Part shown: positions 1 to 51,381 of the stretch, piece after piece
Layout of the letters: every line of letters starts with the position of its first letter
Numbering within the stretch: the stretch's first letter is position 1
Source: Chloroflexota bacterium
GTDB taxonomy: Bacteria; Chloroflexota; Anaerolineae; Promineifilales; Promineifilaceae
Reading direction: 5' to 3'
Length of the DNA: 51,381 nt
Assembly (NCBI GenBank): GCA_018004935.1
Contig: JAGNBF010000052.1
Location: 1 to 51,381 of the forward strand
Position numbers and translations under genes: made by a program
The notes under the pieces: generated by a model
What the model saw: the letters and a program-made list of their open reading frames with translations, nothing else
Told to the model about the DNA's origin: nothing
The model's database searches: none

Positions 1-286
1 GCTCTTGTGACATTCACTTTGGTTTTGGTACACTTTCTTTGGGGCATATTGACGCATCCTTGGCGAAGGTTTGCAGTCAATATTGCCCCAATCTATCCCT
101 TACCACAAAATCCATCAGAATTAGAAACAACCAAACAATCCACTCACTAAAAGGGGCACGGTCTCCTGGCCGTGCCACCCAACTTAATCTTGAGCGAACC
201 CTAAAAAACGCCCCGGGTAATCGTGGCTGAAATAGTGTTTCATAAACTCCTTTGGAGATCAAAATAAGTTGTTTTCAGAGAATACT
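1..286. other. Intergenic region with a REP-like hairpin
   Basis: I see no convincing gene here. Around 155-178 there is a short hairpin (GGCACGG ... CCGTGCC) followed by a phrase (CACCCAACTTAATCTTGAG) that recurs in reverse orientation near 27300-27330, so this is one member of a dispersed repeat family. A GGAG at 254-257 precedes the response-regulator gene. Confidence 0.5.
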
Positions 287-670
287 ATGCCCAACAAAAC
301 CACTCTCCTGGTGATAGATGATGAAATAGATGTATTAAAACTGGTTGAGTTTTTGCTTTGGAATACAGAGTATGAACTGCTAAAGGCCAGTGATGCCGAA
401 CGAGGATTGCAACTGGTCGAGGAACAACACCCGGCGGTGGTCATTGTTGATATTATGATGCCGCGTATGGATGGGTTTGCCGTCTTGAAACGTATCCGTG
501 AAATTGTGCCCGATATGCCGGTTATTGTTTTTACCGCTCGTTCCACCCGAAGTGACGAAAAGACGGCTCAGGAAATGGGAGCCAGTGGTTTCATTGCCAA
601 ACCGTTTAACCGGCAAAAACTCCTTTCCGCGATTGAAAAAGCCCTTAACCCTGCCCCCGCTACCAGTTAA
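287..670 (+). CDS. Single-domain response regulator (CheY-like receiver)
   Basis: A stand-alone phosphoacceptor receiver of about 127 residues with no output domain. The acidic pair is D11-D12, the phosphoacceptor is D55 in IVDIMMPRMDG, the switch threonine is T83, and the conserved lysine is K105 in IAKPF, so it should be phosphorylatable. Such proteins relay phosphate from a histidine kinase to another protein or act by direct binding. No histidine kinase is adjacent; the window's two kinases lie at 14.7-18.7 and 20.7-22.1 kb, so any pairing is speculative. The ATG gives the usual receiver start. An in-frame TTG at 269, with GGAG 11 bases upstream, would add six residues and cannot be excluded. 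A repeat-filled gap follows. Confidence 0.9.
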   Translation: MPNKTTLLVIDDEIDVLKLVEFLLWNTEYELLKASDAERGLQLVEEQHPAVVIVDIMMPRMDGFAVLKRIREIVPDMPVIVFTARSTRSDEKTAQEMGASGFIAKPFNRQKLLSAIEKALNPAPATS

Positions 671-1122
671 CCCTACAACGAGATTCACAGAGAAAAGGCG
701 GGTCTTAAAGCGCTATACTATTTACGGTCATTTGTTGCGCTTTTGGGTGTGGTGCGGTCAGGAGACCGGCCACAGCGCATTCCCGTGTTGCCTTCGACAA
801 GCTCAGGCAACGGTTTAGGATACTTACCACAGTCATAAAATGACATTTTGTTAGTGGTAACAGATGGCGTAAGCTCCGGCTGACGACCCATTCCCCAGCG
901 ATCCCTGTGGGAAGGGGAGAAACTCAACGGCGCGGTTTGGCGGGCGTCCGCCCGCCAAACCGCACCAGAAATAGCGCCCCGCCCCCGGGGGTGGGGCGGC
1001 CTTGGATTTACCCGACGCGGCGATAAAGCAACACGACGAGAAGGCGAAAAAACCGCAGATTGTGCCCGTTGCCAGTATCGTTACGTATTTTTTTTCTGGC
1101 TTGTCCAGGTTAGGATAAGAAT
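671..1122. other. Repeat-filled intergenic region
   Basis: No gene seen. It holds a short REP-like phrase near 750-775 (GGTCAGGAGACCGGCCACAGC), a CTTCGACAAGCTCAGG repeat at about 789-805, and a complete MITE-like element from 820 to 1078. A GGATAAG motif just before 1123 serves as the ribosome binding site of the next gene. Confidence 0.7.
820..1078 (+). repeat. MITE-like element, copy 1
   Basis: About 259 bases beginning ATACTTACCAC and ending CCAGTAT, with imperfect terminal inverted repeats. It contains a central perfect hairpin (932-963, GCGGTTTGGCGGGCG and its complement) flanked by GC-rich tracts. It aligns along its length with copies at 9949-10220 and, inverted, 23790-24044. It has no coding capacity, so it would be non-autonomous. 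Confidence 0.75.
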
Positions 1123-4100
1123 ATGGCTGATGATTCCTGGATTGGTTATGTTGTGGCCGAGCGTTATCGTATCGAATCGTTATATTACAACACCAGAGCG
1201 GCCGCGTTATATAAAGGTGTAGATTCTCACACCGAAGTCCCGGTTGTCATTCACCTGGCGAACCCCGAGTTTAGTCAAAATTCCCTCTTCCGAAATGAAT
1301 TTGACAAACAAAACCGCCGTTTGCAATCATTAGAACATCCGGCTCTTGTGCCAATTTTGGCAGTGGGTGAGGTGCGGGATAGATTATTTATGGTCAGTCC
1401 GTTTCTCAGTGGTGGGGCGCTAAGTGAGCATGTGGCTCGTCAGTGGACGGCGGAAGAAACGGATGAAGTTGTTGATCACATTGGCGCGGCCCTGGTTTAT
1501 TTGCATGATCAGGAGATGCCCCATTTGAATGTATCGGCGGAGAGTATTGTGTATGATGAGGATTCGCGGCCGCATCTCTCCCTCGGTTTTGGCCGTATCT
1601 GGCGTTTCGTTGACCCGGCCGCTGGTAGAGACGAATACACCGTTCCTGAGCAAGTTTCCGCCAAAGAAGTCTTGATTGCGCCCCAAGTAGATGTGTATGC
1701 CCTGGCCGTGGTTTTGTGGTTCATGGTTACAGGCAAGTTGCCATACCATGATGTACCTTTGGAAAAACAACTGGCCGAAATTGGCCCCCATTCCGGCTTA
1801 CCCGAAGGCTGGCGGGCTGTGTTGGCACGGGCTACAGCTACCGACCCGGCACGCCGTTTTGCCTCTGTGCCGGAGTTCCTTTCTGCCTGGCAGGCGGTGA
1901 AAGATGTTGAGCCGGAAGAACAACCGAGTTTTTGGACTAAAGCCAAGGCGTATGCCCAAAAAGGCCGGGAAGCGGCCAACGAGTTATTCCAATCGCGGCG
2001 TTTGCTCCTCCCGGATAAACCTTCGACTACGGTTACGGCCCCAGACTCATCTTATGCCCAACAGACGATTCGTTCTCAGCCTATGCCGGTGGCCGAGGAG
2101 ATGGAACAAGTGGCGCGTACTGACGCCAATAGTTACACCTCTCCACAGCGGGAAACAGCCGACCCAATAATTACTGAAACAACGCGGCCGCAGGCCAACA
2201 TCCCCCCTGCCAATAAAGAACCAGAGCCACCCCCTCTTACCCCAGCCCCTATCAAGGGGGAATTTCGCTTTTTTAAAGACCTACCCCCAGAAGCCTGGCC
2301 TGGTCAGTCGCTCAATTTTGTCGTCGGATTGATGAATCTGGGCGAAGATGAATGGCAAATTGCTGACTCCCCCTGGCAATGGCGCATTAGAAGTAGCCTG
2401 GCCACGGTCACGGGTGAAAACGTGGGCCAGCAGATTATTGAGCTAAAGGAAAATATTCCCAGTCTGGAGCGGCGGGTAAGTGATGTCCACCTGACGACCC
2501 CGCGCCAACCGGATAAGTATTACCTGCAATGCCAGTTACAACGGATTCACAAAGAAACCGAGGTCCAGGAAATCGCCATCGAGACGGATCCCTTTGTGAT
2601 GCAGGTAACTGATTTGGCCCAACTGACGCTGGCTGAGTTACGGGAATCACCGACCAATTTGACGGTGGCCGGGGAACGAGTGTGGCTGGAAGCCCTGCGA
2701 CAGAGAGTTCAGGGGGAAACCATCACCCCCACGGAGCGGGAGGTGGTGTTGCTGGATACGTTTCTGGCTATCTGGGGTAATGGGGGTAGTGTGCGTGTGC
2801 TGAACGCGGCCGCGAACGCTTTACACCAACTTGCCCCTCTGCCAGTGACCCAGGGCACAGTAAACGATCTGGTAACGACCTTTTTACAGGGCAATGCGGC
2901 CGCGCAGATCAATGTGCAAAGCCTGATTGACCACCGTAGCACCAGCCAGCGCTTAAAAGATTGGTTACAAGAGCACCTGAAAGCCCTCAAAGAGCGGACA
3001 TCGGTACCGGTTGTTGATGAGCCGTCAACAGTTAGCCGTGATCGCCTGCTGGCGGATCGCGAACCAGTACAGGATGGCCTCTTTGGTCGTCCATCTTCCA
3101 TCCTTCAGCGCCCCTTCTTGCCCTCCTTTATTTTACCCCCGGAACAGATTGCCCAGAGCCAACCCTTACCGCAAAAAGTCGTTCTGGACATTGGCCCCCA
3201 GTGGAGCAAACTCACCTTTGGGGGTGAAAATTATGAAAGCCCCACCCGGCTCGATGAGATGCTCCTGCGCCAATTGACTCTGAAGCGGCGCGAATATGGC
3301 ATGGCACTATTCGAGGCCATTATTCACGACCGGGATCGCCAGAATGAGCGCAAAACCGCCACCCATATCGGTTATGAATTTGCCCGCCGGGAAGCCCGCG
3401 AAGGGTTGTATATTGAGTTAAACCTGGATGACAGCCTGCATCAATATTGTTGGGAAAATCTGTGTAACCCGGATGGGTTGCCCATTGGTATCAGTGACCG
3501 CACCCCGCTTTACCGGCGCGTGCGGGCGAATGTCAATAAAACACGGGTAGATTACGGCAAATTGCGTATTTTGGTGATGATTTGTAGCCCCATCAATCTT
3601 GGCCCTACTTCCGAAAATACGATTTTGCAGGGGTTGGCCCCCATTAACGTGGAAGCAGAGCAGGCCCTCATCGAAGGGGCGTTGTCGCGGTTGCGTGAGG
3701 CGGGCCTGGTGGAATATACCCTTTATGATGGGGGCGAGGGTCGTAAGGCAACGTTACAAAATTTACGCGATGAACTGGAAAAACGGGATGAAGAGGCGTA
3801 TCACATTGTCCATCTGATTGCCCACGGCACGCAGGCGGGGGGGCAGTTCCGCCTGGTGATGGAAGGGGAAGAAACCCCCCATGCGCTGGTGACGGCTACC
3901 GATTTTAAGACGGTGCTGGCCCGGGGTGAGGTGCGCCTGGTTATTTTGAGTACCTGTTTCACGGCCTCGGTTCCGGGAGATGAGGGTGAGGATGACGCGG
4001 CCGCGTCGCCTGATTCTACTCTCGTTTTGCCCAGTTTGGGGCAACAACTGGTGCGCGAGGCCGATATTCCCGCTGTCATTGCGATGCAGGGTTTGCTCAA

Positions 4101-5586
4101 AGTGGATACGGCCGCCCTCTTCCACCGCCATTTTTACGACGACCTGGCCCGTAATGGCCGCGTTGCTCGGGCGCTGGCCGTTACCCGTGGGGCCATTTAC
4201 GACGCTGAGAAAAACCGACCCCAATCGGGCTGGGGTGTACCTACCCTGTTTATGGGTACGGATGATGACTGGCTTTTTGGGTTAGATAAACGGAAGGTCA
4301 AACAGTTAGAATCTTTGCCCCGCCTGCCTGAAGAAGCCCGAAAACTGTTGCGTGAAGGCGACTGGGAAACTATTCGTCAAAAGGTGGAAGGGATGTGGGG
4401 GGGGAACTGGCCGGAATTTTTGCGGCCGCCTTTGGCGCAAACGGCCGCTGTGCCTACCCGTCCACTGGCTCCGGCGCAAAACCTGCCCTACTTGAATGAC
4501 CATTTGCGGCCGCAAGTGCATTTTAAGTCAGACCTATTGGCTGAGATGGTAAAGAAAAATAGTGGCCTGGAAGTACCCCCGATTGTGTACCGGCAGGTAG
4601 CCTCAGCTCTGAATGCGGGGAAACATATCTTGCTTACCGGGCCACCGGGAACGGGCAAAACGTCACTGGCCCAGGCTATTTGTGCCTACGCCCAGAGCCA
4701 GGATCATACCGAAGATCCTATTCTCACCACCGCCACTGCTGACTGGACTACCTTTGATACGATTGGTGGTTATGTGCCTAATGCCACAGGGCAGTTGCAA
4801 TTCCGTCCGGGTATCTTCTTGCGGGCCATTCGTGAAGCCTCATGGCTGGTGATTGATGAGATGAATCGGGCGGAGATTGACAAGGCATTTGGGGAACTGT
4901 TCACCGTGCTCTCTGGTCAGCCTATTGAGTTGTCTTATACGGTTGAGGAGAAGCCGGTAAGGGTCTTACCTTCGGTTAAAGATGTTCTTTGGGTTCCGCC
5001 GCTGGACGAAGGGTTTCATAATATTGTCATTTACCCGGCCTGGCGCATTATTGGCACGATGAATGTGTATGACAAGTCATTTTTGTTTAACATGTCGTTT
5101 GCTTTTATGCGCCGCTTTGCCTTCATTGATGTAGATCTGCCCCCACGCCATACCTATAATCGGCTCATTCGGGGCTGGTTGACTCAACCTGATGATCGTT
5201 TTCCGCCGCTGGATGTGGCTACCATTGCCCATATTCGCGGCTTGTTCCGGCTGTTTTTGCGCCTGAGTAACCCGCAAACCCCGTTGATGCGCCGCCGTGC
5301 GCTTGGCCCGGCGATTTTGAAGGATATGATTGCCTATGTGCGGGATCGATATGGGGAGGAGGGAATCGCGGCCGCGTTGCCCGATATTTTTGGTGAGGCG
5401 TTTATTATGTATGCCTTACCCCAACTAGATGGCCTGGATCATGATTCCATTCTGGATGTAGATGCCCATTTGCATGATTTGTTGGCCCCGCTCAGTCAAT
5501 CTATGCAGGCGACCTTGCGGCAACGTTTGCGCCTGCTTTATCCCCACATCCACACTGCCGAATGGCAGGCAACGAGTAAAACATAG
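1123..5586 (+). CDS. Pseudokinase / Ig-like / CHAT protease / McrB-type AAA+ fusion protein
   Basis: A 1487-residue multidomain protein. Residues about 8-255 have a Ser/Thr protein kinase fold but look catalytically dead: HRD is HLN (134-136), DFG is GFG (155-157), and the VAIK lysine is missing (VVIHLA). A Pro-rich linker leads to an Ig-like NBR1-type segment (about 378-490) and a helical stretch. A CHAT (caspase-HetF-associated) cysteine-protease domain follows at about 685-1050, with candidate dyad H901 (LIAHGT) and C945 (LSTCF). The C-terminus is a McrB/MoxR-like AAA+ ATPase with Walker A GPPGTGKT at 1173-1180, Walker B D1245-E1246 (DEMNRAE) and a GTMN sensor. CHAT proteases and McrB-type ATPases both occur in bacterial conflict and cell-death systems, so a sense-and-cleave role is an inference. 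The substrate is unknown. The stop touches the next start, implying co-transcription. Confidence 0.88.
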   Translation: MADDSWIGYVVAERYRIESLYYNTRAAALYKGVDSHTEVPVVIHLANPEFSQNSLFRNEFDKQNRRLQSLEHPALVPILAVGEVRDRLFMVSPFLSGGALSEHVARQWTAEETDEVVDHIGAALVYLHDQEMPHLNVSAESIVYDEDSRPHLSLGFGRIWRFVDPAAGRDEYTVPEQVSAKEVLIAPQVDVYALAVVLWFMVTGKLPYHDVPLEKQLAEIGPHSGLPEGWRAVLARATATDPARRFASVPEFLSAWQAVKDVEPEEQPSFWTKAKAYAQKGREAANELFQSRRLLLPDKPSTTVTAPDSSYAQQTIRSQPMPVAEEMEQVARTDANSYTSPQRETADPIITETTRPQANIPPANKEPEPPPLTPAPIKGEFRFFKDLPPEAWPGQSLNFVVGLMNLGEDEWQIADSPWQWRIRSSLATVTGENVGQQIIELKENIPSLERRVSDVHLTTPRQPDKYYLQCQLQRIHKETEVQEIAIETDPFVMQVTDLAQLTLAELRESPTNLTVAGERVWLEALRQRVQGETITPTEREVVLLDTFLAIWGNGGSVRVLNAAANALHQLAPLPVTQGTVNDLVTTFLQGNAAAQINVQSLIDHRSTSQRLKDWLQEHLKALKERTSVPVVDEPSTVSRDRLLADREPVQDGLFGRPSSILQRPFLPSFILPPEQIAQSQPLPQKVVLDIGPQWSKLTFGGENYESPTRLDEMLLRQLTLKRREYGMALFEAIIHDRDRQNERKTATHIGYEFARREAREGLYIELNLDDSLHQYCWENLCNPDGLPIGISDRTPLYRRVRANVNKTRVDYGKLRILVMICSPINLGPTSENTILQGLAPINVEAEQALIEGALSRLREAGLVEYTLYDGGEGRKATLQNLRDELEKRDEEAYHIVHLIAHGTQAGGQFRLVMEGEETPHALVTATDFKTVLARGEVRLVILSTCFTASVPGDEGEDDAAASPDSTLVLPSLGQQLVREADIPAVIAMQGLLKVDTAALFHRHFYDDLARNGRVARALAVTRGAIYDAEKNRPQSGWGVPTLFMGTDDDWLFGLDKRKVKQLESLPRLPEEARKLLREGDWETIRQKVEGMWGGNWPEFLRPPLAQTAAVPTRPLAPAQNLPYLNDHLRPQVHFKSDLLAEMVKKNSGLEVPPIVYRQVASALNAGKHILLTGPPGTGKTSLAQAICAYAQSQDHTEDPILTTATADWTTFDTIGGYVPNATGQLQFRPGIFLRAIREASWLVIDEMNRAEIDKAFGELFTVLSGQPIELSYTVEEKPVRVLPSVKDVLWVPPLDEGFHNIVIYPAWRIIGTMNVYDKSFLFNMSFAFMRRFAFIDVDLPPRHTYNRLIRGWLTQPDDRFPPLDVATIAHIRGLFRLFLRLSNPQTPLMRRRALGPAILKDMIAYVRDRYGEEGIAAALPDIFGEAFIMYALPQLDGLDHDSILDVDAHLHDLLAPLSQSMQATLRQRLRLLYPHIHTAEWQATSKT

Positions 5587-5588
5587 TG

Positions 5589-7226
5589 ATGAAGCGACCC
5601 TGGTTTCTCTGGTTGGCCTATGGCCTCATCGGGCTGGCGGTGCTGGCCTTTGTCTGGTATTTTGTGGTTTACAATGTTTACGCGGCCGCGTTGTTTCGTT
5701 TTCCCTTTGATTATGAACAGGGGGAAGGGTTTGAACTGATGAATGTGGTCTGGTATGCCCGTGGTGAAACCCCTTATCGGGATACCAGCACCTACCCGTT
5801 TTTCTCTACCAATTACGCGCCTGTTTTTCATCTCATCATTTTGCCGCTGGTGCTGATATTCGGTCCCCAATATTGGACGGGGCGATTGGTGTCTTACCTG
5901 GGCACTCTGATCACCGCCAGCGCCATTGGTTATGCGGTGCACCGGGAGAGCCGCCGTTGGTGGTTGGCGGTTATCAGTGGGCTGGCTTTTCTGGCCTCTA
6001 ATTATATTTACCATGTTGGGCCGCTGTTTCGGCAACATTTGTTTATGGTGATGTTGGAGACGGTGGCGGTGGTGTGGCTCACACGCACGGTTGAAAAAGA
6101 GGAGCAAAGCGGACAAAAGCATAACTGGGGCTGGCTGGTGGGGATGATATTGCTTCTGCTGGCTGGATATACCAAACAACTGGCGTATGCCACGATTGCG
6201 GCCGCGTTCATTTTTCTCTTCTTGCGCCAATGGAAACGGGCCATTGCCTGGGCCATCGGTTTTGTCGTAGCCACCGGGTTGGTGTTTGTTCTGCTTTATT
6301 GGCTCACGGATGGTTACTGGTTTATCAGTGCCGTTGCTTCCAATATCAACCGCTTTGTGCCGGGCCAGACGGTGGCGATATTGCGCCAGTTTGTCAGCCT
6401 GCACCCGGTACTGGTGATCGTAGCGGCCCTGTTTGCTGTCTACCAATTTTATTTTGAGCGACTATCGCTTTATAGCATCTGGTTTGTTCTGACAATGCTA
6501 AATGGTCTGACGGCGGGTAAATGGGGGGCGGGTGAATCCTATTATGCGACGGCGATTGCGGCCGCGTGTCTGTTGAGTGGTGTGGCTTTTCATCGCTGGC
6601 TTACCTGGGTCGAAAGAAAGGCGGGAACAGAAAAGGGGCCATCTTCTCCGGTTTTGCGCCCGTTTTACCCGGCGTTGGCCCTGGTGCTGGTGGCCTTGTT
6701 GTACCTTTTCCAGGCGGATCGGGTTTTTCACATGCCGACCCATACACCTTTTTTGCGAGGAGTCGCGGCCGCGGTGGGCAAACCCACCTACGTCGAGATT
6801 GCCCCCCAGACGGGTTGTTCTGACCGCCGTCCGGTAGAAAAAGTTTATTATGTAGACTCAGCCGGGGTTTCTTTGTTAGGTGTACCCCCTAATGACCAGG
6901 ATACGGCGGCCGGGCAGGCCATCGCCGCCCTGGTGGCCGCCTCCGGCACACCCTCATTTAGCGAAGATGCAGGGTTCAATTTTTATACTAACCAGGAAGT
7001 TCTAACCAATCCCCCTTATATTCTCAATCTCTTTGAAAATAATCTGATAGACTTGAGCGAAATGATCACGGCTCTGGATCAACAATCGTTTGGTACGGTC
7101 ATCTTGCGTTCCCAGTTTTACCCCTATCCGGTTCTCCAGATGATCGGTCAACGGTATGAAACGAACGAGTTAATTGAGATGAATGGCTTTGTGTATTGCA
7201 TCATGTTCCCCCGTGGGGAGTCGTGA
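5589..7226 (+). CDS. Multi-spanning membrane protein, glycosyltransferase-like (GT-C type)
   Basis: About 545 residues with an N-terminal membrane helix, a loop containing FDYEQGEG and YPFFSTNYAP, and roughly ten further hydrophobic segments up to residue 390, then a soluble C-terminal domain. Acidic residues in the first external loop followed by many helices resemble lipid-linked-sugar-dependent GT-C glycosyltransferases (GT39/GT87-like), but I cannot confirm a specific family. The ATG follows the stop of the CHAT/AAA gene directly; a GTG at 5586 overlapping that stop is the alternative. The tight coupling suggests one operon. Five GCGGCCGC palindromes fall in this gene, mostly coding Ala-Ala-Ala. 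Confidence 0.65.
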   Translation: MKRPWFLWLAYGLIGLAVLAFVWYFVVYNVYAAALFRFPFDYEQGEGFELMNVVWYARGETPYRDTSTYPFFSTNYAPVFHLIILPLVLIFGPQYWTGRLVSYLGTLITASAIGYAVHRESRRWWLAVISGLAFLASNYIYHVGPLFRQHLFMVMLETVAVVWLTRTVEKEEQSGQKHNWGWLVGMILLLLAGYTKQLAYATIAAAFIFLFLRQWKRAIAWAIGFVVATGLVFVLLYWLTDGYWFISAVASNINRFVPGQTVAILRQFVSLHPVLVIVAALFAVYQFYFERLSLYSIWFVLTMLNGLTAGKWGAGESYYATAIAAACLLSGVAFHRWLTWVERKAGTEKGPSSPVLRPFYPALALVLVALLYLFQADRVFHMPTHTPFLRGVAAAVGKPTYVEIAPQTGCSDRRPVEKVYYVDSAGVSLLGVPPNDQDTAAGQAIAALVAASGTPSFSEDAGFNFYTNQEVLTNPPYILNLFENNLIDLSEMITALDQQSFGTVILRSQFYPYPVLQMIGQRYETNELIEMNGFVYCIMFPRGES

Positions 7227-7348
7227 GCTGTGATCCGTGACGGCGACGTGGGTTTTGGGGGCATTCAGGTTCTCTCCAGACCGGACAGGTTTTCGGCCAC
7301 CTGGCTGGTTAAAACCAATGACCATTTTCGAGTTCCCAGAGGTTTGTT

Positions 7349-7891
7349 ATGAGCGATGATATTCTACAGGAGATTCGTTGCCCCAATTGCCAAAGCCCCA
7401 TAAAGTTGGATGGGCGGGGTCAAGCAGTGAATTGTGAGGCCTGTAATAGTCAATTTATTTTGCAGGGGCATCTTTGCCCCCAGTGTCATACCTATCATCG
7501 GCAAGAAACAGCGTTTTGCGGCCGCTGTGGGACATCCCTGACACGGGTTTGCGGCCGCTGTTACACCAGTAACTGGACGGGAGATGAGTATTGTTGCCAC
7601 TGCGGCCAGGCCATGGATATCCTCGACCTGGTGACTCACCGCCACAGAGAAGCCCGTTATGAGCAACAAGAACAGCGCCGTCAGAATATTGCCCGGGTTA
7701 AACAACAAGAAGAAGAATCTTCGCGTAAACGGATGGCCGAACTGATGGAAATGGAACGGTTGCGTATTGAAGAATTGAAACGCCGCCTGATCAAAGAACG
7801 CGCTCGCCAACGTACTATGCTGATGCTTGTTTTGGGTTTTGGTGCCCTCTTTTTCGTCCTCATCCTCGCCTATACCCTGCTCGGCGGGTGA
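7349..7891 (+). CDS. Zinc-ribbon protein with C-terminal membrane anchor
   Basis: 180 residues. The N-terminal half has four to five Cys-X2-Cys knuckles (CPNC, CEAC, CPQC, CGRC twice, CCHC), forming at least two zinc ribbons. A charged Arg/Glu/Gln coiled coil follows at about 95-150, and a hydrophobic helix near the C-terminus (LMLVLGFGALFFVLILAY) would anchor it with the zinc domain in the cytoplasm. Both CGRC knuckles are encoded over GCGGCCGC palindromes read as TGC GGC CGC TGT. An AGAGG ribosome binding site lies 12 bases upstream. The scpA frame opens at its stop. Function unknown; zinc-ribbon plus coiled-coil proteins usually act as adaptors. Confidence 0.8.
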   Translation: MSDDILQEIRCPNCQSPIKLDGRGQAVNCEACNSQFILQGHLCPQCHTYHRQETAFCGRCGTSLTRVCGRCYTSNWTGDEYCCHCGQAMDILDLVTHRHREARYEQQEQRRQNIARVKQQEEESSRKRMAELMEMERLRIEELKRRLIKERARQRTMLMLVLGFGALFFVLILAYTLLGG

Positions 7892-7923
7892 GAGGGTATA
7901 GATACCACGCCCAAGAAAGTTCC

Positions 7924-8679
7924 ATGCCCAAAAACTACCAAATCGAACTCCCGGCCTTCAATGGGCCATTAGATTTATTGCTCCATCTGATTGAACGCCA
8001 TGAGTTAGACATCACTGCTATCTCTTTGGTGAAAGTAACGGAGCAATATTTGGCCCAGATTGAGCAGATGAAGCAGGAGCGGATGGAAGAGTTGATGGAT
8101 TTTTTGGTCATTGGGGCGCGGCTGGTGCTGATCAAGAGTCGGGCGTTGTTGCCGCAAACACCGGTGTTAGTGGAAGGTGAAGAAGAGGAAGACCCGGCTG
8201 AGGCCCTGGTGCGGCAGTTACAGCAGTATAAACGGTTCAAAACCGCGGCCGCGTTCCTGCATCACCGTCAAGAACAAGGCTACCGCACTTACCTGCGTGT
8301 GGCTCCACCCCCAAAAATCGAAGGTCGCCTCGATCTCAGTGGTATCACCCCCCAACTACTTCACAGCCTGGTTGGCGAAGCACTCTCCCGCCTTGCCGAT
8401 TTAGAAAAAAGTGTCGCCATTGTCCACCCCCGCCGCATTACCGTAGAAGGACGTATGGAATATTTGCGCCAGGTGGTGCAACACACTACACCTGTCTGGT
8501 TTAGCCAGGTTTTGTCCTCTGAGACATCCCGCGTGGAAATTTCTGTGACTTTATTGGCGGTGCTGGAACTGATGAAACGGCAGGAACTTACTGCTTACCA
8601 GGAAACCCTCTTCGGCCCTATTGAAATTCGGTCTACCCCCCGCGAGACGGGGGCTGGGGAAACCTCTGATCAGCCCTGA
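7924..8679 (+). CDS. scpA: Segregation and condensation protein A
   Basis: About 251 residues matching the ScpA kleisin. The N-terminal signature FNGPLDLLLHLIE, followed by helix VTEQYLAQI and DFLVIGARLVLIKSRALLP, is diagnostic. The acidic linker (EGEEEEDPAEALVRQL) and C-terminal winged-helix segment are present. ScpA bridges the SMC ATPase heads with ScpB to make the bacterial condensin that organises and segregates the chromosome. ScpB is not adjacent, which departs from the common scpA-scpB order. The ATG giving MPKNYQIEL is preferred; a GTG at 7888 overlapping the previous stop would add 12 atypical residues. A GCGGCCGC palindrome encodes an Ala-Ala-Ala in the linker region. Confidence 0.93.
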   Translation: MPKNYQIELPAFNGPLDLLLHLIERHELDITAISLVKVTEQYLAQIEQMKQERMEELMDFLVIGARLVLIKSRALLPQTPVLVEGEEEEDPAEALVRQLQQYKRFKTAAAFLHHRQEQGYRTYLRVAPPPKIEGRLDLSGITPQLLHSLVGEALSRLADLEKSVAIVHPRRITVEGRMEYLRQVVQHTTPVWFSQVLSSETSRVEISVTLLAVLELMKRQELTAYQETLFGPIEIRSTPRETGAGETSDQP

Positions 8680-9146
8680 TCTACCCTTGAAGTACACCCG
8701 TTTTTATTTTCACGAGAGGTAGAATAGCCTGATTGTTGTTTAAAAAATAGTCAGGTAATAGGGTTTCCCCCACCCCTAACCCCGCCCCTGGGGGCGGGGA
8801 ACTTTTCTCGGCACGGTTTGGGGGCGTCCGCCCCCAAACCGTGCCGGTGGGTTTCTCTCCTTCCCGCTTGTTGTTTTAAAAAATAGTGAGTCTTTGGGAA
8901 TTCAGGGGGGTGACAGCAGATTGGGTGATTTTTCGAGCGTGCTTCTGGAGTCCAATGGTTTCTGAGGCTTAACAAAATAATACCGATATTGTACGGGCAA
9001 CCCTTGTGGTTGTCCCAGGGCAGGCACAAGGCACTGCCCCTACATCTTTACCAGGGTTAATTCGGAAATCGTCAATAACCGTTGGCTAAATTGAGAACTG
9101 CTGATGAGGCTGACAGGTTGGCGAATGGTCGTTATACTTAACCTGT
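8680..9146. other. Intergenic region with hairpin element and REP-like repeat
   Basis: No gene seen. It holds a variable-stem hairpin element (8745-8875) and a diverged member of the GGGAATTCAGGGGG repeat family (about 8896-9048), including GGGCAACCCTTGTGGTTG and ACTGCCCCTAC phrases. The last 80 bases are low-GC and could hold the promoter of the next gene, but no clear -35/-10 pair stands out. Confidence 0.6.
8745..8875 (-). repeat. Variable-stem hairpin element
   Basis: Central perfect 17-bp stem (8810-8826 with 8829-8845: GGCACGGTTTGGGGGCG and its complement). It is flanked on the left by CCCACCCCTAACCCCGCCCCTGG-type GC tracts and a GGGAACTTTTC phrase. These flanks match, in reverse orientation, the flanks of the hairpins at 33411, 33557 and 35581 and those inside the MITE-like copies. 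Confidence 0.65.
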
Positions 9147-9932
9147 ATGGAAGCAACCTTCCGTTTTTATGCCGATTTAAATGATTTTTTACCCCCTGAT
9201 AAACGCCAGCGCACATTGATTGTGCCCTTCAATGAACCGGTATCGGTTAAGCATCTCATTGAGGCGATTGGTGTTCCTCACCCAGAGGTTGAACTGATCT
9301 TGCGCCATGATCAACCGGTGGATTTTTCGGCTTTGGTGCAGGATGGGGATCGGGTGGCGGTGTATCCCTTGTTTCACACCTGGGAATGGGAGGCGAGACC
9401 AGCCTTGCGGCCGCGTCTTCCTGACCCGCTCATCTTTATTTTAGATGGACACCTGGGCCAACTGGCGGCCTACCTGCGTATGTTGGGCTTCGATTGCCTT
9501 TATCGCAACAATTATGATGACCCGGAACTGGCACAGGTTTCTCATGATGAGAATCGGGTTCTGTTAACCCGTGATCGGCGGTTGCTCATGCGCAAACAGG
9601 TGATTCATGGCTACTGTTTGCGGGCTTCGGATCCCCGGCAACAGTTGTTGGAAATGATGCACCGATTTGCTTTGCGGCCGCATATTCGCCCCTGGCAACG
9701 GTGTATTCGCTGTAACGGGGATCTCATTCCCATTGCCAAAGACGCCATTGCCGACCGGCTGGAACCCAAGACGCGTCTTTACTACGACGAATTCCAGATT
9801 TGCCAATCATGCCAGCAAATTTATTGGCAAGGCTCACACTTTCGCCGGATGCAACCGTTTATCCATGAAATTGTTAATGGGCATGGTGAGAGTGAACCGG
9901 GAAATGGGCGATTTAACGATGGTCACGCGTAA
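9147..9932 (+). CDS. Ubiquitin-like domain / Mut7-C RNase domain protein
   Basis: 261 residues. Residues 1-80 have a ThiS/MoaD-like beta-grasp pattern (TFRFYADLNDFLP ... VQDGDRVAVYPLF). From about 92, a Mut7-C (PIN-like, DUF82) domain starts with FILDGHLGQLAAYLRMLGFD and continues with a second acidic motif in LLTRDRRLL. The C-terminus carries a zinc ribbon (CIRCNG ... CQSCQQIYWQGSH). The beta-grasp plus Mut7-C plus zinc-ribbon order is a known bacterial architecture, with Mut7-C a predicted RNase. The molecular target is not known to me. It is flanked by repeat-rich spacers and so is probably monocistronic. Confidence 0.88.
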   Translation: MEATFRFYADLNDFLPPDKRQRTLIVPFNEPVSVKHLIEAIGVPHPEVELILRHDQPVDFSALVQDGDRVAVYPLFHTWEWEARPALRPRLPDPLIFILDGHLGQLAAYLRMLGFDCLYRNNYDDPELAQVSHDENRVLLTRDRRLLMRKQVIHGYCLRASDPRQQLLEMMHRFALRPHIRPWQRCIRCNGDLIPIAKDAIADRLEPKTRLYYDEFQICQSCQQIYWQGSHFRRMQPFIHEIVNGHGESEPGNGRFNDGHA

Positions 9933-9948
9933 CTCCTAAAATACAGCT

Positions 9949-10220
9949 ATACTTACCACGGTCATAAAGTGACATTTTGTTAGCGGCAACAGATTGGTAG
10001 GTTTGGACTGAAGACCCATCCCCTTCGATCCCAGAGGAAAGGGGGGAGAAACCTACCGGCGCGGTTTGGCGAGCGTCCGCTCGCCAAACCGCGCCGAAAA
10101 AAATTTCCCACCCCTGGGGGCGGGGTTAGGGGTGGGGGTGGCCTTGGATAAACCCAACACGACGATAAAGTGAGACGGCGACAGGGCGAAAAAATGTCAG
10201 ATTATGCCCTTTGACAGTAT
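9949..10220 (+). repeat. MITE-like element, copy 2
   Basis: 272 bases, starting ATACTTACCACGGTCATAA and ending CCCTTTGACAGTAT. Its two ends are imperfect inverted repeats, about 23 of 31 positions matching, sharing ATACT, CATAA and TGACATTTT. The central perfect 18-bp hairpin occupies 10058-10095. It is nearly the reverse complement of copy 3. It fills the gap before the methyltransferase gene, so it may supply that gene's leader. Confidence 0.8.
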
Positions 10221-10239
10221 ATCTTAACAGGTGTAGTTG

Positions 10240-10914
10240 ATGCACAACCTTCCTGGTCATCTTTGGCGCGTACTCCTCTGGTTTCGTTTTCACCTTTGGC
10301 AAAAACATAAACTGAAGCGGCCAGTTTTGGAATGGGTGGCCGGAAAGCCGTTTGTGGTTCTGCCGCAGGTGTTTAATCCTGGCATGTTTTTGACCAGTGA
10401 ATTTATGGTGCAGGTACTCAATGAAAGCCTGGTACCACCTGATTGCCGTTTTTTGGACATGGGGACGGGAAGTGGCATAGGTGCGGTATTCGCGGCCGCG
10501 TTTACAGCCCACGTCACTGCCATAGACATCAACCCGGCCGCCGTGCGTTCGGCCCGCCTCAACGCCTTGCTCAACCAGGTGGAAGAGCGCATTCAGGTGT
10601 ATGAAGGGGATTTGTTTGCCCCTCTGGTGGGACAACAGTTTGAGGTGATCTTATTTAACCCCCCTTATTATCGGGGCCAGCCCAAAAATATGCTGGATCG
10701 GGCGTTTCGAGGGGAAGATGTTGTGGAACGGTTCGCGGCCGCGTTGCCTCAATACCTCGTTCCCACCGGTCACCTACTCCTGCTTCTCTCTACTAGCGCG
10801 GACGAAGAACGTTTCTTGCGCCTGTTTCGGCAACAAGGATATAGTATCGGCTTGGCCGCTCAGCGCCGCCTGCCTGGCGAGCGGCTCACCCTATATCATG
10901 TGTCCGCTGGATGA
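10240..10914 (+). CDS. Class I SAM-dependent methyltransferase (HemK/RsmC-like)
   Basis: About 224 residues. The SAM site is LDMGTGSGIGAVFA, with an acidic strand end TAIDINP. The signature FNPPYYRG is the NPPY motif of N5-glutamine and exocyclic-amino methyltransferases (HemK/PrmC, RsmC), which methylate a planar nitrogen in glutamine or a nucleobase. Substrate cannot be assigned; the short N-terminal region lacks the PrmC helical domain. The ATG is chosen because it follows AGGTG by a few bases; a TTG immediately upstream is the alternative. Two GCGGCCGC palindromes code Ala runs. The next gene begins 79 bases later, behind a small hairpin at about 10957-10981. Confidence 0.82.
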   Translation: MHNLPGHLWRVLLWFRFHLWQKHKLKRPVLEWVAGKPFVVLPQVFNPGMFLTSEFMVQVLNESLVPPDCRFLDMGTGSGIGAVFAAAFTAHVTAIDINPAAVRSARLNALLNQVEERIQVYEGDLFAPLVGQQFEVILFNPPYYRGQPKNMLDRAFRGEDVVERFAAALPQYLVPTGHLLLLLSTSADEERFLRLFRQQGYSIGLAAQRRLPGERLTLYHVSAG

Positions 10915-10993
10915 ACCCACCCGGCTGGCCCGGTATCTGTTACCCGCTATTTTTCGCCTGATAGTGTGACTATCGGGCGCCCTTAACGAAACC

Positions 10994-11875
10994 ATGCCCG
11001 TAGACAGCTTTAAGTTTCTCCCCCGTCTCATCAGTACGTTTTACCAGACCGTGGCCCGTGAACCGGAGATGCCCATTCCCTGGACAGCCGTAACGCGGCC
11101 GCAATCCGAAACCATTTTTGGCCTCATTACCTCAGCCGGGTTATATGACCGGGGTACACAACCCCCTTTTGACCTGGAACGAGAAAAAGCGGAACCCACC
11201 TGGGGAGATCCCAGTTTCCGCCCTATTGCCGCCACCATCCCTCGCGATCAGATTGCGGTGAGTCATTTGCACCTCAACAGTACCGATTTATTGAGAGATG
11301 TTAATATTCAATTACCGCTAGATCGGTTTCAGGAAATGGCGGAAGAAGGGATGATTGGGGGGGTGGCGCGGACAGCTTACTCGTTTATGGGGTATCAGGG
11401 TTTTCCCCCGAACGCGGCCGCGTGGCAACATGTGTATGGTCCCCAGGTAGCCGGTCTACTCAAAGCCGAGGGGGTGACAGGCGTTCTCCTCACGCCAGCC
11501 TGACCGGATTGCTCCATCAACGTGCCCGTGTTGGCACGCACACTAGAAGCGTATGGCCTCTCTACCGTTCTTGTCACCAATATGCCTTTTTGGGCGGAAA
11601 AAATAGGGGTGCCGCGTACCCTGGCGGTGGAGTTTCCCTTTGGGCATATGCTGGGGCAACCGGGTGACATTACCACCCAGAGGCGTGTTATCGCGCAGGC
11701 GTTAGCGGTGTTGAGGACAGCTACCATACCCGGTACGATTGTTCACAGTGATGAGGTGTGGCCCGTCCCGGCGGTTGAAGCCATGAAAGCGTGGCAACCC
11801 GCCGAGCCATCTCCCGTGATTGCCGTGTTAGGGCCGCAACTGCGCACCATGTTACGCGGACGACACCCCATGTAG
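10994..11875 (+). CDS. GrdB/PrdB-family selenoprotein, read through in-frame UGA (Sec170)
   Basis: Two same-frame open stretches (10994-11503 and 11504-11875) are separated only by TGA at 11501-11503. Read through, they give one protein of about 293 residues. It resembles the glycine/sarcosine/betaine/D-proline reductase selenoprotein B family: ITSAGLYDRGTQPPFD, AVSHLHLNSTDLLRDVN, GVARTAYSFMGYQG, then LLTPA-U-PDCSINVPVLARTLEAYG. The UGA sits where the family has its redox-active Sec or Cys, giving UxxC (Sec170, Cys173). A hairpin 18 bases after the UGA fits a bacterial SECIS element. Members reduce substrates through selenol chemistry; this one's substrate is unknown. selA, selB and selC are not in the window. 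The alternative is a nonsense-mutated gene, which I consider less likely because the downstream half is well conserved in family pattern. Confidence 0.85.
11501..11538 (+). promoter_or_regulatory. Sec UGA codon and candidate bSECIS hairpin
   Basis: After the UGA, a perfect six-base-pair stem CGTGCC (11521-11526) / GGCACG (11533-11538) encloses the six-base loop CGTGTT, whose second base is G, 25 bases after the UGA. Known bacterial SECIS elements sit just 3' of the UGA with a G near the start of a small apical loop, so position and shape fit. Confidence 0.7.
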
Positions 11876-11910
11876 GGCAAACAGCCCGCATTTGTGAAGC
11901 GCCAAAATAC

Positions 11911-12351
11911 TCATTCCTGGCATTTAGGGCAGATGCCATAAAGTTCCAGGAGATGACCCTGAATGCGGAAATTAAAGCGGCCGCAAATCACTTTTGCTAC
12001 CTCTTCTAAGGCACAATCATCAAATTCAATCACCTGGTGGCATAAGTTGCACACCAGATGGTGGTGATGGCCCTCGTGGAGAAAAATATAATGGGCCGCC
12101 CCCGTTCCTTGATAAATAGGACGTACAACCCCTAACTCACACAATAATTCCAGTGTGCGGTAGACTGTCATCCGGCCCACCTGGGGGGCTACAGTATGAA
12201 CCCGTTCGGCCAGATCGTCGGCACTGAGGTGCCCCCCGGCAGTAATAAACGTGTCTAAAATAATCCGCCGCGCCTGAGTCAGGCGGAAGCCTTGCTTTTG
12301 TAATGTATCTAATGTTGTCTGTAATCGTTTTTCTGAGTGATTTGCGCCCAT
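11911..12351 (-). CDS. Fur-family metalloregulator (Fur/Zur/PerR)
   Basis: About 146 residues from the ATG giving MGANHSEKRL. The winged helix includes GFRLTQARRIILDTF and the recognition region GRMTVYRTLELL. The dimerisation domain has HEGHHHHLVC and two Cys-X2-Cys pairs (CNLC, CPKC) for structural zinc. The start lies one base after the stop of the metal ABC permease, so it is co-transcribed with a metal importer; this favours a Zur- or Mn/Fe-sensing role over generic Fur. A longer frame starting at 12414 would overlap the permease gene and adds an unlikely Arg/Glu-rich leader. It probably represses the operator-like palindrome upstream of the ATPase gene. Confidence 0.87.
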   Translation of the reverse strand: MGANHSEKRLQTTLDTLQKQGFRLTQARRIILDTFITAGGHLSADDLAERVHTVAPQVGRMTVYRTLELLCELGVVRPIYQGTGAAHYIFLHEGHHHHLVCNLCHQVIEFDDCALEEVAKVICGRFNFRIQGHLLELYGICPKCQE

Positions 12352-12352
12352 T

Positions 12353-13225
12353 TTAGCCTCTCTCGCTCTGGCTCTTGCCTCTCGTTCGCGCTCCCCAGCC
12401 GTACCGCCACACAACCCCTTTACCCGGAGCGAAGAGGAAAACCAGGATAAAAATAAGAGTGGCGATCAATACGACGGCAGGGCCGGAGGCAATGTTGGCG
12501 TAGTAGGATAAATATAAGCCGCTGATACCGGAGAAGACGCCAATCGCGGCCGCGAGCATCATCATCCAGTGTAAGCGATTTGTTAATTGGTACGCGGCCG
12601 CGGCCGGTGTTACCAACATCGCCAACATCAATGAGACCCCCACCGTTTGCAAGGCCACCACAATCGTTACCGCCAATAGAACTAACAACAGGTAGCGGAA
12701 AAAACGCACCGGCAAACGGAGCGTGACCGCCAGAAGTGGATCAAAGGCGATGACCAAAAACTCTTTGTAAAACACCAGAATGGTCAATAAAACCACGGTT
12801 CCCAGCACCGTCGAAATAATTAAATCATTTACGGAAACGCCTAGTAAATTGCCAAAAAGAATGTGGGTCAGGTCTACGGAATAATCCCGTTGTGTGGAGA
12901 GAAGCGCAATTCCCAGGGCAAACATCCCAGAAAACAGCACCCCAATCGCTGTATCCTCTTTTACCTGGCCTTGCTCTGTGACCAGGCCAATGGCTACAGC
13001 CGTTATCACCCCAGCCAACAAGGCCCCCCACGAAAGAGGCCACCCCAGAAAGAAGGCAACAACCACGCCGGGTAAAATGGCATGAGCCAGGGCATCGCCC
13101 AGAAAGGACATTCCGCGCAGGACAATGTAGGCCCCGATAACCGGGCACACAAGCCCTACCAGAAGCGAGGCCAACAGACCACGTAAGATAAAATTATATT
13201 GGAGCGGATCAAGAAGCCAGTTCAT
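12353..13225 (-). CDS. Zinc/manganese ABC transporter permease (ABC-3 family)
   Basis: 290 residues, eight to nine hydrophobic helices. The pattern PVIGAYIVLRGMSFLGDALAHAILPGVV and VGVSLMLAMLVTPAAAAYQLT is typical of ZnuB/MntB-type permeases. It would form the membrane channel of a high-affinity metal importer powered by the ATPase encoded upstream at 13683-14504. An ACAGGAAAAT ribosome binding site precedes the ATG. The stop is one base from the regulator gene's start. The gap to the ATPase gene is unusually long (457 bases) and filled with repeats. No periplasmic metal-binding protein is seen nearby. Two GCGGCCGC sites encode Ala tracts in membrane helices. Confidence 0.9.
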   Translation of the reverse strand: MNWLLDPLQYNFILRGLLASLLVGLVCPVIGAYIVLRGMSFLGDALAHAILPGVVVAFFLGWPLSWGALLAGVITAVAIGLVTEQGQVKEDTAIGVLFSGMFALGIALLSTQRDYSVDLTHILFGNLLGVSVNDLIISTVLGTVVLLTILVFYKEFLVIAFDPLLAVTLRLPVRFFRYLLLVLLAVTIVVALQTVGVSLMLAMLVTPAAAAYQLTNRLHWMMMLAAAIGVFSGISGLYLSYYANIASGPAVVLIATLIFILVFLFAPGKGVVWRYGWGARTRGKSQSERG

Positions 13226-13682
13226 ATTTTCCTGTGTAACTCAGGACTTACGTGTGGTGGATGGTATCCCCACCAAAGCCCAACGAGCACGGTCAGGCTT
13301 GCACTGAGCAAAGCCGAAGTGAGACCCGCTCGAGTAATCGCGTAAGTCTTAAGGGGAATTTGGTTCTTAGGATTGACGATTAAATAACTTGAACATTTAC
13401 TGTGGCTGATCGCCTGACGGTGCCACTCCCCGCGAACAAGTTATTGGTTCTTTGGGGAATTCAGGAGATTGACACTAGATGTAGGGGCTGGCCTTGTGCC
13501 TACCCTGTGTAGGGCAACTACAAGGGTTGCCTGTACCCCATGAGACCCCAAAGAACCCGTTATTTAGTTCTCATTCCTTAGTAATCGTTCGGAAATAAGA
13601 TAGGTGGCGCAGTCAGGAGACCGGCCACAGCAAACCGCTAAGTTAAAACGGAACGTTTATCGTTCAAACGGAGAATTGCTGA
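13226..13682. other. Repeat insertion inside the metal-transport operon
   Basis: No gene seen. It contains a GGGAATTCAGG ... GTAGGGGCTGGCCTTGTGCC repeat (about 13451-13560) closely matching 23603-23708, and a GGTGGCGCAGTCAGGAGACCGGCCACAGC repeat (about 13603-13645). It separates the ATPase gene from its permease, so transcription must cross it or a second promoter must serve the permease. Confidence 0.7.
13451..13560 (+). repeat. REP-like repeat of the GGGAATTCAGG family
   Basis: Close copy of the repeat at 23603-23708, with the same order of blocks and the same palindromic GGGCAACTACAAGGGTTGCC core. It sits inside the metal-transporter gene cluster. Confidence 0.7.
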
Positions 13683-14504
13683 TTAATGTTCACAACAAGT
13701 GTCAGCTAATATCAGGGTATCAGCACCTGTATGAAGGAGGTGCATATGCCCTCCATACGCGGCCAACAGATGGGGCGCGGTAAGGGATGTATCGGCTGAC
13801 CCATAGGCCACGATTTGCCGGTTAAGGAGAAGCACTTTGTCAAAACGTGCGGCCGCGAGGTTCAGATCATGTGTCGCCACCAACACCGTCACCCCATCTG
13901 GCCGTAAGTTATCCAAAATGGTGAAAATCGCCTCCTGGTTAGGTGCATCTAACCCGGTCAGAGGTTCATCCAACAATAGGAGAGACGCTTCTTGAGCCAG
14001 GGCGCGGGCAATAAAAACCCGTTGTTGTTGCCCCCCAGATAATTCGCCAATTTGCTTGTTGACCAGATGCAAGGCATTCACCCGTTCCAGACTGTGATGT
14101 ACCACATCCCAATCCTGTTTGCGCGGCCACCGGAACAGCCCCATCTTGCCAACCCGCCCCATCATAACCACTTCCGTCACTGTAACGGGGAATTTCCAAT
14201 CAATCTGACTTCGTTGAGGTACATAACCGATGCAGGTATGGGTGGCTGGTTGGTGGCCGTAAATCTGTATTTGGCCTGCCGTTGGGCGTAATGTGCCGAC
14301 AATGAGATTAAAAAGGGTGCTTTTGCCAGCGCCATTTGGCCCAACGATGGCGATTCGCTCGCCTCGTTCTACCTGAAAAGAAACCATTTCCAGGGCATCT
14401 TTAGCGGTACTGGGATAACGAACACATACTTTCTGAAGTCGCAGGGCCGGAGTTTTTTCCTGGTGTAGGGAAACATGATTTTGACGCATAACAGGTTGGT
14501 CCAT
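13683..14504 (-). CDS. Zinc/manganese ABC transporter ATP-binding protein
   Basis: 273 residues with all ABC ATPase motifs: Walker A GPNGAGKST (55-63), Q-loop VPQRSQID, signature LSGGQQQR, Walker B LLLLDEP, D-loop TGLD and switch ATHD. The VPQRSQIDWKFPVTVTEVVMMGR stretch resembles MntA/ZnuC/TroB-type metal importers. It ends in a His/Cys-rich tail (CCEH). The first ATG lies only three bases from an imperfect palindrome and lacks a Shine-Dalgarno sequence, so the mRNA may be leaderless; a second ATG at 14489 is possible. It is first in the minus-strand unit ATPase-permease-regulator. Confidence 0.9.
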   Translation of the reverse strand: MDQPVMRQNHVSLHQEKTPALRLQKVCVRYPSTAKDALEMVSFQVERGERIAIVGPNGAGKSTLFNLIVGTLRPTAGQIQIYGHQPATHTCIGYVPQRSQIDWKFPVTVTEVVMMGRVGKMGLFRWPRKQDWDVVHHSLERVNALHLVNKQIGELSGGQQQRVFIARALAQEASLLLLDEPLTGLDAPNQEAIFTILDNLRPDGVTVLVATHDLNLAAARFDKVLLLNRQIVAYGSADTSLTAPHLLAAYGGHMHLLHTGADTLILADTCCEH

Positions 14505-14506
14505 CT

Positions 14507-14528
14507 TGACAAACGATATTTTGTATCA
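14507..14528 (-). promoter_or_regulatory. Possible Fur/Zur-type operator
   Basis: A 22-base imperfect palindrome, TGATACAAA-ATAT-CGTTTGTCA on the minus strand, with 14 of 22 positions symmetric, abuts the ATPase gene start. Its TGA...TCA ends resemble Fur-family boxes. A -10-like GATACAAAAT lies within it. The Fur-family gene is in the same unit, making autoregulation plausible. Confidence 0.35.
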
Positions 14529-14686
14529 TCAGCGTCAGGAATTGTAGTAGGGAATTGATGGAAGTCAAGACGCTGAGTCGGGGTACAACTATTTTTACGG
14601 TTTTTCTGCTGACTTGCCGGGTTGAATACGGTATACTCGCAAGGGTGAACAATCCATATTTTCCACGATGCAGGTGACATTTATAT

Positions 14687-17600
14687 ATGATGCCCGTTAC
14701 TGCCGAGCTTTTTGTTTCTTTAAATCGCCTGCACCAAGAAGTGCGCCAGGCGCACGCTCCTGACAAGGTCATCATCCTTGTCGAGAACTTTTTGCGGCAA
14801 CAGTTCGCGGCCGCGACCATCACCATCACCTCTTCACCTCCCGATACCGCCCCCGGCGTCCTGGTTTGCCCCCTGCCAGGCCTGTTTATCTGGTTCACCC
14901 TGGTGCGCGAGATCCCCTTCTCGGCTGACGAAACGGCATTGGTCGAATTAATAGGAGAGATTGCCGGTAGCGCGGCCGCGGAGCAACACCTACCCCCAGC
15001 CCATGCCAGCCTGCTCCAAAAAATGAATCAGGTCCTGTCTGGGCGGCGTGATCTCAAGGCCGTATTGACCCTGCTCCAGGACGAATGGCCCAAGACTTTT
15101 GCCGCAACTACCGCCCAACTCCTCCTGGTAGATGCGGTCGAATGGCAACTCCACCCCCGGCTTACCCTTGGTGAAATACGCCCCGATCTGCTCAGTAGCC
15201 CTGCCCCCGTTCATGATGGTTTTGCCCAGGCCCTGGCCCAAAACACTCCCATTGTGCGCCACCTGGATAGCCAGACGAGCGAAGTCCTCATTCCCATCAC
15301 TATCGGCGAAACCCCTGAAGGGATATGGCGCGTTATTGGTGCCTCAGAACAACTAGACACCCATCCAGCCTTTGCGACTTTGCAGGTGGTGGCCGGACAA
15401 TTAGGCATCGCCCTGAGCCAGGACAAATATCACCGGCAGAAATGGCAACTTACCCAGCGCGTCGAAACCATCTATAACATCACCGAATCGGCTCGTTTGC
15501 TCAAACCCCTCAAACCCACCCTGAGCGAAATACACCAGCGACTCATTGAGGCCTTTGAAGCGCCTACTTGTTATATTGGCCTGTATGACGTAGAAGAACA
15601 ACTGGTCCATTTTCCCCTGTCATACTTCAACCACAAAGAGGTGGAACTCGACCCCATCTCCATTTTTGATCGGAATAGCCTGATGACTTGGGTCATCCGC
15701 AATAATGAACCTTTTGCCACTGAGGACTGGCTTACAGCCAAACGCCCCGTCCCTGGACGGCTGGCTGAAGACCCACATCCCCGTTCCATTCTCTGTTTTC
15801 CTATGCAGGTAAAGGATGCGGTGGTAGGGGCTATTTCGATTCAACACCCAGAGCCGCGCCAGTTTGATGAATCTGACTATTATTTGTTGGCGGCTATTGC
15901 CGGGCATCTGGCTGTAATCATAGACAATGCCCACCTCTATACCACCACGAATGAACTGGCGGAACGGTCTACCCGACAGTTCCGCATGGCGGAAGCCCTT
16001 CAGAAAGCGGCCGCGATTGTCAGCACTTCCCTGGAATTAGACATCGTGCTGGATCATATTCTCAGCGCCTTAGCCCAGGTGGTTGCTTTTGATTGTGGTA
16101 TCGTCGCCCTCATTAAAAATAACGAACCCAGCTTCTTTGTCCATCGGGGGCAAGGAGAAAGCGAAATCATCAAAGACCACATTCGGCGTACCTGGGAGCA
16201 AACGGCCCTCTTACAGACCATTCTCAAAACACGTGAACCTATCGTCATAGATGATGTCACACAAGACCCACGTTGGCTGGATCTGAGCGGCAAAGAAAAT
16301 GTACATTCCTGGATGGGTGCACCACTGGTAGCCAGTGATCAGGTGTTAGGTTTGCTCTTGCTAGAAAGCCAACAAGTAAAGGCTTATGGCGAACAAGAAG
16401 TGTGGCTTATTACAACCCTGGCTTCTCATGCGGCTGTGGCTGTGCATAATGCCGATTTGCATCGCCAGACGCAACAACAACTGGCGGAATTGACCACCCT
16501 CTACGAAGCCAGCGCGACCATGTCTGCTAACCTGGATCGGGAAACCGTATTAAAAACGATTCTCAAAGAAATGGTGCGGGCTTTGGAAGTAGATAGCTGT
16601 ACCATTTTTGTTTGGGATGAAATACGCCAGGTTTTGGCTACCGTGGCCCATGAAAATAAAACTGAACCAGCCAAATCTGCCGGGCCAATGAGTCTGGGCA
16701 CATTACCCGATCTAGATAAATTGCCCATTATTCGCCAATTGATCACCGGGCAAGAAGTACGCCAACTGATTCGCTCCCAGGCGCAGACGCCAGATGAGTA
16801 CGCCCTGTTAGATATGGTTGGTTTACAATCCCTGTTGTTAGTGCCCTTGGTTTGGGGGGATCGCTTTCTGGGTTTGTTGGGGTTAGGGCTGGGTCAAGAG
16901 TCCCGAGCTTTTGCTTCACACGAAATCCGCCTGACGAAGAATCTGGCCAGCCAGGCGGCTGTGGCCCTGGATCATGCCCGTTTGTTTGCCCAGGCACAAC
17001 AGCGCATTGATGAGCTTTCGGCTTTCCAGAAAATCGCCTTACAAATTAACTCCCCGCTGGCTTTACGCGAGGTATTGCATACCATTGGTGAGGCGGCTTT
17101 GCGGCTTGTTAATGCCACTAATTTGCACATTTACCTGTATGATGCGGATCGTCAGACGTTTGGGTATGGGCTGGCCTTGTGGCGGGATGGTCATCAGGTG
17201 CCTATTGCCCCGCCGCGCCCGGATGGTCTGACGGCGACAGTGGTTAAAAATGGGCAACCATTGGTCATTAATCAAGCGCAACAGCACCCCCTTTTCTTGT
17301 CGCAAGAAAATCAAATGTGGGAAGTAAAAGCGATTGCCGGGTTCCCCTTAATGCACGGGGAGCGGGTTATTGGGGCATTTACCGCCGCTTATTTGCATGA
17401 ACATACATTTAGTGATGATGAGTTGATCTTGCTAAATTTGCTGGCGGATCAGGCGGCAGTGGCGATTCACAATGCTAATCTGTTTGATAATCTGCAACAT
17501 CAACTCCAGGCAATGTCGGCCCTGGTGGATATGGCCCAGCAGGTGACAGGAAAGTTGGAGCTGGCTTCGGTTATGCAGACAACGGTGGAAATTTTGCAAC

Positions 17601-18715
17601 GGTTGCTTGAAGCACGTGCCAGCTCCATTTCTCTGTTGCATGAGGAAGATTTAGTCATTGAAGCGGCCACAGGTATTAAACCAGAATATTTGAAGAAGCG
17701 GATGCGAGTGGGGCAGGGTGTTTCGGGTCAGGCGGTGATGGAGCGGCGGCCGATTTATCAGCGTGATACGCAATCGGATCCGAATTTCTTGTTTTTTGAT
17801 AAGACGGTGCGGAGTCTGTTGGCGGTGCCGTTGATTCACCGGGAGACGGTGTTGGGCACGTTGACTGTGGATAGTCATTTGCCCAATGCGTTCGATGCGC
17901 ATGATGAACAATTTTTGACTGTCGCGGCCGCGCAGGTGAGTGTTGCTATTGTCAATGCTAACTTTGTGCGCGAAATTCAGGAGCACACCGAAGAGCTTAC
18001 TCTGGCCTATGAAGAGCTAAAGGAAAGTGATCGCCTGAAGGATGAGCTGGTGCAAAATGTCTCCCACGAGTTAAGAACCCCTTTGACTTTTGTGAAAGGG
18101 TATGTAGATTTGCTGATGGATGGGGAGATGGGTCTGCTTACCGATGAACAACGTTCAGCTTTGCAGATTGTGGCCCACAAAACATCAGAAATTACTCGAC
18201 TCATTGAAGATATTGTCACCTTGCAACGTATTGAGGAAGGCAACCTGGATTGCACCCATTTCCGGCTCAGTGATCTGGTGCGTGTATCTGTGGCGGGGCA
18301 CAACTTAAACGTGAAACCCGGAGTGCGTCTAAAGATTGTGGCCATACAACCCCTTGCTCCTGGGGCCATTTTTGCTGATAAAGGACGGATGACCCAGGTG
18401 TTAGATAATCTGGTCGCCAATGCCGTTAAGTTTAGTCCTGAAGGCGGAACGATAGCCATTGAAGTTCGCGAAACCGAAACTGAAGTGGTTATGATTATTT
18501 CTGATCAGGGGATTGGCGTGCCGCAAGATAAATTGGATCGTATTTTTGACCGTTTTTACCAGGTAGATGGTTCTTCCAAACGTCGTTTTGGGGGCACGGG
18601 CATTGGGTTGGCCCTGGTGAAACGGATTGTCGAAGCCCATAAAGGACGGGTGTGGGTGACGAGTGAATTAAAGAAGGGGAGCTCGTTTTTCGTGGCTTTA
18701 CCTAAAGCGATATGA
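14687..18715 (+). CDS. Soluble multi-GAF sensor histidine kinase
   Basis: 1342 residues, no membrane segment. About six GAF-type sensory modules are strung together, each recognisable by endings like LLAAIAGHLAVIIDNAHLY, TLASHAAVAVHNADLH and NLASQAAVALDHARLF. They are followed by a coiled coil, HisKA (phosphorylated His1127 in NVSHELRTPL) and HATPase_c with N-box NLVANAVKFSPEGG, G1 DQGIGVP and G2 GGTGIGLAL. Multi-GAF kinases sense small ligands, redox state or light cytoplasmically; no bilin-binding Cys is obvious. AGGTG lies 12 bases before the ATG. No response regulator is adjacent. GCGGCCGC is sparse here (4 in 4 kb). Confidence 0.92.
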   Translation: MMPVTAELFVSLNRLHQEVRQAHAPDKVIILVENFLRQQFAAATITITSSPPDTAPGVLVCPLPGLFIWFTLVREIPFSADETALVELIGEIAGSAAAEQHLPPAHASLLQKMNQVLSGRRDLKAVLTLLQDEWPKTFAATTAQLLLVDAVEWQLHPRLTLGEIRPDLLSSPAPVHDGFAQALAQNTPIVRHLDSQTSEVLIPITIGETPEGIWRVIGASEQLDTHPAFATLQVVAGQLGIALSQDKYHRQKWQLTQRVETIYNITESARLLKPLKPTLSEIHQRLIEAFEAPTCYIGLYDVEEQLVHFPLSYFNHKEVELDPISIFDRNSLMTWVIRNNEPFATEDWLTAKRPVPGRLAEDPHPRSILCFPMQVKDAVVGAISIQHPEPRQFDESDYYLLAAIAGHLAVIIDNAHLYTTTNELAERSTRQFRMAEALQKAAAIVSTSLELDIVLDHILSALAQVVAFDCGIVALIKNNEPSFFVHRGQGESEIIKDHIRRTWEQTALLQTILKTREPIVIDDVTQDPRWLDLSGKENVHSWMGAPLVASDQVLGLLLLESQQVKAYGEQEVWLITTLASHAAVAVHNADLHRQTQQQLAELTTLYEASATMSANLDRETVLKTILKEMVRALEVDSCTIFVWDEIRQVLATVAHENKTEPAKSAGPMSLGTLPDLDKLPIIRQLITGQEVRQLIRSQAQTPDEYALLDMVGLQSLLLVPLVWGDRFLGLLGLGLGQESRAFASHEIRLTKNLASQAAVALDHARLFAQAQQRIDELSAFQKIALQINSPLALREVLHTIGEAALRLVNATNLHIYLYDADRQTFGYGLALWRDGHQVPIAPPRPDGLTATVVKNGQPLVINQAQQHPLFLSQENQMWEVKAIAGFPLMHGERVIGAFTAAYLHEHTFSDDELILLNLLADQAAVAIHNANLFDNLQHQLQAMSALVDMAQQVTGKLELASVMQTTVEILQRLLEARASSISLLHEEDLVIEAATGIKPEYLKKRMRVGQGVSGQAVMERRPIYQRDTQSDPNFLFFDKTVRSLLAVPLIHRETVLGTLTVDSHLPNAFDAHDEQFLTVAAAQVSVAIVNANFVREIQEHTEELTLAYEELKESDRLKDELVQNVSHELRTPLTFVKGYVDLLMDGEMGLLTDEQRSALQIVAHKTSEITRLIEDIVTLQRIEEGNLDCTHFRLSDLVRVSVAGHNLNVKPGVRLKIVAIQPLAPGAIFADKGRMTQVLDNLVANAVKFSPEGGTIAIEVRETETEVVMIISDQGIGVPQDKLDRIFDRFYQVDGSSKRRFGGTGIGLALVKRIVEAHKGRVWVTSELKKGSSFFVALPKAI

Positions 18716-18795
18716 GTTCATAGGGAGCAAGGCGTCAGGGCTTCAGAGATATAAGACTGGAGTTCTGTTGACTTGACTTGTGGTGAGCAGTTTGC

Positions 18796-19872
18796 ATGAC
18801 GCCAAGAAGTAATGAGCTATATGCGGCCGCGTTAAAAGCAATGCCCAAAATTGACCTTCATCGTCACCTGGAAGGCTCATTAAGGTTGGGAACATTGACC
18901 CAAATCGCACGTGATCATGGGGTAGATGTCCCTGTCGCCACAACGGCTCAATTGCGCCCGCTGGTTCAGATGACAAAAAATGACCCGGCAAACCTGGAGC
19001 ATTTCCTGGCCAAGTTTGAGGTATTGCGTCGTTTTTATCACAGCGACGAAGCCATTGCCCGCCTGACCTATGAAGCAATTGTGGACGCGGCCGCGGACAA
19101 TGTTCACTATCTTGAGCTACGGTTTAGTCCTCAGGCCCTGGCCCGTAAGCGGGGCTTTCCCCTGGCCGATGTTACCGATTGGGTAATTGAAGCCGCTCAT
19201 CAGGCCAGCCGTGTGTACGAAATTGAGTTGGGACTCATTGTCACCCTCCTTCGTCATGAAGATATTGCCCTGGCTGAAAAAGTAGCCCATATTGCCTTTG
19301 CCCGACGGCACAAAGGTATTGTCGGCATTGACCTGGCAGGCAACGAAATTCGTTTCCCCTGTGATCCCTTCAAACACATTTTTGCCGAAGCGCAACAACT
19401 TGGTTTGGGCATCACTGTTCACGCTGGCGAAGTGGTGGGTGGTGATACCATCCGCACGGCCATTGAAGATCTTCACGCCCAACGGTTAGGCCATGGTGTT
19501 CGTGTCATAGACGATCCAAACATGATAGCTATGGTAAAAGAACGGGGAACGGCATTGGAGATGTGCCTGGTTAGTAATCTGCAAACTGGAGCCGTGAGCA
19601 GTCTGGCCCAACACCCAGCCCGAGCACTTCTAGATGCCGGGGTGCGCGTTACCCTCAACACGGATGATCCGAGTGTCAGTGATAGCGACCTGTCGGATGA
19701 GTTTTTGGTAGGTATGCAGGAAGCTGACCTGAGCTATAACCATATACGACAGGCGATTCTTAACGCGGCCGCGGCCGCCTTCTTACCCCTTGCCGGTAAA
19801 GAGCGTCTGGTAGATCATTTTGAGCAACTCCTACCTCGCCCCGTCCTGGGCAAAATGCCCACCTTTTCTTAG
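18796..19872 (+). CDS. add: Adenosine deaminase
   Basis: 358 residues. Zinc ligands H22 and H24 (DLHRHLEGS), H209 with catalytic E212 (HAGE), H233 (LGHG) and D290-D291 (NTDDP) are all present and in order, so the enzyme should convert adenosine or deoxyadenosine to inosine in purine salvage. The C-terminal tail is of normal length. A GTGAG lies about 10 bases before the ATG. Two overlapping GCGGCCGC copies (19765-19778) create a five-alanine run near the C-terminus. The next gene starts 12 bases on, suggesting a two-gene unit acting on nucleosides and nucleotides or phosphoesters. A neighbouring aminodeoxyfutalosine or adenine deaminase role cannot be ruled out by eye. Confidence 0.93.
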   Translation: MTPRSNELYAAALKAMPKIDLHRHLEGSLRLGTLTQIARDHGVDVPVATTAQLRPLVQMTKNDPANLEHFLAKFEVLRRFYHSDEAIARLTYEAIVDAAADNVHYLELRFSPQALARKRGFPLADVTDWVIEAAHQASRVYEIELGLIVTLLRHEDIALAEKVAHIAFARRHKGIVGIDLAGNEIRFPCDPFKHIFAEAQQLGLGITVHAGEVVGGDTIRTAIEDLHAQRLGHGVRVIDDPNMIAMVKERGTALEMCLVSNLQTGAVSSLAQHPARALLDAGVRVTLNTDDPSVSDSDLSDEFLVGMQEADLSYNHIRQAILNAAAAAFLPLAGKERLVDHFEQLLPRPVLGKMPTFS

Positions 19873-19884
19873 AGTCAAAGCCAA

Positions 19885-20685
19885 GTGAGCATCAAACCCC
19901 CCATGTCCAAAGTCGTACTTGTTCTCATTGATGGTTTGCGCCCCGATGCGCTTCACCAAACCGCCTGCCCCCATATCCAAAGTTTAATCGCCCGAGGGGC
20001 GTCTACCCTGATGGCTCAATCGGTCATGCCTTCAATTACGTTGCCCTGTCACATGAGCATTTTTCATAGCGTACCCCCCACCCGGCATGGCATTACCTCC
20101 AATACCTGGCACCCTATGGCGCGGCCGCTCCCGGGCCTGATGGATGAGGCCGCGCAGAATTATCGCCGCTGTGCATCTTTTTATAATTGGGAAGAGTTGC
20201 GTGACTTAAGCCGACCGGGTAGCCTGGTATTTAGCTATTGCCACAATAATGCCTATACGGATATGGCGGGTGATGGATTGATTGTGGACGCGGCCGCGAG
20301 TTACATAAGCAAAGCCCAGCCCGATTTTGCTTTCGTTTATCTGGGAACTGTGGATACGGTGGGCCATATCGCCGGTTGGATGAGCCAGGAATATCTGGCG
20401 CAAGTGTCTTTAGCCGATAATTACCTGGGACGACTTTTGGCGGTTCTTCCCCCGGAATACACCATTTTGCTCCAAAGCGATCACGGGGGTCATGATCGTG
20501 ATCATGGCACCGACTGCCCCGAAGATCTGACTATCCCCTGGATCATCGCCGGACCAACCATCCGGCAGGGGTACACCATCCAGTCAGAGGTCAGCCTGTT
20601 GGATACGACACCGACGCTGGCGCATATTTTGGGGTTAGTGGCACACCGTGATTGGGAAGGAAAAATTATCACCGAGGTGTTTTAG
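19885..20685 (+). CDS. Alkaline phosphatase superfamily phosphodiesterase/pyrophosphatase
   Basis: 266 residues. The pattern VVLVLIDGLRPDAL, with nucleophile region VMPSITLPCHMSIF, and the metal motif QSDHGGHDRDHGTD belong to the nucleotide pyrophosphatase/phosphodiesterase branch of the alkaline phosphatase superfamily, which uses two zinc-type ions and a Thr/Ser nucleophile. No signal peptide, so cytoplasmic. The GTG at 19885 is the longest start; an ATG at 19903, giving MSKVVLVLIDG, fits family starts equally well. It follows the adenosine deaminase gene closely. Its stop overlaps the stop of the convergent kinase gene by a few bases. Confidence 0.85.
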   Translation: MSIKPPMSKVVLVLIDGLRPDALHQTACPHIQSLIARGASTLMAQSVMPSITLPCHMSIFHSVPPTRHGITSNTWHPMARPLPGLMDEAAQNYRRCASFYNWEELRDLSRPGSLVFSYCHNNAYTDMAGDGLIVDAAASYISKAQPDFAFVYLGTVDTVGHIAGWMSQEYLAQVSLADNYLGRLLAVLPPEYTILLQSDHGGHDRDHGTDCPEDLTIPWIIAGPTIRQGYTIQSEVSLLDTTPTLAHILGLVAHRDWEGKIITEVF

Positions 20686-22118
20686 TCAGCGATGGGTAAA
20701 ACAAAGTAGAACTCGCTCCCCTTGCCTAATTCGCTCTCAACGCCCACGCGGCCGCCTAATTTACTCATAATTCGTTGCACAATAGACAGCCCCAGGCCAT
20801 GTCCTTCAATTTGTAGTTCGCTCAGACGGACAAACTCCGTAAAAAGGACGGCCAGTTTTTCGGCCGGTAAACCAGGGCCATCATCACGCACCCAGAAACG
20901 GATCATACCGTTGGTCTGGATGGTAGCACCTAATTCCAGACAGGGTGGCTTACCCCCATATTTGATGCCATTGCTAATATAGTTGGCCCAAACCTCTTCT
21001 ATCCAGGGGCCATAACCCATAACAACCGGCCAATTTCGTGGCAGGCGGATGGTGGCGTTATGCTCTTCTGTCATAAATGCCAGGCGATCTAACACCTGCT
21101 CCACCACAACCCCCATATCTACTGGGGCAAGCATCACGTCCTGTTTGCGCACGCTGGCCAACAGGAGCAGTTCTTCGATGATGTTGACCGCCCGGTAAGC
21201 CGATTTTTCGATGCGATGCAGAGCCAATTCCCGATCAGGGAGAGCCATTTTGGCATAATTGGTGCGCAACAGATCGGCGAAGCCGGTAATGAGGGTGAGG
21301 GGATTTTTCAGGTCATGAGCGACTGTATGAGCAAAGGCGTCCAATTCGGCGACCTGGCGTTTCCGCTCTTCTATTTCATCTTCCATTTGCGCCAGCGTTT
21401 GCTCCAGGCGGTTAGTCATCTGATTAAAGCGGCTACCCAGGTGAGCCAGTTCATCGTTGCCCTGTATGATAACTTGTTGGGCCAGATGACCTTCGGCTAC
21501 TTTGTCTGTGGCTTCGATGAGATGTTGGATGGGTTCGGTGATGGACCGGCTGATGAAGAGGGCGAGGAGCAAGCCGACGGTCGCGGCCGCGGCCGCGACG
21601 ATGACCCCTTGTGTTCGTACCGTTTCTATCTTTGCCGCCAATGGAGCGGTGGGTAAACCCACACTAACCGCCCCAATCCGTTGATTCCCCACTATCACCG
21701 CTTTGCCCGCCAATAACTGATCCTCAGACCATTGAAAAACTACCTCGTCACCAGCCAACAACTCCAGACCAAAGATATCGGGTGTGATAGTAAAGCGGGA
21801 GTTGAAGTTGATTGCATCGGCGACCACGCGGCCTTCAGAGTCGTAAATGCGGCCAAATGTAACCACCTGGAACTCCCCCAGATCGCGCATCAGGTCGGAG
21901 AGGAAATCGGCTTCCAGAAAGTAAAGAGAATCAGCGCTGGCGGCGGCCAGTGTATCAAGCAGTAGCTTGGCTTGTTGTTCCAACTCGCCCTGGAAGGTTT
22001 GCCGCTCCCGGCGGATGGTCACTGCTGAGATAAATACCACAACCAAAACCACCGCGAGGGTGATGGTAATGGTAAGACGCAGGGCCAGGGGCCATTGGTT
22101 CCAGAAATATTTGTGCAT
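20682..22118 (-). CDS. Membrane sensor histidine kinase with HAMP domain
   Basis: 478 residues: helix 1 at 12-34, an extracytoplasmic sensor of about 130 residues, helix 2 near 168-190 (VIVAAAAATVGLLLALFI, with five alanines from two overlapping GCGGCCGC copies), HAMP (about 190-245), coiled coil, HisKA with His268 in VAHDLKNPLTL, and HATPase_c with DDGPGLP and GHGLGLSIV. The PhnD-type binding lipoprotein gene ends 11 bases upstream on the same strand, so the two likely form a binding-protein-assisted sensor. No response regulator is adjacent. The N-box reads YISNGIKYG. Confidence 0.9.
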   Translation of the reverse strand: MHKYFWNQWPLALRLTITITLAVVLVVVFISAVTIRRERQTFQGELEQQAKLLLDTLAAASADSLYFLEADFLSDLMRDLGEFQVVTFGRIYDSEGRVVADAINFNSRFTITPDIFGLELLAGDEVVFQWSEDQLLAGKAVIVGNQRIGAVSVGLPTAPLAAKIETVRTQGVIVAAAAATVGLLLALFISRSITEPIQHLIEATDKVAEGHLAQQVIIQGNDELAHLGSRFNQMTNRLEQTLAQMEDEIEERKRQVAELDAFAHTVAHDLKNPLTLITGFADLLRTNYAKMALPDRELALHRIEKSAYRAVNIIEELLLLASVRKQDVMLAPVDMGVVVEQVLDRLAFMTEEHNATIRLPRNWPVVMGYGPWIEEVWANYISNGIKYGGKPPCLELGATIQTNGMIRFWVRDDGPGLPAEKLAVLFTEFVRLSELQIEGHGLGLSIVQRIMSKLGGRVGVESELGKGSEFYFVLPIAD

Positions 22119-22129
22119 CGCGATCTAGT

Positions 22130-23056
22130 TTACCGTTCCTGTATCAGTCCGTAAAGGGATTGCATTTGTTCCATTGCGGCCGCGTACCCTTGGGGAAACT
22201 CCTCAAATGCTGTGGTCTGGAAAGCCTCGAGCGCGGCCGCGCCTTCTTCGTTCTCGTCCATCGCCAACAATTCTTTGGTAATGGCTTCTACCAATGCTTC
22301 ATCCAGACCTGGACGCACCAACACCATTTGCCGGGGCACATCTTCTGTGGAGGCAATAATTCGTAATTCTGCCTGTGTTTCTTCTGGGAGGCGCTGGAAG
22401 GTTGTATTATCAATCACCCCAGCAGGCACAACCCCACTGATAACCCATTGAATGGTTGTGTCATCGGCTGTGCTGAAAGCATAACCTACTTCATCTGGAT
22501 TAACGACCGCTTCCGGGTCGGTTTTCTCTACCGGGTTAAATCCCTCTTTTATTAAATAAGCCAGGGGCAACATATAGCCGGAGGTAGAAAATGTTTCTTC
22601 AAAAGCGACAATTTGCCCTTTCAGTTCGGTTAATGACTGAATGGGGCTATCGGCACGGACAAAAAAGACCGAATGATATTCTGATACACCAAAACGCAGG
22701 CGACGCAGAAGTGGTTGTGCCCCTGTTTGTTCGCTGATAACCAACACCGGATAAGGGCTATCAAAATAAAGATCGACTTCCCCCTCTTTGATCCATTGAA
22801 TCATCGTGTCAAAATCGGGGGCAATCTTCACTTCTCCCTGAGTAATACCTTGTTCACTCAACTGTGCCGCCAAATAATCTGCTAGAGGTTGTGTTCCCCG
22901 AATTGTTTCCGCGGCCTCATCAGAAATGTCGCCTAAGACCAGGGAATGTGTTTTTCCCTCATCAACGGCCACTGTGGGATCCGCTTGGGGAGTACAGGCA
23001 ATCAATAGACATAAGGACAAAAGGATAATAAATCGTTGGAGCGATGTCTGCCACAT
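22130..23056 (-). CDS. PhnD-family phosphate/phosphonate-type binding lipoprotein
   Basis: 308 residues. A signal peptide with lipobox LLIAC (Cys21) marks a membrane-anchored lipoprotein. The body matches PhnD-like periplasmic binding proteins: LVLGDISDE, TQPLADYLAAQLS, EGEVDLYFDSPYPVLVISEQ, AFEETFSTSGYMLPLAYL. No transport permease or ATPase is beside it; the next gene is a histidine kinase, so it probably presents a ligand (phosphonate, phosphite or another small anion) to the kinase. AGGAGGAATTT directly precedes the ATG, a strong ribosome binding site. The Asp-Ser-Pro motif lies at the expected ligand site, but ligand identity cannot be read from sequence alone. Confidence 0.88.
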   Translation of the reverse strand: MWQTSLQRFIILLSLCLLIACTPQADPTVAVDEGKTHSLVLGDISDEAAETIRGTQPLADYLAAQLSEQGITQGEVKIAPDFDTMIQWIKEGEVDLYFDSPYPVLVISEQTGAQPLLRRLRFGVSEYHSVFFVRADSPIQSLTELKGQIVAFEETFSTSGYMLPLAYLIKEGFNPVEKTDPEAVVNPDEVGYAFSTADDTTIQWVISGVVPAGVIDNTTFQRLPEETQAELRIIASTEDVPRQMVLVRPGLDEALVEAITKELLAMDENEEGAAALEAFQTTAFEEFPQGYAAAMEQMQSLYGLIQER

Positions 23057-23602
23057 AAATTCCTCCTGGTTAATCCTTTCAGAGCGACAAGAACTAATAT
23101 TTTACGTTGATAGAAATGTTGTCTGGCTGTTTGGGAATTCAGGGGGTTGCCCCCCTTGTGGGCAACCCTTGTCGTTGCCCTGGTCTGGACAAGTACAAGG
23201 CCAGCCACTACACGTCACCGCACCCCGCGAATTGCACAAGAACCACCCTGTTTTTGTAAAGCGAGAGAAAGATGACCGAAAACAGGTGGGTCTAGCCTTT
23301 TAGCCAGGGAAAATGTCGTGAGTGGAGATAATCAACGGTCTGTAGCCACAGGCCGAAGCTCAACTTCTTGTTTGCCTCGTATGAATTGGTAGAGCCAAAG
23401 TTTTAAGACAAAGGAATGGGGGAAAAAGTCACAAAGCGAGGGTGAGAAACTGCGGACGCGTCAATGCTTTCCCCAGTTGAAAAATTGGTCTACCATACAC
23501 AACACCCCCGAGGGCTGAGCCTGTCGAAGCCCGGCTCCGCCTTCGACCAGTTCAGGCAGAGTCGTACATTACGGGTTCGCTCACAAATAAATTTTGAGGT
23601 TC

Positions 23603-23708
23603 TTGGGGAATTCAGGGGGTTGACACCAAATGTAGGGGCTGGCCTTGTGCCTGCCCCGTGTAGGGCAACCACAAGGGTTGCCCGTACCCCACGAAACCCC
23701 AAAGAACC
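23603..23708 (+). repeat. REP-like repeat of the GGGAATTCAGG family
   Basis: About 106 bases nearly identical to 13451-13560: GGGAATTCAGG, TGTAGGGGCTGGCCTTGTGCC, GTAGGGCAACCACAAGGGTTGCCCGTACCCC, CCCCAAAGAACC. The GGGCAACCACAAGGGTTGCCC part is palindromic. Diverged relatives occur at about 8896-9048, 23129-23212, 25725-25790 (inverted) and 40637-40725. Confidence 0.7.
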
Positions 23709-23789
23709 ACTTTTGAGTTTGCTGTGGCGCGGTCAGGATACCGGCTCGAGCAACCCCATAAGTCCTAAACAAAAACCGCAGAGCAATTT

Positions 23790-24044
23790 ATACTGTCAAA
23801 GGGCATAATCTGACATTTTTTCGCCCTGTCGCCGTCTCACTTTATCGTCGTGTTGGGTTTATCCAGGGCCACCCCCAGGGGCGGGGAACTATTTTCGGCG
23901 CGGTTTGGCGAGCGTCCGCTCGCCAAACCGCGCCGGTAGATTTCTCCCCCTTGCCCTCTGGGATCGAAGGGGGATGGGTCTTCAGTCCAAACCTACCAAT
24001 CTGTTGCCGCTAACAAAATGTCACTTTAAGACCGTAGTAAGTAT
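23790..24044 (-). repeat. MITE-like element, copy 3 (inverted)
   Basis: 255 bases running ATACTGTCAAAGGGCATAA to GTAGTAAGTAT, the reverse complement arrangement of copy 2, with the central hairpin at 23897-23934. It is shorter than copy 2 mainly in the GC-rich tract beside the hairpin. Confidence 0.8.
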
Positions 24045-24295
24045 ATTTCTCTGCGGCCGCGATTCTATTGTGCCATAAACAAGCGCAATTTGTAAACTCC
24101 CTCTGTTACTACACTTTCTCCGCATACTTGACGAAGTGGTTGAATGGGACTATGATCTCTTTACTCCGACCAATTTGCGCCCATTTTATCTACTACTTTC
24201 ACCTCTGGGGCACACGTTGATACTCTTGCCTCCTTGCGCTTCTTTCTATCACCAACTACGATTTACTATTTTTTGGTAATGGTTTATTAACATCC

Positions 24296-25504
24296 ATGTC
24301 TCGTCATCAAGCAACCGATTTAACTTCTGTACGAGAAAATAATCTGGGACTGGTACTCAATCTGATTCGCCAGGCAGGGGCTATTTCTCGTGCAGATCTG
24401 GTACGGCAGACAAATCTGAGTGCGACCACAATTTCGGCTCTGGCGAACGTATTGTTAGAAAGCGGATTTGTCCGTGAGACTGGCATGGGTGAATCAAGTG
24501 GGGGACGCCCCCCAATTTTGTTGGAGTTTGATTATCAGGTGCGTTATGTGCTGGGTGTAGATATGGGTGCCACGCATCTGACAGCAGTGGTTATGGATTT
24601 GCAGGGTGAGGTTGTGGCCCAACGGTATCTTCGTTTTGCCGTGATGCAAGATCCGGAAGGAACTGCGGCCGCGATTCAGCACCTTATACAACAACTTTTA
24701 CAAGAGGCCAATCTATCTCCGTCTATTCTTTTGGGGTTAGGCGTGGCTGTGCCTGCGCCCTTAGAAGGGGAAAACTTGCGCCGTCTCTCTCACGTTATTT
24801 TGCCTGCCTGGCAAGGATATGCACTGGCCGAGACGTTAGAACGGGCAACCGGGCTGACGGTTTACCTGGAAAATGATGCCAATGCCGGGGTGATAGCGGA
24901 ACAATGGTGGGGCCGCGGCCGCGACTTTGCTAATCTGGCTTACATCAAGCTCGGTACCGGGGTGGGCAGTGGCCTTATTGTGCGGCATGAAATATACCGG
25001 GGTGATGGTGGTACAGCCGGAGAAATCGGCCATACCACTATTACCACAGATGGCCCTATCTGCCGTTGTGGCAACCGGGGCTGTCTGGAAAGTTATGTGG
25101 GCGCACCTGCATTGATAGAGGAAGTTAATGGGCAACGACAACCCAATGGGCAAGAAGCCGTCCAGGCGATTATAGATATTGTCGCGGCCGCGGAGCACAA
25201 TGATCCTGTGAGTTGCCAGGTTATTCGTAAGGCGGGTAAATTTTTGGGTATTGCCATTGCCAACCTGATCAACCTGTTTAACCCTGGCCTTATCGTTTTA
25301 GGTGGAGAATTAGCGGCCGCGGGCGATCTTCTGCTCAATACGGTCCATGAATCTGTCACCCAACGAGCCATGCCCAAAGCCGCCAGTGAAGCCACCATCA
25401 CCGTGAGCCAGCTAGGTGATGATGCTGTGGCCATCGGCGCGGCTACCCTGGTTATTCATCACGCCTTTCAACCCTCTAACCTGTCAACAATGTTGAAAGG
25501 CTAA
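24296..25504 (+). CDS. ROK-family transcriptional regulator (NagC/XylR type)
   Basis: 402 residues. The N-terminal MarR-like winged helix (NLVLNLIRQ-like, ISRADLVRQTNLSATTISALANVLLESGFV) is followed by a sugar-kinase-like ROK domain with phosphate motif VLGVDMGATHLTAVV, LGTGVGSGLIV, ETG-equivalent GEIGHTT, and the zinc motif CRCGNRGCLE. Such proteins repress sugar uptake and catabolic genes until a sugar binds. It lies directly upstream of a sugar ABC transporter on the same strand, which it likely controls. A long perfect hairpin resembling a terminator follows the stop. Four GCGGCCGC palindromes occur, one read in a different frame as Gly-Arg-Gly-Arg. Confidence 0.92.
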   Translation: MSRHQATDLTSVRENNLGLVLNLIRQAGAISRADLVRQTNLSATTISALANVLLESGFVRETGMGESSGGRPPILLEFDYQVRYVLGVDMGATHLTAVVMDLQGEVVAQRYLRFAVMQDPEGTAAAIQHLIQQLLQEANLSPSILLGLGVAVPAPLEGENLRRLSHVILPAWQGYALAETLERATGLTVYLENDANAGVIAEQWWGRGRDFANLAYIKLGTGVGSGLIVRHEIYRGDGGTAGEIGHTTITTDGPICRCGNRGCLESYVGAPALIEEVNGQRQPNGQEAVQAIIDIVAAAEHNDPVSCQVIRKAGKFLGIAIANLINLFNPGLIVLGGELAAAGDLLLNTVHESVTQRAMPKAASEATITVSQLGDDAVAIGAATLVIHHAFQPSNLSTMLKG

Positions 25505-25536
25505 TAAAGGTAAAGGTAATCGTTCAGTGCCTCTGG

Positions 25537-25594
25537 AGAAACCGGGTTTTTGCTTAAGCCAACTCATGCCCTGCAAGAGAAAAACCCGGTTTCT
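25537..25594 (+). terminator. Hairpin / probable terminator after the ROK gene
   Basis: A perfect 15-bp stem (AGAAACCGGGTTTTT at 25537-25551 with its complement at 25580-25594) encloses a 28-base loop. There is no long T run after it, so it could be a repeat hairpin rather than a strict intrinsic terminator. Its core ACCGGGTT recurs in the terminator at 27238. Confidence 0.5.
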
Positions 25595-25811
25595 GACGTG
25601 TTCTGAATGGTTACTGATAAAGGAGGTGATAGCGCATATTACGAGCAAGCTCTTTGTCGGAGTGGGGCGTTTCGTAATAGAGACAGTATCCCTGCTTATT
25701 CCGTTTACCACCCCGTTGAAGGCCACTACAGAGGGTTGCCCCTACCTATGGTATCAACCCCCTGAATTCCTGAAAACCCTTATTTACACTTAGTTTGAGA
25801 AGGAGAAGAAA

Positions 25812-27182
25812 ATGCGTACCAGCAAATATTTCTTGTTAATATTGCTATTTGTTCTGGCCCTCGTTGCCTGTGGGGGCAACAATGGGAACAACACCGCCAA
25901 TAATGGTGGTAATGAAGCCAACAATAGTGGTAATGAAGGCAATACCACCGAAAACACAGGCGAAGAAGCCACTACCGAAGAAGGTGGCGATGAAGCCAGC
26001 ATGAATCAGGTGGAAGTGTTCAGTTGGTGGACCGGCGGTGGAGAAGCGGCTGGTTTGGAAGCCATGATCGAAGTATTCAAGGCCCAAAATCCAGATGTTG
26101 AATTTGTCAACGCCGCCGTAGCCGGTGGGGCTGGAACCAATGCCCGTGCTGTCCTGGCTACCCGTCTCCAGGCCGACAACCCTCCCGATAGCTGGCAGGG
26201 TCATGCTGGTCAGGAACTCATCGGCACATACGTGGCCGCGGATCAGCTCGAACCGCTGAACTTCTTGTACGAAGAAGAAGGTTGGTTGGCTGTCATGCCC
26301 GAGACCCTCATCCCCCTTATCTCTGCCGATGGCAACATCTACTCTGTGCCGGTCAACATTCATCGCGCCAATGTGTTGTGGTACAACCCCACCGTCCTGT
26401 CTGATAATGGCCTGGAAGTCCCCACCACAGTAGAAGAGTGGTTTGCCGCCATGGACACCCTGAAAGCCAATGGGATGGAAGCCCCGTTAGCTTTGGGTGA
26501 ACAATGGACCGCCATGCACCTCTTTGAAACGGTAATGTTGGCCTCTTTGGGCACCGATGGCTACAACGGTTTATGGGATGGCTCTACCGATTGGGCCAGC
26601 GCCGAAGTAACAACCGCTTTGGAGAATTTCCAAAACGTTCTGACCTATACCAACAGTGATGCCTCAGCTCTGAGCTGGCAAGATGCGGCCCAACTGGTTA
26701 TCAATGGCGACGCCGCTTTTAACGTCATGGGTGACTGGGCGGAAGGGTTCTTCCGTGAAATCGGCTCCGTGCCGAACGAAGGCTACGGTTGGGCCCCGGT
26801 TCCCGGTACAGGTGGTAACTTCCAATTCCTGTCTGATAGCTTTGTTCTGCCCAAGAACGCCCCCCATCGTGATGCCGCCATTGCCTGGCTTAAAATTGCC
26901 GGTTCATCGGCAGGTCAAGATGCCTTCAACCCGGTGAAAGGTTCTATCCCCGCCCGTAATGATGCGGATCGTAGCCTGTATGGCGAGTATCTGCTCTCAG
27001 CAATGGATGATTGGGCCAGCAACACCGTTGTGGGTAGCTTGACACATGGTGTTGTAGCGAATGACTCCTGGAAATCAGAAATTGATACCGCTCTGGGGTT
27101 ATTCCTGGGTGGTGGGACTGTGGCTGATTTGCAGGCTGGTCTCGCGGCCGCGTGTACTGCTTCTGGCCCCTGTGGTCAATAA
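25812..27182 (+). CDS. Sugar ABC transporter substrate-binding lipoprotein
   Basis: 456 residues. Signal peptide with lipobox LVAC (Cys20), then a 40-residue Asn/Gly/Glu/Thr low-complexity tether, then a family 1 extracellular solute-binding domain (VEVFSWWTGGGEAAGLEAMIEVFKAQNPDV, IYSVPVNIHRANVLWYNP, MGDWAEGFF). The architecture matches CUT1 sugar-binding proteins, glucose/mannose-type in length. GAAGGAGAAGAAA gives an excellent ribosome binding site. A strong terminator separates it from the permease genes, a common way to make the binding protein in excess. Sugar identity unknown. Three Cys remain in the mature protein, two close to the C-terminus (CTASGPC). Confidence 0.93.
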   Translation: MRTSKYFLLILLFVLALVACGGNNGNNTANNGGNEANNSGNEGNTTENTGEEATTEEGGDEASMNQVEVFSWWTGGGEAAGLEAMIEVFKAQNPDVEFVNAAVAGGAGTNARAVLATRLQADNPPDSWQGHAGQELIGTYVAADQLEPLNFLYEEEGWLAVMPETLIPLISADGNIYSVPVNIHRANVLWYNPTVLSDNGLEVPTTVEEWFAAMDTLKANGMEAPLALGEQWTAMHLFETVMLASLGTDGYNGLWDGSTDWASAEVTTALENFQNVLTYTNSDASALSWQDAAQLVINGDAAFNVMGDWAEGFFREIGSVPNEGYGWAPVPGTGGNFQFLSDSFVLPKNAPHRDAAIAWLKIAGSSAGQDAFNPVKGSIPARNDADRSLYGEYLLSAMDDWASNTVVGSLTHGVVANDSWKSEIDTALGLFLGGGTVADLQAGLAAACTASGPCGQ

Positions 27183-27237
27183 CGCTTTAATGTAGGCAAT
27201 TGTCTCAATTGCGCTACAGTATCTCTCTCTGCTTGTA

Positions 27238-27275
27238 AAAACCGGGTTCCGAAAAATTCAGGAACCCGGTTTTTT
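27238..27275 (+). terminator. Intrinsic terminator between binding protein and permeases
   Basis: Stem AAAACCGGGTTCC (27238-27250) pairs with GGAACCCGGTTTT, ten-base loop GAAAAATTCA, ending in a T-rich tract to 27275. It is the best-formed terminator in this cluster. Beyond it (27290-27400) are REP-like repeats (GGTCAGGAGACCGGCCACAGC and a GCCTGAACTTGTCGAA element) reaching almost to the permease gene. Confidence 0.85.
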
Positions 27276-27488
27276 ACAATAATTGTAACGATTAAGGGTT
27301 CACTCAAGATTAAGTTGGGTGGCGCGGTCAGGAGACCGGCCACAGCAAATCGCTAAGTTAATTGCGAACGATTACTAAGCCGTTGCCTGAACTTGTCGAA
27401 ACCCACGGCCTTTCACAAGCTCAGACCTCGTTATCCCCGAAATTTCGAGAAGATACCTGTCTTTGTCAGTTTTGCATGGGAGGGAAAA

Positions 27489-28376
27489 ATGCGTGCCCGG
27501 AGCGAAAAATGGTTGAATGTACTACTCATAAGCCCATCCATCATTGCCGTCCTCATCTTCGTTTACGGCTTCATTCTCTGGTCAATCCGGGTTTCTTTAA
27601 GCCAATGGAAAGGACTAAACCCAGATTACACCTGGGCTGGCCTGCAAAATTATATTAACCTCTTCAGTGACCAACGGTTTCAAATTGATGTGCGTAATAC
27701 CGTTCTATTTACAACCCTTTTCGTGGGTGGGTGTCTGGTAATTGGTCTGGGATTAGCTATTTTATTGGATCAAGGGCTTAAAGGGGAAAGCTTTTTTCGT
27801 AGCCTCTTCCTCTTTCCCATGGCTATATCATTCATTGTTACGGGGGTCGTGTGGCGTTGGTTAATGAATCCGGCACTGGGAAGCCGCATTAGTGGCCTTA
27901 ACCTGCTTTTTGATTCATTAGGACTCGATTTTCTGATCAACCGGTGGTACACCATTCCCCAATGGGGTATGGCCGCTGTAGCCATACCCGCCATCTGGCA
28001 GATGTCTGGTTACACCATGGCCCTTTACCTGGGTGGACTCCGAGCCGTGCCTGAATCCTTACGTGAGGCGGCACGAGTAGATGGTGCCAGCGAATGGCAA
28101 ATCTACTGGCAAATTATTATGCCTCTTTTACGCCCTATTACCCTGAGTGCATTAATTATACTGGGGCACATTTCTCTTAAAGTATTTGACCTCATAATCG
28201 CGGTAGCCGGTAAGCAGTTACAGCTAGATGTACCGGCCATTTATATGTGGCAAACCACATTTGATGGCAATTTCTATGGGCGAGGGGCCGCTATTGGCAT
28301 TTTGCTCCTGCTTAGTGTTGCGGTATTGGTTATTCCTTATATCTGGTATACCGTCCGCACGGAGACAGAACAATGA
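27489..28376 (+). CDS. Sugar ABC transporter permease (MalF/UgpA type)
   Basis: About 295 residues with six membrane helices and the cytoplasmic EAA loop EAARVDGASEWQIYWQIIMPLL that docks to the ATPase. The start is set at ATG 27489 because GGGAGGG precedes it by five bases. The longer frame from a TTG at 27393 begins inside a GCCTGAACTTGTCGAA repeat and adds an implausible leader. It overlaps the next permease gene by ATGA. No GCGGCCGC occurs in either permease gene. Confidence 0.92.
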   Translation: MRARSEKWLNVLLISPSIIAVLIFVYGFILWSIRVSLSQWKGLNPDYTWAGLQNYINLFSDQRFQIDVRNTVLFTTLFVGGCLVIGLGLAILLDQGLKGESFFRSLFLFPMAISFIVTGVVWRWLMNPALGSRISGLNLLFDSLGLDFLINRWYTIPQWGMAAVAIPAIWQMSGYTMALYLGGLRAVPESLREAARVDGASEWQIYWQIIMPLLRPITLSALIILGHISLKVFDLIIAVAGKQLQLDVPAIYMWQTTFDGNFYGRGAAIGILLLLSVAVLVIPYIWYTVRTETEQ

Positions 28377-29194
28377 CCACCCTAAAATTACGCCGCAACT
28401 GGGTTTATGTGCCCTTGATAGCAATGTCCGTATTTTATCTGTTGCCGCTGTTTGTCATGTTGAATACCGGGTTTAAGAGTTTTGCCGAAATAGATCTGAA
28501 GACGATGTGGCGCTTACCGCAGGATTTTTCCTTTGATAACTTTGTTGCGGCCTATGATGCCCTTGCTCCTCATCTGTGGAATAGTGCCAAATTGGTAGTT
28601 CCAGCCGCACTTATCTCCTCCGTGCTGGGTTCACTTAACGGTTACATTCTGGCCAAGTGGAAATTCCGTGGCGCAGATATCATCTTTCCCGTGATTTTGT
28701 TTGGCATGTTCATACCTTACCAAAGTGTTTTAATTCCTCTGGTGGAGTTTGTAGAAAAGATCGGTCTGTATGGGACTCTACCGGGGCTGATTTTGACTCA
28801 TGTCATTTATGGCATTCCTATTACCACACTGACTTTTCGCAACTATTACGCCACAATACCGGGTGAACTGGTAGAGGCGGCTAAGATTGATGGGGCTACG
28901 ATGTTAGGCGTTTACCGTTATATTTTGTTGCCCATCTCCATTCCGGCCTTTGTTGTCGTTTTGATCTGGCAGTTTACGGCGGCCTGGAATGATTTTCTCT
29001 TTGCGGTTGTTCTAACAGATAACCGTAACTGGCCTATTACTGTGGCGCTGAATAACATGGCCGGGAGCCAGATCATCTCCTGGAATGTGCAGATGGCGGG
29101 ATCATTTCTGGCCGCTTTGCCTACGTTATTGGTTTATGTTTTGTTAGGTCGGTATTTCCTGCGTGGGTTGATGTCCGGGGCGTTAAAAGGATAG
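28373..29194 (+). CDS. Sugar ABC transporter permease (MalG/UgpE type)
   Basis: 273 residues, six helices, EAA loop EAAKIDGATMLGVYRYILLPIS. It partners the preceding permease as the heterodimeric channel of a CUT1 importer. The start codon overlaps the previous stop (ATGA), showing translational coupling. No ATP-binding subunit follows, so an MsmX/MalK-like shared ATPase encoded elsewhere is expected. The product ends in GRYFLRGLMSGALKG, the conserved tail of MalG-type subunits. Confidence 0.93.
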   Translation: MTTLKLRRNWVYVPLIAMSVFYLLPLFVMLNTGFKSFAEIDLKTMWRLPQDFSFDNFVAAYDALAPHLWNSAKLVVPAALISSVLGSLNGYILAKWKFRGADIIFPVILFGMFIPYQSVLIPLVEFVEKIGLYGTLPGLILTHVIYGIPITTLTFRNYYATIPGELVEAAKIDGATMLGVYRYILLPISIPAFVVVLIWQFTAAWNDFLFAVVLTDNRNWPITVALNNMAGSQIISWNVQMAGSFLAALPTLLVYVLLGRYFLRGLMSGALKG

Positions 29195-29366
29195 TACATA
29201 CGGAGAGCCTTTTCTGGCTCTTTCGGAATTTGGGGCGGGGTGGGGGAAATCCGAGTATACAATTGCCCTGGGTAAAGCCCTGAGCCATTCGTCATTCACT
29301 GGTATTTCGAGTATGATCCCGCCGGTTATTGGCCCCAGACCATATCGGGACTTTTTTTGAGACGTT

Positions 29367-30107
29367 ATGGAACCTTCCGAATATAAAATGATGTTTGAGG
29401 TGGAGGATCGCCATTGGTGGTATGTGGGGATGCAACGTCTGACGCTTCGCTTGCTTCACCAGGTGTATGGTGAAGTAGCGAATTTAGCTATTTTGGATGC
29501 CGGTTGTGGTACAGGCGCGGCCGCAACCTACTTGTCTGTTTTTGGTACTGTGGCCAGCCTGGATTTCTCCTCTTTAGCGCTCAGTTTTTGCCAACAGCGG
29601 GGCCTGCAACACCTTAGCCAGGGCACCATCACCCAACTCCCCTTCGCGGCCGCGAGTTTTGATCTCATTACCTCATTTGATGTGTTATATCACCGAGCCG
29701 TGGGTGATTACCGGGTAGCCCTGGCCGAGTTTTATCGTGTACTTAAACCCGGTGGTCATATTTTTCTGCGTTTGCCTGCCTATAACTGGCTACGTGGACA
29801 TCATGATGAAGTTATTCACACGGAACGTCGCTTTTCTGTGGGCGAATGTCGCCAGGCCCTGGCCGAGACCGGATTTTTTAATGAGAAAATCAGTTATGCC
29901 AATAGTTTGCTCTTCCCTGCGGCCGCAGGCAAACGCATCTTTGATCGTCTCGTGCCCCCTGGTTCAGAACAGTCGGACGTAAAACCCAACCCTGCCTGGC
30001 AAGATACCCTATTGGCCGGTATTCTAGGCTGGGAAGCACGTTGGTTAAATTATTTTAATCTGCCTTTCGGCCTTTCAGTTATCGCCTTGAGTCGCAAACC
30101 AGGGTAG
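29367..30107 (+). CDS. SAM-dependent methyltransferase (type 11)
   Basis: 246 residues. SAM motif LDAGCGTGAAATYL, acidic ASLDFSS, and post-motif LPFAAASFDLITSFDVLYH, then VLKPGGHIFLRLPAYNWL. The N-terminal MEPSEYKMMFEVEDRHWWYVG is typical of a methyltransferase subfamily found in glycosyltransferase and cell-envelope gene clusters. It starts a probable unit with the GT2 glycosyltransferase and SDR epimerase that follow, consistent with modification of a glycan or lipid carrier. Three GCGGCCGC palindromes are inside. The substrate cannot be read from sequence. Confidence 0.87.
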   Translation: MEPSEYKMMFEVEDRHWWYVGMQRLTLRLLHQVYGEVANLAILDAGCGTGAAATYLSVFGTVASLDFSSLALSFCQQRGLQHLSQGTITQLPFAAASFDLITSFDVLYHRAVGDYRVALAEFYRVLKPGGHIFLRLPAYNWLRGHHDEVIHTERRFSVGECRQALAETGFFNEKISYANSLLFPAAAGKRIFDRLVPPGSEQSDVKPNPAWQDTLLAGILGWEARWLNYFNLPFGLSVIALSRKPG

Positions 30108-30165
30108 GCCACCCTATTACACCCGTATTTTATCTGACAGCGCATGCACAAAGGATGACTCTTGT

Positions 30166-30894
30166 ATGAGCCAGAAGCATAAACTTGCTATTTCTGCGTT
30201 CTTTCCCGCATATAACGACGCTGGTACCATTCCCAGCATGGTCATTACTGTATTGCTGACCCTGCGCGAATTATGTGATGACTATGAAGTGATTATCATA
30301 AATGATGGCAGTCAAGATCATACCCCACAGGTTTTAGATGAACTGGCCCGCATTTACCCCCAGGAAGTACGAGTGATTCATCATGTTAAAAATCGGGGTT
30401 ATGGAGGGGCACTGCGTTCTGGTTTTTCCCAGGCAACAAAAGAGTGGATTTTTTATACCGATGGGGATGCTCAGTATGATCCGCGTGAACTGAAACAATT
30501 GGTAGCTCTGGCTAATGATGAGGTAGATTTCATCAATGGTTGGAAAATTGAACGGAATGACCCCTGGCACCGTATCATCATTGGCAAAATTTACCAATAC
30601 ATCATTAAGTTAGCCTTTGGTTTAAAACTCAAAGATGTAGATTGCGATTTCCGGCTCATGCGCCGCTGTGTTTTTGATAAAGTACACCTGACCGCCGATA
30701 GTGGTGTCATCTGTGTGGAGTTGATGAAAAAGGTGCAAGATGCCCATTTCCACCTCACGGAAACACCAGTTCACCATTTTCACCGGGCCTATGGCCGCTC
30801 CCAATTTTTTAACTTTCGCCGCCTGGCCCGGGTGGCTTTTGATTTGCAGGTACTATGGCGCAAACTTGTCTGGCGCAAAGAGCATTTGCAATAA
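30166..30894 (+). CDS. Family 2 glycosyltransferase (dolichol-phosphate-mannose-synthase-like)
   Basis: 242 residues, GT-A fold. Nucleotide-sugar motifs FFPAYNDAGTI, IIINDGSQDHT, NRGYGGALRSGF and the metal-binding DGDAQYDP are clear. Length and the absence of clear C-terminal membrane helices suggest a cytosolic, membrane-associated enzyme that loads a sugar on a polyprenyl carrier. AAAGGATG lies before the ATG. The epimerase gene starts 51 bases after it, supporting a glycan-precursor unit. Donor and acceptor unknown. It is free of GCGGCCGC sites. Confidence 0.9.
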   Translation: MSQKHKLAISAFFPAYNDAGTIPSMVITVLLTLRELCDDYEVIIINDGSQDHTPQVLDELARIYPQEVRVIHHVKNRGYGGALRSGFSQATKEWIFYTDGDAQYDPRELKQLVALANDEVDFINGWKIERNDPWHRIIIGKIYQYIIKLAFGLKLKDVDCDFRLMRRCVFDKVHLTADSGVICVELMKKVQDAHFHLTETPVHHFHRAYGRSQFFNFRRLARVAFDLQVLWRKLVWRKEHLQ

Positions 30895-30944
30895 TCTTCG
30901 TCCATTCTTTGTCCCTTCCAGGGTCAATATCCAAAGAGTTGATT

Positions 30945-31949
30945 ATGCCGACATTACCTGATTTTCGACCGTACTACGAAGGGAAAAAAGTCCTCATTAC
31001 CGGGGGGTTGGGTTTTATTGGCTCTAACCTGGCTACACGTCTGGTGGAATTGGGAGCTAACGTCTTGCTGGTAGATTCGCTCATCCCAGAGTATGGGGGT
31101 AATTTATTTAATATTCAGCCTATTCGGGAGCAACTGCAAGTCAATATTGCCGACATGCGGGATGAGTATGGTTTGCGTTACCTGGTGCAGGAACAGGATT
31201 ACATCTTTAATCTGGCTGGTCAGGTGAGTCATACGGACAGCATGAGCAACCCTTACACCGATTTGGAGATTAATGTGCGGAGCCAGCTTTTTCTGTTGGA
31301 AGCGTGCCGCTATGGGAATCAGAAAGCGAAGATTATTTTTGCCAGCACGCGCCAGATTTATGGCAAACCGGAGTATTTACCGGTTGATGAACGACATCCC
31401 CTTCAGCCGGTGGATGTGAATGGTATTAATAAGATGGCGGGGGAGTGGTACCATATTGTTTATCACAAGGCGTATGACCTCAAAACGGTGTCCCTGCGTC
31501 TGACCAATACGTATGGTCCACGAATGCGCATTAAGGATGCCCGCCAAACCTTTATTGGTTGGTGGTTTCGGCAGTTGGTGGAAGGGCAACCTTTACAGAT
31601 TTTTGGTGATGGTTTGCAGGTGCGCGATTTTAATTTTGTGAGCGATGTGGTAGATGCGTTGTTGCTGGTGGCCTTTAATAATGCCGCCAATGGGCAAATT
31701 TATAACCTGGGGAGTGATGATCCTATTAATTTGAAAGATTTGGCAGAGATTATGATTGATGTGTATGGCCGCGGCCGCTACGAAATTGTTCCCTTCCCTG
31801 AAGATCGCAAGCGGATTGATATTGGCGATTTTTATGGGGATTACCGCAAATTGCGGAGTAAACTGGGATGGCGGCCCCGTGTCCCTTTGCGGGAAGGGTT
31901 GGCACGTACCCTGGCTTACTATGAAACTCATTTAACCCACTACATTTGA
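30945..31949 (+). CDS. NAD-dependent epimerase/dehydratase (extended SDR)
   Basis: About 334 residues. The Rossmann motif is ITGGLGFIGSNLA with G20, G23 and G26. The sugar-binding region is LRLTNTYGPRMR, with FNFVSDVVDALL downstream. The usual YxxxK catalytic pair reads N159-G-I-N-K163, so the tyrosine is replaced by asparagine while the lysine remains. This is either a subfamily trait or a sign of altered chemistry. The start at 30945 (AAAGAG upstream) is preferred over 30855, which would overlap the preceding gene. It probably makes or modifies a nucleotide sugar for the neighbouring glycosyltransferase. It has one GCGGCCGC, coding Gly-Arg. Confidence 0.88.
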   Translation: MPTLPDFRPYYEGKKVLITGGLGFIGSNLATRLVELGANVLLVDSLIPEYGGNLFNIQPIREQLQVNIADMRDEYGLRYLVQEQDYIFNLAGQVSHTDSMSNPYTDLEINVRSQLFLLEACRYGNQKAKIIFASTRQIYGKPEYLPVDERHPLQPVDVNGINKMAGEWYHIVYHKAYDLKTVSLRLTNTYGPRMRIKDARQTFIGWWFRQLVEGQPLQIFGDGLQVRDFNFVSDVVDALLLVAFNNAANGQIYNLGSDDPINLKDLAEIMIDVYGRGRYEIVPFPEDRKRIDIGDFYGDYRKLRSKLGWRPRVPLREGLARTLAYYETHLTHYI

Positions 31950-32446
31950 GGGGGGATTCTCGCGGCCGCAGACCAAGACCGAATGAAGATTCCTATGCCG
32001 GTCAGCACCGCGGCCGCCAGTACAGCCGCTACCACTGTATTTATCACTGGCGATGGGGGTGCGCTTTGCACTTCAAATTGAAATGTGCCCGTAACCGTGT
32101 GATTATCAGCGGAAAGGGTAAGCCATTGCACCGTATAAGCCCCGCTCATCAATGGGGGAACCGTGGCTATCACATTAACGGCATTGGGCATTAACGGTAG
32201 AACCTCAACCCCTGGTATTTCCTCAAACTGACGCCCATATACCTGTACATAGGCTGAGAGAGGTGGCTCGCTAAAGGTCAGGCGAATTTCTCGGGGTGAT
32301 GCCGCGAAGACCTGCCCGGGGGCAGGGAAGGTCTGGCGTAATTCGATATGGGCGTAAAGGCGTTGCGGCCGCGCTATTCCCCATAATACCAGGCTTAAAA
32401 GCACAAAAGTGGGCCACCGGTTACGGCAAAACATGTGCCAGTTCAT
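31940..32446 (-). CDS. CopC-domain membrane-anchored protein
   Basis: 168 residues: signal peptide, then mature start AHIELRQTFPAPGQVFAASPREIRLTFSEPP, then LSADNHTVTGTFQF, followed by a C-terminal membrane helix. The N-terminal His after cleavage and the His in the SADNH motif are the conserved copper ligands of CopC. It would bind Cu(II) on the outer face of the membrane. A CAGGAG ribosome binding site sets the start, which lies within the end of the upstream thioredoxin-like gene (26-base overlap), so the two are translationally coupled. The stop overlaps that of the convergent epimerase gene by 10 bases. Confidence 0.87.
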   Translation of the reverse strand: MNWHMFCRNRWPTFVLLSLVLWGIARPQRLYAHIELRQTFPAPGQVFAASPREIRLTFSEPPLSAYVQVYGRQFEEIPGVEVLPLMPNAVNVIATVPPLMSGAYTVQWLTLSADNHTVTGTFQFEVQSAPPSPVINTVVAAVLAAAVLTGIGIFIRSWSAAARIPPQM

Positions 32447-33311
32447 CTAATAACTCCTGAGGGGATACCGGACCACCCAACGCGGCCGCGATCTGGCCTT
32501 CACCGTCTAGTACAAAAATCCACGGTTCACTGGTCAAACGCCATTCGGTTACTTCATCTGCCTGTACCAGCGGCTCAAACGTTTTATAAATTTCCAGGTG
32601 AATAAAATTGACCTGTTCCCCCATCTCTGCATAAACCGCTTCGACGGAATGAAGCACTGGCGCACAGATGGCCGTCTGACAAAAAGCCGGGGTAGAGAAG
32701 GCGACTACCGTCGGTTTTCCCGAAGCCAACGCCTCGGCGACGGTCATCTGGTAGAGAGCGGGAACCGGGTCCTGACCAGATGACAGTTTGCTAATGTCTG
32801 GCTCGGTGGTTAGGGTGCGGTTTTGGCTGGCAGGCGGCCGCGTGCCCACGGCTGGAGCCTGCGTATTTGCGGCCACGGCAATGACAAATTGGGTCTGGAC
32901 TTCAGATCCATCAGCCAGGGTAACGGTGGCCCCTAACCCCCAGTTGCCTGGGGTCGGTATCTCCGGGCGAACTACCCAGTAGGGGACTTCATAATCGTTG
33001 TAACCAATGGCTTCGCCCTGCCACACTTCTAAAGGTGGCTCTTGGCTCAGATCAAACAGTTGGATGGTTACGGCCTGGGCGGTTGCCACCTGGCTGGTGC
33101 CATCAAAAAGAATGAAGGGCACTCGTGGTTGGCCTATGGCGAAATCATCGGTGACAACAAAGGTTTGTAGTGAAGACACTCCTTCGCCGACGATGGCCGC
33201 GGTGGTGTTGGGTGGTGTTGAGGATGGGGTGTCGGTGCGGCCGCAAGCCACTAATGCCAGCCCTAGTACAACTTTACACAACAGTAAAAAGATAACGGAT
33301 TGTCGGCGCAT
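32421..33311 (-). CDS. Thioredoxin-like lipoprotein
   Basis: About 296 residues. Lipobox LALVAC (Cys23). Residues about 45-145 form a beta-rich domain; 195-296 form a thioredoxin-like fold containing FSTPAFCQTAICAPVLHSV, where the two cysteines are separated by four residues instead of the usual CxxC. GGAAGGG precedes the ATG at 33311; an upstream extension to 33371 is less likely. It overlaps the CopC gene, so a joint role in extracytoplasmic copper handling or in cytochrome oxidase maturation is an inference. Four GCGGCCGC palindromes fall in this pair of genes together with others near the ends. Confidence 0.82.
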   Translation of the reverse strand: MRRQSVIFLLLCKVVLGLALVACGRTDTPSSTPPNTTAAIVGEGVSSLQTFVVTDDFAIGQPRVPFILFDGTSQVATAQAVTIQLFDLSQEPPLEVWQGEAIGYNDYEVPYWVVRPEIPTPGNWGLGATVTLADGSEVQTQFVIAVAANTQAPAVGTRPPASQNRTLTTEPDISKLSSGQDPVPALYQMTVAEALASGKPTVVAFSTPAFCQTAICAPVLHSVEAVYAEMGEQVNFIHLEIYKTFEPLVQADEVTEWRLTSEPWIFVLDGEGQIAAALGGPVSPQELLDELAHVLP

Positions 33312-33356
33312 ATTATGACCCTTCCTTGTGAAATTGTTGTATTTTCCGGCATGGTT

Positions 33357-33690
33357 CAAAGAAAGACCCATCCCCCCGACGATTCCCGCCGGGAAGGGGG
33401 AAAACCTATTCGTGTCATTTTTCGCGGGCAGACGCCCGCGAAAAATGACACGAGAAAAAGTTCCCCGCCCCTTTGTTCATTAAATTTTTAATCGGGTAAC
33501 GCCTTCATTGACCCCATCCCCCCTGCCGATTCCCTCGGGAAGGGGGGAATTCCCATGGGGCATTTTTCGGGGCATTCGCCCCGAAAAATGCCCCTTAGAA
33601 AAGTTCCCCGCCCTTGGGGCGGGGTTAGGGGAGATGGGACTTCAGCCTAAATTTACCCAAGCTGTTGCCGCAAACAAAATGTCACTGCTT
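33357..33690 (+). repeat. Two tandem variable-stem hairpin elements
   Basis: This fills the gap between divergent-to-tandem minus-strand genes. The first hairpin (33411-33429 with 33434-33452) is a perfect 19-bp stem starting CGTGTCATTTTTCGCGGGC. The second (33557-33573 with 33578-33594) is a perfect 17-bp stem, GGGGCATTTTTCGGGGC. Both share left flanks (ACCCATCCCCC ... GATTCCC ... GGGAAGGGGG) and right flanks (AAAAGTTCCCCGCCCYT). The right end (CTGTTGCCGCAAACAAAATGTCACT) matches the MITE-like terminus. No gene here. Confidence 0.7.
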
Positions 33691-33735
33691 GTCGAAGGCA
33701 ACACGAGGCTTCGCTAAGCTCAGTTCTTGAGAGCG

Positions 33736-35163
33736 TTAGTAGTGACGAGAAGCTACAAATTGTTCCCGTAAACTTGACAAGCCAACCATGCCCAAGCCCA
33801 AAAGACAGGTGAAGAGAAAGAGGGCTGGCCCGTATGTTTGGCGAAGCAGGCAGATACCCAACCCCGCGGCCGCGTACAGAGCTAACCCTAATTCGACAAA
33901 AATAATGCCATCAAAGGGCAGGCGGTACACTTGTTGCCCTTTCTCCCCTTTTGGCGTACGGACAAACACATGTTGTTTGCCCGTCCAGGCCTGAATCAGT
34001 CCCCGCCCAATAGCTGGCGAGAGACCAATCGCCACTAATAGTAATGTGGGCAGATGGCGGAGCCGTTGTCCCCAGTCCTGGTGTAAAAATTGTTGTGATA
34101 AGGAAAAAAGCACCGGTTGGCTCAACCCCGCCATACTCAGCGCCAGAAGCCAGGGAGGAAACGGATAACGCAAATAGACCAGCGGTACCAGAGTCAGGAG
34201 TACGAGAATCACCCACAAACTGGCCGTATAAGCTGACATGGAGAGAAGGGCATACCCACGCCCCACCACAGATTGCGCCTGATTAGACAAGATCTCTCTA
34301 CCAAATTTGCTGAGACATTGGGCTGATCCTTTGGCCCAGCGGGCTTGCTGGTTTTTATAGGCGGTCATGCTCAGCGGTAATTCGGCCGGGGCCGTTACGT
34401 GAGGGAGAAATTGGAAGCGCCAGCCGTGCAAAACGGCCCGCGTGCTCAGGCATAAATCCTCACACACGGTATCATCTTGCCAACCCCCAGAACGCTCCAG
34501 ACATTCGCGCCGCCATATCCCGCCGGAGCCGTTAAACTTAGGAAAATAGTTGGCGCGAAAACGGACCGCCTGATCAATGGCGAAATGTTTGTCCATCGCA
34601 ATTGCCTGGGCGGCCGTCAGGCTGGATTGGTGGTGATTCAGGTGTTCCCATCGCACCTGAATCATACCTAACTGGGGATCTGTGAGGAAATGGGGCACGG
34701 TCTGGCGCAAAAAGTCGGGTTTGGGTTGGAAGTCGGCATCAAAAATAGCCATGAATTCACCCTGGGCCAGTTGTAGACCGGTGGCCAAGGCTCCGGCTTT
34801 GTACCCTTCACGGTTATGGCGATGATGCAAGGTGATGTGGAAACCTTGATTTTGGTACTGAGTTACTTTCGCGGCCGCAAGTGCTGTCGTTTCATCTGTC
34901 GAATCGTCTAGCACCTGAATGTGCAGACAGTCACGAGGGTAATCCAGGGCCGCGGCCGCGTCAATTAGCCGTTCGATCACAAATTGTTCATTAAATACGG
35001 GCAATTGCACCGTTACCAGGGGCCATACTGTAGGTGAAAGCGGGGCTGGGTAGCTTGTATGACGATACCGCCAGTAAACGAGTAGCGTAAACAGCCCCCA
35101 AAAACCATACACAGCCAGCGCGGCCGCGGCCGCGAGATAAATAACACTCAACCAGATCATCAT
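33736..35163 (-). CDS. Processive-type family 2 glycosyltransferase, membrane
   Basis: 475 residues. An N-terminal membrane helix, a cytoplasmic GT-A domain with VTVQLPVFNE, VLDDSTDET, AIFDADFQP (DxD), CEDLCLS and the QQARWAKG motif (QxxRW), then four to five C-terminal helices. This D, D-x-D, ED, QxxRW set is that of cellulose-synthase-like or mannan/ceramide-type glycosyltransferases, which polymerise or transfer sugars and often extrude product across the membrane. Product unknown. Two overlapping GCGGCCGC copies (35120-35133) create five alanines in the first helix. Confidence 0.9.
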   Translation of the reverse strand: MMIWLSVIYLAAAAALAVYGFWGLFTLLVYWRYRHTSYPAPLSPTVWPLVTVQLPVFNEQFVIERLIDAAAALDYPRDCLHIQVLDDSTDETTALAAAKVTQYQNQGFHITLHHRHNREGYKAGALATGLQLAQGEFMAIFDADFQPKPDFLRQTVPHFLTDPQLGMIQVRWEHLNHHQSSLTAAQAIAMDKHFAIDQAVRFRANYFPKFNGSGGIWRRECLERSGGWQDDTVCEDLCLSTRAVLHGWRFQFLPHVTAPAELPLSMTAYKNQQARWAKGSAQCLSKFGREILSNQAQSVVGRGYALLSMSAYTASLWVILVLLTLVPLVYLRYPFPPWLLALSMAGLSQPVLFSLSQQFLHQDWGQRLRHLPTLLLVAIGLSPAIGRGLIQAWTGKQHVFVRTPKGEKGQQVYRLPFDGIIFVELGLALYAAAGLGICLLRQTYGPALFLFTCLLGLGMVGLSSLREQFVASRHY

Positions 35164-35311
35164 AAAAGGGAAATTCCGGGAAACCAGGTGACTTATGGTA
35201 ACTATACAAGTGGGATACGGCTCTGCCTGAGCTTGTCGAAGCCAGAGCCGGGCTTCGACAAGTTACGCCTTATGAACGATATTTCCCCAACTTATAGGCA
35301 CACCTTACAAC
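35164..35311. repeat. REP-like CTTCGACAAGCTCAGG palindrome
   Basis: Between 35219 and 35270 lies a hairpin: CGGCTCTGCCTGAGCTTGTCGAAGC pairs partly with GCCGGGCTTCGACAAG. Relatives occur near 789, 23515, 27376, 33690 and 37058-37110. No gene seen. Confidence 0.55.
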
Positions 35312-35509
35312 TCAGGCATCCGCAGGGGGACGAGTGAACGTTTTCACTCGTTTATTAAACAGACTACGAGGAATCAGTACCCGCCGTTGACAGCCCAAAC
35401 ACACCAGACCAATATCCACCCCAATTCGTACCACCCGCCATTCATAGCTCCCGCAGGGGTGAATCTTACGCAATCGAGCAATGTCACCTACTTGTACTTC
35501 AGGAATCAT
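35312..35509 (-). CDS. DUF951 family small protein
   Basis: 65 residues, matching the usual DUF951 length and pattern: VQVGDIARLRKIHPCGSYEWRVVRIGVDIGLVCLGCQRRVLIPRS. Conserved cysteines lie in HPCG and CLGC, with the basic tail after. The family is widespread in Firmicutes and Chloroflexota as a small cytoplasmic protein of unknown function, possibly nucleic-acid binding. Its position alone between repeats suggests a separate transcript. Confidence 0.88.
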   Translation of the reverse strand: MIPEVQVGDIARLRKIHPCGSYEWRVVRIGVDIGLVCLGCQRRVLIPRSLFNKRVKTFTRPPADA

Positions 35510-35534
35510 ACCGTTTGATTATAGCATTGCCGGG

Positions 35535-35690
35535 CATGAGCAGAAACCCCTCTTCCCGGGGAGAAGGGGGAACCTATTTATGTCGTTTTTTGAGGGCGTA
35601 CGCCCTCAAAAACGACACTTTATCCAATTCTCCGCCCCTGGGGTTAGGGTTAGGGGTAGGGGAAATCCGAATATGCAATCGCCCTATAAG
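35535..35690 (+). repeat. Variable-stem hairpin element
   Basis: Central near-perfect hairpin 35581-35617 (TGTCGTTTTTTGAGGGCG with its complement, one base bulge). The left flank CTTCCCGGGGAGAAGGGGGAACCT and right flank TTCTCCGCCCCTGGGGTTAGGG match the elements at 33357-33690. The terminal GGAAATCCGAATATGCAATCGCCCT also appears near 29250 and, inverted, near 41060. Confidence 0.65.
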
Positions 35691-35780
35691 AATTGCTGAT
35701 ATAGTTGGCTGGTGATAAAAAACGGGTTACGATATTAAAAATTGCCCAACACCCGCCACACATAACTGTAAGGACTCTCT

Positions 35781-36455
35781 ATGTTATTTGAACTCATTAA
35801 TGGTTCTGTGGATCTCGCCACCTTTGTTGCTTTTGTCATCGTCGTATTTTTTGCCTTTGCCTATCATGAATTAGGTCATGCTCTGGTTGCTGATTATTTG
35901 GGGGATCCCACTCCCCGGAGCCAGGGACGTATTACCATTAACCCATTGCCCCACCTGAATGCACTAGGCCTTATCCTCGTTATCGTCTTCGGTTTTGGTT
36001 GGGCTACTACTCCTATTAACCCCAGCCTGCTTCGTGGTAATCCCCGTACATCTCATGCCTATGTCGCTGTGGCTGGGCCTGTTGCCAACTTGATTATGGC
36101 CGTATTGTTTGCTATTGCTTACCGTATCTTCTACGACACCCCTCTGGCTATTCTCTGGCAAGGGGTGGCCTCAGATTTGGTCATACAAAATTTGGCGCTC
36201 TTATTTCGCCTGGGGGTGTTGTGGAATTTGTTTTTGATGGGATTTAACCTCTTGCCCATTCCCCCCCTGGATGGTTTCTGGGTGTTGCGCGGTTTGCTCC
36301 CGGTGGAATTGTCTTATCGCATGGATGATCTATTGCGCCTGGGCTTCGTCCCTTTTCTGCTGTTGTTTTTTCTTTTGCCCCGGCTGGGCATTAATGTTTT
36401 AGCGCCTATCAGCACAATGACGCAACAATTATTCTTTTTGTTGGTGGATTTGTAA
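35781..36455 (+). CDS. Site-2 protease family (M50) membrane metalloprotease
   Basis: 224 residues, six hydrophobic segments. The zinc motif HELGH (29-33) lies in the first helix. The second motif, NLLPIPPLDGFWVLRGL, carries the Asp ligand. The product is a compact S2P of the YwhC/SpoIVFB-like class without PDZ or CBS domains, which cleaves proteins within the membrane; the substrate is unknown. AAGGA lies 9 bases before the ATG. Its stop overlaps the start of the HD gene (TAATG), implying translational coupling. Confidence 0.92.
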   Translation: MLFELINGSVDLATFVAFVIVVFFAFAYHELGHALVADYLGDPTPRSQGRITINPLPHLNALGLILVIVFGFGWATTPINPSLLRGNPRTSHAYVAVAGPVANLIMAVLFAIAYRIFYDTPLAILWQGVASDLVIQNLALLFRLGVLWNLFLMGFNLLPIPPLDGFWVLRGLLPVELSYRMDDLLRLGFVPFLLLFFLLPRLGINVLAPISTMTQQLFFLLVDL

Positions 36456-36985
36456 TGTGGCAACGATTCCGGTATCGGGTTTGGCAATTGGGGCAAATTA
36501 TGAGGGCGCGGCCGCTTCCCCCGGCGGCGCACCAGGAAATTGCCGTTATTCTCTCTCCGGCTGAACAATCCTTGTTTTATCAATTTTCGCGTAGCGACCA
36601 GGGGCATAGTTACCGGGTGATGCGATTGTTACAATTACGTGGCGAGGAGAATCAGGCATTACTCGCGGCCGCGCTCCTGCATGATATTGGTAAAACCCGT
36701 GTTACCCTCCATTGGTGGGAACGGGTGGTCATTGTACTGGCGATGGTAGCGGGCAAAGACGCGGCCGCACGTTGGGGGCAAGGGGAACCGTATGGTTGGC
36801 GTAAAGCCCTGGTTGTTAAGGCGCAACACCCCACCTGGGGAGCAGAGATGGTTCAGGCCATTGGGGGCCACCCTTTGACCATCCGCTTAATTCGTTATCA
36901 CCAGGATGTACTTGCCCCAGATGCGGCCGCGACGCCTGAAAATAACCTGCTCCGTTCCTTACAATGGGCGGATGATCAAAGTTGA
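36455..36985 (+). CDS. HD-domain protein (predicted phosphohydrolase)
   Basis: 176 residues. HD motif LLHDIGK (His76-Asp77), with an upstream His51 in DQGHSYRVM, and later His in GGHPLTIRLIRYHQD suggest a divalent-metal phosphohydrolase acting on a nucleotide or a signalling phosphodiester. Substrate unknown. It overlaps the site-2 protease gene by one base. Four GCGGCCGC copies occur in 531 bases (one at 36508 read as Arg-Pro, three giving Ala runs), the highest density in the window, with a fifth just after the stop. Confidence 0.83.
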   Translation: MWQRFRYRVWQLGQIMRARPLPPAAHQEIAVILSPAEQSLFYQFSRSDQGHSYRVMRLLQLRGEENQALLAAALLHDIGKTRVTLHWWERVVIVLAMVAGKDAAARWGQGEPYGWRKALVVKAQHPTWGAEMVQAIGGHPLTIRLIRYHQDVLAPDAAATPENNLLRSLQWADDQS

Positions 36986-37140
36986 ATGAGAATAGAAGTG
37001 GGCGATGGTTGCGGCCGCGATACCCCGGTTATTGATACAAAAAGCAACTCCTAAACCTGTTGCCTGAGCTTGTCCCAGGCAAACGGGCTTCGACAGGCTC
37101 AGCCCTCGAGAGGGTTAGTAGCGACACCAAAAAACAAAAA

Positions 37141-37174
37141 GGTGACGGTCAGACCCCTGACCGTCACCTTTTTT
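37141..37174. terminator. Bidirectional intrinsic terminator
   Basis: A 12-bp perfect stem (GGTGACGGTCAG 37141-37152 with CTGACCGTCACC 37157-37168), loop ACCC, with an A run before and a T run after, lies between the convergent HD gene and the minus-strand exoprotein gene; it can end transcription from both sides. The rest of 36986-37140 holds a CCTGAGCTTGTCCCAGGC/CTTCGACAGGCTCAG repeat and a GCGGCCGC at 37011. Confidence 0.88.
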
Positions 37175-37209
37175 AATCGCCTATCAGATCGTCACCGATC
37201 CGGGTTATG

Positions 37210-40200
37210 CTAATTCTTCATCATTAACGGTAGAAAGAGATTCTGCATTATTTCACCCAGACTCGTGCTATTCAGCATAACAACCGCTGTCACCCCACTG
37301 TTCAGCGCAGAAGTAAACGTGACATGGGCCATATCCGAACTCCCCACTCCTACTACCACATACACTTCTACGGTCGTGCTTTCCCCGGGCGCAAGAATCA
37401 CACTGGAGGCACTAGACGTTGTCGGCCAGACATTATTTGCCATACCGACAGAGAATGTATCTGTGAAATTGCCGGTATTCGTCACCGCAATGGTATAGGT
37501 AATCGTCTCTCCGACGTACCCGTTTCCATTCATATCCCCAGATGTGAGGATGCCCACCTGCAACACGGCATAGGTTGTTCCGGTGGCTGTATACACCAGT
37601 GTGGGGGTAGTAACGGAGGTAATGGTCAACATAAAGGCGTCATTCACATTGACCGCATTCGGCACGTCTACCTGCACCGAAACTGTAGCCAGTGAATTCA
37701 TGGTCATATTCAGAGTGGATGGTGTCAACAACGTTGTTGGCCAGGAGTTCCCGCTAAGGGTTACGGTATAACTATCTGCTTGAAGCAAATTGTAGAACGC
37801 AAAATCGTGCACCACCGAGCTATTCGGGTCAGCATCCAGATCGCTTTCTTGCGGCGCAATGATAGCATGGGGCGTTGCTACGGGTGCTGAAGGCAAAGGC
37901 CACACATACGCCCCTCGTGACCGGGTAAAGACGGCCAGAGTTGTGGCTCCCCGATCAATAGACATATCCCAAATCATCACATGGGGTATACCATTCTCAA
38001 AGCGGTACCACAGCGGTGCGGCCGCATTGATGTCATTGGTGTAATACAAACCCCAATCCGTACCCGCAAACACCTGTTGTGGATAATTGGGATTGGCCAT
38101 AATGGCGTTTACGGGAATATTGGGCAGATTACCACTTTTGTTTTCCCAGGTGAAAGAAGCACAATTGGCCGTACAAGTCACTTTGAAGACATGACCGGGG
38201 GTTGCCACCGTATTCTGATCAAAACCACCTACCGCCGCATAAGCCACCAGGGCATTCGCTGGACTACTGGCAACATCCAGGATAGGCCGATTGGGCAGAA
38301 TGGCATTTGCACCAGTTACATCTACCCAGGTTGCGGAGTTTGGGACACCTGTGCCCAAACCAAAACCAAACTGCACATTACCGTCATTTGTACCAACAAT
38401 AGCCATACTGTCATCGGTGACAGCAAAAGCTAATTGATTGATAAACGAGCGATCTACCAATGTGCCTTTGGTGAGATCGCCACTATTGACAAACCACGTA
38501 GTTCCGGGGTTCCCCCCTTGAATGGTTTCCCAAACACGCTGACTGCCAGCAATCATGTGATCACAGGTAGATGTCGCACATTCTTTATAAATCTCATAAG
38601 GAAAAAGGAAACTGATACGATCCCCTGACCAACTTCCGCTTGTTGAAGTTGGAGAGCTAAACGGCCCACTCAAAGCAACCTGCATACCCCCATTTTGTGT
38701 TTCCATGTACCAGCGTTGCGCCTGTACCGGTTCAATGCGAGCATACACACCGTCCCCACCCAACCGATGTTGCCATTGGATTGGGCCAGGACTGCCACTC
38801 CAAACCGCAACGGACGAACCATTGTCTTGTGCCCCGGCAATAATGCCCGGATTGGCAGAGAAGGCAAAGTTGGCGGTGATATCGCCACCATAGAACTCAA
38901 TTGTTCCCAGCGTATCGTTGAGCGAAATGAAGGTAGGGGTGGCAGAATTGGCATTACTGCTATACCACACCCCCCCATCGCTACCAAGCAACAGATTCGC
39001 CGAAGAGTTACCCACAAAGGCACGGGCGTGATTATCCACATGTACAAGCCCACCACAGTACCCTCTGGTTGTGTTGGTAAAGGTTGTTCCACCGTTGGTT
39101 GTTTTATAAACGTCAATCATACTGAGGAAAACAGTATCTGAATTGTTGGGATCTACAGTCAAACCGGCGTTGTACCAGGTTTGACCAATCCCTGAGCTAC
39201 AGCCTGCCGCGGTGAAGGTGGCAGGGGTAGCTTGTTGTGTCCAGGTAGTGCCGCCATCTGTGGTGCGCCAGACACCTCTGGTTGCGCTTCCGTTGGTGTT
39301 ATCTGCAACCTGTGCATAAATAATCTGTGGGTTACTGGGAGCCATCGCCAGATCAATACGCCCCACCTGATCGTTTGCTGGGTTGCCGTCGCCTGTACCG
39401 GTGGGCCAACCATTGTTTAACAGTGTCCAGGATGCCGGACAGCCAGAAACTGGAACCGTTGAGCGATAAACACCATTGGCTCCGGTATTACCCAGATCGG
39501 GCTGTACAGTGGTGGGGAATCCTCGTGTCCCAACAGCGGCGTAGAGTGTTGTACTGCTTCCCTCGTCACGCACCAGCAGGCCTGTAATGTCCTGACGTTG
39601 GCTACTGTGAGCATTGGTTACACAAGGCCCAGCCCAGTTGTTGCCTGCGTCGTACGAAAAATAGAGGCCTGTTTTTGTTCCCACGATAATGGTGTTGCTG
39701 TTGTTGGGGTCAATTTGCACTTTGCCAATGGCCTGATATTGGGGGAACCCGGTGATGGGGTAGTTGGGGGCGAAGACAGTTTCACCTAAGACGGTCCAAC
39801 TGGCCCCGGCATTGGTACTCTTGAGCAAACCAGAGCCACCAAAGGAGAAAGAGCCATAACGAAGATCCCCAGTACCGGCGTAAATGGTGTTAGGATCATT
39901 GGGGTCAATGATGATGTCACCAATGGCGATGCTGTTGATTTGCAAATCATCGGTGACATTTGTCCAGGTGGTGGTGGCACTACAGCAGTTAGTGGTTTTC
40001 CACACGCCGCCCCCATCAGAGCCGATGTAAACAACTGCCGGATTGGTAGGGTCTACGGCGATGACATTGGTACGACCGGCCACATTGCGGCCGCTTTGCA
40101 GAAGCGGCAGTGGTCCCACAAAGGTGAAACTATCGGGGTCCAGGTTGAGGGGGGCAGAGACATTTTCTACATACTCGCCACTGGGTATGCCACTCGGAAC

Positions 40201-40506
40201 GAAGCGATCCTGTGCGGCCGCTTCCACAAGCCACCTTTGATCAAAATTGAAGGTGGGGTAGGTATAGCGTGTGGCCCAGTAGTCACCCATACCGAGTAAC
40301 GCCACTGTTTCGTCATATGGATTACCCGCAGTATAAGCCTCACGGCCAGCGGCAGAAAGTTGTAGAGCTTCTTCTAGCCCTGACTCTGCGGCTACCATTT
40401 TATCCTGAGAAATGTCCACAGATTGCTGGATCAAAACAATAGTCAGGATGAGAAACATGAATAAAGACAATAACCCAACAGCAACTCGCCTGCGTAGCAC
40501 AAGCAT
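37210..40506 (-). CDS. Large secreted BNR/VPS10-like beta-propeller protein
   Basis: About 1098 residues from an ATG preceded by GGAGG. The N-terminal signal/anchor is RRRVAVGLLSLFMFLILTIVLI. The body has many repeats like NTIYAGTGDLRYGS, GGVWKTTN, LLKSTNAGASWTVLG, GVWRTTDGGTTWTQ and TNGGTTFTNTT, i.e. sialidase/BNR and sortilin-type propeller blades. The C-terminus adds one to two Ig-like or DUF11-like domains (ITYTIAVTNTGNFTDTF, ILAPGESTTVEVYV). It ends NLFLPLMMKN, a short hydrophobic Leu-Pro tail with a terminal basic residue. It is exported; a role in glycan or protein binding is plausible, but no catalytic residues are evident. A frame starting at 40545 is less likely. Confidence 0.85.
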   Translation of the reverse strand: MLVLRRRVAVGLLSLFMFLILTIVLIQQSVDISQDKMVAAESGLEEALQLSAAGREAYTAGNPYDETVALLGMGDYWATRYTYPTFNFDQRWLVEAAAQDRFVPSGIPSGEYVENVSAPLNLDPDSFTFVGPLPLLQSGRNVAGRTNVIAVDPTNPAVVYIGSDGGGVWKTTNCCSATTTWTNVTDDLQINSIAIGDIIIDPNDPNTIYAGTGDLRYGSFSFGGSGLLKSTNAGASWTVLGETVFAPNYPITGFPQYQAIGKVQIDPNNSNTIIVGTKTGLYFSYDAGNNWAGPCVTNAHSSQRQDITGLLVRDEGSSTTLYAAVGTRGFPTTVQPDLGNTGANGVYRSTVPVSGCPASWTLLNNGWPTGTGDGNPANDQVGRIDLAMAPSNPQIIYAQVADNTNGSATRGVWRTTDGGTTWTQQATPATFTAAGCSSGIGQTWYNAGLTVDPNNSDTVFLSMIDVYKTTNGGTTFTNTTRGYCGGLVHVDNHARAFVGNSSANLLLGSDGGVWYSSNANSATPTFISLNDTLGTIEFYGGDITANFAFSANPGIIAGAQDNGSSVAVWSGSPGPIQWQHRLGGDGVYARIEPVQAQRWYMETQNGGMQVALSGPFSSPTSTSGSWSGDRISFLFPYEIYKECATSTCDHMIAGSQRVWETIQGGNPGTTWFVNSGDLTKGTLVDRSFINQLAFAVTDDSMAIVGTNDGNVQFGFGLGTGVPNSATWVDVTGANAILPNRPILDVASSPANALVAYAAVGGFDQNTVATPGHVFKVTCTANCASFTWENKSGNLPNIPVNAIMANPNYPQQVFAGTDWGLYYTNDINAAAPLWYRFENGIPHVMIWDMSIDRGATTLAVFTRSRGAYVWPLPSAPVATPHAIIAPQESDLDADPNSSVVHDFAFYNLLQADSYTVTLSGNSWPTTLLTPSTLNMTMNSLATVSVQVDVPNAVNVNDAFMLTITSVTTPTLVYTATGTTYAVLQVGILTSGDMNGNGYVGETITYTIAVTNTGNFTDTFSVGMANNVWPTTSSASSVILAPGESTTVEVYVVVGVGSSDMAHVTFTSALNSGVTAVVMLNSTSLGEIMQNLFLPLMMKN

Positions 40507-41364
40507 GATAAACCTCCAGTGAGATGGGATTAAATAATCGTGCACAATTAACTTGGTGATTTGCTGGGGACAGTCGCCTGACCGAGCTACCTGGTTATTT
40601 TGGGACGATTGCTATAAAGCTTAAGATAATGATTTTGGGTACAGGCTGGCCTTGTCCCTGCCCTACCACGAGAGGGCAACCACGAGGGTTGCCCGTACCG
40701 CCAAAACCTTTTTCTTGAAAACCATAAGTATGGAAGAGTGAGTGTTCGTTGATTTTGTGAGACCAAACATATTCTCAGACTCTTCATTTTTAAGGGTGAA
40801 CCCGTTTCCGTCAAAACCGGTAAAAAAGGGCGTGTACCTTTCTGTGGGGTGTACTGTTTATACCGATTTTGATTTTCAAAACGCATAACGACCGGACTAT
40901 GGTTACGAAGGCCGCTGGCCTGGGCTTTTAGCCCGCAAAGCTCCATCTATTTAGTCCGGCGGTTTGACCGCCGGGTGGGGTAACTGAACGCTTACCTTCT
41001 TTGACACCCCTACTGTTCGCGGTCAGTTATTGCGCTTTTACGCTGTGGCTGGAAGGGTGATTGCATACTCGGATTTTCCTCACCCCTACCCCCGCCCCTG
41101 AGAATCGTTAGGTGGGATGGGCCTTCTGACTGAATATACTCGCGAATGGGATTTGATAATTATCTAATTATATGTAAGTTCATTCAAAGGGGAAACTAAT
41201 TTATTTGGCTCGAGTATATCTACATTTTGTGGAAGACCTGACAGGCTTCTAAAACCTGTCAGGTCTGTGCCCCACGATTTATGGGTATACTCATTTGGCT
41301 CTACGCTCCTTTTTGCGGCCGCGCCCACATTGAAAAACCCGTCACAGGGTGGTATAAACGCCCT
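40507..41364. other. Intergenic region with several repeat types
   Basis: No convincing gene. It contains a diverged GCGGTCAGG-type repeat (40549-40600), a GGGAATTCAGG-family relative with GGGCAACCACGAGGGTTGCCC (40637-40725), a CCGGCGGTTTGACCGCCGG hairpin near 40957-40977, GC tracts like those flanking the hairpin elements (41060-41110), and a perfect GACCTGACAGG/CCTGTCAGGTC hairpin at about 41237-41267. A frame runs through 41281-41364 ahead of the TyrA-like gene, but it resembles untranslated sequence. Confidence 0.55.
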
Positions 41365-42330
41365 ATGCAAATTCATCATGTCACCATCTTGGGACTTACT
41401 CGCACCACCTGTTCTATTGGCCTTATCCTGCGTCAACTTTTTCATGGCGAAGGGCTTGTTGTGGGGCATTCCCCCCACGAAGCAGATGTTAAACAGGCCC
41501 TGGCTTTAGATGCCCTCGATCAGACGCCAAAAAACTGGCGAGACACATTAGCCCAGACTGATTTGCTTATCATAGATTGGCCTGCCCCTGATCTAGAGAC
41601 TTTGTACCGGGAAATTGGTTTCCGGTTACGTCCAGAAACGCTTGTTCTCGATTTTTCTCGCCTTAAGTCACCAGTCTATCAACTGGCCCAGGCTCATCTC
41701 AAAAGCCGCAAATTTATTGGTGTGGCTCCTCTGTTGGCCGCCAATCAATTAGCAAACGGGGCAACCACCCTCGCGGCCGCGACGCCTAAACTGTTTGCTG
41801 GTAGCCATTTCTGCCTGGTTGCCCACCCTACCACTACCCAGGAAACACTCGATCAGGCTATCGCTTTTGGTCGCCTGTTAGGCGCCGAACCTACCTTCGC
41901 CGATCCTTGGGAATATGATGGTTTGATGCAAATGACGGAACTTTTGCCGATACTGAGCGCGGCCGCAATCTTCCAGACCGCCAGTCGTTCAGAAGGGTGG
42001 GAAGATGTGGGCCGATTTGCCGGGCTAACCTTTGCCGGTACAACCAACGCCCTGGACCAATACCAAGAAGCCATCTGGATGGTCGCCCAAAACCAGACGG
42101 CTATCTTGCCCTTACTTGATAATCTGGTAACACACTTGCAACAGCTTCGACACCTCATCACCCAAGATGATGCGGCCGCGCTCCCTAACTGGCTAAACCC
42201 CCTGTCCCAAACCCATGCCCGGTGGCTCCAAAAACGTCTCACCTCTCACCCGGGTGAACCAGACTTACTAGATGAAGTGCAGGATCGAAACTTCCTGCGC
42301 CAACTTTTCACCTTTAAACGTCGCCATTAA
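41365..42330 (+). CDS. Prephenate-dehydrogenase-like (TyrA-family) protein
   Basis: About 321 residues from MQIHHVTILGL. It has a Rossmann start (VTILGLTRTTCSIGLILRQ), then LLIIDWPAPDLETLYREIGFRLRPETLVLDFSRLKSPVYQLAQ, then the GVAPLLAANQLA and ELLPILSAAAIF helices of the arogenate/prephenate dehydrogenase fold. The glycine pattern is eroded: the second and third glycines of GxGxxG are Thr12 and Thr15. So NAD(P) binding may be weak, and the substrate could differ from prephenate. It is followed 28 bases later by a GT4 gene. The longer frame from 41281 would add 28 residues without family support. Confidence 0.7.
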   Translation: MQIHHVTILGLTRTTCSIGLILRQLFHGEGLVVGHSPHEADVKQALALDALDQTPKNWRDTLAQTDLLIIDWPAPDLETLYREIGFRLRPETLVLDFSRLKSPVYQLAQAHLKSRKFIGVAPLLAANQLANGATTLAAATPKLFAGSHFCLVAHPTTTQETLDQAIAFGRLLGAEPTFADPWEYDGLMQMTELLPILSAAAIFQTASRSEGWEDVGRFAGLTFAGTTNALDQYQEAIWMVAQNQTAILPLLDNLVTHLQQLRHLITQDDAAALPNWLNPLSQTHARWLQKRLTSHPGEPDLLDEVQDRNFLRQLFTFKRRH

Positions 42331-42357
42331 AACCAGCCCCCTGAACATATCCACCTT

Positions 42358-43605
42358 ATGATTTCCCTGCCTAAACGCGAAAAACAACAGCCAATGGCAC
42401 CTCTCGCGGCCGCAGTCACCAGGCCATTACGCATTCTCATGGTCACCCCTACCTCTTTCTTTGCCGATTATGGGGGCCATATCCGCATCTTGGAAGAAAC
42501 ACTGGCGCTACAACGCTTAGGCCATCAAGTTACCATTGTTACCTATTACAAAGGCAATGACGTACCAGGGCTAGATATTCATCGTACCCCCCGCCTGCTC
42601 TGGCATGCCGAATATGAAGTAGGTTCATCGCGCCATAAACTGGCCTTTGATCTCTATCTTTTTGCCCAGGCCTTACGGCTCGCGTGGCAAATACGCCCAG
42701 ATATCATACATGGGCACATGCACGAAGGTGCTTTGATCGGAGGTGTTCTGGCTCGCCTCTTTCGTATTCCCCTCATCTTTGATTTTCAGGGGAGTCTGAC
42801 CGGTGAAATGTTAGATCATGGCTTCTTAAAGCCAGATAGCTTCCTCTATCACATCATCCACCACCTGGAAAGGTTCATTTGTCGCCTGCCCCAGGCCACG
42901 CTAACCAGTTCTCTACGTTCGGCCCGGCTTCTAGAACATGAATTTGCTATGCGGCCGCGAACGATTCACCCCCTGCCCGATTGCGTAGATATCACCCGGT
43001 TCGATCCCCACCAATTCACCACCCCCGAAAAAAACGCCCTTAAACAGCATCTCGGTATCCCCCTGGATAAACCCGTAGTTGCCTACCTGGGCCTACTCGC
43101 CGATTATCAAGGGACGCCGCATCTTTTGGAAGCGGCCGCGTACCTTAAAAAAAAGGGTCAGCCCATTCACTTTCTCATCATGGGTTTCCCCAATGTAGAA
43201 TATTACCGTGCCCTGGCCGAAACACTTGGCGTCACTGATTGTGTCACCCTTACCGGCAAAGTACCTTACACCAGCGCCCCTCTCTTTCTCTCTTTAGGCG
43301 ATGTCGCCGTCTCGGCCAAAATGTCCAAAACAGAAGGCAGTGGCAAAGTCCTAAACTACATGGCGATGGCTCAGCCCATTGTGGCCTATGATACGGTCGT
43401 TCATCGTGAATACCTGGCCGAGCTAGGTGTTTATGCGCCAGAAGGGGATATCATAGCCCTGGCAGAAGCAATTGGGCAATTAACTGAGGACCCCGCCCGA
43501 CGAACCATTTTAGGACAACAATTGCGCCAGCGTGCGGCCGCGAACTACAGTTGGCACACCGCAAGCGAACGAATCGTTGCCCTATATCGTAGCTTGACGC
43601 ACTGA
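42358..43605 (+). CDS. Family 4 glycosyltransferase (GT-B)
   Basis: 415 residues. RILMVTPTSFFADYGGHIRILEETLALQRLGHQVTIVT is the N-terminal Rossmann domain; PDIIHGHMHEGALIGGVLA and IFDFQGSLTGEM follow. The C-terminal domain has VVAYLGLLADYQGTPHLLEAA and the donor-binding motif KTEGSGKVLNYMAMAQPIVAYDT, which is the E-x7-E-like region of retaining GT4 enzymes. It transfers sugar from a nucleotide donor in the cytosol or at the membrane; the product is unknown. Four GCGGCCGC copies are present. It ends just upstream of the rpoB promoter. Confidence 0.92.
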   Translation: MISLPKREKQQPMAPLAAAVTRPLRILMVTPTSFFADYGGHIRILEETLALQRLGHQVTIVTYYKGNDVPGLDIHRTPRLLWHAEYEVGSSRHKLAFDLYLFAQALRLAWQIRPDIIHGHMHEGALIGGVLARLFRIPLIFDFQGSLTGEMLDHGFLKPDSFLYHIIHHLERFICRLPQATLTSSLRSARLLEHEFAMRPRTIHPLPDCVDITRFDPHQFTTPEKNALKQHLGIPLDKPVVAYLGLLADYQGTPHLLEAAAYLKKKGQPIHFLIMGFPNVEYYRALAETLGVTDCVTLTGKVPYTSAPLFLSLGDVAVSAKMSKTEGSGKVLNYMAMAQPIVAYDTVVHREYLAELGVYAPEGDIIALAEAIGQLTEDPARRTILGQQLRQRAAANYSWHTASERIVALYRSLTH

Positions 43606-43622
43606 GCTAAATTTGTTATAAT
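43594..43622 (+). promoter_or_regulatory. Sigma-70 promoter for rpoB
   Basis: TTGACG (43594-43599), 17-base spacer, then a perfect TATAAT (43617-43622). The -35 box overlaps the end of the preceding gene. The predicted transcript starts near 43629 and carries a leader of about 270 bases before rpoB. The -10 region GTTATAATCC is shared with the rpsL promoter. Confidence 0.85.
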
Positions 43623-43801
43623 CCTCTTTCGCTTACTAGCCGTAAAACTTCAGGTACAATGTTCCCTTCCCCGAGGGTTGTCAGAAAGAGTACATAAATC
43701 GGTGCATTGACCCTTTGTCGGCAAGTTTTATTGGTCTGTAAAGCCAAAAAGAGGAGAAATCCACATTTTTTTGAAACCCAGGTTTAAACTGAGTTAATCT
43801 A

Positions 43802-43836
43802 GGGGTGCAACACACTTGTCCGTTGCACCCCTTTTT
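43802..43836 (+). terminator. Leader terminator hairpin upstream of rpoB (probable attenuator)
   Basis: Stem GGGGTGCAAC (43802-43811) with GTTGCACCCC (43822-43831), loop ACACTTGTCC, then TTTTT. It lies downstream of the rpoB promoter and 66 bases before the rpoB start, so transcription must read through it. It could also end read-through from the GT4 gene. Confidence 0.8.
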
Positions 43837-43902
43837 GGCGAATTGCTATTTTTGAGTTGCAGACATCATCCCATGTCTGCCCAAAGGGAGCAGGTGACGT
43901 TT

Positions 43903-46900
43903 ATGGCTAGACTTCCTATTAAAAGCTATGCCCGTAGTAAAGATCCGCTAGAACTGCCCAAACTCATTGATGTTCAGCTAGATTCCTTTGATCTATTTGT
44001 CAAAGAAGGCCTGGCTGAACTCTTTGAAGAAATATCACCCATCATTAGCTTTAATGGTGATCTCAAACTGTACTTCCCGTCCACTTTGCCGGAAGTAAAA
44101 GATTTCAGCCTGAAATACTGGTTTGGTGATCCCAAATATAGCGTCGAAGAGTGTGTTGAACGTGACATGAGCTACGCCGCACCTCTCTCCGTTCAGGCCC
44201 TTCTCTACAGTCAAGATCAGGATCAACCCATTGTCCAGGATATCTTCATGGGCGATTTTCCCCTGATGACCAATGCCGGTACCTTTGTCATCAATGGTAC
44301 CGAACGTGTCGTTGTCAGCCAGTTAATACGCTCCCCTGGTGCCTACTTTGAAGTTCAGGAAGAACGTACCACTGGACGACCACTGGCCATGGGAAAGCTT
44401 ATCCCTGACCGTGGTGCCTGGATGGAGTTCGAAACACGGAAAACCGATTACATTACGGTTAAATTTAACCGTAAACGTACTGTACCTGTCACTATGTTCC
44501 TGCGTGCCCTGGCCGCCGTAGATGACGGCTTGGGCAACCAACTCATTAAACAAGGCTCTGACGAAGAACTCTTAGCCCTATTTGCTGACGTAGACACCAA
44601 TGGTGAACATCGGTACATCCCCGGTAGCATTGAGCAAGAACCCCCGTGGGATCAAGATCGGCCCCAATCAGAACAGGCCCTGATCGAATTTTACAAGAGA
44701 ATGCGCCCTGGTGACCCGCCAACACTTGACAATGCCCGCGAATATCTCATCGAGCAACTGTTTGACAAACGTCGTTATGATGTTGCCAGTGTTGGGCGTT
44801 ATAAACTAAATAAACGGCTGGGCCTCCAGACACAAGTTCCTTTACAGCATCGCACCCTCACCCAGTACGACGTAGTCAATCTGGTGCGCCGTATGATCCT
44901 CATCAATAACGGCCAGGAAAGACCAGATGATATTGACCACTTAGGAAATCGTCGGGTTAAAACTGTCGGTGAATTGCTCCAGGCTAAACTGCGCGTTGGT
45001 CTGCGCCGTATGGAACGTGTCGTCAAAGAACGCATGTCCATTCGCGAGAGTGATAATATCACCCCAGTCACTCTCATCAATATCCGCCCCGTCGTTGCGG
45101 CCGTTCGTGAATTCTTCGGTAGCTCACAATTAAGCCAGTTCATGGAACAAACCAATCCTCTGGCCGAACTGACCCACAAACGGACACTCTCTGCTTTGGG
45201 TCCGGGCGGTCTGCGTCGAGAACGCGCTGGCTTTGAAGTCCGTGACGTGCATCACAGCCATTACGGCCGCATCTGCCCCATCGAAACACCGGAAGGTCCT
45301 AACATTGGTTTGATTGGACGTCTGGCAACGTATGGACGAGTGAATAAATACGGGTTCATTGAAACCCCATATCGCCGCGTTCTTAACAAACTGACCAATG
45401 ATAGTCCCGAACTACCCGGTCGTAGTGCAATGGGTAACATCGTTCACCCCGAAACGGGTGAAATCCTGGTAGAGTCCACCAAACCCATTACAGAAGAGGC
45501 TATTGCCCAGATCAAAGCCGCAGGTATTCCTGAAGTTAAAGTGCGTCCTTTCCTTACAGAAGAGATCCTGTACATGTCTGCTGATGAAGAAGACCACTTT
45601 ACAATTGCCCAGGCCAATGCCGAATTAGATGAACGCCAGCAATTTACTGGTGATCGTATCACAGCACGGCGTAATCAAGAATTCCGGTTTGCCTCTGTTG
45701 AGCGTATTGACTTCATGGACGTGGCTCCCCGACAGATTGTTGGTGTGTCTGCGTCACTCATTCCTTTCTTGGAACATGACGACGCAAACCGCGCCCTCAT
45801 GGGTTCCAACATGCAACGGCAAGCTGTCCCCCTCATTAAACCTGATGTCCCGATTATCAGTACAGGCATGGAAATGCAAGCGGCTCGTAACTCCGGTCAG
45901 GTTGTCATTGCCCGTGAAGATGGAGAAGTCATAAGCGTTAGTGGTGATACGATTGTGGTGATGGGTGCATCAGGACCCGTCACGTATGCTCTCCGCAAAT
46001 ACAAACGCTCTAATCAGAGTACTGTAGTAGATCAGCAACCGGTCGTCTATAAAGGGCAGATTGTTCACAAAGACAATATTCTAGCCGACAGCTCATCTAC
46101 CCGATTTGGCGAACTGGCATTGGGCCAGGACGTAGTTGTTGCTTTCCTGTCCTGGGAAGGTGGGAATTACGAAGACGCCATTATTCTCAACGAACGCCTG
46201 GTACGTGATGATCTCTTCACCTCTGTTCATATAGAGAAACATGAAGTAGAGGCCCGTGACACCAAATTAGGGCCCGAAGAAATCACTTACGACATTCCTA
46301 ATGTCAGTGAGGATGCCTTAAAAGACTTGGATGAGCGCGGTATTATTCGTGTTGGTGCGGATGTCAATGAAAATGACATTTTGGTGGGTAAAATCACCCC
46401 GAAAGGCGAGAAAGAGCTGACACCAGAAGAAAAATTACTTCGCGCTATCTTTGGTGATAAGGCACGTGAAGTCAAAGACACGAGCTTGCGTTTGCCCCAT
46501 GGGGCGCGTGGTAAGGTAGTAGATGTGCAAGTGTTTACGCGCCAGCATGATCGCGACTTACCTGCTGGGGTCGAGACAATGGTGCGTGTAAGCGTAGCCC
46601 AACGACGCAAAATCTCTGTGGGTGACAAAATGGCTGGTCGCCATGGTAATAAGGGTGTTATCTCTATGATTGTTCCTGAAGAGGACATGCCTTACCTGGA
46701 AAATGGCCGTGCGGTAGACATTATTCTGAACCCCATGGGTGTACCTGGGCGTATGAATTTGGGTCAAGTCCTAGAAACACACTTGGGTTGGGCCGCAAGC
46801 CGCCTGGGTTTCCGAGTGGTAACACCTGTTTTTGATGGGGCCAACGAAGATGACATTGCCGCTGAATTGGCTCGTGCCTGGTTGACGGATCACGCCTGGG

Positions 46901-47820
46901 ATGTCATGAATGATTGGGCTTGGGATTGGTTGAATGAAATCAGCTATGACACGCAAAACCTGACAGCTGATAATGAGGTTCGTCGCCTCTTTATTTCTGC
47001 CTGGTTGGCTGAAAAACCCTATGATCAGGAACGATTGGCCACAGATGAGTTTTATGCTCGTCGTGCAGTGGTGAGTGAATGGTTGAGGGATAAAGGATAT
47101 AAGCCGGAAACGGTCTTCCCCGAAGGCATTGCGGAAACGGAGTATATCCACTTTAATCAGATTGCTGTAGATGCCTGTGTGCGTGAATGGTCTACTTATA
47201 TGGTAGAGAAGTACGAACTATCATCTGATTTGCGCCCCGAAGCCAATGATGGGACTGAATTGTTGTGGGAAAAGGCCAGCAAGGTTGTCCTACTTGCAGG
47301 TGTGCCTATTCCCGTATTAGGCAAAGAGCGCTTATTTGATGGTAAATCAGGCCAATCTTTTGATCAGCCTGTTACAACCGGCATCATCCACATGCTGAAG
47401 TTAGCCCATCTGGTTGAGGATAAGGCCCATGCTCGTTCCACTGGCCCATACTCACTGGTGACACAACAGCCGCTAGGTGGTAAAGCTCAGTTTGGTGGTC
47501 AACGCTTTGGTGAGATGGAAGTGTGGGCGTTGGAAGCATATGGTGCGGCGTATACCCTTCAGGAGCTTTTGACCGTGAAATCTGACGATGTACAAGGACG
47601 GGTTAAGACCTACGAGTCCATCGTCAAAGATGAACCTATTGAATCTCCCGGTATTCCGGCTTCGTTCCGTGTTTTGGTGAAAGAATTGCAGAGTTTGGGC
47701 CTTGCGGTAGAAGCAGTTACCGAGAATGGGGATGTAATCCGCTTTGGCAAGGATGACGATAAGAAGAATCGTCAGTATGCGGGTACTGGGTTAATGGACC
47801 TGGCCCGTAGCCGGGGCTAA
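43903..47820 (+). CDS. rpoB: RNA polymerase beta subunit
   Basis: About 1305 residues. Canonical regions are present: [13 protein letters not shown]-like N-terminus ([15 protein letters not shown]), [46 protein letters not shown] (rifampicin pocket), [23 protein letters not shown], and [28 protein letters not shown]. The rifampicin-site residues look wild type. An insertion of roughly 130 residues, rich in Trp and acidic residues, lies between about 990 and 1140, just after [13 protein letters not shown]. The start (GGGAGCAGGTGACG before ATG 43903) is preferred over 43816, which begins inside the leader terminator. No GCGGCCGC occurs in this gene. It has its own promoter and terminator, and rpoC does not follow. 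Confidence 0.97.
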
Positions 47821-47829
47821 TTGGGAATT

Positions 47830-47871
47830 AAACCCTGATGTCCTGTGCATAACGGTGACATCAGGGTTTTG
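47830..47871 (+). terminator. Intrinsic terminator after rpoB
   Basis: AAACCCTGATGTC (47830-47842) pairs with GACATCAGGGTTT (47857-47869), followed by T residues. Placed 10 bases after the rpoB stop, it closes rpoB as a one-gene transcript. Confidence 0.85.
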
Positions 47872-47884
47872 TTATGTGAAATTT

Positions 47885-47912
47885 TTGACAAGCTATGCGC
47901 CTGTGTTATAAT
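47885..47912 (+). promoter_or_regulatory. Sigma-70 promoter for the str operon
   Basis: Perfect TTGACA (47885-47890), 16-base spacer and perfect TATAAT (47907-47912). It drives rpsL-rpsG-fusA-tuf. The leader is about 200 bases. Confidence 0.88.
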
Positions 47913-48016
47913 CCACCTTCGTACTCTTGAAAACGCACCGGTAACCAGGGTTTAAGTCTATCCACTAGATAGATAGAGACTGAATCAAGTTACCAATTGC
48001 ATAGGCAAAGATAGAC

Positions 48017-48054
48017 ATGGAGGCCATCAATGAGGAATTGATGGCCTCCATTTT
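48017..48054 (+). terminator. Leader terminator hairpin upstream of rpsL (probable attenuator)
   Basis: A perfect 15-bp stem (ATGGAGGCCATCAAT 48017-48031 with ATTGATGGCCTCCAT 48037-48051), five-base loop GAGGA, then TTTT. It stands 64 bases before the rpsL start. Upstream in the leader, GGTAAC (47940-47945) can pair with GTTACC (47989-47994) around an AGTCT/AGACT inner stem, so a separate leader hairpin is also possible. Confidence 0.8.
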
Positions 48055-48117
48055 GTCGCCTTAAGGTAACTGATAGAAAGTTCGTGAATCACGAGAAGTG
48101 GAAGGAGAAAGTTAAGC

Positions 48118-48588
48118 GTGCCTACGATTAATCAATTGATACGCAAGGGACGTTCACCTAAGACAAAGAAAAGCACGGCACCTGCCTTGCAGTGGACGTT
48201 AAATATCTTCAAACAGCGGCGCACACGCCAGCCCAAAGGCGCGCCACAGAAGCGTGGTGTTTGTACGCAAGTGAAAACAGCTACACCGAAGAAACCGAAT
48301 TCGGCTTTGCGTAAGGTGGCTCGTGTTCGTTTGACAAATGGTGTGGAAGTCACGGCTTACATTCCTGGTGAAGGGCATACATTGCAGGATCACTCTGTGG
48401 TGTTGGTACGTGGCGGCCGCGTAAAAGACTTGCCCGGTGTGCGTTACCACATTGTACGTGGGGCACTGGACACGACTGGTGTTGACGGGCGTCGTAAGGC
48501 GCGTTCAAAATACGGTGCGAAAGTACCGAAGGCTGGAGCCAAGACCGGAACCAAACCCGGAGCCAAGCCCGCCCCGAAGAGAAAATAG
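48118..48588 (+). CDS. rpsL: 30S ribosomal protein S12
   Basis: 156 residues (E. coli S12 is 124). The core [73 protein letters not shown] is unmistakable. Two additions are seen: about 15 residues inserted after PALQ ([15 protein letters not shown]) and a basic Ala/Lys/Pro C-terminal tail of about 20. The streptomycin-site lysines are present (K58-K59 here), so no classical resistance substitution. GTG start, with AAGGAG 12 bases upstream. First gene of the str operon. Confidence 0.97.
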
Positions 48589-48600
48589 TGAGGTTGAATT

Positions 48601-49071
48601 ATGCCAAGACGATACACCCCGGAAAAGCGAGATGTTGTACCCGATCTCCGTTATGATAGTAATCATGTCTCGATGTTTGTGAACCGCTTGATGCGGAATG
48701 GCAAAAAGAGTGTGGCTATTGGCCTGATGTATGATGCTCTGGCGTCCGTAGAGGATAAGACAGGCCGTCCGGCAATGGAAACCTTTGAACAAGCATTGAA
48801 GAACGTTGGCCCACAGGTAGAAGTCAAACCCCGGCGCGTGGGTGGGGCTACATACCAGGTACCGGTTCCGGTAGAAACTTCACGGCAGGTTTCTTTGGCA
48901 ATGCGCTGGCTGTTAGCGGCCGCACGCAGTCGCGCTGGCCGTTCTATGGCCGAAAAATTGGCTGCCGAATTTATGGATGCGGCAAAAAACCAGGGTTCAG
49001 CCATTAAGAAGAAAGATGATACTCACCGTATGGCAGAGGCCAACCGTGCCTTCTCCCATTTCCGGTTTTAA
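48601..49071 (+). CDS. rpsG: 30S ribosomal protein S7
   Basis: 156 residues, normal length. Starts MPRRYTPEKRDVVPDLRYDS, with the RNA-binding MRNGKKSVAIGLMYDAL and GGATYQVPVPVETSRQ motifs and the C-terminal THRMAEANRAFSHFRF. It nucleates assembly of the 30S head domain and binds 16S rRNA near the E site. It follows rpsL by 12 bases in the same operon. One GCGGCCGC (48916-48923) codes Ala-Ala. Confidence 0.98.
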   Translation: MPRRYTPEKRDVVPDLRYDSNHVSMFVNRLMRNGKKSVAIGLMYDALASVEDKTGRPAMETFEQALKNVGPQVEVKPRRVGGATYQVPVPVETSRQVSLAMRWLLAAARSRAGRSMAEKLAAEFMDAAKNQGSAIKKKDDTHRMAEANRAFSHFRF

Positions 49072-49108
49072 TTATGCAGGCTATCCTGGTCTGTAGAGCA
49101 GGTTTATC

Positions 49109-51187
49109 ATGAGTCGTTACCCGTTAGACAAATTACGCAACATTGGCATTATTGCCCACATTGACGCCGGTAAAACTACTACTACCGAGCGTATCCTGTA
49201 TTACACCGGTATGATCCACCGTATGGGTGAAGTCCATGAAGGGACAACCACGATGGATCATATGGTTCAGGAACGCGAACGTGGTATTACAATCACTTCG
49301 GCCGCAACAACCACTTTTTGGCGGGATTGTCAGATTAATATTATTGATACCCCCGGTCATATTGACTTCACGGCTGAAGTGCAACGTAGTCTCCGTGTGT
49401 TAGATGGTGGCGTGACGGTATTTGATGCCGTAGCCGGTGTTGAACCACAATCTGAGACGGTCTGGCGTCAGGCGAATCAATATGGGGTACCCCGTATTTG
49501 CTTCGTAAACAAAATGGATCGCATTGGGGCAAACTTTACACGCACCATTGACATGATCAAAGATCGCCTGAAAGCTAACCCGGTGGCGATTCAATGGCCT
49601 ATAGGCCAGGAAGCTGAATTCCGTGGGGTAGTAGACCTGATGACGATGGAAGCCATCATTTGGGAAGATAGTGATCAGGGTGTTACCAGTACGGTTGTGC
49701 CAATACCTGTAGACTTAGCGGATGAAGTCGCGGCCGCACGTGAAACCCTGATTGAACGTATCGCCGAAACGAACGATGAACTCACCATGCGCTATCTTGA
49801 AGGTGAGGAAATCACCCAAGATGAATTGCAGGTCGCTCTCCGGAAAGCAACAATTTCTAATCAGGTCGCCCCTGTTCTCTGTGGTACCGCCCTTCGCAAT
49901 AAAGGAGTACAAAAACTCCTGGATGCAGTAGTAGATTATCTCCCCTCTCCATTGGATATTCCCGCTATTGAGGGAACCAATCCTTATACCGGTGAAACTG
50001 AACTCCGTCTAGCCGGTGACAATGAGCCTGTTTCAGCACTAGTCTTCAAAATTGTTACGGATCCATATGTGGGTAAACTGGCTTATTTCCGTGTTTACTC
50101 CGGTATTGTGACAGCTGGCTCAACCCTGACCAATAGCACGAAAAACCGCAAAGAACGCATTGGCCGTATCGTTCGTATGCACGCCGATCACCGTGAAGAT
50201 CTGAAAGAAGTACGAGCGGGAGATATTGCCGCCATTTTGGGTCTGAAGCAAACCATTACAGGTGATACATTATCAGATCCTGACAAAGCCGTAGTTCTAG
50301 AAACGATTAGTTTTCCCGAACCTGTCATTCAATTGGCAATTGAACCTAAGACAACCGCCGATCAAGATAAAATGGGCATTGCCTTACGTGCTCTAGCCGA
50401 TGAAGACCCTACCTTCCAGGTTAAGGGAGATGAACAAACCGGACAGACAGTGCTGTATGGTATGGGTGAACTACACCTTGAAGTACTGGTAGACCGGATG
50501 TTACGGGAGTTCAAGGTTGCTGCAAATGTGGGGAAACCCCGTGTGGCTTACCGTGAAACCATTACCCGATTGGTAGAGAAGGCCGAAGGACGATTTGTTC
50601 GGCAGAGCGGCGGGCGCGGCCAGTTTGGTCATGTTATTTTGCGTCTGGAACCTTTGGAACCAGGCTCAGGATTTGTTTTTGAAAATGGTCTGGTGGGAGG
50701 GGTAATTCCCAAAGAATATGTTTCCCCAGTCCAGGAAGGTATCCGTGAAGCGATGGAAGGGGGTATATTGGCCGGTTATCCTATGACCGACATCAAAGTC
50801 GTTCTTTATGATGGCTCTTTCCATGAAGTAGACTCCTCTGAAATGGCTTTCAAAATTGCTGGGTCAATGGGTTTCAAAGAGGGAGCACAAAAAGCGCAAC
50901 CTGTTTTGCTTGAACCCATCATGGCACTTGAAGTAACCATACCGGAAGAATATACCGGTGATGTGGTCGGTAGCCTTTCAGCTCAACGCGGTATGATTGA
51001 AGGGATTGAAATGCGCTCCGATGGCATTCAAACCATCCGGGCTAAATGTCCACTGGCTGAAATGTTTGGTTATGCTACCCGTCTGCGCTCTATGTCACAG
51101 GGTCGTGGTAGTTTCACGATGGAATTCCATCATTATGCCCAGGTCTCACCCAACCTGGCCAAAGACATCATCAGTGGCAAGGCGTAA
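49109..51187 (+). CDS. fusA: Elongation factor G
   Basis: 692 residues, full length. GTPase motifs: [19 protein letters not shown] (P-loop), [11 protein letters not shown] (switch 1), [14 protein letters not shown], and the domain IV end [15 protein letters not shown] and [23 protein letters not shown]. It drives tRNA-mRNA translocation. Third gene of the str operon; a 37-base gap follows rpsG. The N-terminus begins directly at the [11 protein letters not shown] motif, as in most bacteria. Confidence 0.98.
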
Positions 51188-51255
51188 GAATAAACGATTA
51201 AGAGTGCCCTGCACCTTTTGTTTTAACCAATTCAGTAAAGAGAGGGATTTAAACA

Positions 51256-51381
51256 ATGGCCAAGGAAAAATTCGCACGTGAAAAACCACACTGCAACATC
51301 GGCACCATCGGTCATATTGACCACGGGAAAACCAGCCTGACAGCGGCGATTACCAAAGTGCTGGCGTTGAAAGGGAAGGCC
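51256..51381 (+). CDS. tuf: Elongation factor Tu, 5' part (cut by window end)
   Basis: Only the first 42 codons are present. [20 protein letters not shown] is typical, followed by the P-loop [21 protein letters not shown] precedes the ATG by 9 bases. The full protein would be about 395-400 residues. It delivers aminoacyl-tRNA to the ribosome; last visible gene of the str operon. Confidence 0.96.

Follow-up and report, generated by a model that had tools for sequence, protein, structure and literature searches.

Described PrdB-like selenoproteins and family placement

The PrdB proteins of Terrisporobacter glycolicus (WP_081011614.1) and Peptoclostridium acidaminophilum (WP_148296006.1) carry selenocysteine (Sec) in a UxxC motif encoded at a TGA after which a hairpin can be drawn, and the Terrisporobacter gene lies in a prdC-prdA-prdB cluster, near prdA and prdC. 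PrdB-type selenoproteins were reported from Deltaproteobacteria in 2006, with "proline reductase" selenoproteins listed for Anaeromyxobacter and Geobacter (PMC1794560). According to a 2008 report on the Global Ocean Sampling data, PrdB is among the abundant marine selenoproteins, and 235 Sec and 110 Cys forms with a UxxC motif, assigned to pfam07355, coexist there (PMC2398784). In addition, the NCBI name "glycine/sarcosine/betaine reductase selenoprotein B family protein" is given to stand-alone, PrdB-like proteins of about 300 residues that lie outside prd and grd operons in Roseomonas (WP_207415257.1) and Haematobacter (WP_035710215.1). Our literature search returned no named function for stand-alone PrdB-like proteins.

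The window, i.e. the whole analysed stretch of 51,381 nt from a Chloroflexota genome, contains at 10994-11875 (+) a gene whose predicted product shares about 220 homologous residues with the two clostridial PrdB proteins at 33% identity, with Sec opposite Sec, the UxxC motif and a hairpin after the TGA in common. It differs from both by the motif UPDC in place of UGTC and by a C-terminal extension, and it stands alone whereas the Terrisporobacter gene is clustered. The Roseomonas and Haematobacter proteins resemble it in length and isolation, but they are only 27-28% identical to it and have CPxC for UPxC, that is, Cys and not Sec. The marine proteins are likened to it by family name, the available part of that report giving the same assigned family and the UxxC motif but no substrate (PMC2398784), and those of Anaeromyxobacter and Geobacter by their listing as PrdB-type selenoproteins outside Clostridia (PMC1794560). 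With reports of PrdB-like selenoproteins that stand alone dating from 2006-2008, and a name for such proteins in use at NCBI, the window protein is a further example of a kind known before. The locus points to a Chloroflexota lineage that uses selenocysteine in a PrdB-like enzyme without operon partners, one of a widespread family whose redox motif is conserved.

The best NCBIfam match of the protein is PrdB (TIGR04483, residues 29-249, E 4.4e-39), where it scores 134.3 bits and the equivalog cut-off is 300, whereas the GrdB-type models, including TIGR01918, match weakly, over their last 120-160 positions only, and far below the NCBIfam cut-offs. The Pfam model PF07355 (GRDB) matches residues 38-167 with 28.1 bits, above its gathering threshold of 22. 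Judged by these profiles, the protein is nearer to PrdB than to GrdB, yet it stays under the PrdB equivalog cut-off. The assignment to the GrdB/PrdB family made in a first-pass annotation of the DNA agrees with these matches and with the alignment of Sec to the Sec of PrdB. The predicted protein belongs to the PrdB/GrdB superfamily, stands alone and is PrdB-like in its redox motif, a likeness that stops short of identifying it as PrdB.

Reading frame of the gene

The frame from 10994 to 11875 holds a single internal stop, the TGA at 11501-11503 (+), which is codon 170, and ends with the stop TAG at 11873-11875. As the first-pass annotation had anticipated for gene callers, the mechanical ORF list of the window breaks this conserved gene in two, giving a piece of 169 aa and, in the same frame, a downstream piece of 117 aa that starts at GTG. 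Translation through the TGA joins these two open stretches, again as proposed, into a protein of 293 aa (293 codons including Sec170) with UPDC at residues 170-173 as the UxxC of the redox site. The ATG at 10994 agrees with the N-termini of the homologues, which read MxVDSFKFLPR. Among 73 aligned homologues, Cys173 (codon at 11510-11512, +), presumably the cysteine that resolves in UxxC, is invariant. Outside this motif, a nearly invariant HxH is formed by H91-L92-H93 (11264-11272, +), both histidines being conserved in more than 90% of the same sequences.

Conservation of the UGA codon among homologues

Homologues were sought in 59 related genomes, in 400 genomes drawn from the phylum and in 84,980 named species genomes. 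They are present in 21 of the related genomes and in 99 of those drawn from the phylum, while 115 places were matched in the named species, 80 of which were kept; among the named species, the nearest relatives belong to the Chloroflexota and chiefly to the Anaerolineae. The scan patterns sat elsewhere in the protein and did not include the UGA, so there was no selection for TGA. Codon 170 could be read in 108 homologous loci, some of them duplicated, which amount to 97 distinct sequences; it is TGA in every one, and TAA or TAG, the other stops that the first-pass annotation had set against its own reading, occur in none of them. TGA-bearing homologues come from Chloroflexota, Actinomycetota, Thermodesulfobacteriota, Pseudomonadota and others. 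The alignment at residue 170 that had been suggested also covers relatives with no stop, from other Chloroflexota families, and all 13 that were read have Cys (TGC or TGT) there; in a quick tree they fall in a clade of the family more distant than that of the window protein. The position is therefore conserved as UGA or as Cys, the pattern by which membership among bacterial selenoproteins is judged. It is this comparison that settles the case for Sec, because a single hairpin near a UGA is not proof.

In the close alignment, seven of the eight relatives share 61-66% identity with the window protein and have Sec. Together with the naturally occurring Cys forms, these relatives make a comparison of Sec with Cys practical. 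Two genomes, G404 (L169, L170) and G345 (L171, L172), each have one Cys copy and one Sec copy of PrdB-like genes.

A hairpin downstream of the UGA

A candidate bSECIS hairpin lies at 11521-11538 (+), with a 6-bp stem (CGTGCC/GGCACG, 11521-11526/11533-11538) and a 6-nt loop (CGTGTT, i.e. CGUGUU, 11527-11532) whose second base is G. These features are as described in the first-pass annotation, but its spacing of 25 bases has to be corrected, since the distance from the UGA to the loop is 23 nt. Published criteria for bSECIS elements are a loop of 3-9 nt, a stem of 4-16 bp, a G as first or second base of the loop, a spacing of 16-37 nt and a minimum free energy of -7.5 kcal/mol or below (PMC13188914), and the window hairpin, with a predicted fold of -9.9 kcal/mol, lies within all of them. 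Taken singly, however, it was rejected as proof: a hairpin satisfying the same rule follows 71 of the 1789 TGA triplets of the window (4%), and its folding energy is ordinary with respect to dinucleotide shuffles (z 0.38 and -0.83). For the window gene alone, synonymous recoding matches its pair count in 14% of trials.

The homologues give a clearer signal. In the clade of the window gene (register A, 61 distinct sequences), 6.57 of 7 pairs are kept against 4.41 +/- 0.13 under synonymous recoding, and in the other clades (register B, 36 sequences) 5.89 of 6 pairs against 3.71 +/- 0.15. At offsets 22 and 35 from the UGA, 43 sequences have T-A as the register A pair, 12 have T-G and 4 have C-G, and this T-A/C-G variation is, as read from the alignment, a change on both sides with the pair kept. 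Moreover, of the 282 codons tested, 176-179, where the 5' arm lies and the loop begins, stand near the top for synonymous constraint (ranks 2-4, with ties). By these measures the hairpin is under selection and is kept far beyond the needs of protein coding. The gene family has two hairpin registers, the loop beginning 18 nt after the UGA in register B and 23 nt in register A (L001-L030, L049-L128). Register A forms one clade in the quick tree (98% SH-aLRT), and the simplest account is that the hairpin moved once, by about 5 bases, within a conserved protein.

Selenocysteine machinery and decoding of the UGA

The expectation that the organism makes selenocysteine was borne out on searching the genome that contains the window (G000, completeness 96.6%), where selA (568 bits), selB (364 bits), selD (376 bits) and a tRNA-Sec gene (selC, 63 bits, anticodon UCA) are all above curated cut-offs; SelB and tRNA-Sec, on which that expectation had been made to depend, are both present. 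The selD gene (G000:C207:94470-95402) has one in-frame TGA, as in most relatives, and selenophosphate synthetase is probably itself a selenoprotein in this group. No selA match was obtained in three relatives bearing homologues (G020, G026, G037), all of which are fragmented and two of which are 78-85% complete. Similarly, G322, a 95% complete Chloroflexota genome, has several TGA-bearing genes of GrdB/PrdB type and no selA match, for which an assembly gap or another route to Sec may account. Within the family f37, Cys is found in G067, G197 and G281, with no selA match, and TGA in G098, where selA is present; the Cys form also occurs with selA in other genomes, so the link between selA and Sec is not strict.

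If the UGA were an ordinary stop, owing to a nonsense mutation or a sequencing error, the gene would be broken or split into two proteins, as the ORF lists with their 169 and 117 aa have it. This explanation is exceedingly improbable: the same TGA recurs in 108 loci from several phyla and independent assemblies, the protein is still conserved in the half downstream of it (R182, E185, R208 and G221, for example, are invariant in the 73 homologues), and the hairpin is under selection. Decoding of the UGA as tryptophan or some other standard amino acid is hardly more credible. The frame stays open under any sense reading, but Trp is never found among the 13 stop-free relatives read, which all have Cys, the Sec machinery is present, and the conserved hairpin would be left without a role. 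On the comparative evidence, the in-frame stop of this Chloroflexota gene is almost certainly read as selenocysteine.

Predicted structure and proposed mechanism

The structure model of the protein (pLDDT 96.3, pTM 0.94) places Sec170 between a strand (163-167) and a helix (171-186). Redox pairs of the CxxC type usually lie at such a place, just before a helix and after a strand. A profile search of the PDB gave only weak or partial matches or matches to designed proteins, and a fold search with Foldseek gave a best E of 0.023 with a probability of 0.25. The best fold match in a second look (Z 8.0, rmsd 3.9 over 142 residues) was to a LacI-type core, which may perhaps merely reflect a common arrangement. 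As no PDB structure found by these searches could be called a confident relative, the catalytic role is read from the UxxC motif and from homology.

The comparison indicates that the hairpin just 3' of the UGA recruits SelB with Sec-tRNA-Sec, whereby UGA 170 is read as Sec, and from the sequence and the predicted structure Sec170 and Cys173 would form the selenol/thiol pair of the UxxC motif. The motif further suggests that the selenolate may attack an oxidised or electrophilic small-molecule substrate, that Cys173 may then resolve the selenium adduct as an Se-S bond, and that a thioredoxin-like donor may re-reduce the Sec170/Cys173 pair. The protein is probably a selenol/thiol redox enzyme and not a proline reductase.

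Genomic context, partners and lifestyle

The gene is flanked in the window by genes for a Mut7-C protein, a methyltransferase, a Fur-family regulator and an ABC-3 transporter, with no prd cluster at the locus. Among 80 loci with flanks of up to 8 kb, no neighbouring gene family recurs, the commonest "neighbours" being the gene itself and its own antisense frame; gene neighbourhood was rejected as a clue to function. The earlier proposal of a location outside the classic glycine and proline reductase operons is supported by these observations, no prd or grd operon being found. In the classic enzymes, a pyruvoyl-type partner, PrdA or GrdE, binds the amine substrate. The corresponding family PF09338 had no match in any of the 59 genomes, including the window's own, whereas the same search found it in 5 of 11 other Chloroflexota, which served as positive control. 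GrdA (PF04723) likewise gave no match in the 59 genomes, and since no positive control matched either, no absence is claimed. Finally, haem-copper oxidase genes are encoded in the genome, which disfavours Stickland fermentation as the main way of life.

These data bear on whether the gene encodes a subunit of a classic reductase. A genuine PrdB subunit of D-proline reductase, belonging to a dispersed prd system, would accord with the best NCBIfam match, the 33% identity and the shared Sec position; we consider it unlikely, as the score of 134 bits compares with a cut-off of 300, UPDC stands where the two aligned PrdB proteins have UGTC, an extension of about 45 C-terminal residues is missing from both of these, PF09338 is absent from the genome and its 58 relatives, and the gene stands alone. 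A truncated subunit of GrdB type, from a glycine, sarcosine or betaine reductase, could explain why PF07355 and TIGR01918 match weakly over the C-terminal half of GrdB, but with matches confined to the end of the models, scores far under the cut-offs and no GrdE-type subunit in 59 genomes, it is very improbable. Proline or glycine reduction is unlikely because no PrdA/GrdE-type partner was found in the genome. We hold with high confidence, from sequence comparison, that the gene encodes a stand-alone selenoprotein of 293 residues with a Sec170/Cys173 redox pair, for which a role in proline or glycine reduction is unlikely. More tentatively, and with somewhat less than even confidence, the UPxC clade might represent a lone-acting selenoenzyme of respiring bacteria that has no pyruvoyl-type partner and catalyses a reductive reaction new to selenoproteins.

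Some other features of the window can be mentioned. Convergent to the selenoprotein gene, genes for a Fur-family regulator, an ABC-3 type metal permease and an ABC ATPase (11911-14504, -) form an arrangement resembling a locus for the uptake of zinc or manganese. A ubiquitin-like domain is fused with a Mut7-C RNase domain at 9147-9932 (+), and a chain of 1487 aa encoded at 1123-5586 (+) combines protein kinase and CHAT domains with an AAA_5 ATPase domain at its C-terminus.
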